Below are positions 1-64,000 of a stretch of 64,000 bases of DNA, one piece after another. The stretch spans positions 186,001 to 250,000 of the forward strand of contig NZ_ANFY01000007.1 of the NCBI RefSeq assembly GCF_000331225.1. The letters run 5' to 3'. The notes beneath the pieces were generated by a model. It made no database searches. It worked only from the letters and a program-made list of their open reading frames with translations, and was not told the origin of the DNA. The stretch comes from Sandarakinorhabdus sp. AAP62. Lineage in GTDB: Bacteria > Pseudomonadota > Alphaproteobacteria > Sphingomonadales > Sphingomonadaceae. The position numbers and the translations under genes are program-made. Numbering within the stretch: position 1 is the first letter of the stretch; each line of letters opens with the position of its first letter.

Positions 1-987
1 GGCGCCGTGCCAGAAACCGCCCAGCAGCATGGTGATCATCAGGTTTCGGCAGATGAACCACACACCACCCCGGTTGCCGCCGAGGCTGATGTAGAGATAG
101 TCGCGCAGCCAGCTCGACAGCGAGATATGCCAACGCCGCCAGAATTCCTGCAAGGATGCCGCACGATAGGGCTGATCGAAATTGCGCGGGAAGCGATAGC
201 CGAGCAGCGCCGCCAACCCCACCGCCATGTCGGAATAGGCCGAAAAATCGCAGTAGATCTGCACGGCATAGCCATAAGCCCCCAGCGCCAGATCAGGGCC
301 GCTGTGGGCGGCGGGATCAAAGAAGGTCTTGTCCACCAGCCCCGTCGCCAGTTCGCTGGCGATCACTGCTTTCTTGAACAGGCCCCAGCAGATCAGGATC
401 AGCGCGGTTGCCACCATGCCGCGCGTCAGCTTCGGCACGGATTGGAACTGCGGCACCAGATGGCTGGCGCGCACGATCGGCCCGGCGACGAGGTGGGGGA
501 AAAAGCTCATCAGCAGCGTGAGGTCGAGGAAGCTTGCCGGCGCCGTCTGGCGGCGGGCGATGTCGATGAGGTAGCTCATGCCCTGGAAGGTGAAGAAACT
601 GATGCCAACCGGCAGGATGATTTCCAACACCGGCAGATCGCGACCCCAGCCGGCGCGGGCAAGGATGGGTGCCAGTTGTTCGAGGAAGAAACCGAAATAT
701 TTGAAGGTGCCAAGAATGGCCAGGTTGGCGGCAACGCCGACGCCCAGCCATGGCTGTGCACTGCGATCATCGTCCAGCCGGGTCTGAATGGCGCGGGCAC
801 AGCCCCAGTTGATCGCGGCCGAGGCGATAAGCAACGCCACGAAGCGCCAATCCCAGAAGCCGTAGAACACCCAGCTGGCCAGCAGCAGGATGATCTTGCG
901 CCATTCGTTTGACGCCAGCCCGACCGTCCAGACGAGGAGCAGGACGGGCAGGAAGAACAGGCCGAAATCCAGCGTGGGGAACAGCAT
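1..987 (-). CDS. MBOAT-family O-acyltransferase (AlgI-like), 3' end cut by window edge
   Basis: Membrane-bound O-acyltransferase of the AlgI/DltB type, which moves acyl (usually acetyl) groups across the inner membrane onto an exported polysaccharide. The visible 329 residues start MLFPTLDFGLFFLPVLLL, are strongly hydrophobic, and contain the family signatures FWRRWHISLSSWLRDYLYI (with the invariant His) and, at the very edge, GGFWHGA. Full-length AlgI proteins are about 460-520 aa, so roughly the last third lies outside the window. The ATG (985-987) overlaps the TGA of the upstream SGNH gene as ATGA, so the two are translationally coupled. With two SGNH proteins in the same operon this looks like an extracellular glycan or lipid O-acetylation module; the substrate is not determinable here. 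Confidence 0.9.
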   Translation of the reverse strand, partial: MLFPTLDFGLFFLPVLLLVWTVGLASNEWRKIILLLASWVFYGFWDWRFVALLIASAAINWGCARAIQTRLDDDRSAQPWLGVGVAANLAILGTFKYFGFFLEQLAPILARAGWGRDLPVLEIILPVGISFFTFQGMSYLIDIARRQTAPASFLDLTLLMSFFPHLVAGPIVRASHLVPQFQSVPKLTRGMVATALILICWGLFKKAVIASELATGLVDKTFFDPAAHSGPDLALGAYGYAVQIYCDFSAYSDMAVGLAALLGYRFPRNFDQPYRAASLQEFWRRWHISLSSWLRDYLYISLGGNRGGVWFICRNLMITMLLGGFWHGA

Positions 988-2312
988 CAGGGGGCGCTCG
1001 CCGCGCGCGCGGCATCCAGATCGGCGAGCAGCAGCCGTGCCACTTCGGCGCCGCCAGCGGCGGAATAATGGATGAAATCCGGGCCCATCAGGCCGGTCTG
1101 CATCCAGCGCACGGCGGCGCAGGCGCCGCCCTGCCGCGCCCGCCAATCCCAGAAGGCGATGCCCAGATCCTGCGCCACCCTACGCTGCACATCGCTGGCA
1201 GCAGCAAGCGCGGGCGGATTGAACAGCGGCAGCCCGCGCCGCACCGGCCGCGGCATCGGGCCCGACAATGTCACCGGATCAGACGCCAGCGTGCCGCCTT
1301 CATCAATCCACAGCGGGATCTCGATCCCGTCCACTGGCAGGCGGCTGGGGGCGGCAAGGATGCTGCGGTTGCAATCAGGCGCTGGCCCGGCCGCGCCGCC
1401 CACCACATTGTTGCGCAATTCGGTATTGCGGCTGGCCGCATCAGGCGGGCCGATCATCAGGATCGGCACCGGGCCGGCCATCCGGCGAATACGCGCCACC
1501 TGTTCGCGGATCTGGCTCTCCAGCCGCGCGGCATCGAAAAAGGGCGCAAAGCCTTCGTTGGTACCAAAGGCGAGGATGACGAGATCGGCCGGCAGCGCCT
1601 GGAACTGGGCCGCCATGGTGGCCTCGTCGGCGCGGCCCAGGAACTGCAATTGACTGCCCGGCACACCCAGATTGGAGACGATCACCCCCTGCGGCCGCTC
1701 CAGCCACCAGCCGGTGACGATGGCTTCGCCCGCCAGCAGTTCGAGCCGGGCGCTGCCCGTGGCAACCGGGACGGCGAAGCGCCGGCATTGCGGCCCGTCG
1801 GTTTCGGCGGTGAAGTCCACTTCCTGCGTGTCGGCGCCAAGGGTGAGCGACAGGCGCGGGCCGGCGGGGCCAGCGGCGACGCACAGGCCAAAGGCAGTGA
1901 AGGCCGAATCGGCGGCCAGCGACAGGGCGGCTCCGGGCGACTGGCTGCTGACCGTATAGCCGGTGATGCCGCGCGGTGGCCAGGCATCGGCCGCATTGCT
2001 GCCGAACAGGCCGCGCGCACGCCAGGCGCCAGAAACGGCCACGGCCACACCGCGGGTGCGCACGCCGGCATGCGGCCGGCCGGCCGGCATCAGGCCGCGC
2101 CCGCCATCGCCCAGCCGCGCCTGCAGCGTATCGCGCAGGGCGCTGGTGATGGCATCGCCGGCGGTGTGGGAATCGCCGATCTGGACAATGTGCACCGGGC
2201 GCGTTGTGGGCATTTGTGCGGCCGTCAGCGGCACGCCGGCCAGGAATTCGGCCCCGCACAAGGCGGCAAGGCAGGGCGCCGCCGCCAGCGTCAAGGCCGC
2301 CAGCGCTGCCAT
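987..2312 (-). CDS. SGNH/GDSL-type hydrolase or acetyl-transfer partner
   Basis: 441-aa exported protein. A hydrophobic N-terminus (MAALAALTLAAAPCLAAL) serves as a signal peptide or anchor. The SGNH block I motif VQIGDSHTAGD is near residue 44, block III-like AFGTNE is in the second half, and the C-terminal catalytic Asp/His block is DFIHYSAAGG. SGNH proteins next to MBOAT proteins commonly take the acyl group and place it on a sugar, as AlgX/AlgJ and PatB do; that role is inferred from context. Both ends overlap neighbours by ATGA, giving a tight three-gene operon (2312..3451, this gene, the MBOAT gene). Confidence 0.85.
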   Translation of the reverse strand: MAALAALTLAAAPCLAALCGAEFLAGVPLTAAQMPTTRPVHIVQIGDSHTAGDAITSALRDTLQARLGDGGRGLMPAGRPHAGVRTRGVAVAVSGAWRARGLFGSNAADAWPPRGITGYTVSSQSPGAALSLAADSAFTAFGLCVAAGPAGPRLSLTLGADTQEVDFTAETDGPQCRRFAVPVATGSARLELLAGEAIVTGWWLERPQGVIVSNLGVPGSQLQFLGRADEATMAAQFQALPADLVILAFGTNEGFAPFFDAARLESQIREQVARIRRMAGPVPILMIGPPDAASRNTELRNNVVGGAAGPAPDCNRSILAAPSRLPVDGIEIPLWIDEGGTLASDPVTLSGPMPRPVRRGLPLFNPPALAAASDVQRRVAQDLGIAFWDWRARQGGACAAVRWMQTGLMGPDFIHYSAAGGAEVARLLLADLDAARAASAP

Positions 2313-3451
2313 CAGAGCCGGGGTTCCGCCGGTTCGGCTTGCGGCGGTTGTGGCGGCGTCTGGGCTGCCGGCGGCAGCAACTGCGTGGGCGCTGAGGGCG
2401 TATCCGTTGCCGGCGCTGCCTCGGCCGGGACCGATGCCGGCGGCTCTGCCGGCGGTGGGGCTTCCGGCTCTGCGGCGAGCGCCGGCTCGACACTGGTCGC
2501 CTCAGCTGCCGGTTCGGCCTGCAGCGGCGCGGGCGGCGGCACCAGATCGGGCGTCACCGGCTTGCCAGCGCGCGCTGCCTGCCCCCAGGCCCGCAGTCGC
2601 GTCGCCAGCGCCGCCGTGAGCAGACGATAGCCCTTCATGCTCATGTGGATGCCATCGCCGGCCCGCACCAGATAGGGCACGCCGTCCGGCCCGGGCAGAT
2701 GCGAGGCATAGCGGCCATTGCCATCGACGGCCGCACGGCTGGTATCGATGAAGGGCACGCCCAGTTCGGCCATCAGTTCGGCATAGAAGGCGTTCAGGCC
2801 CTGTACCTGCGCCTGATAGCGGGCGTCGCGCATCACCGGCAGGCCCACCCACACGACGCTGGCACCCTGGCCGCGCAGCAGATCGATATAGCGGGTGATG
2901 CGGGCGGCAATTTCGGTGCGCCAGCGCGACGAAAGCAGCGGCGCGACCTTGCCGCCGACATAAATGCCCTGGGTATCGTTGGCGCCAAAGCTGATCACCG
3001 CCACGTCCACCGGCCCTTCGGCCAGCGTGGCCGCCAGCCGCTCTTCCAGATTGGCCTGGGAATAGCGGGTGAAGCCGGTGGCCTGTTCGGAATAGCGCAG
3101 CACCTGAAAGGCTTCGCGGCGCGGCAACTGGCCATAGAGCGCTGCCCAGAGGCCATCGCCAAAACTGTCGCCAAACACGCCGATACGATAGGGGCGCTGT
3201 TCGGCTACGGCGCGGGCAAGGCCGGCCGGCACGTCGGCGGCGGCCGCCACGGCTTGCGGCAGACCATCGCTGTCCACCGCCTGCGCGGGAGCGGCGCCAG
3301 CAATCGCCATCGGCGCGCCATCGCCCAGCAGCGATTGCAGCTGCGGTGCAAAGGCGAGGCCAATGGCGATGCCCGCCGCCACGCCGCAGAACAGCACGGC
3401 GGCACGGTCAATCAACAGGAAGGCCGGCGAGGGAGAAGCAGGTTCTGACAT
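2312..3451 (-). CDS. SGNH-fold protein (DUF459-like), membrane anchored
   Basis: 379-aa protein with one N-terminal hydrophobic segment (about residues 14-35) and then a periplasmic SGNH domain: block I VFGDSFGDGLW, block III-like VISFGANDTQG, and C-terminal GDGIHMSMKGYRLL holding the Asp/His pair. The C-terminal 80 residues are a Pro/Ala/Glu-rich low-complexity tail. The domain resembles the DUF459 branch of SGNH proteins. It is first in a coupled operon with a second SGNH protein and an MBOAT acyltransferase, so a role in exopolysaccharide or cell-envelope O-acylation is the best inference. No promoter was identified in the 45 bp separating it from the preceding gene. Confidence 0.82.
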   Translation of the reverse strand: MSEPASPSPAFLLIDRAAVLFCGVAAGIAIGLAFAPQLQSLLGDGAPMAIAGAAPAQAVDSDGLPQAVAAAADVPAGLARAVAEQRPYRIGVFGDSFGDGLWAALYGQLPRREAFQVLRYSEQATGFTRYSQANLEERLAATLAEGPVDVAVISFGANDTQGIYVGGKVAPLLSSRWRTEIAARITRYIDLLRGQGASVVWVGLPVMRDARYQAQVQGLNAFYAELMAELGVPFIDTSRAAVDGNGRYASHLPGPDGVPYLVRAGDGIHMSMKGYRLLTAALATRLRAWGQAARAGKPVTPDLVPPPAPLQAEPAAEATSVEPALAAEPEAPPPAEPPASVPAEAAPATDTPSAPTQLLPPAAQTPPQPPQAEPAEPRL

Positions 3452-3496
3452 GATGTGCGCCGGGCTGAACCACAGCCCGTGCCCAGGTGCAAGGCT

Positions 3497-4582
3497 TCAG
3501 CCGCCGGTGAGCGGCGAAGAACGGCCCAACCGCGCCAGCCGCACCTTGAGCAGCGCCATGCCGACCACGGTCAACGGCACAGCCAGGATGACGCCCAGCG
3601 GTCCCAGCAGCGTGCCGGCAGCAATCAGGCTGAAGATGGTGAGCACCGGTGGCAGATCGCCGAAGGTACTTTGCGCGATCGGCATTACCACATTGCCCTG
3701 CAGCTGCTGCACCACCACCAGCGCAATGATGGTGAAGATGCCGGTATCGGGCCCGACGCCGAAACCCAGGATCACGGTGGGAATCGCCACCAGAACGACA
3801 CCCAGATAGGGCACGAATTCACACAGGCCCGCAACCAGCCCGATCGCCAGCGGCGACGGCAGCCCCACCAGCCACAGGCCCAGCGACGTGCCAACTGCCA
3901 CGAACGCCATGCCGATGGCCTGCCCCTTCAGCCAGGCGGTGAGCGAACTGCGAACCGCCGCCACGGTTTCACTGGCCCGGGCGCGGCCTTCGGCTGGCAG
4001 CATGGCGATCAGCCCATCGACATAGAGCCGCGGCTGCGCTGCCAGATAGAGAGCCGCCACCAGCACCACGGCCAGCCCGGTGATGGCTGAACCGATGTTG
4101 GCCAGCGTCGCCTGCACCAGGCCTACCACCTGCTCCATCTTCGGCGCATAATTGTTGAGCTGGGAGATGAGGTCGTTGCCGATGGCATAGCTGCGCACCC
4201 AGGCCTCCACCTGCGCCAGTGCCGCCGGGAAGCGCTGCGACAGGATGATGAACTGTTCCACCATCATGGTGCCGAACAGGCCGAAGATCACGGCCAGCGC
4301 CGCCACCGGGATCAGCACGGCCGCCGCAATGGCCAGCGCAAACGGCAGCCGCAGCCAACGCTGCAACACGCCGGCAAAATCGCTGAGCATCAGCCCAACC
4401 AGCGCACTGGCGAACAGCACCAGCACCAATTGATGCAATTCCCAGACCACCACGGCCACCGCAATGCCGGCCATCACCGCCAGCGTGCGGCGGAACCAGC
4501 GGCCGCTGTCATCCGGCTTGTGATCGTGCGGCGGCACATGGTGCAGCCCATGCGGTTCGGGCGGAAGATCAGGCTTCGTCAT
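3497..4582 (-). CDS. AI-2E family transporter / PerM-like permease
   Basis: Multi-pass inner-membrane protein of the AI-2E transporter (PerM/TqsA/YtvI) superfamily, about 361 aa with 7-8 predicted helices. Family features are the N-terminal pair of helices (RRTLAVMAGIAVAVVVW), a central soluble loop, the conserved C-terminal stretch IALVVVQQLQGNVVMPI, and GVILAVPLTVVGMALL. Members export autoinducer-2 or act as Na+/H+ antiporters, so the substrate is uncertain. The start is placed at ATG 4582 (MTKPDLP); in-frame ATGs 12 and 48 nt upstream are alternatives. Not obviously co-functional with its neighbours. Confidence 0.85.
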   Translation of the reverse strand: MTKPDLPPEPHGLHHVPPHDHKPDDSGRWFRRTLAVMAGIAVAVVVWELHQLVLVLFASALVGLMLSDFAGVLQRWLRLPFALAIAAAVLIPVAALAVIFGLFGTMMVEQFIILSQRFPAALAQVEAWVRSYAIGNDLISQLNNYAPKMEQVVGLVQATLANIGSAITGLAVVLVAALYLAAQPRLYVDGLIAMLPAEGRARASETVAAVRSSLTAWLKGQAIGMAFVAVGTSLGLWLVGLPSPLAIGLVAGLCEFVPYLGVVLVAIPTVILGFGVGPDTGIFTIIALVVVQQLQGNVVMPIAQSTFGDLPPVLTIFSLIAAGTLLGPLGVILAVPLTVVGMALLKVRLARLGRSSPLTGG

Positions 4583-4648
4583 GTCCCCCACCATGCAGCG
4601 CCGCGGCCGCGCTGCCAAGCGCTGCTGCATGCCGGAGCCGGAGTGGCT

Positions 4649-5896
4649 TCAGAGGCCCATTTCACCTGCCGCCGCCCGGATGCGGCCCTGCACAGCGGCA
4701 TCGCCGGCAAAGGCGGCCAGCGCCTGATCGCGGGCCGTGCGGGCCGCTGCGGCATCGCCCAGCACCTGGCGGGCGCGCATCAGGCGCAGCCAGCCGGCTT
4801 CATCCCGGGGATTGGCCTTCAGCTTTTCGGCCAGGCCATCGACCATGCCGCGAATCATCTGCTGGCGATCCGCCGGGTTCATCGCCTGGGCGGCCTGCAC
4901 CTGTTCGCGGCTGGGGCTGGGCATCACGCCAGCCGGTGCGGCGGCATTGGCGGCAGCGGCAGCGGCCACCGGCGGCGGCAGGCCGGGCACGGCGGCATTG
5001 CCCACCGGCTGGGTGGCGGCCAGCCGGGCGCTGATATCGATGCCGGCGGCCTGCGCGGTCTGCTGAATCACTTGCTTCAGCTGCGGGAGCCAGGGCGCAT
5101 CGGCGGGCGAATCGGCCACCAGGCGCAGCATGTCCTCGATGGCGCCCTTGCGGTCACCCTGTTCGGCCTTGCGCACGGCCAGGAAATAGCGGGCGCGGGC
5201 ATCGGCGCCGTCCTGTGCGGCGGCCTTTTCGAAGGCAGCCGCAGCCGCCGGCGTGATCTGGCCACCGGCTTCCTGCACCAGCGCCTCGCCATAGGCAGAC
5301 TGAAAGCCTTCACCATCGGGTTTCAGCGCAATGGCGCGGGCATAGGCCTTGACGGCATCGGCATAGCGGCCGGTCTGGAAATAGCTCCAGCCCAGCATGC
5401 GCCAGCCTTCGGGGTCGCTGCCATTGGCCTGCACCTTCTGTTCGAGGCCGGCGATCAACTGGTTCACTTCACCTTGCGCGGCGGCTTCCTGCGCTGGCGC
5501 CGCAGCGGGCGCTGCAGCAGGCGCGGGCGCCGCACCAGCAGCCAGTTTTGGCTGTCCCATGCTGGCATAAAGTGCGGCAGCAGCAACCGCGACCATCGCG
5601 GCCAGGCCCAGCGCCAGCCCGGTCAGCGATTTCTGGCCCATGGTGCGGTCAAGCTCAGCCGGGATATGGCCGGCGGCGAGCAGGCGGCGGCGAAGTTCGT
5701 TGCGCAGGCCTTCGGCTTCGCCGGGCTGGATCGCACCGGCCGCCAGTTGCACATCGATATCGGCGAGCTGGTCCTTCAGCACGGCGATGGTGGCCGCGCG
5801 GGCGTCCACCCGGGCTTCATGGCGACGCACCAGCGGAATGGTGAGCCAGGCAGCGGCCAGCGCCGTGAGCGCAGTGAGGATGATCCAGAGCGTCAT
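4649..5896 (-). CDS. ccmI: Cytochrome c biogenesis protein CcmI
   Basis: Apocytochrome c chaperone of System I maturation. It begins MTLWIILTALTALAAAWLTI, a first transmembrane helix, followed by a Leu-zipper-like cytoplasmic loop (LKDQLADIDVQLAAGAIQ), a second helix near residue 105, and a periplasmic TPR region with Asp-Pro-Glu-Gly-Trp repeat features that binds apocytochrome tails. It has 415 aa. The ATG at 5896 lies 7 nt after ccmH and is the only start that places the membrane helix at the N-terminus; upstream in-frame codons would add a non-hydrophobic extension. Last gene of the ccmF-G-H-I operon. Confidence 0.92.
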   Translation of the reverse strand: MTLWIILTALTALAAAWLTIPLVRRHEARVDARAATIAVLKDQLADIDVQLAAGAIQPGEAEGLRNELRRRLLAAGHIPAELDRTMGQKSLTGLALGLAAMVAVAAAALYASMGQPKLAAGAAPAPAAAPAAAPAQEAAAQGEVNQLIAGLEQKVQANGSDPEGWRMLGWSYFQTGRYADAVKAYARAIALKPDGEGFQSAYGEALVQEAGGQITPAAAAAFEKAAAQDGADARARYFLAVRKAEQGDRKGAIEDMLRLVADSPADAPWLPQLKQVIQQTAQAAGIDISARLAATQPVGNAAVPGLPPPVAAAAAANAAAPAGVMPSPSREQVQAAQAMNPADRQQMIRGMVDGLAEKLKANPRDEAGWLRLMRARQVLGDAAAARTARDQALAAFAGDAAVQGRIRAAAGEMGL

Positions 5897-5903
5897 GGGG
5901 TTC

Positions 5904-6362
5904 TCAGTTGTCGGAGCCGGCAAGCCGGTCAAGTTCAGCGCGTTCTGCGGCGCTGAGCGGCGCAGCATCCTGGGTCGAGGTCGGCCGGCGGCGCTGCCAG
6001 AAGGCGATGCCGATGCCGCCCAGCAGCAGCACCGCAAACGGCCCCAACCACAGCAGCAGCGTGTCGCCTTCCACGGGCGGCTTCAGCAGCACGAAATTGC
6101 CATAGCGGGCAACGACATAATCCCGCACCTCGGCATCGGATTTGCCGGCGGCGATCTGTTCGCGCACCAGCACGCGCAGATCGCGGGCCAGCGGCGCATC
6201 GCTGTCGTCGATGGATTGATTCTGGCAAACAACGCAGCGCAGATCCTTGGAAATCGCCCGCGCGCGGCTTTCCTGGGCGGCATCGGGCAGCATTTCATCG
6301 GGCATGACAGCGGCCACCGGCGAGGCGGCCAGCAGCGCAAGAAGCATGGCAAGGCGCTTCAT
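5904..6362 (-). CDS. ccmH: Cytochrome c maturation protein CcmH (thiol-reducing)
   Basis: 152-aa membrane-anchored periplasmic oxidoreductase that works with CcmG to keep apocytochrome CxxCH cysteines reduced. The diagnostic motif LRCVVCQNQSIDDSDA (RCxxCQNQSI) follows an N-terminal signal, and a C-terminal transmembrane helix (LLLWLGPFAVLLLGGIGIAF) precedes a short basic tail. The length fits the single-domain CcmH/NrfF/CycL form, with the TPR part being the separate ccmI. Its ATG overlaps the ccmG stop as ATGA. Confidence 0.95.
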   Translation of the reverse strand: MKRLAMLLALLAASPVAAVMPDEMLPDAAQESRARAISKDLRCVVCQNQSIDDSDAPLARDLRVLVREQIAAGKSDAEVRDYVVARYGNFVLLKPPVEGDTLLLWLGPFAVLLLGGIGIAFWQRRRPTSTQDAAPLSAAERAELDRLAGSDN

Positions 6363-6892
6363 GCTTCGGCCCGCAGTTGCTGCATCAGCGGCTTGATCTG
6401 CTGTTCCCAGATTTCCGGGCTGATCGGGCCGATCTGCTTGAAGCGGACCCGGCCCTTCTTATCGACCACGAACGTCTCGGGCGCGCCGGTCACGCCCAGA
6501 TCGATGGCGGTGCGGCCGGGGAAATCACTGCCCATGCCCGAATAGGGATCGCCATAGCGGGCGAGGAAGGCGCGGCTGTCTTCCGGCTTGTCCTTCCAGG
6601 CGATGCCATAGACGGGGAAGCCTTCCTTCGCGATGCGTTCCAGCACGGGGTGTTCCTGCGGGCAGGCGGCGCACCAGCTGGCCCACACGTTGAGCAGCCG
6701 CGGCTCGCCCCTGAAGCTGGCGCTGGCGAGGCCGGGCCCGCCTTCCACGATGCCGGGCAAGGCGAATTCGGGCAGCGGTCGGTCGATCAGTTGGCTCGGC
6801 AGTTCCTTCGGGTCCTGCGTCAGGCCAAAGCCCAGGAAGGCGGCCAGCCCGGCAAAGACGAGGATCGGCAGGATGAACAGCAGGCGTTTCAT
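6359..6892 (-). CDS. ccmG: Thiol:disulfide interchange protein CcmG/DsbE
   Basis: 177-aa thioredoxin-fold protein tethered by an N-terminal helix (MKRLLFILPILVFAGLAAFL). The active site is NVWASWCAACPQEHPVL (WCxxC), the acidic GIAWKDKPEDSRAFL region typical of CcmG follows, and the cis-Pro loop is GVTGAPETFVVD. It supplies reductant to CcmH for haem attachment. It sits 9 nt after ccmF and overlaps ccmH by 4 nt. Confidence 0.95.
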   Translation of the reverse strand: MKRLLFILPILVFAGLAAFLGFGLTQDPKELPSQLIDRPLPEFALPGIVEGGPGLASASFRGEPRLLNVWASWCAACPQEHPVLERIAKEGFPVYGIAWKDKPEDSRAFLARYGDPYSGMGSDFPGRTAIDLGVTGAPETFVVDKKGRVRFKQIGPISPEIWEQQIKPLMQQLRAEA

Positions 6893-6901
6893 GGGCCGAA
6901 C

Positions 6902-8887
6902 TTATTCCGCCGGAACCAGCGTGGGCGCAAGAGGTGAGCGCAGCTGCGGCGCTCCGATGCGGAAGCGGCGATCCGCGAGGCTGGCGCAACCGCCCATCGC
7001 CATCAGCAGGCCGCCAAACCAGATCCAGCCGACCAGCGGGTGCCAGTAGATGCGCACCACCAGGCCCTGCCCGCGCGCATCCTGCTGCACATCACCGATG
7101 GCAACATATTGATTGCCCAGCAGCGACACGCCGATACCGGCTTCCGTCGTCTGATTGCCCGACACGGTGTAAAGCCGGCGTTCGGAGATCAGCAGGCCTT
7201 CCCTGCCATTCTGGGCCACGGTGAAGCGGGCACGCAGGGCACGATAATTGGCGCCGTCCACTTCTTCGGCGCCCAGCATCTTCACGCTCACCGGCCCGGC
7301 CACGGCCGTCTCGCCGGGGCGCATGACCAGGATCTTCTCGGCAGCAAAGCTGGTCATCGACGCGATGCCGGCGGTGGTGAAGCCCAGGCCAGCATGGGCA
7401 AGCACCAGGCCAATGGTGGCGGCCGGCGTGGTCCGCACCAGCCGGAGCGAAAAGCCACCGGCGCCCCACCAGCGGCGCACCAATACCAGCACGGCTCCCA
7501 GCACCAGCCAGGCCCCCAACGCGAGGCCGAGCGCTGCCACCACCTGCTGCCAGCCGAAGGCCAGCACCAATGCCGCCAGCAGCGCGGCCACGATGGCGGT
7601 GGGCACCAGCAGTTTCCTGCCCAGCGTGGCCAGATCATCGCGCTTCCACGCCAGCATCGGCCCGATGGTGACCAGCAGCAGCAACGGCGTCGCCAGCGGC
7701 ACGAAGACCAGGTTGTAATAAGGCGGGCCCACCGAAATCTTGTTGGCGGGCGACACGGCTTCCATGATTACCGGATAGAAAGTGCCCAGGAACACCACGG
7801 CAGTGAGCGCCATCAGCAGCAGATTGTTCATGGTCAGTCCCGATTCGCGGCTGACGCTGCCGAACAGGGCGCCGGATTTCAGCATCGGTGCGCGCGCCGC
7901 AAACATCGCCAGCGCGGTGCCGGTGGCGCCGATGATCATGGCCAGAATGAACACGCCGCGTTCCGGATCGACCGCGAAGGCATGGACCGAAGTGAGAATG
8001 CCGGAGCGGACGAGGAAGGTGCCGATCAGGCTGAGCGAGAAGGCCATGATGGCGAGCAGGATGGTCCAACCCGCCAGGCTGCCGCGCTTTTCGGTGACGA
8101 TCGCCGAATGCAGCAGTGCCGTGCCGATCAGCCACGGCATGAAGCTGGCGTTTTCCACCGGATCCCAGAACCACCAGCCGCCCCAGCCCAATTCATAATA
8201 GGCCCAGAAACTGCCCAGGGTGATGCCGATGGTGAGCGGGATCCACGCCGCCAGCACCCATGGCCGCATCCAGCGCGCCCAGGCCGGATCGGCGCGGCCT
8301 TCCAGCAGCGCCGCCACGGCAAAGCTGAAGGTGACGGAAAAGCCGACATAGCCGAGGTAAAGCAGCGGCGGATGGAAGACGAGGCCGGGATCCTGCAGCA
8401 ACGGGTTGAGTTCGGCGCCATCCAGCGGCACCGGGAACAGGCGCTCGAACGGGTTGGAGGTGAAGAGCGCGAAGGCCAGGAAGGCCACGCTGATCATCGC
8501 CTGAATGCTCAAGATTCGGGCCTGCAGCGTGGCCCGCAGATTATCGCCGAATTTCGCGATGCCGGCGCCATAGACGGACAATACCAGCACCCACAGCAGC
8601 ATCGATCCTTCGTGATTGCCCCAGGTTGCGGCCAGCCGGTAGGGCAGGGGCTGCGAAAGGGCGCTGTGATTGGCGACCAGCTTGACCGAGAAATCGGCCT
8701 GGCCGAACAATGTCATCAGGCTGCCAAAGCTGATGGCGATCAGCAACGCCTGCAGGCTTGCCGCGCTGCGCCCAAACGCCATCAGCGCCGCATCACCGCG
8801 GATGGCGCCCAGCATCGGCAGCACAGATTGTGCAATCGCCACCAGCAGGGTGAGGATCAGGGCGAAATGGCCGATTTCGGCAAGCAT
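6902..8887 (-). CDS. ccmF: Haem lyase subunit CcmF
   Basis: 661-aa polytopic membrane protein, the core of the System I haem lyase. The WWD haem-handling signature appears as ELGWGGWWFWDPVENASFMP, with flanking conserved segments ATWGNHEGSMLLWVLV and FHPPLLYLGYVGFSVTFSFA. The start is set at ATG 8887 (MLAEIGHFALIL), the usual CcmF beginning, with a GGAGA Shine-Dalgarno 10 nt upstream; a longer in-frame reading lacks family support. First gene of ccmF-G-H-I. ccmE, often directly upstream of ccmF in alphaproteobacteria, is absent here, and a divergent gene lies upstream instead. Confidence 0.95.
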   Translation of the reverse strand: MLAEIGHFALILTLLVAIAQSVLPMLGAIRGDAALMAFGRSAASLQALLIAISFGSLMTLFGQADFSVKLVANHSALSQPLPYRLAATWGNHEGSMLLWVLVLSVYGAGIAKFGDNLRATLQARILSIQAMISVAFLAFALFTSNPFERLFPVPLDGAELNPLLQDPGLVFHPPLLYLGYVGFSVTFSFAVAALLEGRADPAWARWMRPWVLAAWIPLTIGITLGSFWAYYELGWGGWWFWDPVENASFMPWLIGTALLHSAIVTEKRGSLAGWTILLAIMAFSLSLIGTFLVRSGILTSVHAFAVDPERGVFILAMIIGATGTALAMFAARAPMLKSGALFGSVSRESGLTMNNLLLMALTAVVFLGTFYPVIMEAVSPANKISVGPPYYNLVFVPLATPLLLLVTIGPMLAWKRDDLATLGRKLLVPTAIVAALLAALVLAFGWQQVVAALGLALGAWLVLGAVLVLVRRWWGAGGFSLRLVRTTPAATIGLVLAHAGLGFTTAGIASMTSFAAEKILVMRPGETAVAGPVSVKMLGAEEVDGANYRALRARFTVAQNGREGLLISERRLYTVSGNQTTEAGIGVSLLGNQYVAIGDVQQDARGQGLVVRIYWHPLVGWIWFGGLLMAMGGCASLADRRFRIGAPQLRSPLAPTLVPAE

Positions 8888-8954
8888 TTGCAGGTCGTCT
8901 CCAGCAGTTGGCGGCGGCATAATGGCGAAATAACGCATCTGCCTGCATTCTTGC

Positions 8955-8980
8955 TCTAGCCGATGCGTATCAAGATGCTA
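8955..8980. promoter_or_regulatory. Candidate FNR/CRP-family box between ccmF and the cyclic-nucleotide redox operon
   Basis: The 164-bp divergent region 8888-9051 carries CCGAT-GCGT-ATCAA at 8960-8973, matching 8 of 10 positions of the FNR-type inverted repeat TTGAT-N4-ATCAA. It lies about 85 bp upstream of the plus-strand GTG and about 75 bp upstream of ccmF. No clear -35/-10 pair was recognised. This is a pattern match only; a single site with two mismatches can arise by chance. Confidence 0.25.
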
Positions 8981-9051
8981 GGATTTATCTGGAATCAAAG
9001 CACTGCTACAAGCTTTGTATCGAGGGGCTGACACCGGGGGGCAAGGCCGTT

Positions 9052-11583
9052 GTGACGACGTATCGCATCGCGATTGTGGGTTCAGGGCCGGGGGGCCTTT
9101 CAGCAGCGGCGCATGCCGCGAAGCTGGGGTTGAGCCACATCCTGCTCGAAAAGACTGACCATCTGTCGGACACGATCTACAAATATCAGAAGGGCAAGCA
9201 TGTGATGGCGACGCCGTCACAGCTGGTGCTGCGCTCGCCGCTGGATTTCGAAGCCGGCAAGCGCGAGGTGGTGCTGGGCACCTGGAACGAACAGACGGCC
9301 GCTGCCGGCGTGAACGTCAAGCACGGCGCCGAAGTGAAAAGCATCGTCGGCACCGGCGCGCCCATCCCCGGCTCGGTGATGCAGCTGGCCACCCGCAACC
9401 GCGATGGCACCACCAGCACCACCGAACTGCAGCGCAACGCGCCGCCCTATCGGCTGACGCTGACCAACGGCGAAGAAATCATGGCCGAAGCCGTGATCAT
9501 GGCGCTCGGCACCCAGGGCAATCCCAATCTGATGGGCTGCCCCGGCGGCAACCTGCCCCATGTCCAGTATCAGCTCGACGATCCCACCGAATATACCGAC
9601 GAACATATCTTCGTGATCGGCGGCGGCGATGCCGGTATTGAAAACGCGCTCGGCCTGTGCGCCGATCCGGCCCAGAACAACACGGTCACGCTGATCAACC
9701 GTACGGCCGATTTCCCCACCGCCAAGGATGCCAACGTCAAGGCATTGCTGGCGGCGCGCGATGCCGGCCGCATCAGCATCATGGCCGAATCCAACACGAC
9801 GATGGTGGAACCCGGCTTCATCACGGTGGAAACCCGCGATGGTGAAGTGCGCGCGCGCTGCGACCGGATCATCGCCCGCATCGGTTCGGCGCCGCCGCGC
9901 GGCTTTGTCGAAAGCTGCGGCATCGAATTTGCCAGTGCCGACCGGCTGGCCTTCCCCAAATTGTCGGCCACCTTCGAATCGACCGCGCCGGGCATCTATG
10001 TCGTCGGCGCCTTGGCCGGTTATCCGCTGATCAAGCATTGCATGAACCAGGGCCACGACGTGGTGGAGTTCATCAACGGCAATCTCGATCTGAAACCCGC
10101 CGACGAACCGATCCTGGAAGCCAAATTTGCCGGCCTGCCCGGCCGGCGCAGTGTCGCCGAGTGGCTGGAGTATCTGCGGGATCGCGTTTCGATCCTGAAT
10201 GGCATGAGCAGCCTGCAGATGCGCGAGTTCATGCTCGATTCGGCGGTGAAACTGTATCGCGCCGGGGAAACCATCTTCGAACGCAGCGCGCCGGGTTCCT
10301 CACTGTTCGGCATCGCCGATGGCGAAGTCGCGGTGGAAGTGAACCCCAATGATCCATCGATCACCGTGCCGATCGGCACCGGCCAGATCTTCGGCGAAGT
10401 CGGCCTGATTTCCGGCCGCCGCCGCGGCGCCACCATCAAGGCGGCGCGCGACACGATCGTTGTCGAGATCAGCCGCAACGCCGCGCTGAAGCTGATGAGC
10501 CAGGTGCCGTCGGCATCGCGCGAAATCACCCGCATCAACACCGAACGCACCCTGCTGCAGATCTTCAAGTCCGGTCTCGCACCCGCCGATCTGGTGGACG
10601 TGATCGCTGGCGCCAAGGTGGAAACCATCCGCGCCGGCCAGGCCATCATCAAGGAAGGCGAGACCGGCGACGACATCTTCATCATCCGTTCGGGATCGAT
10701 GGTGGTGGAAAAGTCGATCGGCGGCAAACCGGTGTTCCTCTCCTATGTGCCGGCCGGCAGCTATGTCGGCGAAATGGCGGTGATCGACGGCAGCGCGCGC
10801 TCCGCCACCGTGCGTGCCGCGGTGAAAAGCGACGTGATCCGCCTCGCCGGCGAGCCGTTCCGCGCACTGCTCGCCGCCAAGCCGCAATTGCTCGACAAGT
10901 TGCGCGGCGAAATGGCCAGCCGCACCAAGCTCAACAATTTCGTCGAATCCAAGAAGGACAGTTTCTCCGGCGTGGTCGACATGTATACGGGCGTCGCCAA
11001 CTTCCTGGTTGAACAGGGGGTTGGCGAAGCCACCGACGTGCTGCTGATCGATGAGAAGCTCTGTGTGGGCTGCGACAATTGCGAAAAGGCCTGCGCCGAT
11101 ACCCACGACGGCCTGTCGCGGCTGGATCGCGAAGCCGGGCGCACCTACGCCCATCTGCACGTGCCGACCAGCTGTCGCCACTGCGAACATCCGCACTGCA
11201 TGGCCGATTGCCCGCCCAACGCCATCCATCGCGGGCCCACCGGCGAAGTCTATATCGATGAAACCTGCATCGGTTGCGGCAACTGCCAGCGCAACTGCCC
11301 CTATGGCGTGATCCGGCTCGACAAGACGCCGCCGAAGAAACCCTGGCTGCTCAGCTGGTTCCTGTTCGGCAGCGGGCCCGGACCCGGCGAAGCCAGCCAC
11401 AAATGGGCCAAGAAACATGATCCTGCCTATGCCGAAAAGGCCAAGAAGGCGATCAAGTGCGACATGTGTTCGGGCCAGGAAGGCGGCCCGGCCTGCGTGC
11501 GCGCCTGCCCCACCGGCGCTGCCATTCGCGTGTCGCCGGAACAGTTCCTGAGCGTTTCCCTGATGAACCGGGAGGATCGCTGA
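9052..11583 (+). CDS. FAD reductase - two cyclic-nucleotide domains - multi-[4Fe-4S] ferredoxin fusion
   Basis: 843-aa predicted cytoplasmic redox protein with three modules. Residues 1-340: FAD/NAD(P)-binding reductase with the FAD site VGSGPGGLSAAAHA, a second dinucleotide site VIGGGDAGIENAL and a C-terminal ATFESTAPGIYVVGAL motif; it lacks the CxxC of thioredoxin reductases (YpdA-like). Residues about 393-505 and 510-628: two cAMP/cGMP-binding domains whose phosphate cassettes keep Glu and Arg (FGEVGLISGRRRGAT and VGEMAVIDGSARSAT). Residues about 670-830: ferredoxin with CVGCDNCEKAC, SCRHCEHPHCMADC, CIGCGNCQRNC and CDMCSGQEGGPACVRAC, enough cysteines for about four clusters, similar to DmsB/HybA subunits. 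GTG start with GGGGGG upstream. Its stop overlaps the cytochrome b-like gene. Inferred role: cyclic-nucleotide-gated electron input from NAD(P)H to a membrane cytochrome. Confidence 0.88.
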   Translation: MTTYRIAIVGSGPGGLSAAAHAAKLGLSHILLEKTDHLSDTIYKYQKGKHVMATPSQLVLRSPLDFEAGKREVVLGTWNEQTAAAGVNVKHGAEVKSIVGTGAPIPGSVMQLATRNRDGTTSTTELQRNAPPYRLTLTNGEEIMAEAVIMALGTQGNPNLMGCPGGNLPHVQYQLDDPTEYTDEHIFVIGGGDAGIENALGLCADPAQNNTVTLINRTADFPTAKDANVKALLAARDAGRISIMAESNTTMVEPGFITVETRDGEVRARCDRIIARIGSAPPRGFVESCGIEFASADRLAFPKLSATFESTAPGIYVVGALAGYPLIKHCMNQGHDVVEFINGNLDLKPADEPILEAKFAGLPGRRSVAEWLEYLRDRVSILNGMSSLQMREFMLDSAVKLYRAGETIFERSAPGSSLFGIADGEVAVEVNPNDPSITVPIGTGQIFGEVGLISGRRRGATIKAARDTIVVEISRNAALKLMSQVPSASREITRINTERTLLQIFKSGLAPADLVDVIAGAKVETIRAGQAIIKEGETGDDIFIIRSGSMVVEKSIGGKPVFLSYVPAGSYVGEMAVIDGSARSATVRAAVKSDVIRLAGEPFRALLAAKPQLLDKLRGEMASRTKLNNFVESKKDSFSGVVDMYTGVANFLVEQGVGEATDVLLIDEKLCVGCDNCEKACADTHDGLSRLDREAGRTYAHLHVPTSCRHCEHPHCMADCPPNAIHRGPTGEVYIDETCIGCGNCQRNCPYGVIRLDKTPPKKPWLLSWFLFGSGPGPGEASHKWAKKHDPAYAEKAKKAIKCDMCSGQEGGPACVRACPTGAAIRVSPEQFLSVSLMNREDR

Positions 11584-12488
11584 TGGCCAGCACCGCACCT
11601 GTGCGCAAGGCGATGACCGGCAAGGCCGTCACCCGCGCCCCGCGTGATACCGCCCACGAAGGCTTCCTCACCCACAAGCGTGGCCGCTGGGCCAAGGTGG
11701 CGCTGACGTTGAGCATCGTGGCGATGGGCGCCTATCTGCTCACCGATCCGGTGCCGCGCCACAATGGCGGCACCTGGCTCGGCTATCTGCTCGGCAGCAT
11801 CGGCGCCGGCATGATCGTCTGGCTTTCCTTGCTCGGCGTGCGCAAGCGCGTGATCGGCTCCAAGCCGTTCAGCCTCAAGGGCTGGACCAGCGCGCACGTT
11901 TATCTGGGCCTGTCACTGATCGTCATCGGTACGCTGCACACCGGTTTCCAGCTCGGCTGGAATGTCCACACGCTGGCCTGGGCGCTGATGATGATCGTGA
12001 TCCTTTCCGGCCTGTGGGGCATCAGCCTTTATGCCAATCTGCCCGAACGCCTGTCGGCCAATCGCGGTGAGGTGACCCAGCTGCAGATGCTGGAAGCCAT
12101 CCGTACGCTGGATCGCCAACTCGATACCGCCGCCCAGCCGCTGGGCGGCGAGGATGCCGAATTTGTGCGGATGAGCCTGGAACAATGCACGATCGCCGGA
12201 TCGCTGCGCCAGCGGCTGTTCGGCAACTACGCCAGCGACGGCAACGCCCGCGCGCTGGCAGCGATCAGCGAAAAGGTGATGGCCGGCCTGCGATCCGGCC
12301 GGGCGGATGATCGGCTGCAGCAGATCCAGTTCCTGCTGGAACGCAAGGAAGCGGCCCTGGCCCAGGCCCGCCGCCATATCTCCTTGAAAACGCAACTGGA
12401 ATTGTGGCTCTATGTGCATGTGCCGGTAACCATCGCGTTGCTGGCCGCGCTGCTGGCGCACATCATTTCCGTGTTCCTGTACTGGTAA
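11583..12488 (+). CDS. Predicted diheme cytochrome b-like membrane protein
   Basis: 301-aa integral membrane protein with about five helices. Two helices each carry a His pair spaced 14 residues apart: HVYLGLSLIVIGTLH (about residue 105) and HVPVTIALLAALLAH near the C-terminus. That spacing is classical for bis-His double-haem cytochromes b. Between them is a charged cytoplasmic or coiled region (about residues 160-265). The ATG overlaps the preceding TGA as TGATG. Its position between an Fe-S/flavin reductase and a multihaem cytochrome c predicts a transmembrane electron conduit. The family was not recognised by name; the cytochrome b assignment rests on His spacing and context. Confidence 0.75.
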   Translation: MASTAPVRKAMTGKAVTRAPRDTAHEGFLTHKRGRWAKVALTLSIVAMGAYLLTDPVPRHNGGTWLGYLLGSIGAGMIVWLSLLGVRKRVIGSKPFSLKGWTSAHVYLGLSLIVIGTLHTGFQLGWNVHTLAWALMMIVILSGLWGISLYANLPERLSANRGEVTQLQMLEAIRTLDRQLDTAAQPLGGEDAEFVRMSLEQCTIAGSLRQRLFGNYASDGNARALAAISEKVMAGLRSGRADDRLQQIQFLLERKEAALAQARRHISLKTQLELWLYVHVPVTIALLAALLAHIISVFLYW

Positions 12489-12501
12489 GGGAGAGGCGGG
12501 C

Positions 12502-14433
12502 ATGAGCTTCATCGTTCGCCAGGTCGCCAAGCGCGCCGATGGTGGGGACATCATTCGCACCCGCACGCTGGTGCAGGCCGAATTGACCGTTGGCCGCGGC
12601 ACGGATTGCGATATCCAGCTGGCCGATCTGGCCGTGATGCTGCGCCACGCGCGGCTGGTGAAGATCACCGCCGACAAGGTGAGCGTGGAAACCACCGGCG
12701 GCGTGCCGGTGGAAGTGGGCGGCAAGTTCGTCACCCGCGCCGATCTGACCATTGCGGACAATCCCACCATCGATGTTGGCCCCTATCGCCTGTCGCTGTC
12801 GCCGGGCGAGGATGGCGCTGTTGCCATCACCGCGACACGCGTCGTGCCGCCGATCGAGGCGGCCGACGCGGCGCAGGAAACCAGCATCTTTTCGCTGTCG
12901 GGCGCGATGCCAACCCGGCGGCGCATGGCCTGGGTTGGTGCACTTGCCGTGCTGGTGCTGCTGTTCCTGGTGCCGCTGTTCCACTTCATCGGCGAGGATC
13001 AGGCCGATCTGCCCAAGGACATGGTGGCCGAAGCCGCCCGCCCGATCACGCCGGGCCAGGCCTTTGGCGATGGCAAGCTGAGCGTGCCGACGGCACGGCC
13101 GGCAGCGGCGGGCGGATTTGCCCCCGATGAAAGCTGGTCGAGCGGCACGCTCTCCAACGCGCACGCCAGCCTGTCGAACAATTGTGGCGCCTGCCACCAG
13201 AAGGCCTTTGTTTCCGTGACGGACGGCGCCTGCCAGGCGTGCCACACCAAGGCTGCCCTGCCCGATCACGCTGCACCGGCGCGCATGGCCAGGGGCCGGC
13301 TGCCCGAAACCGGCGTGATGGGCGCGGCGCACAGCGCCTTCAATCTGCCGCAGGGCCGCTGCACCAGCTGCCACAAGGAACATGAAGGCGAAGCCACCGT
13401 GATGACGGTCGCCGAATCCTTCTGCACCGATTGCCACAGCGGCCTGAACGGGCGGCTGCCCGATACGGCGGTGGCCAATGTGCCGGGTTGGGCCAAGCAC
13501 CCAGATTTCCGCGCCACGCTGGTCTCGTCACCGTCGCTCGACAAGCCGGTGTTCACCCGCACCGCGCTGGCCGGCGCGCGCGAGAAATCCGGCCTGATCT
13601 ACCCGCACGACATCCACCAATCCACCACCAACGCCGTGGCCAACATGGCGCAGAAACAGCGGCTGCCAGTGGGCGCCGATGGTGCCCTGCCCTGCAGCTA
13701 TTGCCACAAGGCCGACAGCGACCAGGTGCGGTTCAAACCCATCGACATGGAAGCCAATTGCGGCGCCTGCCACGATCTGGCCTTCGCCCGCGATGGTGGC
13801 ACCGTTCGCACGCTGCCACACGGCAAGCCGGCGCAGGTGGCCGGCATCATCCGCGATTTCACCCTTTCCGAAAGCTTTGCTCCCCGTGCTGGTGTGCAGC
13901 GCCTGAGCTTTGATCGCCGCCTGCCCGGCAAGGCACCGCCGCCGCTTTCCGGTGGCAATCCGGCGGCCCGCGCACAGGCTGCGGTGGTGAGCGTGTTCAC
14001 TGGCAAGGGCCTGTGCACCGAATGCCACGTCATCACCGACACCGGCGCCGCCGATCTGACGCGGCGCTTCACCATCGCACCGGTCAGCATCAATGATCAT
14101 TATCTGCCGCAAGGCCAGTTCCCGCACGGCAAGCACAAGAGCTATGACGCCAAGACCGGCCAGGCCGCCTGCGTCGCCTGCCACACCGGCGTGATGAAAT
14201 CCAAGGCCTCCACCGACGTGAACATCCCCGGCGTTGCCAATTGCCGCGAATGCCACGGCGCCCCGGCCAAGACGCTGCTCAGCAACACGGCCAAGGCCGG
14301 CGCCAGCTGCGACACCTGCCACGGCTATCACGACGGGGTTGCACCCGGCGCCCCCCTTCCCGCCGGCCATGTCCAGCCCGCCCGGGTTGCCGGCCGACAG
14401 GCTGCCGGCCGCAACCGGCAGACCCCGGCCTGA
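12502..14433 (+). CDS. FHA domain - transmembrane - decaheme cytochrome c fusion
   Basis: 643-aa protein. Residues 1-110 resemble a cytoplasmic FHA phosphopeptide-recognition domain (LTVGRGTDCDIQLADLAVM followed by HARL, although the usual Ser-x-x-His is degenerate). One membrane helix is near residues 135-158 (AWVGALAVLVLLFLVPLFHF), and the rest is a predicted periplasmic region with ten CxxCH haem sites (CGACH, CQACH, CTSCH, CTDCH, CSYCH, CGACH, CTECH, CVACH, CRECH, CDTCH) between about residues 228 and 605. Extra His residues could serve as distal ligands. A strong Shine-Dalgarno (GGGAGAGGCGGG) sits before ATG 12502. Predicted terminal electron carrier of the operon; haem attachment would need the adjacent Ccm proteins. 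Confidence 0.88.
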   Translation: MSFIVRQVAKRADGGDIIRTRTLVQAELTVGRGTDCDIQLADLAVMLRHARLVKITADKVSVETTGGVPVEVGGKFVTRADLTIADNPTIDVGPYRLSLSPGEDGAVAITATRVVPPIEAADAAQETSIFSLSGAMPTRRRMAWVGALAVLVLLFLVPLFHFIGEDQADLPKDMVAEAARPITPGQAFGDGKLSVPTARPAAAGGFAPDESWSSGTLSNAHASLSNNCGACHQKAFVSVTDGACQACHTKAALPDHAAPARMARGRLPETGVMGAAHSAFNLPQGRCTSCHKEHEGEATVMTVAESFCTDCHSGLNGRLPDTAVANVPGWAKHPDFRATLVSSPSLDKPVFTRTALAGAREKSGLIYPHDIHQSTTNAVANMAQKQRLPVGADGALPCSYCHKADSDQVRFKPIDMEANCGACHDLAFARDGGTVRTLPHGKPAQVAGIIRDFTLSESFAPRAGVQRLSFDRRLPGKAPPPLSGGNPAARAQAAVVSVFTGKGLCTECHVITDTGAADLTRRFTIAPVSINDHYLPQGQFPHGKHKSYDAKTGQAACVACHTGVMKSKASTDVNIPGVANCRECHGAPAKTLLSNTAKAGASCDTCHGYHDGVAPGAPLPAGHVQPARVAGRQAAGRNRQTPA

Positions 14434-14557
14434 TGCGCGGGCCCTCTTGCAATCGTTGCGTCAGTGCATCAGTTTTCCAGCCCGTGCCGTATCTGTTGAG
14501 GCAACGGCCATTTGGGGGGCAGCCCGCGCGTTGTGAGTGGCCGCAGAGAGGCGCAAG

Positions 14558-15412
14558 ATGCTGATTGCCCAGGTGACGGATATCCACCTCGGTTTCCAGC
14601 CGGATGATCCGGCGGAAATGAACCGCAAGCGTTTCGACGAGGTGGTGGAATCGCTGCTGGCGCTGACGCCGCAGCCCGATTTGTTGCTGGCCACCGGCGA
14701 TCTCACCGAAAGCGGCAGCATCGCATCCTATCAGACCCTGAAGACCATCGCCGAACGTCTGCCCTTTCCGGTGCATTTCGCGCTGGGCAATCACGACGCC
14801 CGCGCCAATTTCCGCAGCGTGTTCCCCGAAGTTCCGGTGAGCAGCACTGGCCATGTGCAATATGCCTTCGTGCACGGCCCGATGCGCTTCGTGGTGCTCG
14901 ACACGCTGGAGGAAGGCCATCACGGCGGCGCGCTGACCGCCGAGCAGGCGCAATGGCTGGACGAGACGCTGATGGAAGACAGCCGGCCGACCATCCTGGT
15001 GCTGCACCACCCGCCGATCGAGACTGGCAACGGCTGGATGACCGAGGATCTGGATGCCCCCTGGGTGCAGCGTCTCGCCGCCGTGGTGCGCCGTCACCCG
15101 CAGATCATCCGCATGATCACCGGGCATCTGCATCGCGCCATCGTGACGGGCTGGCACGGCACCACGCTGGCCGTATGCCCGTCAGCGGCGCCGCAAGTGG
15201 CGATCGATTTCCGCGAGATCGATGGCGACAATCCCGATGGCCGCGACATGATCGTGGCCGAACTGCCCGGCTTTGCCCTGCATTATTGGACGGGCCGCGA
15301 CCTGATCACCCATTTCTGCGCCGGCGGTGAGCACCCGGTGCTGGCCCGCTACAACGCGCGCATGCAGCCGACGGTACAGCATATATTGGCGGAGCGCACC
15401 GGGGCGCATTGA
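14558..15412 (+). CDS. CpdA-like metallophosphoesterase (putative cyclic-nucleotide phosphodiesterase)
   Basis: 284-aa calcineurin-like phosphoesterase with the complete metal-binding set: DIHLG, ATGDLTESG, LGNHDARAN, VLHHPPI and TGHLHR. The GNHD and GHLHR pattern and the length match class III 3',5'-cAMP phosphodiesterases (CpdA). ATG 14558 has AGAGAGG upstream and starts MLIAQVTDIHLGF; an in-frame GTG at 14537 would add 7 residues. It lies 124 bp after the FHA-cytochrome gene on the same strand and two genes beyond the protein with two cyclic-nucleotide domains, so a linked role in nucleotide turnover is plausible but inferred. Other members hydrolyse glycerophosphodiesters. Confidence 0.85.
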   Translation: MLIAQVTDIHLGFQPDDPAEMNRKRFDEVVESLLALTPQPDLLLATGDLTESGSIASYQTLKTIAERLPFPVHFALGNHDARANFRSVFPEVPVSSTGHVQYAFVHGPMRFVVLDTLEEGHHGGALTAEQAQWLDETLMEDSRPTILVLHHPPIETGNGWMTEDLDAPWVQRLAAVVRRHPQIIRMITGHLHRAIVTGWHGTTLAVCPSAAPQVAIDFREIDGDNPDGRDMIVAELPGFALHYWTGRDLITHFCAGGEHPVLARYNARMQPTVQHILAERTGAH

Positions 15413-15436
15413 GCGCGCCCCGGTACTGACCCGGGA

Positions 15437-15829
15437 TCAGGGTTTGGGGAAACAGGCCAGCGTGTCGGACGTGACATCCGAAACAGAGCGATAAGCGGCC
15501 ACAAAGGCTTCCCAGCCCGCATCGCGCTTGTCCCGCGGGACGCCAGGCGCGTTGACATGGACGGTCACCACTTGATCTGATGCAAAGCCCTGCGGCGTCA
15601 TCACCCGGCCGACGCGCTGCACGTTGGTGGTGTAGCCATGGCTGCGATACCAGGCCATGTGCATCGCCACGGCCTTGTCGAAATCGGCGATCGATGCGCC
15701 AGGCTTCAGCTTCGATACGCGGATTACCTGCACTTCGCCATCACAGCGCGGCGGCGCGGCCGGTGCCTGTGCAAGCGCAGGCACCGAGACGGCCATGGCG
15801 AAGGCCATGGCCAGCAAGCTCGTTTTCAT
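15437..15829 (-). CDS. Secreted hypothetical protein, about 130 aa
   Basis: Small exported protein: basic start and hydrophobic core (KTSLLAMAFAMAVSVPALA) with an Ala-x-Ala cleavage site, then a compact domain of about 105 residues with two Cys (PPRCDGEVQVIRVSKLKPG and the C-terminal TLACFPKP) that could form a disulfide. The central PGASIADFDKAVAMHMAWYR stretch suggests a small dimeric alpha/beta-barrel-like fold, but no family was recognised. The second ATG of an ATGATG pair was chosen because GGGGGA then lies 6 nt upstream. Stands alone, convergent with the phosphoesterase gene. Confidence 0.7.
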   Translation of the reverse strand: MKTSLLAMAFAMAVSVPALAQAPAAPPRCDGEVQVIRVSKLKPGASIADFDKAVAMHMAWYRSHGYTTNVQRVGRVMTPQGFASDQVVTVHVNAPGVPRDKRDAGWEAFVAAYRSVSDVTSDTLACFPKP

Positions 15830-15916
15830 CATGATTCCCCCAGTCAATCGGCGCGAAATCGCACCGTATCGATTGTGGCACGATACAATGACTGACCACA
15901 AGTCAGCCGCCGCGCC

Positions 15917-17038
15917 TCACACACGCATCGGCATCAGCACATATAGCGCCTTCGCCTCATCATTCTCGCGGATCAGCGTCGGCGCCGAGGCATCCGCCAG
16001 GTGCACATCCACCAGATCGCTGCCGACCTGGCCGAGGATGTCGAGCAGATAGCGATAGTTGAAACCCACCTCGATATCGGCGGCCGCATAATCTGCCGGC
16101 AGTTCTTCCGACGCCGTGCCATTCTCCGGGCTGGTGACCGACAGCACCACCTTGTCACGGCCCAGCGCAATCTTCACGGCGCGGGTCTTTTCGGTGGTGG
16201 CAATCGCCGCCACACGATCAACGCCTTCAGCCAGGCTCTTGGTGTCGATCTTCAGCAGCTTGTCGTTCGCGGTCGGGATGACGCGGGTATAATCCGGGAA
16301 AGTGCCATCGATCAGCTTGCTGGTGAGCGTGGAATCCGCCGAGAAGCGGAACCGCACCTTCGCCGGCGACAGGCCGATTTCCACCGGCGCATCGGCGGCC
16401 ATTTCATCCAGCAGCTTGCGCACTTCATTGACGCATTTGCGCGGCACGATCACGCCCGGCATGTCGGCAGCGCCAGCCGGCAGATCCAGCTCGATCCGGG
16501 CCAGGCGGTGGCCATCGGTGGCCACACCGCGCAGCTTGGGCGCCGGGCCGGTGGTGGCATGCAGATAGATGCCGTTCAGATAATAACGGGTTTCCTCGGT
16601 CGATATCGCGAACCGCACCGCGTCGATCAATTCCTTCAGCTCGCCCGCCGAAAGCGTGAAGCGCACCGGCAGATCGGTTTCGGCAATCACCGGGAAATCA
16701 TCGCGCTTCAACGTCGCCAGGCTGAAGCGGCTGCGGCCGGCATTCACGCTCATCCGGTCACCCGAAACGGCGAGTTCCACCTGCGAGCCCTCGGGCAGCT
16801 TGCGCACGATATCGAACAGCGTGTGCGCCGAAACCGTGGTGGCGCCGTTCAGATCGATCGCGGCGGGGATATTTTCCACGACCTGCAGATCAAGATCGGT
16901 CGCCATCAACCGCAGGCCATCGGCGCGCGCCTCGATCAGCACGTTGGAAAGGATCGGGATGGTGTTGCGACGTTCCACCACCGACTGGATATGGCCCAGG
17001 CACTTCAGCAGGGTTGCGCGCTCAACGGTGGCCTTCAT
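15917..17038 (-). CDS. dnaN: DNA polymerase III beta subunit (sliding clamp)
   Basis: 373-aa replication clamp. It starts MKATVERATLLKCLGHIQSV and has the three repeated clamp domains: the RRNTIPILSNVLIEA segment of domain I, RYYLNGIYLHATTGPAPKLR in the middle, and a C-terminal ALYVLMPMRV matching the conserved end of bacterial clamps. The ATG at 17038 follows AGGGATCAGA; longer in-frame readings add residues without clamp similarity. dnaA and recF are not adjacent, so this is an isolated dnaN locus as in other alphaproteobacteria. Confidence 0.95.
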   Translation of the reverse strand: MKATVERATLLKCLGHIQSVVERRNTIPILSNVLIEARADGLRLMATDLDLQVVENIPAAIDLNGATTVSAHTLFDIVRKLPEGSQVELAVSGDRMSVNAGRSRFSLATLKRDDFPVIAETDLPVRFTLSAGELKELIDAVRFAISTEETRYYLNGIYLHATTGPAPKLRGVATDGHRLARIELDLPAGAADMPGVIVPRKCVNEVRKLLDEMAADAPVEIGLSPAKVRFRFSADSTLTSKLIDGTFPDYTRVIPTANDKLLKIDTKSLAEGVDRVAAIATTEKTRAVKIALGRDKVVLSVTSPENGTASEELPADYAAADIEVGFNYRYLLDILGQVGSDLVDVHLADASAPTLIRENDEAKALYVLMPMRV

Positions 17039-17132
17039 TCTGATCCCTGTTACCAAATGGTGAGATGGCGGCACTATAGCCATTAACGCGCGGGGTGGTA
17101 GTGGCGATGTGCGCGCAAAATCGGCATAGGCA

Positions 17133-17765
17133 ATGCTTATGGACATGATTCTCGCCCGCCACGCCGAAACCGTCTTCAATGCGGCCGCCCGCATGCAGGG
17201 CCATATGGCACACACGCCGCTCACCCGCAGCGGCATCGCCCAGGCCGAAGCCATGGGGGCCGCCCTGCGCGGCGTGCTGGGCGAGGCCCCCGATCTCGAT
17301 CTGTGGGTCTCCCCCTCGGGCCGCACCCAGCAGACCGCCGCCATCATCGGCGAGCATCTCGGGCTCAGCTTCTTCGATTGGAAGAAGGACGAACGCCTGC
17401 TCGAAATCGACGTCGGCGATTGGGAAGGCCGCTGGTATCAGGATATCGTCGCCGAACTCGGCCGCCCCATCGTCGACGCCGAGCGCGGCCTGTTCAGCGA
17501 AGCGCCACCAAACGGCGAATGGTTTCCGCAGATTGCCAATCGCCTGAACGACTGGCTGGCCGGCCTTGACCACAGCCGCCCGGCGCTGGTGATCAGCCAC
17601 GGCATCACCGCCAGCGTGCTGAGGGGCCTGTTGGTGGGCGGCGAAGACTGGCACGGCGTTCCCGTCGCCCCGCGCGCACCGCAAGGCACGGTGTTCCGCA
17701 TTCGTGACGGCGCAGAGGAAATGCTGCACATCGGCAGCGGGCCAACGGTGTCGCGGGCGGCCTGA
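17133..17765 (+). CDS. Histidine phosphatase family protein
   Basis: 210-aa phosphoglycerate-mutase-like hydrolase. The catalytic RHG-type motif is LARHAETVFN (nucleophilic His), a phosphate-binding Arg occurs in WVSPSGRTQQTA, and the second catalytic His lies in VISHGITASVLRGLL. Active-site Glu/Asp residues are in LLEIDVGDWEGR. It resembles broad-specificity phosphatases of the PhoE/CobC/GpmB branch; the substrate is unknown. Divergent from dnaN with about 95 bp between them; the start could also be the ATG at 17139. A palindromic repeat follows immediately. Confidence 0.88.
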   Translation: MLMDMILARHAETVFNAAARMQGHMAHTPLTRSGIAQAEAMGAALRGVLGEAPDLDLWVSPSGRTQQTAAIIGEHLGLSFFDWKKDERLLEIDVGDWEGRWYQDIVAELGRPIVDAERGLFSEAPPNGEWFPQIANRLNDWLAGLDHSRPALVISHGITASVLRGLLVGGEDWHGVPVAPRAPQGTVFRIRDGAEEMLHIGSGPTVSRAA

Positions 17766-17783
17766 GGGTTCAGAAGAAGTAGC

Positions 17784-18014
17784 GCCTCCGGCGGGCAGGG
17801 TCGCAGACCCTGCACCCGTTTGTTTTTGGGCGCGCATCATTTCCCCAATGACGTCATGCTGGCGAAGGCCAGCATCCACGGTTGTGCACAATCCCGTGCG
17901 GTCGCCAGTGATGCCACGCTGGATGCTGGCCTTCGCCAGCATGACAAGCCCGGGAATTCACGGACCTCCCCAAGACCAGCGGGCGCAGGGTCAGCGACCC
18001 TGCCCGCCGGAGGC
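17784..18014. repeat. Nested inverted-repeat element (REP/BIME-like)
   Basis: This fills most of the 318-bp gap 17766-18083. The outer arms 17784-17818 and 17980-18014 are near-perfect inverted copies of a unit beginning GCCTCCGGCGGGCAGGGTC and containing its own hairpin (GCAGGGTC/GACCCTGC). Inside them a perfect 25-bp inverted repeat pairs 17853-17877 with 17921-17945 (core ATGCTGGCGAAGGCCAGCAT). A relative of the outer unit recurs at 24311-24426. No coding sequence is credible in the gap. The left hairpin, followed by a run of T (17821-17827), could also terminate the phosphatase transcript. Confidence 0.85.
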
Positions 18015-18083
18015 ATTCTTTCTCCCTTCCGCCCGCAACCTCACCCTCGTAAAAGGCGCGCAAAGCAACCGGAGTACGCCCCC

Positions 18084-19265
18084 ATGTCCGATCCCGTCGT
18101 CATCGCCAGCTATGCCCGCACGCCGATGGGCGGTTTCCAGGGTGCGCTTTCGGGTTTGAAGGCGACCGAGTTGGGTGCGGCGGCCGTGCAGGCGGCGGTG
18201 GCGCGGGCCGCGGTATCGCCGCAGGCGGTGGATCAGATCGTGATGGGGTGCGTGTTGCCGGGCGGGTTGGGCCAGGCGCCGGCGCGGCAGGCGGCGTTGG
18301 GGGCCGGGTTGCCGCTGCATGTGGAAGCGGTGACCATCAACAAGATGTGTGGCAGCGGCATGCAGGCGATGATCATGGCCCATGATGCGCTGGCGGCGCG
18401 CAGCGCGGAGGTGATCGTGGCCGGCGGCATGGAGAGCATGACCAACGCACCCTATCTGCTGTTGAAGCATCGCGGCGGCGCGCGGATTGGCCATGATGCC
18501 ATCAAGGATTCGATGTATCTGGATGGGCTGGAGGATGCCTATGACCCCGGCCGGTTGATGGGCAGTTTCGCCGAGGAGAGCGCCCGCGATTACCAGTTCA
18601 CGCGGGCTTCGCAGGACGAATTTGCGATTGCCAGCCTGGGCCGCGCGCAGGCGGCGATTGCCAGCGGTGCCTTTGCGGGCGAGATCGTGCCGGTGGCGGT
18701 GCCCGGCAAGGGTGGAGAGACGCTGATCGACACCGACGAACAACCCGGCAAGGCGCGGCCGGACAAGATCCCGTCGTTGAAGCCGGCCTTTGCCAAGGAT
18801 GGCACCATCACGGCGGCCAATGCCTCCTCGATCAGCGATGGCGCCGCTGCCTTGGTGCTGACGCGGGCGAGCGTGGCCGAGCGCCAAGGCTTGAGCGTGA
18901 AGGCGCGCATCGTTGCCCATGCCGCGCATGCGCATGAACCGGCCAAGTTCACCACCGCGCCAGTGCCGGCGATCCAGAAGGTGCTGGCCAAGGCCGGTTG
19001 GACGGTGGCGGATGTCGATCTGTTTGAAGTGAACGAGGCGTTTGCGGCCGTTGCCATGATCGCCATGCACGATCTGGCCATCCCGCATGAGAAGCTCAAC
19101 ATCCACGGCGGCGCCTGCGCGCTGGGCCACCCGATCGGCGCGTCAGGCGCGCGCATTGTGGCGACTCTGCTGGCGGCGCTGGAGCGCACCGGCGGCAAGC
19201 GCGGCGTGGCCGCCTTGTGCATCGGTGGCGGCGAAGCCACGGCGATTGCGGTGGAATTGCTGTAG
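18084..19265 (+). CDS. Acetyl-CoA acetyltransferase (thiolase)
   Basis: 393-aa thiolase that condenses two acetyl-CoA or cleaves 3-ketoacyl-CoA. The acylated Cys is in NKMCGSGMQAMIM (about residue 88), the catalytic His is in LFEVNEAFAAV and the downstream region, and the second Cys/His set is in GGACALGHPIGASGARI. Length and motifs fit the biosynthetic PhaA/AtoB class. The start ATG 18084 has GGAG 9 nt upstream; the open frame further upstream runs into the palindromic repeat and is not real. It could feed polyhydroxyalkanoate or fatty-acid metabolism; no partner gene is adjacent. Confidence 0.92.
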   Translation: MSDPVVIASYARTPMGGFQGALSGLKATELGAAAVQAAVARAAVSPQAVDQIVMGCVLPGGLGQAPARQAALGAGLPLHVEAVTINKMCGSGMQAMIMAHDALAARSAEVIVAGGMESMTNAPYLLLKHRGGARIGHDAIKDSMYLDGLEDAYDPGRLMGSFAEESARDYQFTRASQDEFAIASLGRAQAAIASGAFAGEIVPVAVPGKGGETLIDTDEQPGKARPDKIPSLKPAFAKDGTITAANASSISDGAAALVLTRASVAERQGLSVKARIVAHAAHAHEPAKFTTAPVPAIQKVLAKAGWTVADVDLFEVNEAFAAVAMIAMHDLAIPHEKLNIHGGACALGHPIGASGARIVATLLAALERTGGKRGVAALCIGGGEATAIAVELL

Positions 19266-19394
19266 GGGCGATTCCATCCCCGTTATCCCCGTTATCCACA
19301 GGGCAGATGGCGAATATTTCACTTTGACGACTCACCCAGAAGGTGAGAGCATTCACCTGTAGCCGGGAATTGACGGCGGCAGAAATGCCAACGG

Positions 19395-20040
19395 AATGAA
19401 GCGGTTACCGCCATTGAAGACCTATATTCCGCCCTTTGAGTGGGAATTGAAATCGGCAGATGGTGGGGCTGGAGGGCCCGTGAAGGTGAAACGGACGGAC
19501 GGGTGAAAGCCAGGCCGAAACGACGCCGGAAACGACCACCAGCCTGGGCTGAAACGCCAGCCATGCGGGCAACGGGCGAGGGGAAACCCAAGGCCGGATG
19601 CGGACGGAATGGAGGTTCCGCAAAGCACCTCCTGACCTGAAACAACCGGTTGCACCGGGCTCGCACGGCAAGGGCAGCAACCAAGCGGCTGGAAGGCCAG
19701 TCCGCAGCCAGGACGGGTTCCGTGCAAGCGGGAACGCCGGGGCGAGGGGCAAGGATACCAGCTACGGGCCAATGCGCCCACCCAAAGGCCAGGCGGCAGG
19801 CGCAAGCCGACACGCAAGGCCGAACGGGTGGAGCGAAAAGGTCCAGCGCCGGCGACAAGCAGGCCCGGAAGGGCCGAGATGAAACCGGATGCGAAAGTGC
19901 CGTGGAAGTGCGCGAGGCCAGCCGCCGCAGCTCCAGCCGACGAGGTTGTGAGCGCAGGCGCCGACCGGACCGCCCATGTCCTCCGCAAGGAGGGGCACGA
20001 CACAGTGGGGACTGGTGGCGACACCAGTCCCCATTTTGCG
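19395..20040 (+). ncRNA. Candidate long structured RNA with terminal GNRA hairpin and terminator
   Basis: Part of a 956-bp stretch (19266-20221) with no credible protein. It is rich in short GNRA-loop hairpins: GGCCC-GGAA-GGGCC (about 19861), CCTCC-GCAA-GGAGG at 19980-19993, and repeated GAAA motifs in stem-like settings (GGGGAAACCC near 19580). It also holds CCGGT-TGC-ACCGG and GGAGGT/ACCTCC pairs, and it ends in a 12-bp stem with a GCGA loop followed by TTTT (20006-20037). I could not match it to tmRNA, RNase P, 6S or SRP RNA. The 5' boundary is approximate. Open frames on either strand read as low-complexity Arg/Pro/Gly protein and look accidental. Confidence 0.5.
20006..20037 (+). terminator. 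Rho-independent terminator of the candidate RNA
   Basis: Perfect 12-bp stem, left arm TGGGGACTGGTG and right arm CACCAGTCCCCA, with a GCGA tetraloop, followed by TTTT. The T-run is on the plus strand only, so it would end rightward transcription through 19.4-20.0 kb. Confidence 0.7.
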
Positions 20041-20080
20041 TAGTGCCGCGCGCCGACAGGCGCAAGCACGGCCAGCGAGC

Positions 20081-20115
20081 AAAAAGGGGCGGCCCCAACA
20101 GGCCGCCCCTTTTTT
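20081..20115. terminator. Bidirectional intrinsic terminator
   Basis: A 14-bp stem (AAAAAGGGGCGGCC paired with GGCCGCCCCTTTTT, loop CCAACA) with A-run on one side and T-run on the other. It can end the leftward dipeptidase transcript (stop at 20222) and any rightward transcript escaping the 20006-20037 hairpin. Confidence 0.85.
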
Positions 20116-20221
20116 GACTCGTCTGACGGCGCGGCTCCGCCGCGCTCTTCCTTCTTCTCTTCCTTCGACACCTCAAGCGGACTCGGCGGCTCCGCCGCCG
20201 GCCGCGCCCGCCGGGCTTACC

Positions 20222-21457
20222 TCACGGCTTCACATCCGGCGGCACTTCGCCCGCCATGCTCGCCGCCACCTTTTCCGCTGCTTCCATCGCCCGCAGCAGA
20301 TTGCCGCCGGCGATCTTCTCGCAATCGGCGTCGGAATAACCACGCCGCAGCAGTTCGGCAATCAGCGCCGGATAGGTTTCGACGCCCTCCAGGCCCGTCG
20401 GCGTTGAATCGATGCCATCCAGATCGCCGCCGATGCCGACATGATCGATGCCGGCCAGCTTCACCATCCGATCGATATGATCGGCGACATCGCCGATGCC
20501 CACCGGCGGGCGCGGGTTCCTTGCGTCCCATTCCGCCATCGCCGTGCCCTGGCGCGGCAGATCGGAAATATACAGCGCCAGCAGCCGCTGCCGCTCGCCG
20601 GCGCGGGCCGCTTCCCAGGCCTGGCGGGCGGCATTGATGAAGCCCGGCACATAGGTCGCCATCACCACGCCGCCATTGGCCTTCACCAGTGGCAGCACAT
20701 CATCGGGCACGTTGCGCACATGATCGGCGATGCCGCGGGCGCTGCTGTGGCTGTAGATCACCGGCGCCCTGGTCACGCCGAGCACCGCCTTCATCGTGGC
20801 CGGCGACACGTGGGACAGATCGACGAGCATGCCGATGCGGTTCATCTCCTTGATGACGGCCTTGCCATAGTCGGAGAGCGGCTGCGGGCGCGGCGATTCA
20901 TTGGCGCTGTCGGCCCAATCATTGTGCCTGGTGTGGGTCAGCGTCATGTAACGCACGCCCAGCGCGTGATACATGCGCAGCACGGGCAGCGAATTGTCGA
21001 TCTGGCTGCCGCCTTCCACGCCCATCAGGCTGGCGACCTTGCCGGTTTTCTGGATACGGCGGATATCGGCGGCGGTACCGGCCAGTTCCAGATCCTGCGG
21101 ATATTTCGCCACGAAACCACGCACGATGTCGATCTGCTCGATGGTGGCCTTCACCGCCGCCGGGCCGGTCACGGTGGCGGGCACATAGACGCTCCAGAAC
21201 TGGCCGCCCACGCGGCCCTGGTGCAGGCGGGTGAGGTCGGTCATCAGCGGCTTCTTGAAGGTGCGGCTGTCGGCCTTCAGATCCTGGCTCCACCAGCCTT
21301 CGCCAAAACTGCCGCGCAGCGCGCCCGGATAGTCATTATGGCCATCGATAATCGGCTGGCGCTTCAGCACGGCCTCCGCGCGTTTCAGCATGGGATCATC
21401 CAGCGCGAGGGCGGGAGTGGCGGCCAGCAGGCCGAAAGCCAGGAGAGCATGTTTCAT
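20222..21457 (-). CDS. Membrane dipeptidase (M19 renal-dipeptidase family), exported
   Basis: 411-aa zinc dipeptidase with a signal peptide (MKHALLAFGLLAATPALA). M19 metal-site motifs are present: DGHNDYP (first His/Asp), GVEGG (bridging Glu), THTRHN, DLSHVSP, YSHSSARG and HVGIGGDLDGI. It cleaves dipeptides, including those with D-residues, in the periplasm. The start is ATG 21457, since upstream in-frame sequence lacks signal-peptide character. Transcribed toward a strong bidirectional terminator; divergent from the acyl-CoA dehydrogenase gene with about 105 bp between. Confidence 0.92.
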   Translation of the reverse strand: MKHALLAFGLLAATPALALDDPMLKRAEAVLKRQPIIDGHNDYPGALRGSFGEGWWSQDLKADSRTFKKPLMTDLTRLHQGRVGGQFWSVYVPATVTGPAAVKATIEQIDIVRGFVAKYPQDLELAGTAADIRRIQKTGKVASLMGVEGGSQIDNSLPVLRMYHALGVRYMTLTHTRHNDWADSANESPRPQPLSDYGKAVIKEMNRIGMLVDLSHVSPATMKAVLGVTRAPVIYSHSSARGIADHVRNVPDDVLPLVKANGGVVMATYVPGFINAARQAWEAARAGERQRLLALYISDLPRQGTAMAEWDARNPRPPVGIGDVADHIDRMVKLAGIDHVGIGGDLDGIDSTPTGLEGVETYPALIAELLRRGYSDADCEKIAGGNLLRAMEAAEKVAASMAGEVPPDVKP

Positions 21458-21562
21458 GAAAGCTAGTGTGGCACCGTGCCGCCCTCTCTTGCAAGACAGG
21501 TGACGCACGCATGGCACTCGCTTCATAAACAGGGCAGCAACGACGCAATCCCGGAGAAAACC

Positions 21563-22705
21563 ATGCTCGAAACCGCCGATCGCCGCGTGTACGGCCCCGA
21601 TGAAACCGCCTTTCGCGATACGGTGCGCAAGGTATTCGAAAAGGAACTGATCCCCAATCTCGACCGCTTCGAGGAAGAGGGGCTGGTGTCCCGCGATTTC
21701 TGGCGCGCCTGCGGTGATGCCGGGATGCTGTGCCCCGGCGTGCCCGAAGAATATGGCGGGCTGGGCCTCGATTTCCGTTACAACGCCATTATCGATGAAG
21801 AACTGGCCTATGCCGGTTCGTCGGCCGGCATCACCCTGCAATCCGATATTGTCGCCGATTATCTGGTCGCCTATGGCAGCCCGGAGCAGAAGGCCAAATA
21901 TCTGCCGAAGATGATTTCGGGCGAAGTGATCACCGCCATCGCCATGACTGAACCCGGCGCCGGTTCCGACCTGCAGGGCATCAAGACCACCGCCCGCAAG
22001 GACGGCAATCACTATGTGATCAACGGCAGCAAAACCTATATCACCAACGGCCAGAACGCCGATCTGATCATCGTTGTCGCCAAGACCGATCCGGAAAAGG
22101 GCGCCAAGGGCACCAGCCTGATCCTGGTGGAGGCTGACCGTGAAGGCTTTGCCCGCGGCCGCAACCTCGACAAGATCGGTCAGAACAGCGCCGACACATC
22201 AGAACTGTTCTTCAACGATGTGCGCGTGCCAATGACCAACTGTCTTGGCGAGGAAAACAAGGGCTTCATCTACCTGATGAGCCAGCTGCCGCAGGAGCGT
22301 CTGTCCATCGCCATCTCCGCCCAGGCCGGTGCCCAACGCGCCTTTGATGAAGCGGTGAAGTTCGTGAAGGAACGCAAGGCGTTCGGCAAGACGGTGTGGG
22401 ATTTCCAGAACACCCAGTTCACCCTGGCCGGCCTGAAGACCGAATTGCAGGTGGGCTGGGCCCATATCGATTGGGGCCTGCAGAAACTGATCGAAGGCAA
22501 GCTGACCGACGCCGAAGCCAGCGCTGCCAAGCTGTGGCACACCGAACTGCAGGGCCGCGTGTGCGATGAAGCGCTGCAGCTGCACGGCGGCGCCGGTTAC
22601 ATGAATGAATATCCCATCGCCCGCCTGTGGCGCGACGCGCGCGTGCAGCGGATTTACGGCGGGACGAGCGAGATCATGAAGCTGGTGGTGTCGCGGACGA
22701 TTTGA
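21563..22705 (+). CDS. Acyl-CoA dehydrogenase
   Basis: 380-aa FAD flavoenzyme of fatty-acid beta-oxidation. Signatures: AIAMTEPGAGSDLQGIKTTA (FAD/substrate loop), the C-terminal LHGGAGYMNEYPIARLWRDA with the FAD-binding QLHGG and nearby catalytic-base region, and YGGTSEIMKLVVSR at the end. Chain-length specificity cannot be read from the sequence. ATG 21563 is preceded by CCGGAG 7 nt upstream. No beta-oxidation partners are adjacent; the thiolase at 18.1 kb could act in the same pathway. Confidence 0.93.
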   Translation: MLETADRRVYGPDETAFRDTVRKVFEKELIPNLDRFEEEGLVSRDFWRACGDAGMLCPGVPEEYGGLGLDFRYNAIIDEELAYAGSSAGITLQSDIVADYLVAYGSPEQKAKYLPKMISGEVITAIAMTEPGAGSDLQGIKTTARKDGNHYVINGSKTYITNGQNADLIIVVAKTDPEKGAKGTSLILVEADREGFARGRNLDKIGQNSADTSELFFNDVRVPMTNCLGEENKGFIYLMSQLPQERLSIAISAQAGAQRAFDEAVKFVKERKAFGKTVWDFQNTQFTLAGLKTELQVGWAHIDWGLQKLIEGKLTDAEASAAKLWHTELQGRVCDEALQLHGGAGYMNEYPIARLWRDARVQRIYGGTSEIMKLVVSRTI

Positions 22706-22771
22706 ATATCAGTTCCGAATGCGACAGCTGGCCACGGATACAAAGCCACAACCTGATGGGCAGGTTTGGGG

Positions 22772-23098
22772 ATGATCAACAGTCTGCAATTCGCGATTCT
22801 GGCGTTTGGACTGGTGTGCATTTCTGTTTCATTGTCGGGAGTTTGGGCCGTCCGGCACGCACAGCATCTGCGCTTTAAACCGCTGTGGTATCTGGCATCG
22901 CTGTTCGGTTTTATCGGCATCGGCCTCAATTGGACGCAGCCGGAGGATCTTGTGCTGCTGTTTGGTATCAATGGCCCCGTCGTCAACGTGTATTCGCCAA
23001 ACGGTAGCGGGGTTTGGCTGGTGAAGGTTCTGTTTCCGGTTGGGGCCGCGTTCGCTTTGTGGCGCGCGCGCCAGCCCTTGTCGCCACCAGACCCATAG
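22772..23098 (+). CDS. Small membrane protein of unknown function
   Basis: 108-aa hydrophobic protein with three to four predicted helices (INSLQFAILAFGLVCISVSL, WYLASLFGFIGIGLNW, GVWLVKVLFPVGAAFALW) and a short Pro-rich tail. No family was recognised. ATG 22772 (MINSLQ) is preceded by GGGG; an in-frame TTG six bases upstream is less likely. Located between an acyl-CoA dehydrogenase and a desaturase-like gene on the same strand, but with gaps of 66 and 93 bp, so an operon is not certain. Confidence 0.6.
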   Translation: MINSLQFAILAFGLVCISVSLSGVWAVRHAQHLRFKPLWYLASLFGFIGIGLNWTQPEDLVLLFGINGPVVNVYSPNGSGVWLVKVLFPVGAAFALWRARQPLSPPDP

Positions 23099-23191
23099 GG
23101 GGCACTGCGCCAGCGACTGCGGCGTTTCCCAGACTGGCCCTGCCCGCTTTCTGCCCTTAACCGGTCGCAATCTTCTGCGATAAGCGATCCC

Positions 23192-24289
23192 ATGATGACT
23201 GCAACTGCCGCCCGTTTTGCCGAAACCGCCCCCAGCCCGCGTGAAAGCGCCGGCTCGATGGCTGGTGAAGACGTGGCGATGATCAAGCTGGCTGCCACGC
23301 TGGGCCGCGAACTGGGCGCGTACAAGCCCGCCATCTATTGGGTGGATACGCTGGCTTCGGCCACGCTGGGCTGGGGCGCGCTGGCGGCGTTGATCTTCGC
23401 GCCCAGCCTGCCCGTGGCCGCCACGGCTGCGCTGGCGGTGGTGGCCGTGCTGGCGCTGTATCGACTGGGCAGCTTCATCCATGAAATCACCCACATGAAG
23501 GATGATTCGGTGCCGGGCTATCGCCTGGGCTGGAACCTTGTGGCCGGTATCCCGCTGATGATCCCCAGCTTCATGTATGAAGGCGTCCACAATCTGCACC
23601 ACGCCCGCAACCGCTACGGCACGGTGCGTGATCCCGAATATATGGCCCTCGCCTTGAAGCCCAAGATCAGCGTGCCGCTGTTCGTGATGGTGGCGGCACT
23701 GGGGCCGATCGGCCTGATCATCCGCTGGGGCCTGCTGGCGCCGCTGTCGCTGCTGAAGCCGGTGCGCGATTTCGTGCGGGCGCGCTTTTCGGCGCTCTCC
23801 ATCAATCCCGATTTCCGCCGTGATCCACCCGCCGGGCCGGCCGCCGCACGCTGGAACGTGATGGAGGTGGCGACCTCCGTCTTCGTCATTGCCGTGCTCG
23901 CCGCCGTCGCCGCCGGCCTTGTCCCGCTGCGCGCCTTTGGCATCTGGCTGGCCGTGCTGTCGGCGAGCATGGTGATCAACCAGATCCGCACGCTGGCCGC
24001 GCATCTGTGGGAGAATGACGGCAAGGTGATGAGCATCACCGATCAGTATCTCGACAGCGTGAACGTACCGCCGCCGGCGCTGCTGCCCGAACTGTGGGCA
24101 CCGGTGGGCCTGCGCTATCACGCGCTGCACCATCTGCTGCCCAGCGTGCCCTATCACGCCCTGCCCGCCGCACACCGCCGGCTGGTGGCGGAACTGCCGG
24201 CGAACAGCAGCTATCACGGCGGCAACCACCCGACGCTGGCCGGCGTCATCGCCCGGCTGTGGGCGAGCGCGGGCACGGCGCGGGCCTGA
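23192..24289 (+). CDS. Fatty-acid desaturase / carotenoid-hydroxylase-like di-iron membrane protein
   Basis: 365-aa integral membrane non-haem di-iron enzyme. Three His boxes are visible: HEITH (about residue 98), HNLHH (about residue 132) and YHALHHLLP near the C-terminus, with an extra His in SYHGGNHPT. Helices flank the boxes. It belongs to the FA desaturase superfamily, whose members desaturate acyl chains or hydroxylate carotenoids. The substrate is unassigned; proximity to a carotenoid cluster (12 kb away) is weak evidence. Followed by a paired palindromic repeat. Confidence 0.8.
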   Translation: MMTATAARFAETAPSPRESAGSMAGEDVAMIKLAATLGRELGAYKPAIYWVDTLASATLGWGALAALIFAPSLPVAATAALAVVAVLALYRLGSFIHEITHMKDDSVPGYRLGWNLVAGIPLMIPSFMYEGVHNLHHARNRYGTVRDPEYMALALKPKISVPLFVMVAALGPIGLIIRWGLLAPLSLLKPVRDFVRARFSALSINPDFRRDPPAGPAAARWNVMEVATSVFVIAVLAAVAAGLVPLRAFGIWLAVLSASMVINQIRTLAAHLWENDGKVMSITDQYLDSVNVPPPALLPELWAPVGLRYHALHHLLPSVPYHALPAAHRRLVAELPANSSYHGGNHPTLAGVIARLWASAGTARA

Positions 24290-24310
24290 TTGGAAGGACC
24301 AAGGAGAAGG

Positions 24311-24426
24311 GCCTCCGGCGGGCAGGCCTGAGGCCTGCACCCGTTTGATTCATTGGCTCACATGCGTCGCCAGGCGCGCGCCAAACGAAAGTGGGTCCAG
24401 GGCCTCAGGCCCTGGCCGCCGGAGGC
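24311..24426. repeat. Paired palindromic repeat, second locus of the GCCTCCGGCGG family
   Basis: Inverted units at 24311-24343 and 24393-24426 share the head GCCTCCGGCGG with the repeat at 17784-18014. Their hairpin stems differ: CAGGCCT-GAGGCCTG-type and CAGGGCC-TGAGGCCCTG-type here, versus CAGGGTC/GACCCTG there, so base changes on one arm are matched on the other. Lies between convergent gene ends (24289 and 24442). Confidence 0.82.
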
Positions 24427-24441
24427 CTCTTTACCTTGCTC

Positions 24442-26169
<1,728 letters not shown>

Positions 26170-26288
26170 CATCTTCTCCCCAATGCTGCGGCCCCTCCCC
26201 AGGGGCATGACCACTTCACGCTAGCACGACCCGACCGCCGGCAAAGCTGGGAATATTGGGTGCGACAGCTGCGGGCTGCAAACGAAAC

Positions 26289-26318
26289 AGGCCCCGGCGT
26301 CGTTGGACGCCGGGGCCT
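26289..26318 (-). terminator. Intrinsic terminator ending the puf operon
   Basis: Perfect 13-bp stem (AGGCCCCGGCGTC with GACGCCGGGGCCT, loop GTTG) followed on the minus strand by GTTTCGTTT. It sits 40 bp after the pufC stop, the expected end of the bchCXYZ-pufBALMC transcript. Confidence 0.8.
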
Positions 26319-26357
26319 GCCCCCTGCTTGATGCAGACACACCTGCTGCGGGTCAAC

Positions 26358-27479
26358 TCAAGCGGCGGGCTTCACAGCCTCCGCCGCCGCAGCGGTATCG
26401 GTCGGCGCCGGAGCGGCGGCCACGACCGGGGCCGGAGCGGCCACGGGCGCAGCGCCCTTCAGCGCCGGATAATCCTTCAACATCTTCGCACCACCCAGCG
26501 GCTTGTTCAAGCCCTGGTGGCAGGTGGCGCAGTTCACCTTCAGCGGATCGCCATGCGGGCCACGGCGGTTGGCCGGCCACACGTCACCCAATGCGGTGAT
26601 GTAGTTGTTGTTGATGTCGCGCACCATGCGGATGCCGTACCAGGCATTCACACGCTGCGGCCGGCTGTCTTCCCACTTCGCGAAGTTGTTCGAGTTGTGG
26701 CAGAAGGTGCAGTTCACGCCCAGGCCCTGGCTCATGTGCATCATGAGGCCATAGGTCTTTTCGGTGGACTGGATGGCAGCCTTGCTGGCGGCGGTCGGGA
26801 ACTCCTTGCCGCCCACGCGGATATTGTCCTTGCCGGCCAGATAGCCGGTGAACGGATCAAAGTTCAGCGAGGCATAGGCCACGGATTGCGCCGGCGTGTT
26901 GCCGCCATATTTCTTGCCGGTGATCTTGCCCGGTTCCGGCAGCGCGGTGGACCAGTTGTTCACCGGCACCGGATTGCCACGGTGGCAGGTCCAGCAGGTG
27001 ACGCCGGCATTGTCCTGCCCATCACCTTGACCTGCGAAGTGCGGCTTCCAGTTGGCGTTGATGTTCTGCGTCATCTGCAACATCTTGCGGGCCACGACCT
27101 TGGTGTATTTCTCGTCCGAGGCCATGTTTTCCGGATTGTGGCAATAGGTGCAGCCGGCATCCTTGATGTTCGAACCATCCGGGGCAACCCAGGTGGTCAT
27201 CGCCTGCATCAGATAGTTGAACTCGTCCACCGAGACATTGCCCAGCACGGGCACATTCTCGTAGGCCGTGCTCGCCCGATCTCCTGCCAGCATTTCCGTC
27301 GTCAGTTCATAGGGCGGTGCAGGAATGTCACCCACCTTGGCCTTGCTGTCCGGATCATTGATCTGGACCATGGCGGTGCCGCGGAAGCCAACTTGCTCCT
27401 GCTCCTTCGAGCCGAGCTCGCAACCCGCCAGCAGCAGGGCCGGCAGAGCGATGGCGACAAGCTTGTTCAGCGTCTTCAT
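26358..27479 (-). CDS. pufC: Reaction-centre tetraheme cytochrome subunit PufC
   Basis: 373-aa periplasmic lipoprotein that re-reduces the special pair. Lipobox LLLAGCELG (lipidated Cys about residue 20). Four CxxCH haem sites, CTYCH, CWTCH, CTFCH and CATCH, are in the canonical order, with Met ligand segments such as [13 protein letters not shown] between them. The C-terminal 45 residues are an Ala/Pro-rich tail. The ATG overlaps the pufM stop as ATGA. Its presence indicates a cytochrome-bound (Type 2C) reaction centre; many aerobic phototrophic sphingomonads lack it. Confidence 0.96.
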
Positions 27480-28447
27480 TGCGGTGCTCCCGGAAGGGTG
27501 GCGGGATCAACGACACCGGTGGCCGGATATTCGCGGGCAAAGCCGTGATCGACCGCCCACAGGAACCAGTTGTCGACAACCGTGCCGGTGAGCAGGATGC
27601 CGATGCCGCCGGTCAGCGTCGTCAGCACCGCAAACCACCAGGCCCAGCGGTGGATCGACTCCATCGTGGCGTTCCAGCCCATGGTCCAGCGCCAGAACAG
27701 CGCTGCACGTTCGGACGCGGTGCCGCGATCGGTGATCTGTTCGATTTCACGTTCACCGCCGTAACGGCCCACCGCCAGGATGGTCGCGCCGTGCATGGCG
27801 AACAGCAGCGTCGAACCATAAAGGAAGGCGATGCTGAGCGCGTGGAACGGGTTGTAGAACAGATTGCCGTAGCGGATCGAGAAGGCTGCCGTCCAATCGA
27901 GGTGCGGGAAGATGCCGAACGGCACCGCTTCGGCCCAGCTGCCCATCATCATCGGGCGGATGAAGCCGAGCACCAGGTAGAGCCAGATCGCCGAGGCAAA
28001 GGCCCAGGCCACGTGGGTGCCCATGCCCAGTTCCTTGGCGCGCACGTAGGTGCGGGCCCACCACAGCAGGATGGCGGCGGTGAGGAAGCCCCCGGCCGCG
28101 ATCCACCAGCCGCCTTCTGCCAGCGGCACGTTGAAGGTGAAGCCATATTTGGCGGGCGGCGGTTCAAGCGCGAGCCAGAAGAACTGGCGCACGAACTGGA
28201 TGGGATCCCAGTTCACCGAAGCCGCCATGTTGAGACCCATGATCTCGATGGCGATGAAGCCGCAAAGCAGCGAGGCCAGGCCGAGCTTGCCGAGGTAGAC
28301 GGGACCAATCTGGGCACCGCCCAGCTTGCCCATCAGCCACGACGTGCCGAACGGACCGAAGCGGGCGTCGTTGTCCGGGCCCAGCGGCACGCCTGCTTCC
28401 AGCTCACCGCGGAGCTGAACCTGCGTGAAGATGTTCTGATAAGCCAT
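27476..28447 (-). CDS. pufM: Photosynthetic reaction centre M subunit
   Basis: 323-aa five-helix reaction-centre core subunit. It starts [20 protein letters not shown] as in other PufM proteins. His ligands for bacteriochlorophyll and non-haem iron are in [30 protein letters not shown] and [20 protein letters not shown]. It pairs with PufL to hold the special pair, bacteriopheophytin and quinones. Separated from pufL by 15 nt and overlapping pufC by 4 nt. Confidence 0.97.
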
Positions 28448-28462
28448 GGTGCGTGTCCGTCC

Positions 28463-29287
28463 TCAACGCCAGATCGGCAGGTTGAGCCACCAGGTCCACC
28501 ATTCCGGCCAACCACGTGACCAGAAGGGACCCGAAATGATGATGCACACCGCGCTCCAGAAGCCGGCATTCATCGCCAGCAGCAGGCCCACACGGTGAAT
28601 GCCCAGCGTGCCGACCGAATAACCGATCAGATCGCGGAAGAACGTATCTTCATATTCCGGCGACTTCACCGTTTCACCGGGCGCCGGGTTGACCGCCGAC
28701 AGCACCAGCGCGCCATGCAAGCCAAGCGCCAGGGTGGTGGTGAAGAAGAAGCTCACCGCCAGCATGTGGGCCGGGTTATAATGGAAATGCAGATACTGAT
28801 AGCCGGTGTTCGACACCCAATCGAGGTGGGGGAAGATGCCGTAAGGGAAACCATAGCCCCAGGCGCCCATCAGCAGCGGGCGGAATACCACCAGCGTGAC
28901 ATAGGCAAAGATCGCCATGCCGAAGGCGGCGGGCACGTGATAGCCGATGCCGAGCTTGCGGCAGATCTCGACCTCGCGCAGGGCCCAGCTGACGAAGGCA
29001 CCGATCGCGCAGATCGTGACGATCTGCCAGAGACCGCCTTCCTTCAGCGGCGCCAGCTTCAGCCCATAGCTGATATCCGGCGGCGCAATGTTGATCAGCC
29101 AGGGATTCCAGGTGTCGCCGATGGCCGCACCATAGATGATGAGTGCCGTTCCCAGGGCAGCGAAGAAGGCCGTCGTGACTCCGAAGAAGCCGACGTAAAA
29201 GGGTCCAACCCAGAAATCGAAGAGGTCACCGCCGATCAGCGTGCCCCCGCGAACGCGATATTTTCGTTCAAAACTCAACACTGCCAT
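28463..29287 (-). CDS. pufL: Photosynthetic reaction centre L subunit
   Basis: 274-aa five-helix subunit, start [20 protein letters not shown]. Ligand-bearing stretches: [20 protein letters not shown] (special-pair and accessory pigments), [12 protein letters not shown], and [20 protein letters not shown] near the quinone/iron site; C-terminus [14 protein letters not shown]. Translation starts 137 nt after pufA, across an mRNA hairpin. Confidence 0.97.
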
Positions 29288-29353
29288 GGCGCACCTCCCT
29301 CAATATGCCGCATGCCATCAACTGCCGGCGGAACGGGCCAAGTGGTGGGTGCG

Positions 29354-29385
29354 GATGGGCGGGCGGCGGAACCTGCCCGCCCATC
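29354..29385 (-). promoter_or_regulatory. Intercistronic pufA-pufL hairpin
   Basis: 11-bp perfect stem (GATGGGCGGGC paired with GCCCGCCCATC, 10-nt loop) in the 137-bp pufA-pufL gap. In Rhodobacter, stem-loops here protect the 5' pufBA mRNA from 3' decay and set the LH1:RC ratio; the same function is inferred by position. Confidence 0.7.
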
Positions 29386-29424
29386 GCGCGCTTGACCGGA
29401 TCAGCCCGGGCAGCCTGACTGATG

Positions 29425-29604
29425 TCAGGCGGCCTGAGTCGATTCCGCGATCGCCGCTGCAGCCTTGGGCTCGGCGCCGTCCAACCAGTTGTACCGGTCG
29501 GTGCTGAGCAGGATGAAGTGGATCAGGATGGCCAGCGTGAAGAGGAAGACCGCCAGGGCGGTCAGGATGCGCTGCGGGTTGAACGTTTGCCAGATCTTCC
29601 ACAT
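29425..29604 (-). CDS. pufA: Light-harvesting 1 alpha polypeptide
   Basis: 59-aa single-helix antenna protein starting [20 protein letters not shown]. The bacteriochlorophyll-ligating His is in [20 protein letters not shown], the classic LH1 alpha motif. The C-terminus is Ala-rich ([16 protein letters not shown]). 12 nt after pufB. Too short for a length-filtered gene search; found by reading the frame between pufB and pufL. Confidence 0.97.
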
Positions 29605-29616
29605 TGTCGTCGCTCC

Positions 29617-29847
29617 TTAAGCGTGGGGCGCAGCGACGCTGGAAGCGTCAGCCTGCTGGATCTGGTGGATTTCCACGGCCGCATACGGACGCTTCGAGCC
29701 GAACCAGGGGCGCCAGACCCAAACCAGCCAGTGGGCGATCACAGCCACGATCACGAAGAACGCCATCGACACGACGAAGCCCTTGTGGAACTCCCGTGCT
29801 TCGGCGTCGGTCAGGTAGGTACCCGGACCAATCTTGTTGTCACTCAT
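29617..29847 (-). CDS. pufB: Light-harvesting 1 beta polypeptide
   Basis: 76-aa antenna protein starting [20 protein letters not shown]. It has both conserved His residues: EFHKGF before the helix and [13 protein letters not shown], the pigment ligand motif of LH1 beta. The C-terminal extension (about 20 aa after RPWFG) is longer than in Rhodobacter. A strong Shine-Dalgarno GGAGG precedes ATG 29847. It forms the LH1 ring with PufA around the reaction centre. Confidence 0.97.
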
Positions 29848-30034
29848 GCCTTTTCCTCCGATGGTTCCGCCGCACACGACCAATAGGGCCGTGTCCGACC
29901 GGCGGCTTCGCGGCGTAGGATGATTCCACCGCAAAGAGATTGAGACTGTGTCAGATTGTCTCTGCGACAGTCTATGCCTGACCTTGCCAGCAAGGCAAGT
30001 GAATTGCAGCTTGAATTGAGGGCGATAGCGCCGA
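29848..30034 (-). promoter_or_regulatory. bchZ-pufB intergenic region, probable puf promoter zone
   Basis: 187 bp with two inverted repeats: GACTGT/ACAGTC (about 29945-29973) and CTTGCC-AGCAA-GGCAAG (about 29983-29999). No TGT-N12-ACA box and no pufQ homologue were seen. A small open frame (29844-30038, 64 aa) spans the gap and overlaps both bchZ and pufB as ATGA; it has no membrane helix and resembles no known PufQ. Whether the stretch is a promoter, a coupled mini-gene or both is unresolved. Confidence 0.45.
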
Positions 30035-31483
30035 TCATGCCGCCTGAGCCTCATAAAGGCGCACGGCAGAGCGCAAGCGGTCCACAGTTACCAACTTTTC
30101 CCCCGCATCCCGCGCCGCGCGCTCTGCGGCATCCCGCAAGCGCTTGGCCGCAGAGATGCGTACCAGCACGGGTTCCTTGTCAACAATCCGATCCAGTTCC
30201 GAACGGGCATCGTCTTCCCAGGCCACGGCTTCCAGCAGGCGCGACGGAGTCGCGTCGGCCTTATCCATCATGGTGGACAGCGGCAGAATGAAGAACAATG
30301 CGTCGAACAGCGCGTTGCACACTTCCTGCATGATCCACGTGCAACCGGCATAACCCATGAACGGCGTACCGGTGTGACGGCGGATGGCGGCGCCGGGGAA
30401 GCTGGCGTTGATGTAGATGGAGCGGCTGTTCGATTCCGCCATGTACATGCGTTCGTTGTAGCTGCCGAACACGATCAGCGGGCTCGACGTGGCAATCGCC
30501 TGTTTCACCGCTTCATTGTCGGGCTTCACGCCGGCGTTGCGCTGGAAGGAAAACACGCAGGGCATGCCCATATCGTCTTCCAGGAACACCTTCATGCCGC
30601 GGGCATAGGTTTCCGTCGCCACGATGCCGAAGCTGGCGGTGGCAAAGAAATCCTGGGTGACCGAGCGCCACAGATCCCACAGCGGCTTGATGGTGGTGTG
30701 CTTTTCCTTCTCGATGAAGGGTTCCGGGTCCACCCCGGTCAGCTCACCCAGCTTGCGCAGGAAGGCGGTGGTGCTGTTCAGGCCGATGGGTGCCTGCAGA
30801 TAGGGCCGCTCCAGCGTCTCGCACAGGTTGCGGCCCCATTCGCGGTACATGCACACGTTCACCGAGGCATCGGCGAGGCGGCGGATATCGGCGAGGTGGG
30901 TGCCCAGCGGGAACACCATGTTCACCTCGCAGCCCACGCCTTCGATCAGGCGGCGGATTTCCGCCAGGTCCGATGGCATGTTGAAGGTGCCATATTGCGG
31001 CCCGATGATGTTGACGAGCGGCTTCTCGCCCTCCTTGCGCACCTTGGGCGCCGGCATCTTCTTCGGCCCGAATTCCTTCCACAGCCAGGTCAAGGCGCGG
31101 TCGGCAGACTGCCACTGATCTTCATCGATGGTGCGCGGCAGGAAGCGGACGATGCTGGTGCCTTCCGGCGTCACGCCGCCGCCGATCATTTCGGCGATGG
31201 AGCCGGTGACGACCACCGAGGGCAGCGCCGGATCGAGCGTCTTCCACGCCCGCTTCATGGCGCCTTCGGTGCCGGTCTTGCCCAGCTCTTCCTCGGCCAG
31301 GCCGGTGACGACGATGGGCAGTTCGTGCGGCGGCAGGCCATCGGTATAATGCAGCACCGAGGTAACCGGCAGGTTCTCGCAACCCACCGGGCCGTCGATG
31401 ACCACCTGCAGACCCTTCACCGAGGTGAAGCTGTAGACAGCGCCCCAATAACCGCCCGCGCGATCGTGATCCAACACCAACAT
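30035..31483 (-). CDS. bchZ: Chlorophyllide a reductase subunit Z
   Basis: 482-aa nitrogenase-MoFe-like subunit. With BchY it forms the catalytic component reducing the C7=C8 bond of chlorophyllide a toward bacteriochlorophyllide. It starts [19 protein letters not shown]; a cluster-ligand Cys is in [17 protein letters not shown], and [20 protein letters not shown] is in the second half. It follows bchY by 4 nt. Confidence 0.97.
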
Positions 31484-31487
31484 CGCG

Positions 31488-32987
31488 TCAGTTCCCGATC
31501 GCTTCGCTCGCCTTGGCGGCGGCGATCATCTTGCCTGCGAACTTCTTCTTGAACTCCGGGCGGTCCTGCGGAACGTCTTCCCAGATGCCAGCGGCATGGC
31601 CTTCGCCAACGCCCTGGAAGAAGTCCTTCATCATGTCGAAACGGCCCTTGTTGCCAAGCGCGCCGTTGATCACCTGGGCCAGGCTGCCTGCGCCCGCCGG
31701 GCCCATCAGCGGCCGCGCCGAGATGAGGTTGGTGAAATACAGGCCGGGGATGGCGCGCGTCTTGGCGTGCTGCACCACCGGCGTGGTGCCGATCGACAGG
31801 TCGGGGTGGAATTCCTCCACCGCCGCAATGTCCTGTTCCAGGCTGGCGCGATACTGGATGCGGGTGCCGCGGGCTTCCAGCCATTCGCGATCCGGATCCG
31901 ACCATTTGGTGCGCGGGCAGGCGGTGCCGACATAGGGCACTTCGGCCCCCGATTCGATCAGCAGGCGCGCCACCAGCAGTTCGGAACCTTCATAGCCCGA
32001 AACCGTGATGCGGCCCTTGATCGGCTTGGCCGAAAGCGCGCCGGTGATCGCCGGCAGCCACTTGTTCTGCGCGGCGGCGACCTTGTCGGCAGAGAGGCCG
32101 AAGGCATCGCCGATGGCGGCAAGCCAGGCGGCGGTGCCATCACGGCCGACCGGCGCCGAACCGACGATGGTGCGGCCTGCCGCTTCGAATTCGCGCACGG
32201 CGGCGGTGTAGAAGGGATGGATGGCCGCCACCACCGGCGAGGCCAGCGCCGCATAAAGCTCACGCCATTCGCGGGTGGGCACGACGGGGCCAGCGGTGAG
32301 GCCCATCGGTTCCAGCAACATCGAAATGCCCACGGGGTCTGCCGGGAACATCTCACCGAGCAGCGTCACAGTCGGCTTGTCGGGCATCACGGCAGGCGCC
32401 GCCACCGGGCCGGCCATGATTTCCTCGCGGGCATATTTCAGCATCGCGCCGGCCAGCACGTCCTTGGCCTCGGCATGGGTCGGCACGCCGAAACCCGGCA
32501 CGTCGATGCCGATGATGCGAACGCCGTTGATCGAATCCGGCAGCAACTGCAGCGGCACGCCCGAAGCGGTCGGCACGCACAAATTGGTCACCACGATCGT
32601 GTCGTATTTCTCCGGATCAGCCTGCAAGTGCACGGCTTCGCGGATATCCTCGAACAATTTGCCGGTAACCAGCGTTTCCGAATTGAACGGCACATAGCCC
32701 ACCGTGCGCCGCGCCCCATAGAAGTGCGACGTGAAGGTGAGACCATAGACGCAGCAGGCCGAGCCGGACAGGATGGTCGCGGTGCGACGCATGCGCAGTC
32801 CGACGCGCAACGACCCGAAGGCCGGGCACATGGATTGCGGCTGGTCGTGCGGGCCCTTCGGATAATCGGCCGCGTAACGCTCCAGCACTTCCGATTTGCC
32901 GGCCTTGGCGGCGGCATCGCGCATGGTGTCGGCGCCGGCGTGGCAGCCGGCCCCTTCCTCGGGAGGAACCGCCAGTTCCTCAGACAT
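31488..32987 (-). CDS. bchY: Chlorophyllide a reductase subunit Y
   Basis: 499-aa partner of BchZ. Cys-rich N-terminal cluster region [12 protein letters not shown] and [20 protein letters not shown], then [13 protein letters not shown], all typical of BchY. ATG 32987 ([12 protein letters not shown]) overlaps the bchX stop by 8 nt; the longer in-frame reading would lie inside bchX. It receives electrons from BchX. Confidence 0.97.
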
Positions 32988-33975
32988 TGTCGTACACCAC
33001 TTCCAGGCTCGGCTTCGTCTCATAGACGCCGCCGCGCATGTCGGCCTGGGTGGCCGGCTTCAGGGTGAAGTTGCCGCCGGTATCTTCCGGCTTGAACAGG
33101 CCGAGCAGGCCGTCCTGATCGAGCGGGGTCGGCCGCACCGGCGGCGCGGTTTCGACCGCCGTCGCCAGTTCGGCAAACAGCGGGCCCCACTGGCTCTCGT
33201 GGGTGCCGATGATCTGATAATTGGCGCTCTTCTTGCGGATATCCTCGTGCGCCGGGATGCTCACCAGCACCGGAATGCCCACGGCCTTGGCAAAGGCCTG
33301 AGCTTCGCCCGAACCATCATCCTTGTTGATCAATATGCCAGCGACGCCAACGTTGCCGCCCATCTTGCGGAAATATTCCACCGCCTTGCAGACATTGTTG
33401 GCGACATAGAGCGACTGCAGATCGTTCGAGCCGACGACGATCACCTTCTGGCACATGTCACGGGCGATCGGCAGACCGAAGCCGCCGCACACCACGTCGC
33501 CGAGGAAATCGAGCAGCACATAATCGAAGCCCCAATCGTGGAAGCCCAGCTTCTCGATGGTTTCAAAGCCGTGGATGATGCCGCGACCGCCGCAGCCACG
33601 ACCCACTTCCGGGCCGCCCAGTTCCATGGCGAACACGCCGTCGCGCTGGAAGCAGACATCCTCGATGCTCAGCTCCTCGCCCGAAAGCTTCTTCCTGGAG
33701 CTGGTTTCGATGATCGTCGGGGTGGCCTTGCCGCCAAACAGCAGACTGGTGGTGTCGCTCTTGGGGTCGCAGCCGATCAGCAGCACGCGCTTGCCCTGCT
33801 GCGCCATCATGTAGGACAGGTTGGCGAGCGCGAAGCTCTTGCCCGAACCACCCTTGCCATAGATGGCGATGATCTGGGTTTCCTTGGTGATCTCACCGGT
33901 GTGAACGGGGTCAGGTTCGATCGCGGCTTCCTCCCGGAGAGCGGCGACCTGATCGAGAAGGCTGTTGATGCTCAT
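32980..33975 (-). CDS. bchX: Chlorophyllide a reductase iron protein X
   Basis: 331-aa NifH-like ATPase: P-loop AIYGKGGSGKSFALANL, [4Fe-4S] bridging Cys in VGRGCGGRG and [12 protein letters not shown], switch-type GCDPKSDTTSLL. It transfers electrons to BchYZ with ATP hydrolysis. ATG 33975 (MSINSLLDQVAALREE) overlaps the bchC TGA as ATGA and has GGAG 9 nt upstream, which decides it over the longer in-frame start. Confidence 0.97.
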   Translation of the reverse strand: MSINSLLDQVAALREEAAIEPDPVHTGEITKETQIIAIYGKGGSGKSFALANLSYMMAQQGKRVLLIGCDPKSDTTSLLFGGKATPTIIETSSRKKLSGEELSIEDVCFQRDGVFAMELGGPEVGRGCGGRGIIHGFETIEKLGFHDWGFDYVLLDFLGDVVCGGFGLPIARDMCQKVIVVGSNDLQSLYVANNVCKAVEYFRKMGGNVGVAGILINKDDGSGEAQAFAKAVGIPVLVSIPAHEDIRKKSANYQIIGTHESQWGPLFAELATAVETAPPVRPTPLDQDGLLGLFKPEDTGGNFTLKPATQADMRGGVYETKPSLEVVYDNV

Positions 33976-34904
33976 GCGATATCTCTCCAGTCGAAGACCA
34001 TCTTGAGACAATTGGGGTCCGAAAAGGCCTGACCATAAGCGGTCGGGGCCTCCGTTGCCGGCACCTTGTGCGTCACAAGGCCCTCGAGTGACAGCCTACC
34101 GCTGCCCACCAGCGCGAGCGAAGTCGCGAGGTCGTCAGGCTGGAACTCAGTGGCAATGCGTATGCGAAGCTCACGCCGGAACGCTGGCGCGAAGTTGAAC
34201 GACAGCGGATCGCTGTAGAAGCCGGCCAGCACGATCTCGCCCCCACGCGCCATATGCATGACGGTCTGGTCGATCACGCGGTGGTCACCGCTGGCGTCGT
34301 AGACCGAGCGGTAATCCCGCCGCTCGTCGGTCTCGGGCCTGACCACCCGATATCCCTCTGCGCCCGCCATGCGGGCATCATTGATTTCCCACACCGTCGG
34401 CTCCACGCCGGCCGCCAGCGCGATGCGCGCCAGCAGGCGGCCGAGCACGCCGTGGCCGATGATCAGATCCGGCATCTCGCCGCCCGCCACCGCATGCTGG
34501 GCAGTGGCCGCCAGGCTCATCAGCACGGCCTTTTCGTGGAGATCGGCCGGCAGCGGAATCACCCGCGCCGCGCCAGTGATCAGCATCTTGGCCTGGCCGC
34601 CGAACAGCCCGCGCGCGCCTTCGAATTTCGAGGAACCGGGCACGAAGACCGTCTTGCCGATCATCGCGGCGGCATTTTCACCGGCGTCCACCACCGTGCC
34701 GACCGCTTCATATCCGGGAACCAACGGATATCCCATGCCGGGGAACATCGGCATGCTGCCGTTGTACATCAGCTTTTCCGTGCCCATGGAAATGCCTGAA
34801 AAGTCGATCGACACCACCACGTCATCGGCTTGGCAAGGCGTGAGCGCGAGCGAGCGCAGCGCAACGCGCTCCGGCTCCTCCACCACCACGGCCAATGTTT
34901 CCAT
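33972..34904 (-). CDS. bchC: Bacteriochlorophyllide a dehydrogenase BchC
   Basis: 310-aa medium-chain dehydrogenase-like enzyme that oxidises the C3 hydroxyethyl group to acetyl. Family stretches: SIDFSGISMGTEKLMYNGSM, GYPLVPGYEAVGTVVDAG, and IIGHGVLGRLLARI (nucleotide-binding). First gene of bchC-X-Y-Z-pufBALMC; its promoter region carries a perfect PpsR-type box 86-104 nt upstream of the ATG. Confidence 0.97.
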   Translation of the reverse strand: METLAVVVEEPERVALRSLALTPCQADDVVVSIDFSGISMGTEKLMYNGSMPMFPGMGYPLVPGYEAVGTVVDAGENAAAMIGKTVFVPGSSKFEGARGLFGGQAKMLITGAARVIPLPADLHEKAVLMSLAATAQHAVAGGEMPDLIIGHGVLGRLLARIALAAGVEPTVWEINDARMAGAEGYRVVRPETDERRDYRSVYDASGDHRVIDQTVMHMARGGEIVLAGFYSDPLSFNFAPAFRRELRIRIATEFQPDDLATSLALVGSGRLSLEGLVTHKVPATEAPTAYGQAFSDPNCLKMVFDWRDIA

Positions 34905-34990
34905 TCAACCAACCCCTCGTGGAACTCGGTCAGCCTTGCCCCGCTGATCCGTCCCAAATTCGCCGGCATTTATCCAAAGCGTCATGCGGC

Positions 34991-35008
34991 TGTAAAGCGC
35001 ACATGACA
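34991..35008. promoter_or_regulatory. PpsR/CrtJ-type operator upstream of bchC
   Basis: Perfect TGT-N12-ACA match (TGTAAAGCGCACATGACA), the consensus bound by the aerobic repressor PpsR/CrtJ. It lies in the 178-bp region between the crtF stop (35083) and bchC ATG (34904), where such boxes control bchC-puf in other purple bacteria. The binding protein is not encoded in the window. Confidence 0.75.
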
Positions 35009-35082
35009 GTTCGGAAAGCAAAAAATTGGACGGGCTTGGTCGTCTTTAAGCTTGACGCAACAGGCAAACGCCGTTCTGCCGC

Positions 35083-36255
35083 TCAGCGCTGGGCGACAAG
35101 CAGCCGGGTGACCATCGGCAGCGCCGTGGCCACCTCGCGGGCGTTGCCGAATCCGGCTTCGGCCAGCAGCGCCAGATAGGCCGCCACGTCACGCGGTCGG
35201 CCCGACCCCATCGCCCACAGATAGAGGCCGAAATAGGCATCGCCCATCACTTCGGCGCCCATCGTGCCGGCCATCGGTTCGGCCAGCAGCAGGCGGCCGC
35301 CCAGCGGCAGCGCGGCATGGGCCTTGCGCAGCAGCGCGCGCACCACATCATCATCATGATCGTGGCAGATGCGCACCAGGCTGATCACATCAGCCCCCTG
35401 TGGCAGCGGATCATCGCGGAAACTGCCGCCGTGCAGCGACACGTGGGAAAGCCCCCGCGCCGCCAGCTTGGCCTTCGCGCCTTCGACGACAGCCGGAAGA
35501 TCGAACAATTTCAAGCTCAGCCGCGGGTGACGCTGCGCCACTTCGGCCAGAAAGGCGCCGTGGCCACCGCCCACATCCATCAGGCAGGTGTGCCGGCTGA
35601 AATCATAGGCATCCAGCACCTGTTCGGCCACCATCGGCTGGCTGGCCGCCATCAATGCCGAGTAAGGCGCGACTGACCCCCCATCGCCCTCGCTGCCGCC
35701 GCCTTGCCAGCTTGCCGCATCGGCCGCCGCCGGCAGCCCCTTCCCGGCTGCCGGGGCATAGGTCCAGAACGCCGCCAGCTTGCCCTGCCCGCGCCCGCCT
35801 TTCAGCATGGCGATGGGATCGGCCAGATCATCATAGAAGATCTTGTGATGTTCGATCATCGCCAGCGCGCCCTGGTTGGTCGAAAGTGCCGCGCCGCGCT
35901 GGCCCAGCACCCACAGATCGGGGGCCGCCAGCTCCACCAGGTCAATCGCTTTCGCCGCGCCCAGCAGCCGCTGCATGGCCTCCTGCGACAGCCCGGCGCC
36001 CTGCGCCAGCGCGGCAGTGCTGGCCGGACCATCACTCAGGCGGCGAATCACCCCGGCATCAACGGTCGCGGTGAGCGCCTTGGTCTGCACGAAACCGGTG
36101 ATCACCGCGAACATGGCATTGGCGTGATAGCGCGCCGTGCGCCGCATCAACGGGTTGCGCATGGCAAAACGCTGAAAGCCCGGATTGGCCAGCATCCGGT
36201 TGCGGGCATTGAGCCAGCGCAGCTTCCATCCCGGAGAGGCAGTGTTTTCAGCCAT
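35083..36255 (-). CDS. crtF: Carotenoid O-methyltransferase CrtF
   Basis: 390-aa SAM-dependent demethylspheroidene / hydroxyrhodopin O-methyltransferase. N-terminal dimerisation region with LSQEAMQRLLGAAKAIDLVE; SAM site CLMDVGGGHGAFLAEVA; catalytic region ISLVRICHDHDDDVV with the conserved His-Asp; LLLAEPMAGT. Start ATG 36255 (MAENTASPGWKLRW); an in-frame start 9 nt earlier is possible. It methylates the tertiary hydroxyl made by CrtC. Same strand as bchC and 178 bp upstream of it. Confidence 0.93.
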   Translation of the reverse strand: MAENTASPGWKLRWLNARNRMLANPGFQRFAMRNPLMRRTARYHANAMFAVITGFVQTKALTATVDAGVIRRLSDGPASTAALAQGAGLSQEAMQRLLGAAKAIDLVELAAPDLWVLGQRGAALSTNQGALAMIEHHKIFYDDLADPIAMLKGGRGQGKLAAFWTYAPAAGKGLPAAADAASWQGGGSEGDGGSVAPYSALMAASQPMVAEQVLDAYDFSRHTCLMDVGGGHGAFLAEVAQRHPRLSLKLFDLPAVVEGAKAKLAARGLSHVSLHGGSFRDDPLPQGADVISLVRICHDHDDDVVRALLRKAHAALPLGGRLLLAEPMAGTMGAEVMGDAYFGLYLWAMGSGRPRDVAAYLALLAEAGFGNAREVATALPMVTRLLVAQR

Positions 36256-36271
36256 GTGCCCCACAAGCTCG

Positions 36272-36289
36272 TGTCAAACGGTCTGGACA
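36272..36289. promoter_or_regulatory. PpsR/CrtJ-type operator between crtF and crtD
   Basis: Perfect TGT-N12-ACA (TGTCAAACGGTCTGGACA) in the 98-bp divergent region. It lies 17 bp before crtF and 64 bp before crtD, so one bound repressor could control both directions. Confidence 0.75.
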
Positions 36290-36301
36290 GTCGCTGCCCA
36301 A

Positions 36302-36315
36302 AGGTCAATCATGAC
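36302..36315. promoter_or_regulatory. GGTCA-ATCA-TGACC palindrome in the crtF-crtD control region
   Basis: Perfect 5-4-5 inverted repeat 13 bp from the PpsR-type box, followed by a further GGTCA half-site at 36321-36325. It does not fit the FNR consensus. The regulator is unknown. Confidence 0.35.
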
Positions 36316-36353
36316 CCCTATGGTCAGGTTTAGCTGCCAGACCTTAACGACTG

Positions 36354-37928
36354 ATGATTCGGAAGATCGATTTGGCAGGCCCTGACAGCGTTGTCATCAT
36401 CGGAGCCGGCATGGCGGGCCTGTCGGCCGCCGTGCTGCTGGCCGCGCGTGGGGTGCCTGTCACCGTGGTGGAGCGCATGGGCACCCCCGGCGGCAAGCTG
36501 CGCACCGTTGATGTCGGCGGCATGCCCGTCGATGCCGGCCCCACTGTTTTCACACACCGCCCGGTGTTTGAACGCATCTTCGCCGATGCCGGCACCACGC
36601 TCGACGCGCATCTGACGCTGCACAAATCCGATCGCCTTGCGCGCCACGCCTGGCAGGATGGCAGCAGCCTTGATCTGTGGGCCGATCACGCCCGCAGCCG
36701 CGACGCCGTCGCCCAGTTCGCCGGCGCGGCGGAGGCGGAGGGCTGGACGCGCTTTCAAGCCGAATCCGCTCGCATCTGGAACGCGCTGGAAACCCGCTTC
36801 ATGGAAAGCCCGGCGATGGGCCCCATCGGGCTTTCCTTGAAATACGCCCCCTTCCACCTGCACGAGATGTTCGCGATCAACCCGTTCGCAACGCTGTGGA
36901 AGACGCTGGGCAAATATTTCCGCGATCCGCGCCTGCACCAGCTTTATGGCCGCTATGCCACCTACACCGGCGCTGATCCCTTCCAGGCCACCGCCACGCT
37001 GATGCTGATCGCCCATCTGGAGGCGCGCGGCGTCTGGCTGGTGGAAGGCGGCATGCACGAAGTCGCCCGCCAGATGGCGCTGCTCGCCGAGCGGCTGGGC
37101 GCCAAGTTCCATTACAACGCCCACGTGGCGGAAATTCTCGTCCGCAATGGCCGCGCCGCCGGGGTAAAGCTCGCCAGCGGCGAGGAAATCCCCGCCCGCG
37201 ATGTCCTCTCCAACAGCGACATTTCCGCCCTCGCCGATGGCCGGTTCGGTGCCGCCGCCTCGGGGGCCGTCACCGGCGTCAAACCCCACGAACGCTCGCT
37301 CTCCGCCCTCGTCACCATGATGACGGCAGACTGCTCCGGCTTCGAGATGGACCGGCACAACGTCTTCTTCTCCACCGATTATGCCGCCGAATTCCGGGAC
37401 ATTTTCGCACGATCCCGCCTGCCCACGGAACCCAGCATCTATATCTGCGCGCAGGATCGTGGCATCGGCAAACCGCCCGATGGCCCCGAACGCCTGCAAC
37501 TCATCGTCAACGCCCCGCCCACCGGCGACGGCAGCCCACCAACGCCAGAGGAGATGGAACAATGTCAGACAGCAACGCTGGCGGTCCTCGCCCGGTGCGG
37601 GCTGACACTGAAACCCAAGGCAATGGTGCCAGTGGGCCCAGCGATGTTCGAGGCGCTTTTCCCTTCGAGCGGTGGGGCCCTTTATGGTCGGGCCTCGCAC
37701 GGGTGGCAGGCCAGCTTCCGCCGGCCTGGCAGCAAGACGAAGCTGCCCGGGCTCTGGGTCGCCAGTGGTTCGGCGCACCCGGGAGCGGGCGTGCCGATGG
37801 CGGCCTTGTCCGGCCGCTTGGCGAGCGCAGCGATCCTTCAGGCCCGCGCTTCGATCAGGACGTTGCACCCGGTGGCTACCGCTGGTGGTATGTCGACGCC
37901 GAAAGCGACTGCGGGCAGTATGGGCTGA
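36354..37928 (+). CDS. crtD: Carotenoid 3,4-desaturase CrtD
   Basis: 524-aa FAD-dependent desaturase (methoxyneurosporene / hydroxyneurosporene dehydrogenase). N-terminal dinucleotide fold VVIIGAGMAGLSAAVLLAAR, then the CrtD-type VDAGPTVFTHRPVFERIFA; the C-terminal FAD motif SAHPGAGVPMAALSGR ends near residue 488. The remaining about 35 residues (ASIRTLHPVATAGG onward) look like a non-conserved run-on in the DNA that also encodes CrtC. Divergent from crtF over a shared operator region. With CrtC and CrtF this supports spirilloxanthin- or spheroidene-type pigments. Confidence 0.93.
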   Translation: MIRKIDLAGPDSVVIIGAGMAGLSAAVLLAARGVPVTVVERMGTPGGKLRTVDVGGMPVDAGPTVFTHRPVFERIFADAGTTLDAHLTLHKSDRLARHAWQDGSSLDLWADHARSRDAVAQFAGAAEAEGWTRFQAESARIWNALETRFMESPAMGPIGLSLKYAPFHLHEMFAINPFATLWKTLGKYFRDPRLHQLYGRYATYTGADPFQATATLMLIAHLEARGVWLVEGGMHEVARQMALLAERLGAKFHYNAHVAEILVRNGRAAGVKLASGEEIPARDVLSNSDISALADGRFGAAASGAVTGVKPHERSLSALVTMMTADCSGFEMDRHNVFFSTDYAAEFRDIFARSRLPTEPSIYICAQDRGIGKPPDGPERLQLIVNAPPTGDGSPPTPEEMEQCQTATLAVLARCGLTLKPKAMVPVGPAMFEALFPSSGGALYGRASHGWQASFRRPGSKTKLPGLWVASGSAHPGAGVPMAALSGRLASAAILQARASIRTLHPVATAGGMSTPKATAGSMG

Positions 37929-38761
37929 CGATCATCGCCTTCATCGGCTCGGTCTTCTCCCCCTATTACAAGGCCGCCGGCCGCGACGCTCCGGAGGATC
38001 ATGTCTCCCTGAACGTCGCGCTCTACGGCAAGGGCTGCCGCCGCTGGGCGATGACCGAGCGCGGCACCGGCGCCCTGTTCCGTGATCGCGCCACGCTGCG
38101 CATCGGCCCCAGCCAGCTACGCTGGGATGGCGCCACGCTGGTCATCGATATCGAGGAAGAATGCGCCGTGCTGCCCATGAAGGTGCGCGGGCAGGTGCGG
38201 GTGACGCCGCAAGTCTATGGCCAGCGCCGGTTCCGGCTTGATCCCGGCGGCAAGCATGTGTGGGAACCGATTGGCCCGTGCGCGCAGGTGGAAGCCACCT
38301 TCACCAACCCCGATATCAAATGGGCCGGCACCGGCTATCTGGATGCCAATCACGGCAGCGAATCACTGGAAGACGGCTTTGCCGATTGGCAGTGGAGCCG
38401 GGCCCATCTGAAGGATGGCTCCACCGCGGTGATGTACGAAGGCCAGCTGAAAGACGGCGCCGATTTCGGCATGGCCCTGCGCATCACGCCCGATGGCCAG
38501 GCCGAAGTGATGGAAATGCCCGCCCCCGTGGTGCTGCCCAAAACCGCCTGGCGCCTTGACCGCATGACCCGCGCCGACGCCGGCTACACCGCCCGCATCC
38601 GCGCCACCTGGGAAGACACGCCCTTCTACAGCCGCACCGCCCTCGCCACCCGCCTGTGGGGGGAGGATGTGGTGGCCGTGCACGAATCGCTCAACATGCG
38701 GCGGTTCGATACGGGGGCGGTGCAGTGGATGCTGCCATGGCGGATGCCGCGGAAGGTGTGA
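37562..38761 (+). CDS. crtC: Carotenoid 1,2-hydratase CrtC, start uncertain
   Basis: Acyclic carotenoid 1,2-hydratase. The conserved core begins PGGYRWWYVDAESDCGQYGL (about 37865), then IIAFIGSVFSPYYKAAGR, VSLNVALYGKGCRRWAM, GYLDANHGSESLEDGFADWQ and a C-terminal RTALATRLWGEDVVAVHESL. It hydrates the psi end group of neurosporene/lycopene before CrtD and CrtF act. The in-frame starts ahead of the core are ATG 37562 (399 aa) and GTG 37703 (352 aa); both lie well inside crtD in another frame, and there is no closer start. The first 95 residues from the ATG are Gly/Arg/Pro-rich and look unlike conserved protein, so the functional start may be the GTG. Confidence 0.88.
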   Translation: MSDSNAGGPRPVRADTETQGNGASGPSDVRGAFPFERWGPLWSGLARVAGQLPPAWQQDEAARALGRQWFGAPGSGRADGGLVRPLGERSDPSGPRFDQDVAPGGYRWWYVDAESDCGQYGLTIIAFIGSVFSPYYKAAGRDAPEDHVSLNVALYGKGCRRWAMTERGTGALFRDRATLRIGPSQLRWDGATLVIDIEEECAVLPMKVRGQVRVTPQVYGQRRFRLDPGGKHVWEPIGPCAQVEATFTNPDIKWAGTGYLDANHGSESLEDGFADWQWSRAHLKDGSTAVMYEGQLKDGADFGMALRITPDGQAEVMEMPAPVVLPKTAWRLDRMTRADAGYTARIRATWEDTPFYSRTALATRLWGEDVVAVHESLNMRRFDTGAVQWMLPWRMPRKV

Positions 38762-38823
38762 GGGGGGGGCATTTTCTAAGCCATAGTCTCTGGCGCTTGC
38801 ATCTTGAGTAATCTGCATAGCCT

Positions 38824-39174
38824 TCAGGAAGCAGCCTTCAATCGCTTAGCTAACCTGCCCGGCGCGTCGGTTGGTTGGCGCCGGCGCCACGTCTGAGAAG
38901 ACATTATCCAGACCAGATCGTTTGGTTCTGCGGAAGTGAGCAGTTTGAATTCGTCCAACACATCCGGCCTAATGCCCCAGTTGCCGTTTTTGTTTTTTTG
39001 AACGAACTCCAACCCGAACTGCCTTCGGATCAATGCGCTAGCACGGTTTTGGGAAAGCCTACCGTGACCGGTTGGGATCAAGGTTACCATAAACTGAGCA
39101 ACCTCGTAGGCAGACACCTCTGGGCCGATACCAGCGGGACCGAATCCCATGGGTTGATCGCGTCCAATTTGCAT
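38824..39174 (-). CDS. Hypothetical protein in the lower-GC island
   Basis: 116-aa protein starting MQIGRDQPMGFGPAGIGP, with a central basic region RLSQNRASALIRRQFGLEFV and KNKNGNWGIRPDVLDEFKLL that resembles a small DNA-associated helical protein, and a basic C-terminus. No family was recognised. ATG 39174 has GGAG 7 nt upstream, which decides it over the longer reading. Base composition is clearly less GC-rich than the flanking bch/crt genes. Convergent with crtC. Confidence 0.6.
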   Translation of the reverse strand: MQIGRDQPMGFGPAGIGPEVSAYEVAQFMVTLIPTGHGRLSQNRASALIRRQFGLEFVQKNKNGNWGIRPDVLDEFKLLTSAEPNDLVWIMSSQTWRRRQPTDAPGRLAKRLKAAS

Positions 39175-39220
39175 AATTTGTCTCCGAGTTGTGGAGACCT
39201 CCAAGCGCCGAACCGAGGGG

Positions 39221-39248
39221 CCCGGTCGCAGCCGAAACTGCGACCGGG
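39221..39248. terminator. GC-rich hairpin after a 41-aa reading frame
   Basis: 11-bp perfect stem CCCGGTCGCAG / CTGCGACCGGG with a six-base CCGAAA loop. It lies just after the stop of the small gene at 39257-39382. No T-run follows, so terminator function is tentative. Confidence 0.4.
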
Positions 39249-39256
39249 AGTAGGGG

Positions 39257-39382
39257 TCACTCGTCGTCAACGAGCCAGCAGAACGCGCGCTTGCCATACT
39301 GGCGAGCATAGATGCGCGTTCCGTCCGGCAGCGTCTTCCACGGGCGACACACCCACCGTTTACCACGGGGAGGTGGCGACAT
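39257..39382 (-). CDS. Small basic protein, 41 aa, unknown
   Basis: Begins MSPPPRGKRWVCRPWKTLPD and ends with YGKRAFCWLVDDE. Rich in Arg/Lys and aromatics with two Cys; it reads like a compact phage- or island-type protein. Fills most of the gap between the hypothetical gene and the broken peptidase gene on the same strand. Evidence is only the intact frame, its composition and the hairpin after it. Confidence 0.35.
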   Translation of the reverse strand: MSPPPRGKRWVCRPWKTLPDGTRIYARQYGKRAFCWLVDDE

Positions 39383-39528
39383 GGACGCCTCCGTACTTTG
39401 GCGACCCGATGATCTTTGCGTCCAGAAACTTGTCGTGTTATTACACGTGCTGCCAAGCGAAGCTTCAGGTCGCGCACCTGCACAGGGGTCGCGGTTCTGG
39501 GCAAGGTTTAAGGGGTGCTGGCCATTGG

Positions 39529-40086
39529 TCAGCCCCCCTTATTCGTTTTGGATACCGGCAAGAGCGGCAGCGCCAGCCTCAATACCCGTAGCCTGACGTC
39601 AGCAGCATCTCGGGACAACCCCGACCGCTGCATCAGTTCGTGAATGCTTGTGCACGCTCGGACCATCTCCCTAGGAGCGAGAAACGCGCCAGCGAAGTTA
39701 TCTGCTTGCCATTCAGGGTCGACAAATGCCTTCACTTCACCCCGCGCCAGCGAAGCTGGCTTGCCAGTATGCAGCATTAAGTGACCAAATTCATGGGCCA
39801 AAGTAAATGGATACCTTGCATGTCCGGCCCTCGCAGCGTCTTAACAAGATTGGCTAATTCTAATCAAACGTTCGGTTGTGGAAGTCGTCGCTTCAGCGTC
39901 GCCCAATTCACGATCCGGAACGACTTCGTACCGAAATCCGTCCATGTGTTTCGGGAGCACGAATTCAATGAGCTTTAGCACATCGACTCTGTCGTAAAGG
40001 CTTATGCCGAGAAACGTTCGTACGGCATTGGCAAACACCTCGATGTTCTCTCGACTGAGCGGAGCGACAACCACGCGGGAATTCAT
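39529..40086 (-). pseudogene. ImmA/IrrE-type metallopeptidase interrupted by an in-frame TAA
   Basis: Two pieces in the same frame, 39844-40086 (MNSRVVVAPLSRENIEVFAN...) and 39529-39840, make one 185-codon ImmA/IrrE-like zinc peptidase with the catalytic motif LAHEFGHLMLH and the following EWQADNFAGAFLAP. The only break is a TAA at 39841-39843, between ...RISQSC and DAARAGHARYPF. Related proteins have an aromatic residue here (xYxGAxxGHxRxxFTLAHE), so a Tyr codon probably changed by one base. Its ATG overlaps the upstream XRE gene as ATGA, the standard regulator-peptidase pairing seen in phages, ICEs and toxin-like modules. Confidence 0.8.
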
Positions 40087-40442
40087 TTGGCTACCCCGCG
40101 CAACAGCCTCGCGATGTTGTCTTTTGCCTCGGGAGTTAGCCGGGCAAACTCATGAGCAAGCTCCCCTGCCAAGATGCGATCTGATGCAGGTGCATTGTCC
40201 GCAACATGAATCTTGAACTCAGCCATGGAAAGCGCCGCCTGTTGACGCAATTCGACCGTGGCCTTCGCGTCCAACCCAATCAGCTGGGCTACTCGGTCGG
40301 CAAACCCCTGAGGTATCGGTTTTTTGCCGGACTCGATTTGGCTGAGATAGCTGGAACTGACATCGAGCGCGTCGGCCATAGTTCCCAAAAGCATTTCGTG
40401 CTCGATTCTGAGATGCCGAACCGCTTTGCCAAACGGGGTCAT
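40083..40442 (-). CDS. XRE-family helix-turn-helix regulator
   Basis: 119-aa DNA-binding protein. The HTH spans about residues 8-60: VRHLRIEHEMLLGTMADALD, then VSSSYLSQIESGKKPIP (recognition helix). The C-terminal half is a helical extension probably contacting the partner peptidase. It normally represses its own operon and is inactivated by the ImmA-like protease, which is broken here. Lower-GC DNA than the flanks. ATG 40442 follows AAGGATCGGCGCG. Confidence 0.85.
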   Translation of the reverse strand: MTPFGKAVRHLRIEHEMLLGTMADALDVSSSYLSQIESGKKPIPQGFADRVAQLIGLDAKATVELRQQAALSMAEFKIHVADNAPASDRILAGELAHEFARLTPEAKDNIARLLRGVAK

Positions 40443-40521
40443 CGCGCCGATCCTTCATATCCTTGAAGCCTCCCGTAAGTCATTGGTGTCTGGTGCATAG
40501 GTATCGCCCTTTCCTATTCGT

Positions 40522-40881
40522 TCACTTCTTTACCACTTGGTGAAATAGTTGGCAAGGGGGTTCTTCTGCAGCGAGATCGGCGGGGGCGTGGCCGTTCATG
40601 GCCATGGCGGCTTCGATGGCCTGCACCGGATCGAGCGGGGCGATGGGCCCGGCTCTTGCCGGGGTAACGGCGAGGGGGGGCGAGTGGGTAGTGCGGCCTG
40701 TCCTACAGGGGGCAACCAGGGTTAAGGTGGCACAGCTCTTTCCACCGTCAACAGCCGCCCGGAAATCGCTGGCCCGCGTGCGCCCGCGCATGCGGAAGAA
40801 TTTGTAACCTTTGTAACCTACACGGCCGAAATGGGCGGTCGGTGCCGATGCAATTTTGGCGCAAATACCCGCCCAACACAC
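40522..40881 (-). CDS. Doubtful hypothetical protein (GTG start)
   Basis: A 119-aa frame containing HFGRVGYKGYKFFRMRGRTR and an acidic/Ala-rich end. The Tyr-Lys-Gly repeat and basic patch resemble remnants of replication or mobile-element proteins, but no family was recognised and the start is a GTG without a clear Shine-Dalgarno. It sits between the XRE module and a palindromic repeat. It may be a decayed gene. Confidence 0.25.
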   Translation of the reverse strand: MCWAGICAKIASAPTAHFGRVGYKGYKFFRMRGRTRASDFRAAVDGGKSCATLTLVAPCRTGRTTHSPPLAVTPARAGPIAPLDPVQAIEAAMAMNGHAPADLAAEEPPCQLFHQVVKK

Positions 40882-40887
40882 ACGTCA

Positions 40888-40977
40888 CCCCGGACTTGAT
40901 CCGGGGTTAGGCTTTCTTTCTTGCGTGCCGGTTTCGATGGCCCGCGAAGGAAGCGGGGCCCCGGATCAAGTCCGGGG
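40888..40977. repeat. Inverted pair of CCCCGGACTTGATCCGGGG palindromes
   Basis: The 19-bp near-palindromic units at 40888-40906 and 40959-40977 are exact reverse complements, separated by 52 bp. This is a different palindromic repeat family from the GCCTCCGGCGG units. It marks the right-hand end of the lower-GC island. Confidence 0.8.
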
Positions 40978-41001
40978 CAACGTGGAAAAGAAGGGGTGGG
41001 G

Positions 41002-41133
41002 TTAGTCGTCGGGTTTGTCCTTGTCCCCCGGCTTGTCCCGCAGCGTCCACAGCTGCCAGCCGGCGAAGGCGAGGACAGCCACCAGGCTGACCCCGCCTTC
41101 GATCAGTCCGTAATATTCAACCGGGATGTCCAT
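41002..41133 (-). CDS. Small single-helix membrane protein, 43 aa
   Basis: Starts MDIPVEYYGLIEGGVSLVAV and continues LAFAGWQLWTLRD, one predicted membrane helix, then a Lys/Asp-rich tail (KPGDKDKPDD). The frame starts one base after the stop of the next small frame, suggesting coupled translation. Function unknown. Confidence 0.5.
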   Translation of the reverse strand: MDIPVEYYGLIEGGVSLVAVLAFAGWQLWTLRDKPGDKDKPDD

Positions 41134-41134
41134 C

Positions 41135-41266
41135 TCAGCACCGGATCGGGCCGTCCGGCCCATAGAGCGGGAACGGCGGGCGCTTGGGCGTGGGGGGCGG
41201 GTAACTGGCGAGGGCGTCCATGGCCAGCGCCGGTGCCGCCATGCCCATCCATCGCACCTTGTTCAT
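41135..41266 (-). CDS. Small Pro-rich protein, 43 aa
   Basis: Starts MNKVRWMGMAAPALAMDALA and ends in a Pro-rich tail (PPPTPKRPPFPLYGPDGPIR). The stop TGA is followed after one base by the ATG of the downstream 43-aa gene, a TGAGATG junction typical of coupled small genes. Function unknown. Confidence 0.4.
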   Translation of the reverse strand: MNKVRWMGMAAPALAMDALASYPPPTPKRPPFPLYGPDGPIRC

Positions 41267-41323
41267 CGCGACAATCCCCAAGCTGTTGATTGGGCGGCAG
41301 CGTGGCAACCTGATTTGCGCACG

Positions 41324-42187
41324 TCAATCACCCGCCGATGCCCACCACGGCACGCCCGGCGGTAGATCGGCGCTGGCCCTGCCGGGGAAGGCGGGCGAGC
41401 GCTTTTCGAGGAAGGCGGCCACGCCCTCCTTCACATCCGGACCGCTGCCGAGCGCGATATTCCAGGTCGCATCCACCGCCAGCGCGTCGTCCGGGCTGGC
41501 GGTGCTGCCCAGCCGCCACAGCATGGCGCGGGCCAGCGCGATGGCCACCGGCGCGGTGGCTTCGCTGAATTCCGCCGCAATGGCGCGGGCGCGGGGCAGC
41601 AATTCGTCTGCCGGCACCACTTCGCTCACCAGCCCACCTGCCAGCGCCTCCGATGCGTCAAAGATGCGGCCCGACAGGCACCAGCGGAGCGCTTGGCTCA
41701 GGCCAACCAGGCGCGGCAGGAACCAGGCGCTGCCGGCCTCCGGCACCAGGCCGCGACGGGCAAAGACGAAGCCGATGCGCGCGCCTTCCGCCGCGATGCG
41801 CACGTCGCACGGCAGGGTGAGGGTGATGCCAACACCCACCGCCGGGCCGTTGATGGCGGCGATGATCGGCTTTTTCGATTCGAACAGGGCGTGAATGAAG
41901 CTGTCCTCTCTGCCCCGCCGTTCTTCGCGGGCACCGAAATTGCCGGCCCCCTCGCCGGCCATGTCAAAGCTTTCCGCACCGGCCGACACGTCCGCCCCGG
42001 CGCAGAAGGCGCGGCCCGCCCCGGTGATGATGATGGCGCGAATGGCGTCATCCTCGCTCGCCGCCCTCACCGCGCGGGCCAGCGCCCGGCCCATCGCGTC
42101 GGTATAGGCGTTCAATTTTTCCGGCCGATCGAGCGTGATCAGCATCACCCCGGCTTCGTTGCTGACAGTTAGCCCATCTTGCGCCAT
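41324..42187 (-). CDS. Enoyl-CoA hydratase/isomerase family protein
   Basis: 287-aa crotonase-fold enzyme. N-terminal LITLDRPEKLNAYTDAMGRA; oxyanion-hole segments GRAFCAGADVS and IAAINGPAVGVGITLTLPCD; the catalytic region RRGLVPEAGSAWFLPRLVG has Glu at the position used in hydratases. ATG 42187 has GGGGAGG about 5 nt upstream; longer readings add non-conserved sequence. Substrate unknown. It lies inside the photosynthesis cluster but has no clear role in pigment synthesis. Confidence 0.88.
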   Translation of the reverse strand: MAQDGLTVSNEAGVMLITLDRPEKLNAYTDAMGRALARAVRAASEDDAIRAIIITGAGRAFCAGADVSAGAESFDMAGEGAGNFGAREERRGREDSFIHALFESKKPIIAAINGPAVGVGITLTLPCDVRIAAEGARIGFVFARRGLVPEAGSAWFLPRLVGLSQALRWCLSGRIFDASEALAGGLVSEVVPADELLPRARAIAAEFSEATAPVAIALARAMLWRLGSTASPDDALAVDATWNIALGSGPDVKEGVAAFLEKRSPAFPGRASADLPPGVPWWASAGD

Positions 42188-42270
42188 CATCGCCTCCCCT
42201 GCCCCGGCTCGCATCCTTTGATGCTGCGCCGGAGACAGGGACGCAGCAACGACTGCTTTGGGGAGGGACC

Positions 42271-42993
42271 ATGTTGCGCTTGCGCCAGATTGCGATGGTT
42301 GCACCGGACCTTGCACCGGTGGAGGGAGAGGTTGGCCAGATGCTGGCGGCCAACGTGTGCTATCGCGATCCCGGTGTGGGCAAATATGGCCTGCACAACG
42401 CGCTGTGGGCGCTGGGTGGCACGTTTCTGGAAGCGCTGGCGCCCGTGCAGGAAAATACGACGGCGGGCCGCTACATGGCGCGGCGCGGCGGTGCGACCGG
42501 CTATATGGTCATTCTCGACACGGATGATCTCGCCCCCGTGAGAGGCCGCCTGGCCGCGCAGGGCGTGCGGCTTGTCGAGGATCTCTCCGTTGGCGATGCC
42601 GCGCTGCACGCCACCGCCCTGCACCTGCACCCGCGCGACACCGGCGGCTGCCTGCTTTCCATCGATCATCACGGGCCCGACAGCGGCATGATGGGCAGTT
42701 ACATGTGGGCCGGCAGCGCCTGGCACGCCCATGCCAATCCGGGCCTGGTGATCAGCGGCGCGGTGATGACCTGCGACGACCCGGCCACCACGGCATCACG
42801 CTGGAGTGCCATCCTCGATCGGCTCGCCGTGCCGCACGGTGCCGGCTGGCGTATCGGTCTCGACAATGCCACGCTCGATTTCATGCCAAACAATGGCCCG
42901 GCCGGCGAAGGGCTGGCCGCCATCCGCGTGACTGGCCTTGCCGCCCCGGCCCGCAGTTGCGGCCTCGATTTCCTTCCGGAGACCAACAGATGA
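42271..42993 (+). CDS. VOC-superfamily (glyoxalase-like) protein
   Basis: 240-aa protein with two vicinal-oxygen-chelate-like halves: RQIAMVAPDLAPVEGEVGQM at the start, GLHNALWALGGTFLEALAPV, and a second half with TCDDPATTASRWSAILDRL. It resembles the Glyoxalase-like (PF13468-type) branch, whose activities are mostly unknown. Its stop overlaps the next gene as ATGA, so it is co-translated with an enoyl-CoA hydratase, suggesting a small catabolic operon. Confidence 0.75.
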   Translation: MLRLRQIAMVAPDLAPVEGEVGQMLAANVCYRDPGVGKYGLHNALWALGGTFLEALAPVQENTTAGRYMARRGGATGYMVILDTDDLAPVRGRLAAQGVRLVEDLSVGDAALHATALHLHPRDTGGCLLSIDHHGPDSGMMGSYMWAGSAWHAHANPGLVISGAVMTCDDPATTASRWSAILDRLAVPHGAGWRIGLDNATLDFMPNNGPAGEGLAAIRVTGLAAPARSCGLDFLPETNR

Positions 42994-43808
42994 GCTATGA
43001 CACCGGCACCGAAGACCTTCTGGCCAGCGTGAGCGAGGGCGTGCTGACCCTCACCCTCAACCGCCCGGCGGCGCGCAATGCGCTGTCACGCGCCATGCTG
43101 GATGGGCTAGCACGTCTGCTGGGCGAGGCAGAGGCGGACCCCGCCATCGGCGCCATCGTCATCACGGGTGCAGGCGGGGCGTTTTGCGCTGGCGGCGACG
43201 TGAAGGGCATGGCCGCGCGCAATGAAAGCGGCGAGCCTGAACCCATCGATGTCGCCATTGCCCGCCAGCGCCGCAACCAGCGCGAAACCGCCGGGCGCCT
43301 GCACGCCATGCCCAAACCCACCATCGCTGCCATTCCCGGCGCGGCGGCCGGTGCCGGCCTGTCGATGGCGCTGGCCTGCGATCTGCGCGTGATGGCCGAT
43401 ACCGCCTTCATGACGACGGCCTTCGCCAGGGTCGGTTTTTCCGGCGACTATGGCGGCACCTATTTCCTCACCCGGCTGGTGGGTGCGGCCAAGGCGCGGG
43501 AGATGTATTTCCTGTCCGACCGGGTTGACGCTGCCGAGGCGCTGCGGCTGGGCCTGACCAATCGCGTGGTGCCGGCCGACGCGCTGCTGGCCGAAGCGCA
43601 GGCGCTGGCGGCGCGCTTGGCCGCCGGTCCGCGCGTGGCCTACCGCTACATGAAGGAGAATCTCAACCGGGCGTTTGCAGGCGGCGACATGGAGGATTGC
43701 CTCGATCTGGAGGCCACCCACCATGTCCACTGCGGCCTGACCGACGACCACAAGGACGCCGCCAAGGCCTTCGTCGAAAAGCGCGCGCCGGTGTTCCGGG
43801 GGCGTTAA
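42990..43808 (+). CDS. Enoyl-CoA hydratase/isomerase family protein
   Basis: 272-aa crotonase-fold enzyme: LTLTLNRPAARNALSRAMLD, oxyanion-hole segments GGAFCAGGDVKGMA and IAAIPGAAAGAGLSMALACD, and active-site FARVGFSGDYGGTYFLTRLV with Gly-Asp in place of the usual Glu. ATG 42990 overlaps the VOC-gene stop. Convergent with bchO, overlapping it by 4 nt. It may form a two-gene pathway unit with the VOC protein; the substrate is unknown. Confidence 0.88.
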   Translation: MSYDTGTEDLLASVSEGVLTLTLNRPAARNALSRAMLDGLARLLGEAEADPAIGAIVITGAGGAFCAGGDVKGMAARNESGEPEPIDVAIARQRRNQRETAGRLHAMPKPTIAAIPGAAAGAGLSMALACDLRVMADTAFMTTAFARVGFSGDYGGTYFLTRLVGAAKAREMYFLSDRVDAAEALRLGLTNRVVPADALLAEAQALAARLAAGPRVAYRYMKENLNRAFAGGDMEDCLDLEATHHVHCGLTDDHKDAAKAFVEKRAPVFRGR

Positions 43809-44683
43809 ATCACGCCCACATCACGCGCAAACTGCTCCACCAGTTGCGCGTGCCGTTCCGGCGCTTCCTCGTGGGCGAGGTGGCCCAGGCCGGGCAGGCC
43901 GTGATGTTCGACGTGGGTGCCGCGCTGGGCGAGGCGGTGGGCCACGGTGGTGGACGTGGACGGCGGCACCGTCTTGTCGCGCTCGCCGTGCAGCAACAGC
44001 ACCGGGCAATGGATGCCAGCGATGCTGCGTTCGATCGTGTCCAGATCCCAGTGCGCCATCAGCGACAATGCCCCGCCGGTGTGGCTGGGATTGCGGAACA
44101 GCCGCTCGTAATAGGCCACCTGCTCGCGCGTCGAATGCGAGCCCGTCCAGCGCATCAACAGATCGGGCATCGACTGGAAGCGGGTGGAGAACGAGAAGAT
44201 CGACGGCATGAACGGATTGACGAACAGCGCCTTGGCCAGCCCCGGATAGGCCTTGCCCATGCCTTCGAACGGCAGCAGCGCACCGCCCAGCGAGATGATG
44301 GCCTGCGGCTGCGCATGGCCGCCCGCTGTCAGCATGAAGGCAATGGCCGCGCCCACGCTGTGGCCCAGGATCAACGCCGGGGTCAGGTTCAGCGCCGTCA
44401 GCAAGGCCGCCAACGCCTTGGCCACATTGTCGGGATCAGGCGCCTGCATCTTCTGGGTGAAACCATGGCCGGGCAGATCGGGGATCACCAGGCGGAAATG
44501 GCTGCTGAGCAGAGGCGCCAGGCCGGCAAAGCTGTGCGTGGTCGCACCAGTGCCGTGAACCAGCAGCAGCACCGGCGCATCCTGCGGCCCGCTGACCTGC
44601 ACATGCCATTTCAGCCCGCCGGCCGTGACGAACCGGCTCCATTCCTGGTGCGGCACATGACGGCCATCAATATCCCAACGCAT
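43805..44683 (-). CDS. bchO: Magnesium-chelatase-associated alpha/beta hydrolase BchO
   Basis: 292-aa alpha/beta-hydrolase conserved beside bchI-bchD in phototrophs. Oxyanion region LLLVHGTGATTHSFAGL, nucleophile elbow ILGHSVGAAIAFML, acid/His near VLLLHGERDKTVPPS and GLPGLGHLAHEEAPE. The exact biochemical role is unsettled; it is thought to support magnesium chelatase. The ATG shares its A with the bchD stop (TGATG). Last gene of bchI-D-O. Confidence 0.92.
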   Translation of the reverse strand: MRWDIDGRHVPHQEWSRFVTAGGLKWHVQVSGPQDAPVLLLVHGTGATTHSFAGLAPLLSSHFRLVIPDLPGHGFTQKMQAPDPDNVAKALAALLTALNLTPALILGHSVGAAIAFMLTAGGHAQPQAIISLGGALLPFEGMGKAYPGLAKALFVNPFMPSIFSFSTRFQSMPDLLMRWTGSHSTREQVAYYERLFRNPSHTGGALSLMAHWDLDTIERSIAGIHCPVLLLHGERDKTVPPSTSTTVAHRLAQRGTHVEHHGLPGLGHLAHEEAPERHAQLVEQFARDVGVI

Positions 44684-46464
44684 CAAACCGCCCCACCACT
44701 TGCGGCTTTTACCGCCGCCACCACTGACTTGGCATCAACCCGCGGCAGTGTCACCAGCCGGGCGCCCATCGCATTTGCCAGTTCTGCCCCCTGCGGGCGC
44801 GGCCGCGGGCTGCAATCAATGAACACGCAGGCGACGCCGCTCAGCCGGAACGCCCGCGCCGAGGCCAGCGCCGCATCCTGCGGGCTTTGGCCAGCACTGC
44901 CGCCAACATTGGCCCGGCCATCGGTGAGCACCACCACCAGCGGCGTGCGGCCCCTGGCCTTTTCGCCTTCCGCCACCTTGCGGGCCATATCCAGCCCGGC
45001 CGCCAGCGGCGTGCCGCCGCCGCCGGCAAGCCCGGCCAGTTCCTTCTTGGCGCGCGGCAGGCTGCGGGTGGGCGGCAACGCCAGTGCGGCTTCCGTGCCG
45101 CGAAAGGCGACCAGCGCCACTTCCGCCCGCTTCACATAGGCTTCGGCAAGCAGCAGCTCAACTGCACCCTTGGCCTCGGCCAGGCGCGCAAACGCCGCCG
45201 AGCCGCTGGCATCGACGGCGAAGATGGTGGTGGATTGCGTCTGCGCCACGAAGCGCCGGATGCGCAGATCGTCGGTGCGGATGGCGAGGCGGCCATCGTC
45301 GCGAACGGGCCGGATCTTCTGCCAGGGCGCCGCCGTCTTGATCGTTTCAATCAGCGCCAGCCGCGCCCCGCGCCCGGGCATGCCAGGCCGCACCCCGGCC
45401 GGGCGGCCACTGGTGATGCTCTTCTGCTTGGCACCGGAAGAGCCGCTGGCCTTGGGCGCCTTGCCCATGGTGCCGGCGGCCAGCGCATCGAGCAGGCCGG
45501 GGGGCAGCGCGGTTTGTGCCGCGTCCAGGATCATGTCGGTCGGATCAAATGGCGGCGGTTCCGGCTGGTCCTGATCGTCGCCCTGATGGTCATCGCTCGG
45601 CGGCGGGGGGGGCGGCGGCTCTTCCGGCGGCGGCTGATCGTCCGGCTGTTCTTCGGGCGGTGGCGGCTCTTCCTCCGGCGGCGGTGGCACGCGGGTGGCG
45701 CGCGGGCCGAGCACCAGCGCCGCAGCAGCGGCCATGTCGGCCTCGCGCAATGCCTCGATGTCATCGGGCCGCGAGTGGTTTATGGCGTCGTCGGCGACGC
45801 GCGCACGCGCGTGGGCGCGGGCGACCCGCACGGCCATGATCGGCGCGCGGATGGAAGCGATGCCCAAGGCCGCGGCGGCGACGGCCAGGGCGGTTTCCGG
45901 GTCTTTCGCGATGGCACCGGGTTCAGCCAGCAATTCCAGCGGCGGTGGCGGCGCTTCGCCAGCGATCAGGGCCGCCATGTCCAGCCGCACGGCGTTCAGA
46001 TCGATATGGATCGCCAGCCGATCGGCCAGGCCTTGCGGGATACGCTCGCGTTCGGCGTCTTCGGGATCGCCTTCATCGAACAGCACCAGCGGCGGGCAGC
46101 CATCATCAATGGCGGTGGCCAGGCGGGCGGCAAGGCCGGCGTTCATGCGCTCGGCCATCGGCACCACCAGCGCCTTGCCTGACGCATCGGCAAAGATGCC
46201 CGCGCGGTGGACGGGCTTGCCGCTGGCCAGCGTGGCGGTCAGGTCGAGCCCGCCATCAAGCGCTTCCGCGTCGGCACTGGCTGGCAGGCGGCGGCTGGGA
46301 ATGACCAGGTTCAGCGCATCGGCCCAGGCGTCACGCACCGGGCCGGGCCGGGCGCGGAGCAGGATACCGCCGATGCCATTGCCGGCTGCCACCAGCACGT
46401 CGATCGCTGCCAGGGCCAGCGCCCAGCGTTCGCCTGACGTGTCGCCTTCCCCTGCAGGGGTCAT
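44683..46464 (-). CDS. bchD: Magnesium chelatase subunit D
   Basis: 593-aa platform subunit. The N-terminal half is a degenerate AAA+ domain; the middle (about residues 255-310) is a long Pro/Glu/Asp-rich linker (PPPPEEEPPPPEEQPDDQPP); the C-terminal half is a von Willebrand A domain with the MIDAS motif FAVDASGSAAFARLAEAKGA. It forms the double-ring motor with BchI that drives Mg2+ insertion by BchH. Overlaps bchI by 4 nt and bchO by 1. Confidence 0.95.
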   Translation of the reverse strand: MTPAGEGDTSGERWALALAAIDVLVAAGNGIGGILLRARPGPVRDAWADALNLVIPSRRLPASADAEALDGGLDLTATLASGKPVHRAGIFADASGKALVVPMAERMNAGLAARLATAIDDGCPPLVLFDEGDPEDAERERIPQGLADRLAIHIDLNAVRLDMAALIAGEAPPPPLELLAEPGAIAKDPETALAVAAAALGIASIRAPIMAVRVARAHARARVADDAINHSRPDDIEALREADMAAAAALVLGPRATRVPPPPEEEPPPPEEQPDDQPPPEEPPPPPPPSDDHQGDDQDQPEPPPFDPTDMILDAAQTALPPGLLDALAAGTMGKAPKASGSSGAKQKSITSGRPAGVRPGMPGRGARLALIETIKTAAPWQKIRPVRDDGRLAIRTDDLRIRRFVAQTQSTTIFAVDASGSAAFARLAEAKGAVELLLAEAYVKRAEVALVAFRGTEAALALPPTRSLPRAKKELAGLAGGGGTPLAAGLDMARKVAEGEKARGRTPLVVVLTDGRANVGGSAGQSPQDAALASARAFRLSGVACVFIDCSPRPRPQGAELANAMGARLVTLPRVDAKSVVAAVKAASGGAV

Positions 46465-47489
46465 GCCGGGATCAGCTCCGCGATGGCGCGGGTGATGCGG
46501 GCGGTGGAGCCGGTGTCGTCCAGCACATTGCGGCGCAGGCGGTGACGCAGCGCCATGGTGGCCACTTCGGCGACATGGTGCGGCTTCACATGTTTCTTGC
46601 CAGCCAGCGCCGCCTGGGCGCGCGCGGCGCGCAGCAGGGTCAGCTCGCCGCGCAGGCCATCGGCACCCACGGCTGAACAGAGTTGCGCGCCAAGGCCGAG
46701 CATCGCGTCTTCCACCTGCACGCGGGGCAGCAGCTTGCGCGCCTTGGCGATGGCTTCCAGCGTATGCTGCTCACTGTCCTGAAATTCGGCCACGAACGCG
46801 ACCGGATCACGGTCAAAGCGGTCACAGCGCTTCACGATCTCGATGCGGTCGCCCAAGTCGGTGGGCGTGCGGACATCAACCGACAGGCCGAAACGGTCTA
46901 GCAGCTGCGGGCGAAGTTCGCCTTCTTCCGGGTTGCCGGAGCCGACCAGGATGAAACGCGCCGGGTGGCGGATCGAAAGCCCCTCGCGCTCCACGACATT
47001 GGTGCCCGACACGGCGACATCGAGCAGCAGATCGACGAGATGATCTTCAAGCAGGTTGATCTCGTCGATGTAGAGAAAGCCGCGATTGGCCTTGGCGAGC
47101 AGGCCGGGTTCGAAGCGCTTCTCGCCGGTGGCCAGTGCGCGTTCGAGATCGAGGCTGCCAACCACGCGATCTTCCGTGGCGCCCAGCGGCAGATCGACGA
47201 AGGGCACGGGAGATTCCTCGACCTGCTTGCCGGCGCGGTCTCGGCAGCCTTCGATGCAGGCATTGCGATCATCGGGGGCGCATTTGTAACGGCACCCGGG
47301 CACGACCTTCATGGGCGGCAGCAGACCGGCCAGCGCACGCACGGCAGTGGATTTGCCGGTGCCGCGATCGCCGAACACCATGACACCGCCCAGCCGCGGT
47401 TCCACGGCCGCCAGCAGCAGCGCCTGTTTCATTTCGGCCTGGCCAACAATGGCGGTGAACGGAAACGGGGTGCGCGCAGGGGGTGCCAT
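46461..47489 (-). CDS. bchI: Magnesium chelatase ATPase subunit I
   Basis: 342-aa AAA+ ATPase. Walker A MVFGDRGTGKSTAVRAL, Walker B GFLYIDEINLLEDHLVDLLL, sensor LVGSGNPEEGELRPQ with arginine-finger region LLDRFGLSVDVRTP. The Cys-rich insertion GCRYKCAPDDRNACIEGCRD is typical of bacterial BchI. ATG 47489 (MAPPARTPFPF) is chosen because the family start is near FPFTAIVGQ; a longer frame adds 16 residues. Divergent from a PEP-CTERM gene. Confidence 0.95.
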   Translation of the reverse strand: MAPPARTPFPFTAIVGQAEMKQALLLAAVEPRLGGVMVFGDRGTGKSTAVRALAGLLPPMKVVPGCRYKCAPDDRNACIEGCRDRAGKQVEESPVPFVDLPLGATEDRVVGSLDLERALATGEKRFEPGLLAKANRGFLYIDEINLLEDHLVDLLLDVAVSGTNVVEREGLSIRHPARFILVGSGNPEEGELRPQLLDRFGLSVDVRTPTDLGDRIEIVKRCDRFDRDPVAFVAEFQDSEQHTLEAIAKARKLLPRVQVEDAMLGLGAQLCSAVGADGLRGELTLLRAARAQAALAGKKHVKPHHVAEVATMALRHRLRRNVLDDTGSTARITRAIAELIPA

Positions 47490-47554
47490 GGCTCTCGCAT
47501 TAGGCGGCAAGCGCGGGGCCATCAAGTGTTCTGGCAAACCGCTGCCTTCGCTCT

Positions 47555-47572
47555 TGTGATAACCGGTTTACG
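47555..47572. promoter_or_regulatory. Near-match PpsR-type box upstream of bchI
   Basis: TGT-GATAACCGGTTT-ACG in the 149-bp bchI / PEP-CTERM divergent region: correct N12 spacing, right half-site ACG instead of ACA, and a symmetric AACCGGTT core. Weaker than the two perfect boxes near crtF and bchC. Confidence 0.35.
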
Positions 47573-47638
47573 AATACGAAATGATTTGCTAAGAAATGAA
47601 TGAGTGTTTGTTGTTTCGTTAACAGTAGGGCGTTTGTA

Positions 47639-48346
47639 ATGTATCGTTTCGTGCAGTGTGCGGCCGTTGCCGCAATGATGCTGGCTGGTTCGGCCCAGGC
47701 GACAAACCTGGTGCAGAATGGCAGCTTTGAGAGCGGTCTGGCCAATTGGACCATCGGCGGTGCCGACAATGGCAGCACCAAATATCCGCCCGCCGCGATC
47801 TTCTACAACAGCGCGTCCGCCTATCCGATTGGCGCCTTTGGTGAAGCCGTCACCCCTGATAACAGCGTCAGCGCCAGCCCGGATGCCGTCGGCAGCCGCG
47901 CCGCCTATTTCGTGTCGGATTTCGCCGTCAACCAGAGCCTGTCGCAGAGCATCTTCCTGGCGTCTGGCGTCTACAAGATCGGTTTTTCGGCCTATGCGCC
48001 GCTCAATGGCTTTCGCAACGCCGGTGACGCCACGTTCAGCGGTGCGATTGCGGGCGTACAGCTGGCCAATTATGCGGTGAGCGAGGGTCAGCCGCGTGTG
48101 TGGCAGGCTTTTTCCGCCGAAAAGACCGTGAACAGCGGCAGCCTGTTCGACATCAGCTTTGTCTTCAACACCAACCGTTTCCCATCCAAGGACGTGGTGA
48201 TTGATCGGGTGTTCATCACCCGCATCGGCGACGTGACCACCAACGCGGTTCCGGAACCGTCGAGCTGGGCCATGCTGCTCGCCGGCTTTGGCCTGGTTGG
48301 CCTGATGAGCCGCCGCTCCAAACGCGTCACCGTGGTCGCGGCCTGA
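47639..48346 (+). CDS. PEP-CTERM sorting-domain protein
   Basis: 235-aa exported protein. Signal peptide (VQCAAVAAMMLAGSAQA), an extracellular beta-rich domain starting NLVQNGSFESGLANWTIGG like carbohydrate-binding DUF642-type modules, and a classic PEP-CTERM tail: VPEPSSWAMLLAGFGLVGLM, then Arg-rich SRRSKR. Such tails are processed by an exosortase and the proteins often accompany exopolysaccharide. ATG 47639 (MYRFVQ) is the start because it places the signal peptide first. Terminated by a bidirectional hairpin. Confidence 0.85.
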   Translation: MYRFVQCAAVAAMMLAGSAQATNLVQNGSFESGLANWTIGGADNGSTKYPPAAIFYNSASAYPIGAFGEAVTPDNSVSASPDAVGSRAAYFVSDFAVNQSLSQSIFLASGVYKIGFSAYAPLNGFRNAGDATFSGAIAGVQLANYAVSEGQPRVWQAFSAEKTVNSGSLFDISFVFNTNRFPSKDVVIDRVFITRIGDVTTNAVPEPSSWAMLLAGFGLVGLMSRRSKRVTVVAA

Positions 48347-48368
48347 ACCGCGCCGCCTGGGCAAGGAA

Positions 48369-48404
48369 AAACCCCGCAGTGCCGATGGGCATTGCGGGGT
48401 TTCC
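48369..48404. terminator. Bidirectional terminator between convergent genes
   Basis: A stem of about 12-15 bp (AAACCCCGCAGTGCC with GGGCATTGCGGGGTTT, loop GATG) flanked by A and T runs, between the PEP-CTERM gene and the convergent TonB receptor gene. Confidence 0.8.
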
Positions 48405-48436
48405 TTTTGGCAGATTCTTCGGGTGCGCTGCCGCGA

Positions 48437-50755
48437 TCAATAATCCTTGCGCAGCGTGATGAAGAACTGGCGCGGCGGTGCCGGCAGCAGCGTCTGGTTG
48501 TCACCGGCAAAGCCGAAGCCGTTGGAGCCGATGGTCGCGATGTAGCGCTTGTCCAGCAGGTTGGTCACCGTGCCTTCGATGGCGAGGCCGTTCAGCCAGC
48601 GATTGTCGCTGGTGAAGCGATAGCCGAGCTTGCCATCCACCACCACGCGGCCGCCCACCGACTGGTCGTTGGAGAAGGTGAAAAAGCGCTTTGACATGGC
48701 GTTGGCATTGGCGCGGCCATAGAAATTGCCATCGTCATAGGCGACTTCCAGATTGCCGATGTGGCGCGGGCTGTCGACCACGGTGCGGCCGCGGATCGCC
48801 TGCACCACCACGCCGGCGGCGTTCACCACGTCGTCGCGATATTCATTGTCGTTATAGGCATAGCTGGCGGTGATGGTGACGGCCTTGATCGGCTGCCATT
48901 GCACGCCCAGTTCCGCACCCAGCGAGCGCACGTCGCCGACGTTGGAGAGGATCGGCGCGTTGCCAACGATGCTCGGCCCCTGCGGAATGGCCAGGATGCG
49001 GTTGGAGAAATTGACGAGATAGGCGCTGACCACACCACGCACATTGCCCTGGCCGAAGCGGAAGCCGGCTTCGAAGGTGTTGCTCTTTTCCGGCTTCAGC
49101 TGGTCACGCAGCACAGCGAAGCCGGCCGCCGACGAAGCGAACGGGCCGGTGGTGGCCGCACCCACGAACCCGCGCTGATTCTCGGTGAAACCGGCGAAGA
49201 ATTCGTTGTTGCCGTCGATCTTCCACAGCAGGCCGACCTGCGGCAGGAACAGATCTTCCGATTCAATCTGGCCCAACGCCAGCGGGCCGGGGACCGGATT
49301 GATGGCATTGGCGCTGATCGAGACATTCTGGCCCTTGAAGCCCCAGCTGATCGACACATCGCTGCCGACTTCGAACGTGTCCTGCACCGAGAACTGGAAG
49401 ATGTGGGTGCGATAGCGGTTGTTCCACTGGGTGAAGAACGGGTTGCTCTGATAGGTCAGCGCGCTGGTCAGCGGCACCGTGGTGCTGGTGCCCATCGAAT
49501 AGAAACGGCGGGCCTGTTCGAAATCATTCTGTTCGTACCAGGCGGTCAACTTCACATTGTGGGTGGCGATATCGGCGCTGATATCACCGATCATGCCCCA
49601 GCGATCCACACCATATTCGGTGGTGCGGAAGCTGAGCGGCAGGCCGCCCGGGCTGGCACGATAGGGCGTGATCCAGGAACCCTGGCCCTTGTTGTTGTGA
49701 TAATAGCCCTGAATACCGGCCATTATCCCGGTGGTCAGTTCGCCTTCCAGCCGGGCCCCGGCCAACCAGTCGCGGCGCAGGCCGGCGGCATCGTAATAGG
49801 CGTCATCAACGGTGCGGAACGGCGCCGGGTAGACGGTGCCGAGCGTGTTGGACGGCGGCGTCACGCCGGTTTCACCGCGATTGGCACCAATGGTGGCAAT
49901 CTGCACGGCGAGCGGGAAATTGTCGGAGATATTGTCCCAGAACGGACCCAAGCGGCCGAGCATTTCCTTGCTGAAATCCTGATAGTCACTCTCCTTGCGG
50001 TCGGAGAAGTTGACAAAGGCGGTGAAGCTGGCCTTGCCGCCGAGATCAAACACGCCCTTGGCATTGACCTGCGTGGAGCGCTGGGTGCCAAAGCCCTTCC
50101 ACTTTTCCGCATCGATGTGCGCCGCGCTGACATAGGCCTTGAAGCCGCCGATATCGCCGGTATCGACCGTGCCGAACAGGCGCAGCGTGTTGCTGTCACC
50201 ATAGGTCGCGTTGGCGGCAATGCCGGCCTTGTCCTGCGGCGCGCGGCTGAAGAATTCGATGGTGCCGCCCAGGTTGGACACCGATGCCGTGCCGAGCGCG
50301 CCGGCGCCCTGCGACACGCGGGTGCGGCCGATATTGTCGGCGATGATGGCGCGGCTGATGTGCAGGCCGTTGGTGTTGCCATAGCTCATGTCGCCCAGCG
50401 GCACGCCGTCCAGCGTGAAGCCGAGCTGGTTCTGGTTGAAGCCGCGCAGCGTGATGCGAGTCGACCATTCATAAACGCCGAACGGATCGGCCGACTGGAA
50501 ATTGACGCCGGGCAGTTTCTGGATGGCCACAAAGGGGCTGCCACCGGCAATGGTCAGCTTTATGTCGGCACCGCTGATCTCGCTGACCTGGCGGACTTCA
50601 CCTTTGCCGTAGACGACAATTTCGACGTCTTCAGCCACGGCATCAGCAGCATCAGCGGCACCGGCCGCCGCCGTGATGATGGCAGGTTGGGCAAGCGCGG
50701 GCGCGGTGAGCGCGACGCTGGCGAGCAGGGCGATACGATGGAGGGCAAGGCGCAT
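48437..50755 (-). CDS. TonB-dependent outer-membrane receptor
   Basis: 772-aa outer-membrane receptor. Signal peptide (LHRIALLASVALTAPALA), a TonB-box-like acidic segment EDVEIVVYGKGEV, plug domain with IQKLPGVNFQSADPFGVYEW and ITLRGFNQNQLGFTLDGVPL, then a barrel ending with the aromatic-terminal pattern PPRQFFITLRKDY. The ligand is not evident; the plug resembles receptors for iron complexes or oligosaccharides. ATG 50755 is chosen as the first residue of the signal peptide. It stands in the photosynthesis cluster between bchI and sbtB without an adjacent TonB or transporter partner. Confidence 0.9.
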   Translation of the reverse strand: MRLALHRIALLASVALTAPALAQPAIITAAAGAADAADAVAEDVEIVVYGKGEVRQVSEISGADIKLTIAGGSPFVAIQKLPGVNFQSADPFGVYEWSTRITLRGFNQNQLGFTLDGVPLGDMSYGNTNGLHISRAIIADNIGRTRVSQGAGALGTASVSNLGGTIEFFSRAPQDKAGIAANATYGDSNTLRLFGTVDTGDIGGFKAYVSAAHIDAEKWKGFGTQRSTQVNAKGVFDLGGKASFTAFVNFSDRKESDYQDFSKEMLGRLGPFWDNISDNFPLAVQIATIGANRGETGVTPPSNTLGTVYPAPFRTVDDAYYDAAGLRRDWLAGARLEGELTTGIMAGIQGYYHNNKGQGSWITPYRASPGGLPLSFRTTEYGVDRWGMIGDISADIATHNVKLTAWYEQNDFEQARRFYSMGTSTTVPLTSALTYQSNPFFTQWNNRYRTHIFQFSVQDTFEVGSDVSISWGFKGQNVSISANAINPVPGPLALGQIESEDLFLPQVGLLWKIDGNNEFFAGFTENQRGFVGAATTGPFASSAAGFAVLRDQLKPEKSNTFEAGFRFGQGNVRGVVSAYLVNFSNRILAIPQGPSIVGNAPILSNVGDVRSLGAELGVQWQPIKAVTITASYAYNDNEYRDDVVNAAGVVVQAIRGRTVVDSPRHIGNLEVAYDDGNFYGRANANAMSKRFFTFSNDQSVGGRVVVDGKLGYRFTSDNRWLNGLAIEGTVTNLLDKRYIATIGSNGFGFAGDNQTLLPAPPRQFFITLRKDY

Positions 50756-50913
50756 GGTGTGGGTTTCCCGGTTGAAGTGTGCCGGGCAGCCCGTGACAGG
50801 CGAATGTTGCTTCTCAATGCCAGTTTGGTGACTGGTCGGTTGCAATCTGGTGGCAGAGCGATGACGTGACCTGCAAGCCACAGCGGCGGGCGGCCAGCGC
50901 CGCGCGCCACCGC

Positions 50914-51225
50914 TCAATCGAAGCGGTGCCCGCGCACCACGCTGACATCGCTGACCATCAGCAACAGGTGATGGGTTTCCAGCATCGGCGCCAATTGCTC
51001 GACGAACGCATCGGCATGTTCTTCACTGGTGACCAGCAGCAGCATCACCTTCGACGTGGCGCCAGACAATTGATCATCGCGCCAGCGGCCACGCACGCCG
51101 GCACCGCCGGACACGGGCAACAGCGTATAATGCACGATGCCGGCCGACGCGGCGATACGGGTGATCGCCGGGATCAGCGGTTCATCCGCCAGGACTTCGA
51201 TGCGGCGACGCCGGGTGGTGTTCAT
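50914..51225 (-). CDS. sbtB: PII-like signalling protein of the SbtB type
   Basis: 103-aa PII-fold protein: RRIEVLADEPLIPAITRIAA at the start, a T-loop-like GGAGVRGRWRDDQLSG, and the central beta-strand SKVMLLLVTSEEHADAFVEQ. SbtB binds adenine nucleotides including cAMP in cyanobacteria and locks SbtA. The ATG overlaps the sbtA stop by 4 nt, the usual sbtA-sbtB arrangement. No extended C-terminal Cys redox loop is present. Assigned by context and fold pattern. Confidence 0.75.
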   Translation of the reverse strand: MNTTRRRRIEVLADEPLIPAITRIAASAGIVHYTLLPVSGGAGVRGRWRDDQLSGATSKVMLLLVTSEEHADAFVEQLAPMLETHHLLLMVSDVSVVRGHRFD

Positions 51226-52178
51226 GCGGCCATTCCTGCAGCCAGCCAGCCATAATAGGCTATGCCGATGGTGAGATTGAACGGGAAGGTGACGGCCAGG
51301 CTCATGCCCAGATAGAGGCCGGGATCGGCTTCGGGCAGCGCCAGGCGCATCACTGCAGGCACGGCGATATAGGACGCGCTGCCCGCCAGGATGCCCAGCG
51401 CGGCCGCCGATCCGGCATCAAGGCCCAGCAAGGTGCCAAGCCCGACACCCAGGCTGCCGTTGATGAGCGGGATCAGCAAGGCCAACACCACGGTCGGCAC
51501 GGTCAGCGCCTGGCGATCGAGCAGGCGGCGGGCGGCGATCAGCCCCATATCGAGCAGGAAGATGCACAACATGCCGCGGAACGGCACATCGAACACCGGC
51601 GCAATGCTGAGCAACCCTTCCTTGCCGTCGATCATGCCGATCAGGAAACTGCCGAGCAGCAGCACCACCGAACCGTTGAGGAAGGTTTCGTGCAGCAGGC
51701 CGCCGCGCGGGCCAAGATTGGCGGTGCCGCCGGTACGCGCCAGCAGCAGGCCCGTGATGATCGCCGGCGTTTCCATCAGCGCCAACACCCCCACCATATA
51801 GCCGGCCGCCGGCATGCCGGCCTGGCGCAGGATCTCGCTGCCGGTGGCAAAGGTGACAACGCTGACCGAGCCATAGTGGGCCGCAACGGCAGCGGCATTG
51901 GTGCGGTCCAGCTTCGCTGCGATGCGCAGCAGCCAGAATACCGGCAGCGGCAACAGGAAGCTGAGCGCCAGTCCGGCGCCGCCGGCCAGTGCCATGTCGT
52001 GGGTGAAGCCGGTTTCGGCCACTTCGGCGCCGCCACGCAGGCCGATCGACATCATCAGATAGAGCGAGATGCCCTTGGCCACCGCTTCGGGAATGACCAG
52101 ATCCGACCGCGCAAAGGCCGCGAGCGCTCCCAGCAGGAAGAACAGCACCACCGGCTGCAGCAGCGCATCAACAGCCAT
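51222..52178 (-). CDS. sbtA: Sodium-dependent bicarbonate transporter SbtA family
   Basis: 318-aa permease with about ten helices in two inverted halves. Family stretches: KGISLYLMMSIGLRGGAEVA, AHYGSVSVVTFATGSEILRQ and the second-half equivalent GSASYIAVPAVMRLALPEA, all strong SbtA/DUF897 signatures. It imports HCO3- with Na+, possibly supplying carbon for anaplerotic CO2 fixation. ATG 52178 (MAVDALLQPV) is used; an in-frame TTG seven codons upstream is possible. Coupled to sbtB. Placed directly beside hemA. Confidence 0.88.
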   Translation of the reverse strand: MAVDALLQPVVLFFLLGALAAFARSDLVIPEAVAKGISLYLMMSIGLRGGAEVAETGFTHDMALAGGAGLALSFLLPLPVFWLLRIAAKLDRTNAAAVAAHYGSVSVVTFATGSEILRQAGMPAAGYMVGVLALMETPAIITGLLLARTGGTANLGPRGGLLHETFLNGSVVLLLGSFLIGMIDGKEGLLSIAPVFDVPFRGMLCIFLLDMGLIAARRLLDRQALTVPTVVLALLIPLINGSLGVGLGTLLGLDAGSAAALGILAGSASYIAVPAVMRLALPEADPGLYLGMSLAVTFPFNLTIGIAYYGWLAAGMAA

Positions 52179-52249
52179 GGCCGAGGGTCCGAAGTTCAAA
52201 CATGACAGGGCTGTAATATTCTGGCGCTATCAAGGCAAGCCGGGGGGCA

Positions 52250-52279
52250 ACAAAAACCCGGCGGTGGTGGCCGCCGGGT
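52250..52279 (-). terminator. Intrinsic terminator downstream of hemA
   Basis: 9-bp stem ACCCGGCGG / CCGCCGGGT followed on the minus strand by TTTTTG, 27 bp after the hemA stop. It would end the puhA-to-hemA transcript before sbtA. Confidence 0.8.
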
Positions 52280-52305
52280 CATTGTTGCTGCAGAGCGCTT
52301 CGCTG

Positions 52306-53529
52306 TCAGGCAGCCGCTTCCACCCGGTGCAGGGCGCACTGGCCCCAGATGTCAGACAAGGCCTTCACCAGCCGATCGATATCGTCATCCGAATGCACCG
52401 GGCTGGGCGTGATGCGCAGACGCTCGGTGCCAACCGGCACGGTGGGATAGTTGATCGGCTGCACATAGATGCCATGATGTTCCATCAGCCAGTCGCTGAT
52501 CATCTTGGCCTTCTTGGCATCGCCCACCATCACCGGGATGATATGGCTGGGATTGTCGAGTTGCGGGATGCCGGTGGCGCGCAGCGCGGCGCGGACCCGG
52601 GCCACACGCTCCTGCTGACGCTTGCGCTCGAACGGGCTGTCCTTCAGGTGCTTGACCGAAGCCAGCGCACCAGCGGCAATTGCCGGCGGCAGCGCGGTCG
52701 AGAAGATGAAGCCCGAGGCAAAGCTGCGGACGAAATCGCACAGCGCCTTGGAACCGGCAATATAACCGCCGACCACGCCATAGGCCTTGGCCAGCGTGCC
52801 TTCGATCACGGTCAGCCGGTCCATCAGGCCTTCGCGTTCGGCGACGCCGCCGCCACGCGGGCCATACATGCCCACTGCGTGCACTTCGTCGATATAGGTC
52901 ATTGCGCCATGCTTGTCGGCCACGTCGCAGATGTCTGCGATGGGGGCGATGTCGCCATCCATCGAATAGACGCTCTCGAACGCCACCAGCTTCGGCACGT
53001 CGGGGCCATATTGGCTGAGCAGCCGGTCGAGGTCTTCCACGTCATTATGCTTGAACACGTGGAACTTGGCGCGGCTGTGGCGGATGCCCTCGATCATCGA
53101 GGCATGGTTGAGCGCATCGGAGAAGACCACGCAGCCCGGAATCTTGCTGGCCAGCGTGGAAAGCGCCGCCCAGTTCGACATGTAACCCGAATTGAACAGC
53201 AGCGCAGATTCCTTGCCGTGCAGATCGGCCAGCTCTTCCTCAAGCAGGCGGTGCACATGCATGGTGCCGGAAATATTGCGTGTGCCACCGGCGCCGGCGC
53301 CCGACTTGTCCAGTTCCTCGTGCATGGCAGCGAGCACATCGGGATGCTGGCCCATGCCGAGATAATCGTTCGAGCACCATACCGTCACGTCCTGGGTGCT
53401 GCCATCTTCCAGGTAGCGGGTTGCATGCGGGTAATCACCCTTGTGCCGCTGCAATTCGGCAAACACGCGGTAGTTGCCGCGTTCTTTCAAGCCGTCCAGC
53501 GCCGCCTGGAAGTGAGCTTCAAAGTCCAT
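52306..53529 (-). CDS. hemA: 5-aminolevulinate synthase
   Basis: 407-aa PLP enzyme of the Shemin pathway (glycine + succinyl-CoA to 5-aminolevulinate). Start [20 protein letters not shown]; substrate region [33 protein letters not shown]; the PLP Lys is in [20 protein letters not shown]; the aspartate is in [20 protein letters not shown]. It supplies precursors for haem and bacteriochlorophyll. Follows puhE by 20 nt and ends at a terminator; co-location with acsF and puh genes is standard in photosynthesis clusters. Confidence 0.97.
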
Positions 53530-53549
53530 TCATCTTCTCCCGGCCCCGT

Positions 53550-54398
53550 TCATTGCACGGCGTTTTGTCGCATCGCAAGCGGATTCGTGTCAGCTTGGGC
53601 CGCCCCATTCACCGATTCTTTACCTGTCTCTGCAGCGCGTTGGCGGGCCATTTCCGGCATCGCCCAGCGGAACATCGCCGTATCCTGCCACGGCACCACC
53701 AGGAAGCCATGTTCGATGAAGGCCAGCGCCACCAGCGCAAACGCCAGTGCATAGCCGGTGGCAATACCGCCCTGGCTGGACAGGGCCAGATCAGCCAGCC
53801 ACGCCGCCAGCACGGCAATGCCCGACACTGAGGCCAGGAAGAACCAGCGCGGCGGCGCGATGCGGAAATAGCTGGCCAGATAGCGCATGTGATCGGGCAT
53901 CATCTCGGTCGAGAGATGCGGCACCCCGGCAAAGATGTTGAACTTGGCCGACAAGCGCATGACGAACAGCAGCAGGAAGGTGAGCGTCGCCGTCTGGTTG
54001 GCCTTGCCCCAGGTGGCCGCTGCCATCACGATCAGGCAGCCGAACATCGCGACCTCGTGATAGATCAACGTTGCCGCCGCCAGCCGGAAGCGCCGCCAGC
54101 CCCGCGCATCGGGCGGGCAGGGATTGCGGTTGGGGCCGGTGACAAAGCCCATCAGGAACGACAGCTCGTGCCAGCCCCACAGCACCAGGGCACAGGCGAA
54201 TGCCACATAAGCCGCCCAGCTGCTGGTTTCTTCCGCCGTGGCGATGATGCCGCCCATGGCAAAGCCCGACGCGATCGAGGCCAGGGTAATGCTCACCGGC
54301 CAGGTGTGGCTGGGCAGTTTGTCGAGCCACAGCACAAAGCCCGTCGCGACGAACCACAACACCGTCGCAAACAGCAGAGGCAGGGCAAACTCGGTCAC
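53550..54398 (-). CDS. puhE: Photosynthetic complex assembly protein PuhE
   Basis: 282-aa polytopic membrane protein with about seven helices, conserved only in photosynthesis clusters and needed for normal LH1/RC assembly. It begins TEFALPLLFATVLWFVATGF; HELSFLMGFVTGPNRNPCPP and MRLSAKFNIFAGVPHLSTEM are conserved. The start codon is GTG (54396-54398), 13 nt after the acsF stop. Usual order acsF-puhE-hemA. Confidence 0.93.
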   Translation of the reverse strand: MTEFALPLLFATVLWFVATGFVLWLDKLPSHTWPVSITLASIASGFAMGGIIATAEETSSWAAYVAFACALVLWGWHELSFLMGFVTGPNRNPCPPDARGWRRFRLAAATLIYHEVAMFGCLIVMAAATWGKANQTATLTFLLLFVMRLSAKFNIFAGVPHLSTEMMPDHMRYLASYFRIAPPRWFFLASVSGIAVLAAWLADLALSSQGGIATGYALAFALVALAFIEHGFLVVPWQDTAMFRWAMPEMARQRAAETGKESVNGAAQADTNPLAMRQNAVQ

Positions 54399-54411
54399 GA
54401 CGGCTGCGCGC

Positions 54412-55491
54412 TTACCAGACCGGAACCATGCGCACGTTGGGCGTCACGTCCATCTTGTCCACCGGGTGGAGATAGAGACGCACAAAGGTAACCGCCGCCT
54501 TGAGCGACAGGCCAACGCGCTTGATCTTGCCCATGATGCCGCCTTCGGCAACCGCAGCATCGATGGCGTCACTGGTCGTCCGCATGGTTTCCAGCAGGGC
54601 GCGATAGCTCGGCGCATCGGTCTGCAGGCCGATCGGGAACACCTGTTTGGTGATGTCGGTGGTGATGCGGAACACGCGGAAGCCGAAATCGGTCGGGTCG
54701 ATGCCGAAATGCTTGTAGAGCACCGGCCGCTTGTGATCGCGCACATACATGGTGGCATAAACGGCATTCAGGAAGAAGCGGATCCACAGCACATTGAGGC
54801 CCGAGGTCAGCTTGGGATCGGAACGCATCAGCAGCGCGAAGGCCTCACCATGGCGGAACTCGTCGTTGCACCATTCCTGGAACCATTTGAAGATCGGATG
54901 GAAGCGCCTTTCGGGGTGCTTCTCCAGATGGCGGTGGATGGTGATGTAACGGGCGTAGCCAATCTTTTCCGACAGATAGGTGGCGTAGAAGATGAACTTC
55001 GGCCGGAAGAAGGTGTATTTCTTGGTCTTGGTCAGGAAACCGAGATCGATGCCGATACCGGCGTCCTTCAGACTGTCGTTGATGAAGCCGGCGTGGCGGC
55101 TTTCATCGCGGGCCATCAGCTTGAACAGTGCCTTGGCATCCGGGTTCTTCATGCGCTTGGTGATCTCGGCATAGAGGATGCAGCCCGAAAATTCCGACGT
55201 CATCGACGAGACCAGGAAATCGATGAACTCCGGCTTCAGCTCCGGGTCCATGGCGGCGATCACGCCATCGAACTCCGGCGTGCGCTTGAAATGCTTCTTG
55301 TTGGGATCGGCGGTCATTTCCGCGATCAGGCTGTCCCACTCGGCGCGCACGCGGCTCACGTCGATGCGGTCCATCGCGTCATAATCGGTGGTGTAGAAAC
55401 GCGGCGACAGCACGGTTTCCTGACGTGCAATCGCCAGCGCATCGTCCTTGGTGATTTCACCACCGGCCTTGATGGGTGTCACGGCGTTCAT
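54412..55491 (-). CDS. acsF: Aerobic Mg-protoporphyrin IX monomethyl ester oxidative cyclase
   Basis: 359-aa di-iron monooxygenase forming ring E with O2. Two ExxH iron motifs: [20 protein letters not shown] and [18 protein letters not shown], plus [17 protein letters not shown]. It marks an aerobic lifestyle; no bchE was seen in the window. ATG 55491 shares its A with the stop of the preceding 97-aa gene (TGATG). Confidence 0.97.
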
Positions 55492-55784
55492 CACGGCTTC
55501 TCCGAGCTGAAGGTGATTTCGTAAAGTTCGGTCAGTTCCAGCTGGGCTTTCAGCTTGGTCCACAACCGCTCGAACGGGGTGGCTTTCCACACCGTCACCG
55601 GGCGGCGCAGGGTGAGGCGCTCACCAAAGGGCAGTTTCACCGCCGCGCCGTGCACCTTCACCTGATCGCCGGGGCCGAGTTCCACATCGCCATCCAGTTC
55701 GACATGTGCGTGCAGATTTTCGAACGTGTGTTCGATCTCGATCGTGCACTCGGTATCAAAGCGGTCGCGGGTGAACAGGCCCAT
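55491..55784 (-). CDS. Conserved photosynthesis-cluster protein, 97 aa, unknown function
   Basis: Small soluble beta-rich protein starting [20 protein letters not shown] and ending [15 protein letters not shown] small uncharacterised gene is found at this position (between puhC and acsF) in many proteobacterial photosynthesis clusters. Both ends overlap neighbours by a shared TGATG junction, so it is tightly coupled to puhC and acsF, hinting at a role in cyclase function or complex assembly. No catalytic motif is visible. Confidence 0.85.
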
Positions 55785-56341
55785 CAGGCGCCTCCCGCCA
55801 GGAATGGCATCGACGATTGCTTCGGCGCGAGCGGAATGATCGGCTGTTCCGGCACACCGCCGCCACCCACCTGATACGGCGCCAGCAACTGGGCGAAGGC
55901 GGCTCGGTTGGTGCTGCCAAAGCTGCCCAGTTCCAAGATGCGACCCGTAGACGTGTCGGTGAGCGTCAGCGCGCCATCGGCCCATTGCGCCACCGTCACC
56001 GAGCCGGCGCGATCAACTTCCTTCAGGCGGCGTTCGCGCATCAGGCCGCGCATCACGCCGCGGATGAAGCCGGTATTGCTGCCGGGCGGGAAGATGAACA
56101 CCAGTTTGCCGGCCGCCACGTCGGTGACCAGCAAGGCGCCATCCGCGCGGTCTTCGAACCGGAAATCGCGTTGCACCACCACGGCGACCTGGCGCCGCTC
56201 CCGCGATTGCGGTGCGGTTTCGGGCGCCGGCAGCAGACCCAGGCGAATGCTGCCCACCGTGAGAATCGAAATGCCGATCAGCGCACCGGCTGCATAGAGC
56301 GCCGATTTGGGGAAGCGTTCGTGGACGAATTCGCCGCTCAT
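55784..56341 (-). CDS. puhC: Photosynthetic complex assembly protein PuhC
   Basis: 185-aa membrane-anchored protein: one N-terminal helix (ALYAAGALIGISILTVGSIR) and a periplasmic domain with RRQVAVVVQRDFRFEDRADG, FIFPPGSNTGFIRGVMRGLM and LTDTSTGRILELGSFGSTN. Needed for RC-LH1 core assembly in Rhodobacter. The ATG overlaps the puhB stop as ATGA. The C-terminal extension (PIIPLAPKQSSMP) is not conserved. Confidence 0.93.
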   Translation of the reverse strand: MSGEFVHERFPKSALYAAGALIGISILTVGSIRLGLLPAPETAPQSRERRQVAVVVQRDFRFEDRADGALLVTDVAAGKLVFIFPPGSNTGFIRGVMRGLMRERRLKEVDRAGSVTVAQWADGALTLTDTSTGRILELGSFGSTNRAAFAQLLAPYQVGGGGVPEQPIIPLAPKQSSMPFLAGGA

Positions 56342-56955
56342 GCCGCGGCCCCTACCATGGTGGGGGCCGGCTGGGCATCAGGGCTTGCCGCAACGCGGGC
56401 CGGATCGGCCTTGGCCAAGGCATCAGCCAGTTGCGGCACGAAATTTTCCGGCACAGCGCGCAGCATGGGCTGCGGCGAACCAAATTTCCATGGCCGGACG
56501 TGCGGCCACATCTGCAGGTAAGCCAGCGGGAAGCGCACCGTGGGGGTGAGCGACACATCAACCATGCCCGTGCCGGCCGGCTTCACATCCGCCTTGCCAA
56601 CCAGGGCCAGCGGCACGTTCACGCATTTCGGCAGCGCCACGCCGAACCGCAGGACAACGCGCTTGTTGGTGAGCGTGTAGATGGTGGATTTGGCCTGCGC
56701 CCGCGCCAGCACCGCCAGCACGGCCAGGCCGAGCAAGGCCACCGCCAGCGTGGTGACCGCACCCACCACGCCAGTACCGCCAGACACGAAGGCAAAACCG
56801 GCGACGATCAGGAACCAGACGGCAACGAGGCGCGTGTGGAAGACACCACGCGCCACGCCGCGCCAATCCGGCGTGCCCTGCCAGAGGATTTCCTCCCCCG
56901 GCGGCAGCCGCCCGGGCAGACCCGGGATTGGCTCGTCTTCATATTCCATCGACAC
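56338..56955 (-). CDS. puhB: Photosynthetic complex assembly protein PuhB
   Basis: 205-aa membrane protein with about three helices that helps reaction-centre assembly. PGLPGRLPPGEEILWQGTPD at the N-terminus, IYTLTNKRVVLRFGVALPKC (PH-like domain), and FPLAYLQMWPHVRPWKFG. The GTG at 56955 is preferred because GGAG lies 7 nt upstream; the ATG two codons later (56949) would leave a 13-nt spacing. 33 nt after puhA, overlapping puhC by 4 nt. Confidence 0.93.
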   Translation of the reverse strand: MSMEYEDEPIPGLPGRLPPGEEILWQGTPDWRGVARGVFHTRLVAVWFLIVAGFAFVSGGTGVVGAVTTLAVALLGLAVLAVLARAQAKSTIYTLTNKRVVLRFGVALPKCVNVPLALVGKADVKPAGTGMVDVSLTPTVRFPLAYLQMWPHVRPWKFGSPQPMLRAVPENFVPQLADALAKADPARVAASPDAQPAPTMVGAAA

Positions 56956-56988
56956 AAAAAGGCTCCGTCATTCCAGTCCAGCGCCGGA

Positions 56989-57762
56989 TCAGATCAGCGG
57001 CTCGGCCCGTTCCGACGTCGCCCACAGATAGCCGGCACCATAATAGGCCGTGATCTTCTCTTCTTCGAGCAGCGTCACCTGATCGGGCGACTTGGTGCGC
57101 GGCACACCGGCGATCTGGGCACCGGTGATGGCATCGGTCATCACGCCGCCACGGGTGACATTGCACATGGTGATCGGCATCAGCACTGTGCCGGCGCCGC
57201 CGGCCAGATCGACTTCCAGATAGCGCAGGCAGGATTCGGCCCGGTCCATCCACAGTTCCTTGACCGTGCCGGCCTTGCCGCCATCGAGGCCATAGACCGG
57301 CAGACCGCGCGGATCGACATCATTGGCATGAACGTCCACCGGGTGGCTGATCGCCCGCAAAGGCACGATTCGCGGGGCGCCGTGCATATCGAGATCGGGA
57401 CGATCGGCACGCTGGGCGATCGACGCCGGGCCAAGGCCGGAGGTCAGCTTGTCGCCGGTCACATCCAGCGGCTCGCCGGCCCAGGCGCGCGGCAGCACGT
57501 TGGTGGGCAGTTCATCGCGCTCGTTGGCGGTCGGGGTGGTCACATCACCCAGGCCGTGCGGCAGCGAGAAGGTTTTGGGCGGCTTGAAAAACAGCGGCTC
57601 GGTGCCGCCATGGGCAGCGCCGGTCAGATCGTCTTCCACCGGATAGCCTTCGCGGCGGTCTTCACCGCGCAGATACCAGACCAGCCCCAGGAAGAAGAGG
57701 AAGAAGGCGAAGAAGGTCAGCTCTGCAATGTCCAGGCCACCAACCAGATGCACATTCGTCAT
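56989..57762 (-). CDS. puhA: Photosynthetic reaction centre H subunit
   Basis: 257-aa subunit with one N-terminal helix (ELTFFAFFLFFLGLVWYLRG) and a cytoplasmic domain that caps the quinone site and guides protons: EDRREGYPVEDDLTG, VDPRGLPVYGLDGGKAGTVK, YLEVDLAGGAGTVLMPI, and the C-terminal YYGAGYLWATSERAEPLI. No lhaA gene lies between puhA and bchM; 289 bp separate them, where no TGT-N12-ACA box was found. Confidence 0.97.
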   Translation of the reverse strand: MTNVHLVGGLDIAELTFFAFFLFFLGLVWYLRGEDRREGYPVEDDLTGAAHGGTEPLFFKPPKTFSLPHGLGDVTTPTANERDELPTNVLPRAWAGEPLDVTGDKLTSGLGPASIAQRADRPDLDMHGAPRIVPLRAISHPVDVHANDVDPRGLPVYGLDGGKAGTVKELWMDRAESCLRYLEVDLAGGAGTVLMPITMCNVTRGGVMTDAITGAQIAGVPRTKSPDQVTLLEEEKITAYYGAGYLWATSERAEPLI

Positions 57763-58051
57763 GCGAGGTGTCTCCCCTCAATGTGAAACCAGTCGCGGCA
57801 TTGCGGCGCCCCGACCGACCAGCGCGTATCCCCAAACTCTGCCATTCTCGCGCCGGCGAACGACAGGGCGAATCCTCATTCGGCCCGAAAGGGCCCACGG
57901 CTCGCGCCATAGCATGACACCGTTGTAACAGGGTAGAGCAGAAGCCGATGGGATTGCAAACTTTTGCGCCCTGCAGCAGCATTTTTGCCGCTTGTGGTGC
58001 AGGGCTGCCCCTGGTGCCGGCCGTGGCGCTGTCCAGGATGGCCTGATGGGC

Positions 58052-63354
<5,303 letters not shown>

Positions 63355-63365
<11 letters not shown>

Positions 63366-64000
63366 AATGGGATTTTGCCTCGTAGAGCGTATCGCGAGTG
63401 ATGGTGGTCACGCCATGCTCGGCAGCATAGCGCTCGGTGTTGCGGCGCGCCTTGCCGCGCACAAAGAACGGGATTTTGCCCAATTCCGCAAGGGCTTCGG
63501 CGGTCCAGCCTTCAACCTCTCCCCTCCCTGCAAGGGAGGGGTCGGGGGAGGGTGCGAGCGCAGCGAGCGTGGCGGTTTCGGCGGCAGTCTCCGAAGCAGA
63601 ACCCTCCCCCAGCCCCTCTCTTGAAGAAGGGAGGGGGGAAGAAGCATGGCCACCAAGATGGCTCGGTCCGGCCGCATCGGAGAATTCGAAATCCTCGCGG
63701 AACATGGTGAGCAGATGCTCTTCCAGGCCCATCACCAGCGGGTGGACCCAGGTGTCGAACAGCACGTTGGCGCCTTCGAACCCCATCTGCGGGCTGTGGC
63801 GGGCCGGGAAATCCTGCACGTGCACCGGCGCCGAAATCACCGCGCACGGCAGGCGCAGGCGCTTGGCGATGTGACGTTCCATCTGCGTGCCCAGCACCAG
63901 TTCCGGAGCGGCAGCCTCGATGGCTTCCTCGACGGCCAGATAATCATCGCTGATCAGCGGTTCGACGCCATATTTTTCGGCCGCCGCGCGCACTTCGCGG
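63355..64000 (-). CDS. bchB: Dark protochlorophyllide reductase subunit B, C-terminal part (5' end outside window)
   Basis: The last about 215 residues of the BchN-partner subunit. The visible part includes [40 protein letters not shown] and [20 protein letters not shown] of the nitrogenase-like core. It ends with the PCP-red domain [20 protein letters not shown], then [20 protein letters not shown]. Between them, where other BchB proteins have a short variable linker, is an in-frame low-complexity stretch of about 40 residues ([20 protein letters not shown]...) encoded by a palindromic DNA repeat (63516-63646). The frame stays open, so the protein is presumably functional. Confidence 0.95.
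63516..63646. repeat. Palindromic repeat inserted in frame in bchB
   Basis: Hairpin CCCCTCCCT-GCA-AGGGAGGGG at 63521-63541, a second one near 63613-63637, and a 10-bp long-range pair GGGGGAGGGT / ACCCTCCCCC (63545-63554 with 63601-63610), the layout of an intergenic palindromic element. It lies inside the bchB linker and is translated as Ser/Gly/Pro/Ala-rich sequence without breaking the frame. Confidence 0.8.

Follow-up and report, generated by a model that had tools for sequence, protein, structure and literature searches.

We asked whether three tightly packed genes, which together appear to join a flavin and iron-sulfur protein bearing cyclic-nucleotide domains, a b-type cytochrome and a multihaem protein, form an electron-transfer chain, where its electrons would go, and whether a second messenger could set its activity. 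The genes lie on the forward strand of the window, the whole 64-kb stretch of DNA analysed here, in a host genome of 3.1 Mb. An earlier, sequence-only reading described them as a complete transmembrane electron path. The ORF listing agrees with its layout: a TGATG is common to the end of gene 1 and the start of gene 2, and 13 nt separate genes 2 and 3 (Table 1). A plausible chain from the cytosol to the periplasm also stands. However, the path is not complete in itself, since a larger conserved set exists of which genes 1 to 3 make up just the inner part.

Table 1. Features of the locus (window positions) and outer-module genes elsewhere in the window's genome (contigs C3 and C6)
Feature	Position	Strand	Description
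probable ccmF (cytochrome c maturation)	6902..8938	-	divergent neighbour; named by eye
promoter-like element TCTAGC-N18-TAGGAT	8955..8984	+	upstream of gene 1
gene 1	9052..11583	+	843 aa, GTG start; flavin NAD(P)H-reductase-like domain, two cyclic-nucleotide domains, four [4Fe-4S] sites
cassette, cyclic-nucleotide domain 1	10390..10443	+	phosphate-binding, aa 447-464 of gene 1; Glu449, Arg458
cassette, cyclic-nucleotide domain 2	10765..10818	+	phosphate-binding, aa 572-589 of gene 1; Glu574, Arg583
four [4Fe-4S] sites, 16 Cys	11041..11547	+	gene 1 region aa 664-825; Cys at 671-819
gene 2	11583..12488	+	301 aa; predicted five-helix b-type cytochrome
gene 3	12502..14433	+	643 aa; FHA-like domain, one helix, ten CxxCH
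gene 4, SpdA/CpdA-like metallophosphoesterase	14558..15412	+	GTG start at 14537 also possible
GIANT	C3:84778-88977		homologue of pMSHV multihaem cytochrome
POR	C3:88979-90865		homologue of pMSHV hypothetical protein
C4	C3:90862-92280		homologue of pMSHV tetrahaem cytochrome
HBPS	C6:88135-90492		homologue of pMSHV heme-binding protein

Conservation and surroundings of the three-gene set

Species genomes were scanned with an alignment of gene 1, which returned at least 565 relatives. The 80 best of these were retained and each was analysed; the closest among them were Sphingomonadales MAGs and Sandarakinorhabdus species. Conserved synteny had been proposed as a check on the three-gene set, and among these best 80 gene 2 follows gene 1 in all 79 loci with room for it (one contig ends), while gene 3 follows gene 2 in 74/74. 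The order also persists in a second set of 35 loci chosen for a strong match to gene 2, made up of 24 of the 37 strong class hits described below and 11 loci from a phylum search, in which gene 1 is 44-67% identical to that of the window in the seven cases measured. There, gene 1 adjoins gene 2 in 31/35 loci and gene 3 adjoins gene 2 in 34/35, the 35th locus stopping within gene 3. Genes 1 and 2 are on separate contigs in one genome (G179), and gene 1 was not found in another (G283). In two genomes of a single genus from another class (L165 and L166), genes 1 and 2 form a single reading frame, which argues for direct contact between both proteins. Gene 3 carries nine haem motifs in these two genomes, and none of the outer genes introduced below was seen near the fused locus. 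We regard the operon and the electron-transfer nature of genes 1 to 3 as well supported.

The distribution of the set was followed through gene 2. Of 60 relatives, 25 carry this gene, and so do 20 of the 24 genus members, with the window's genome included in the tally. It is absent from the other four genus members, three of which are at least 97% complete. At E 1e-5, gene 2 was detected in 42/385 genomes of the class (37 strong and 5 weak matches) and in 16 of 398 genomes of the phylum (one weak), other classes of the phylum included.

Upstream of gene 1, the promoter-like element is the sole match to TCTAGC-N18-TAGGAT within the window. Thirteen of the best 80 loci, some of them near-identical relatives, also have the pattern ahead of gene 1, against 0.17 in shuffles, and the spacing between its two boxes is 18 nt in all 13. 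With at most one mismatch, FNR-type sites were found upstream of gene 1 in none of the best 80 loci and CRP-type sites in one. At two mismatches, FNR-type sites occur in 15 of these 80 (shuffled mean 3.1, maximum 7) and CRP-type sites in 13 (shuffled mean 4.75, maximum 10), and both counts exceed the shuffles in loci that are kin and not independent. A scan of the whole window for FNR-type sites with up to two mismatches gave 20 matches versus 11.9 expected. The divergent neighbour, which owes the name ccmF to inspection by eye rather than to a family search, has a homologue inside the fetched flank in 12 of the best 80 loci.

The three proteins and their putative cofactors

Gene 1 is a domain fusion of the kind that the sequence-only reading described. 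Pfam searches returned Pyr_redox_3 (95 bits, cut-off 30) for a flavin NAD(P)H-reductase-like domain at about aa 4-334, PF00027 cNMP_binding in two stretches (113 bits, cut-off 27.5), and Fer4 models above their cut-offs (e.g. Fer4_7, 46 bits, cut-off 27). Its best solved relatives include kinase regulatory subunits, formate-hydrogenlyase/HycB-type proteins and YpdA-type reductases. Assignment as a bacillithiol or thioredoxin reductase was rejected (117 bits against 340 for YpdA, 42 against 343 for TrxR), and inspection of the reductase domain by eye showed no CxxC. Both cyclic-nucleotide domains had been said to keep the phosphate-cassette Glu and Arg. Indeed, Gly448, Glu449 and Arg458 of domain 1, Gly573, Glu574 and Arg583 of domain 2, and all 16 Fe-S cysteines are invariant in 81/81 sequences (the window plus the best 80 of at least 565) and in 31/31 of the second set. 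The residue that follows the cassette Arg bears on cAMP/cGMP preference. Across the window and the same best 80, it is G in 80/81 for domain 1, and T in 71, S in nine (including the window) and N in one for domain 2; it is more variable in the second set. The intact cassettes suggest that gene 1 may bind cAMP or cGMP.

Gene 2 contains the two His pairs that had been read as typical of a bis-haem cytochrome b, His 105/119 and His 279/293, the members of each pair lying 14 residues apart. All four His are kept in 48/48 aligned sequences (the window included; 48 of 80 rows were available, from the best 80 of at least 565). Both pairs also persist in the divergent homologues L188 and L190, which match the gene 2 profile at 97.7 and 98.5% probability, respectively. 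By hydropathy, helices 2, 4 and 5 are clearly above the cut-off, helix 1 barely so, and helix 3 falls below it, yet helix 3 is helical in the structure model. Hydropathy, loop charge and the model agree in suiting a predicted arrangement of five membrane helices and a cytoplasmic N-terminus; if so, His 105 and 279 would face the cytoplasm and His 119 and 293 the periplasm. The conserved His pairs make haem binding by gene 2 probable, and two helices with His pairs 14 apart recall the bc1-type and NOX/ferric-reductase-type cytochromes b. The spacing expected for the pairs in the two membrane helices of a bis-haem b cytochrome is 13-14 residues. However, gene 2 matched no family in Pfam or NCBIfam (ten members were run against the latter), and the only named cytochrome b family to appear at E 1 was PF01292 (E 0.18; 12 bits against 30.1). 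A sequence search of the PDB with gene 2 gave no match, and at E 0.001 Foldseek found no counterpart of its model in the PDB or in a viral library. The Sphingobium record labels gene 2 'hypothetical protein'.

For gene 3, a 31-row profile, hydropathy and a motif count recovered the three parts that had been proposed: an FHA-like domain (aa 1-103), a hydrophobic helix (aa 145-163) and ten CxxCH motifs (aa 228-607). Shuffled sequences contain a mean of 0.03 and a maximum of 2 such motifs (2000 shuffles), and the protein matches the multihaem c3/c7-type models PF14522 (49.6 bits, cut-off 24.8) and PF14537 (46.2 bits, cut-off 25). Homologues in the second set have ten motifs in 32 of 34 cases and nine in the other two. 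As a single sequence, gene 3 scores 17.6 bits against Pfam FHA, under the cut-off of 20.7. We nevertheless accept an FHA fold because FHA structures head the search of the PDB with the 31-row profile of the N-terminal domain (best E 7e-6), the best matches being GarA, OdhI, TB39.8 and Rad53.

The sequence-only reading had also attributed phosphopeptide recognition to this domain, and a phosphorylated partner would add kinase control to the chain. The fold is present with its conserved Gly-Arg and His. However, in the FHA motif a Ser three residues before this His contacts the phosphopeptide, and that Ser is missing in 74/74 gene 3 relatives (from the best 80 of at least 565). We therefore rejected a phosphopeptide-binding FHA domain and consider kinase control through it very improbable. 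The loss of the Ser makes a phosphorylation-independent docking role more likely.

A candidate outer module and a neighbouring phosphodiesterase-like gene

The larger set to which genes 1 to 3 belong can be seen on plasmid pMSHV of Sphingobium herbicidovorans. This plasmid carries the cluster and the phosphodiesterase and, on the opposite strand, genes for a multihaem cytochrome of 1329 aa (GIANT), a hypothetical protein of 612 aa (POR), a heme-binding protein of 658 aa (HBPS) and a tetrahaem cytochrome of 454 aa (C4). GIANT has ten invariant CxxCH motifs and LVIVD repeats in 10/10 aligned sequences. HBPS homologues contain HbpS-like repeats, and a lipobox-like stretch was seen by eye at the start of HBPS. 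Outer-membrane barrels end in an aromatic residue, and the C-terminal residue of POR homologues is Tyr or Phe in 11/11, which is consistent with POR as a candidate outer-membrane barrel. None of the porin families scored above threshold with POR, and its AlphaFold model is too poor to use, with a mean pLDDT of 27.7 (alignment of 8 rows, 7 of them partial).

The outer-module genes of the window's genome are found at two loci away from genes 1 to 3 (Table 1). In other Alphaproteobacteria, the outer set comes after gene 3. Of the 35 second-set loci, 22 have HBPS and POR downstream of gene 3 and on its strand, 18 of them with GIANT as well, and GIANT lies inside the fetched flank in 26 of the 80 Sphingomonadales-type loci (the best 80 of at least 565). 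GIANT is present in 29 of the 385 class genomes, and all 29 belong to the 37 that have a strong gene 2 match (p about 1e-36 if kinship is ignored). The two genes share a contig in 23 of the 29 and are separate in six, including the window's genome; some of these six splits are perhaps due only to contig breaks. In three genomes of one genus, gene 1 is directly 3' of the GIANT gene. GIANT is absent from eight of the 37 gene 2 genomes, three of which (L170, L178 and L183) have another tetrahaem/pentahaem set.

We also examined gene 4, which follows the three-gene set in the window. It matches PF00149 at 66.6 bits (cut-off 21.5), and its best NCBIfam models, SpdA (120.7 bits against 400) and CpdA (98.3 against 225), both fall short of their cut-offs; Rv0805 is among its PDB matches. 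A homologue lies directly after gene 3 in 64 of the 71 evaluable loci from the best 80 (three loci end too early and six have no gene 3 on the contig), and 2-3 kb further on in three of the seven loci that lack an adjacent copy. In the second set, the phosphodiesterase is present in 5/5 loci of the window's family and in 0/30 other loci. This cAMP-phosphodiesterase-like gene, of putative activity, next to the three-gene set is new here. The window's genome also encodes one class III cyclase domain that scores over the cut-off, and this domain and the adjacent phosphodiesterase-like gene together lend support to a nucleotide signal in the window's family. Outside that family, gene 1 would be the sole part to suggest a second-messenger link.

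Direction, control and relation to known systems

Given the domain make-up, ligand residues, synteny, gene 1-gene 2 fusion and GIANT co-occurrence seen in these sequences, we propose that genes 1 to 3 would form the inner-membrane section of a conserved electron-transfer system of several genes. Electrons from NAD(P)H would pass through the flavin and the four [4Fe-4S] clusters of gene 1 to gene 2, and would cross the inner membrane by way of a haem held by His105 and His279 on the cytoplasm side and another held by His119 and His293 on the periplasm side. The helix of gene 3 would serve as an anchor, its FHA-like domain as a cytosolic docking module and its decahaem part as the periplasmic electron acceptor. 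From there, electrons may move on to the outer module, namely the tetrahaem c554-like protein, the candidate barrel, the giant decahaem/LVIVD protein and the HbpS-like lipoprotein, with the final acceptor probably at or beyond the outer membrane. Binding of cAMP or cGMP to gene 1 would set the activity of the chain, and in the window's family the neighbouring phosphodiesterase may terminate the signal. Taken whole, this envelope-spanning, cyclic-nucleotide-set electron route from NAD(P)H towards the outer membrane is the reading to which we lean, by a small degree. A conduit that delivers electrons of NAD(P)H to the cell surface and largely bypasses the quinone pool, with a cyclic-nucleotide receptor as its input and the second messenger directly gating the current, is put forward tentatively.

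Outward flow appears likeliest because gene 1 has the make-up of a cluster-wired pyridine-nucleotide flavoprotein and the chain leads on to haem proteins whose N-termini look like signal sequences. Pyridine-nucleotide flavoproteins wired to Fe-S clusters are more often electron inputs. However, the parts themselves would fit either direction equally, and the ten widely spaced haems and propeller-like LVIVD part of GIANT could belong to an enzyme. Were the flow inward, the outer module would oxidise a donor in the periplasm or outside the cell, and the inner module would use the membrane potential to reduce NAD(P)+ or ferredoxin, cyclic nucleotides reporting the energy or carbon state of the cell. 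No donor enzyme was identified, and the usual role of such flavoproteins speaks against this direction, so that we judge it unlikely. It is less probable still that the chain ends in the periplasm, where it would feed a reductase or redox-repair enzyme, and that the outer genes are separate and merely co-inherited. Such an ending would account for the dispersed outer genes of the window's genome and for the eight gene 2 genomes that lack GIANT, and it would sit easily with POR being a candidate barrel only, but it is at odds with the presence of gene 2 in all 29 GIANT genomes, with their shared contig in 23, and with the three genomes in which gene 1 comes directly after the GIANT gene.

The control of the chain can be doubted on other grounds. 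Some relatives of cyclic-nucleotide domains bind no ligand, and the position next to the cassette Arg is variable; both points would suit a purely structural role of the two domains (e.g. in dimerisation), with the chain running free of second-messenger control. However, strict invariance of the cassette Glu and Arg in both sets of gene 1 sequences, and the phosphodiesterase-like gene adjacent in the window's family, argue against such a role, which we consider improbable.

The proposed outward route resembles Shewanella MtrCAB/CymA in its predicted inner-membrane electron step, its periplasmic multihaem protein and its candidate barrel beside a large multihaem protein. Gene 3 was rejected as a member of the MtrA/DmsE family, scoring 19.8 bits with TIGR03508 against a cut-off of 192.2. 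In the parts of the source considered, the Geobacter conduits with the inner-membrane feeders ImcH and CbcL show the same likeness (PMC6148476). However, porin-cytochrome conduits are fed by a quinol-oxidising c-type protein, whereas the input here would be an NAD(P)H-reductase-like flavin/Fe-S and cyclic-nucleotide protein together with a b-type cytochrome. The nearest described cluster that we met is Geobacter extHIJKLMNOPQS, a selenite/tellurite cluster that, in the portion of the report consulted, likewise has a porin-like protein, multihaem cytochromes including tetrahaem and decahaem forms, and a membrane b-type cytochrome (PMC5877670). Its inner part differs. The Ext cluster encodes a rhodanese as well as a Rieske protein and, among the components described in that portion, no cyclic-nucleotide domain (PMC5877670). 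For that reason, and since GIANT reaches only 64 bits with the ExtM model NF040943 (cut-off 800), over residues 558-608 only, membership of the Ext operons was rejected.

The tandem cyclic-nucleotide domains of gene 1, with their intact cassettes, recall the PKA/PKG regulatory subunits and CRP. In gene 1, however, they are joined to a flavin/Fe-S redox protein, whereas in PKA/PKG they are joined to a kinase inhibitor and in CRP to a DNA-binding domain. The first haem region of GIANT gave a weak match to the pentahaem cytochromes of 8k9e and 6lod, which we take to be ActA of alternative complex III, but the match was not significant (E 0.11), and no other parts of alternative complex III were seen in the loci examined.

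The sequence-only reading had known of no described system with this combination of genes, and in the open-licence full-text library searched we found no description of it. The domains are known singly, their combination matched no curated model used, and the gene set is apparently undescribed. The 37 strong gene 2 matches among 385 class genomes span 17 families, yet gene 2 was found in no curated family. The known targets of cyclic nucleotides are mainly transcription factors, kinases and channels; if the proposed route is correct, a trans-envelope electron chain headed by a redox enzyme with two cyclic-nucleotide domains would represent a new kind of control. Sphingomonadales are better known for aerobic life, and the set would offer this order a candidate system for exchanging electrons with the exterior that can be put to the test.

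Region upstream of gene 1

Elements resembling the promoter-like sequence found 5' of gene 1, the flavin reductase-like protein with two cyclic-nucleotide domains, occur in the corresponding upstream region in 13 of the best 80 of at least 565 relatives, vs. 0.17 in shuffles. Divergent from gene 1 lies a run of predicted cytochrome c maturation genes, ccmI, ccmH, ccmG and ccmF, and a CcmF homolog is present in the flank of 12 of these 80 relatives.

Coordinates of the upstream features and of the variant inner modules
Feature	Location	Strand	Remarks
Promoter-like element TCTAGC-N18-TAGGAT	window 8955-8984		5' of gene 1; pattern match
ccmI, ccmH, ccmG, ccmF run	window 4649-8938	-	named by eye
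Variant inner module	L189 4820-7287
Variant inner module	L190 5004-11096
Variant inner module	L191 1023-4668

Plasmid-borne copies and altered modules

Homologs of gene 2, the predicted b-type cytochrome, were found in 12 of 72,556 plasmid records, all large Sphingobium plasmids or replicons: Sphingobium herbicidovorans pMSHV (loci L202 and L203) and 11 further records. Plasmid pMSHV, which is labeled conjugative, carries the homolog together with the entire inner and outer set.

At four loci (L170, L178, L183 and L214), the inner module is adjoined by a different outer set, comprising the tetraheme C4, a pentaheme protein of 604-641 aa and a protein of ~535 aa. The pentaheme protein of L170 weakly matches ExtKL. 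The variant inner module of L189, L190 and L191 has Fe-S and cyclic-nucleotide domains without the flavin reductase domain, and a gene 2-like cytochrome comes next. In L190 and L191 this cytochrome is in turn followed by a multiheme protein. A c554-like tetraheme protein lies upstream in L189 and L190.

Divergent relatives of gene 2

In L024, L025 and L188, from genomes of the window's order and class, CxxCH-rich proteins adjoin a divergent relative of gene 2. The neighbor in L188 has 24 CxxCH motifs in 623 aa, and the Cys count of the adjacent proteins is 42 in L024 and 68 in L025. A Pyr_redox-like protein is encoded close by, as a separate protein. The divergent relative is a predicted second type of cytochrome b tied to multiheme proteins.
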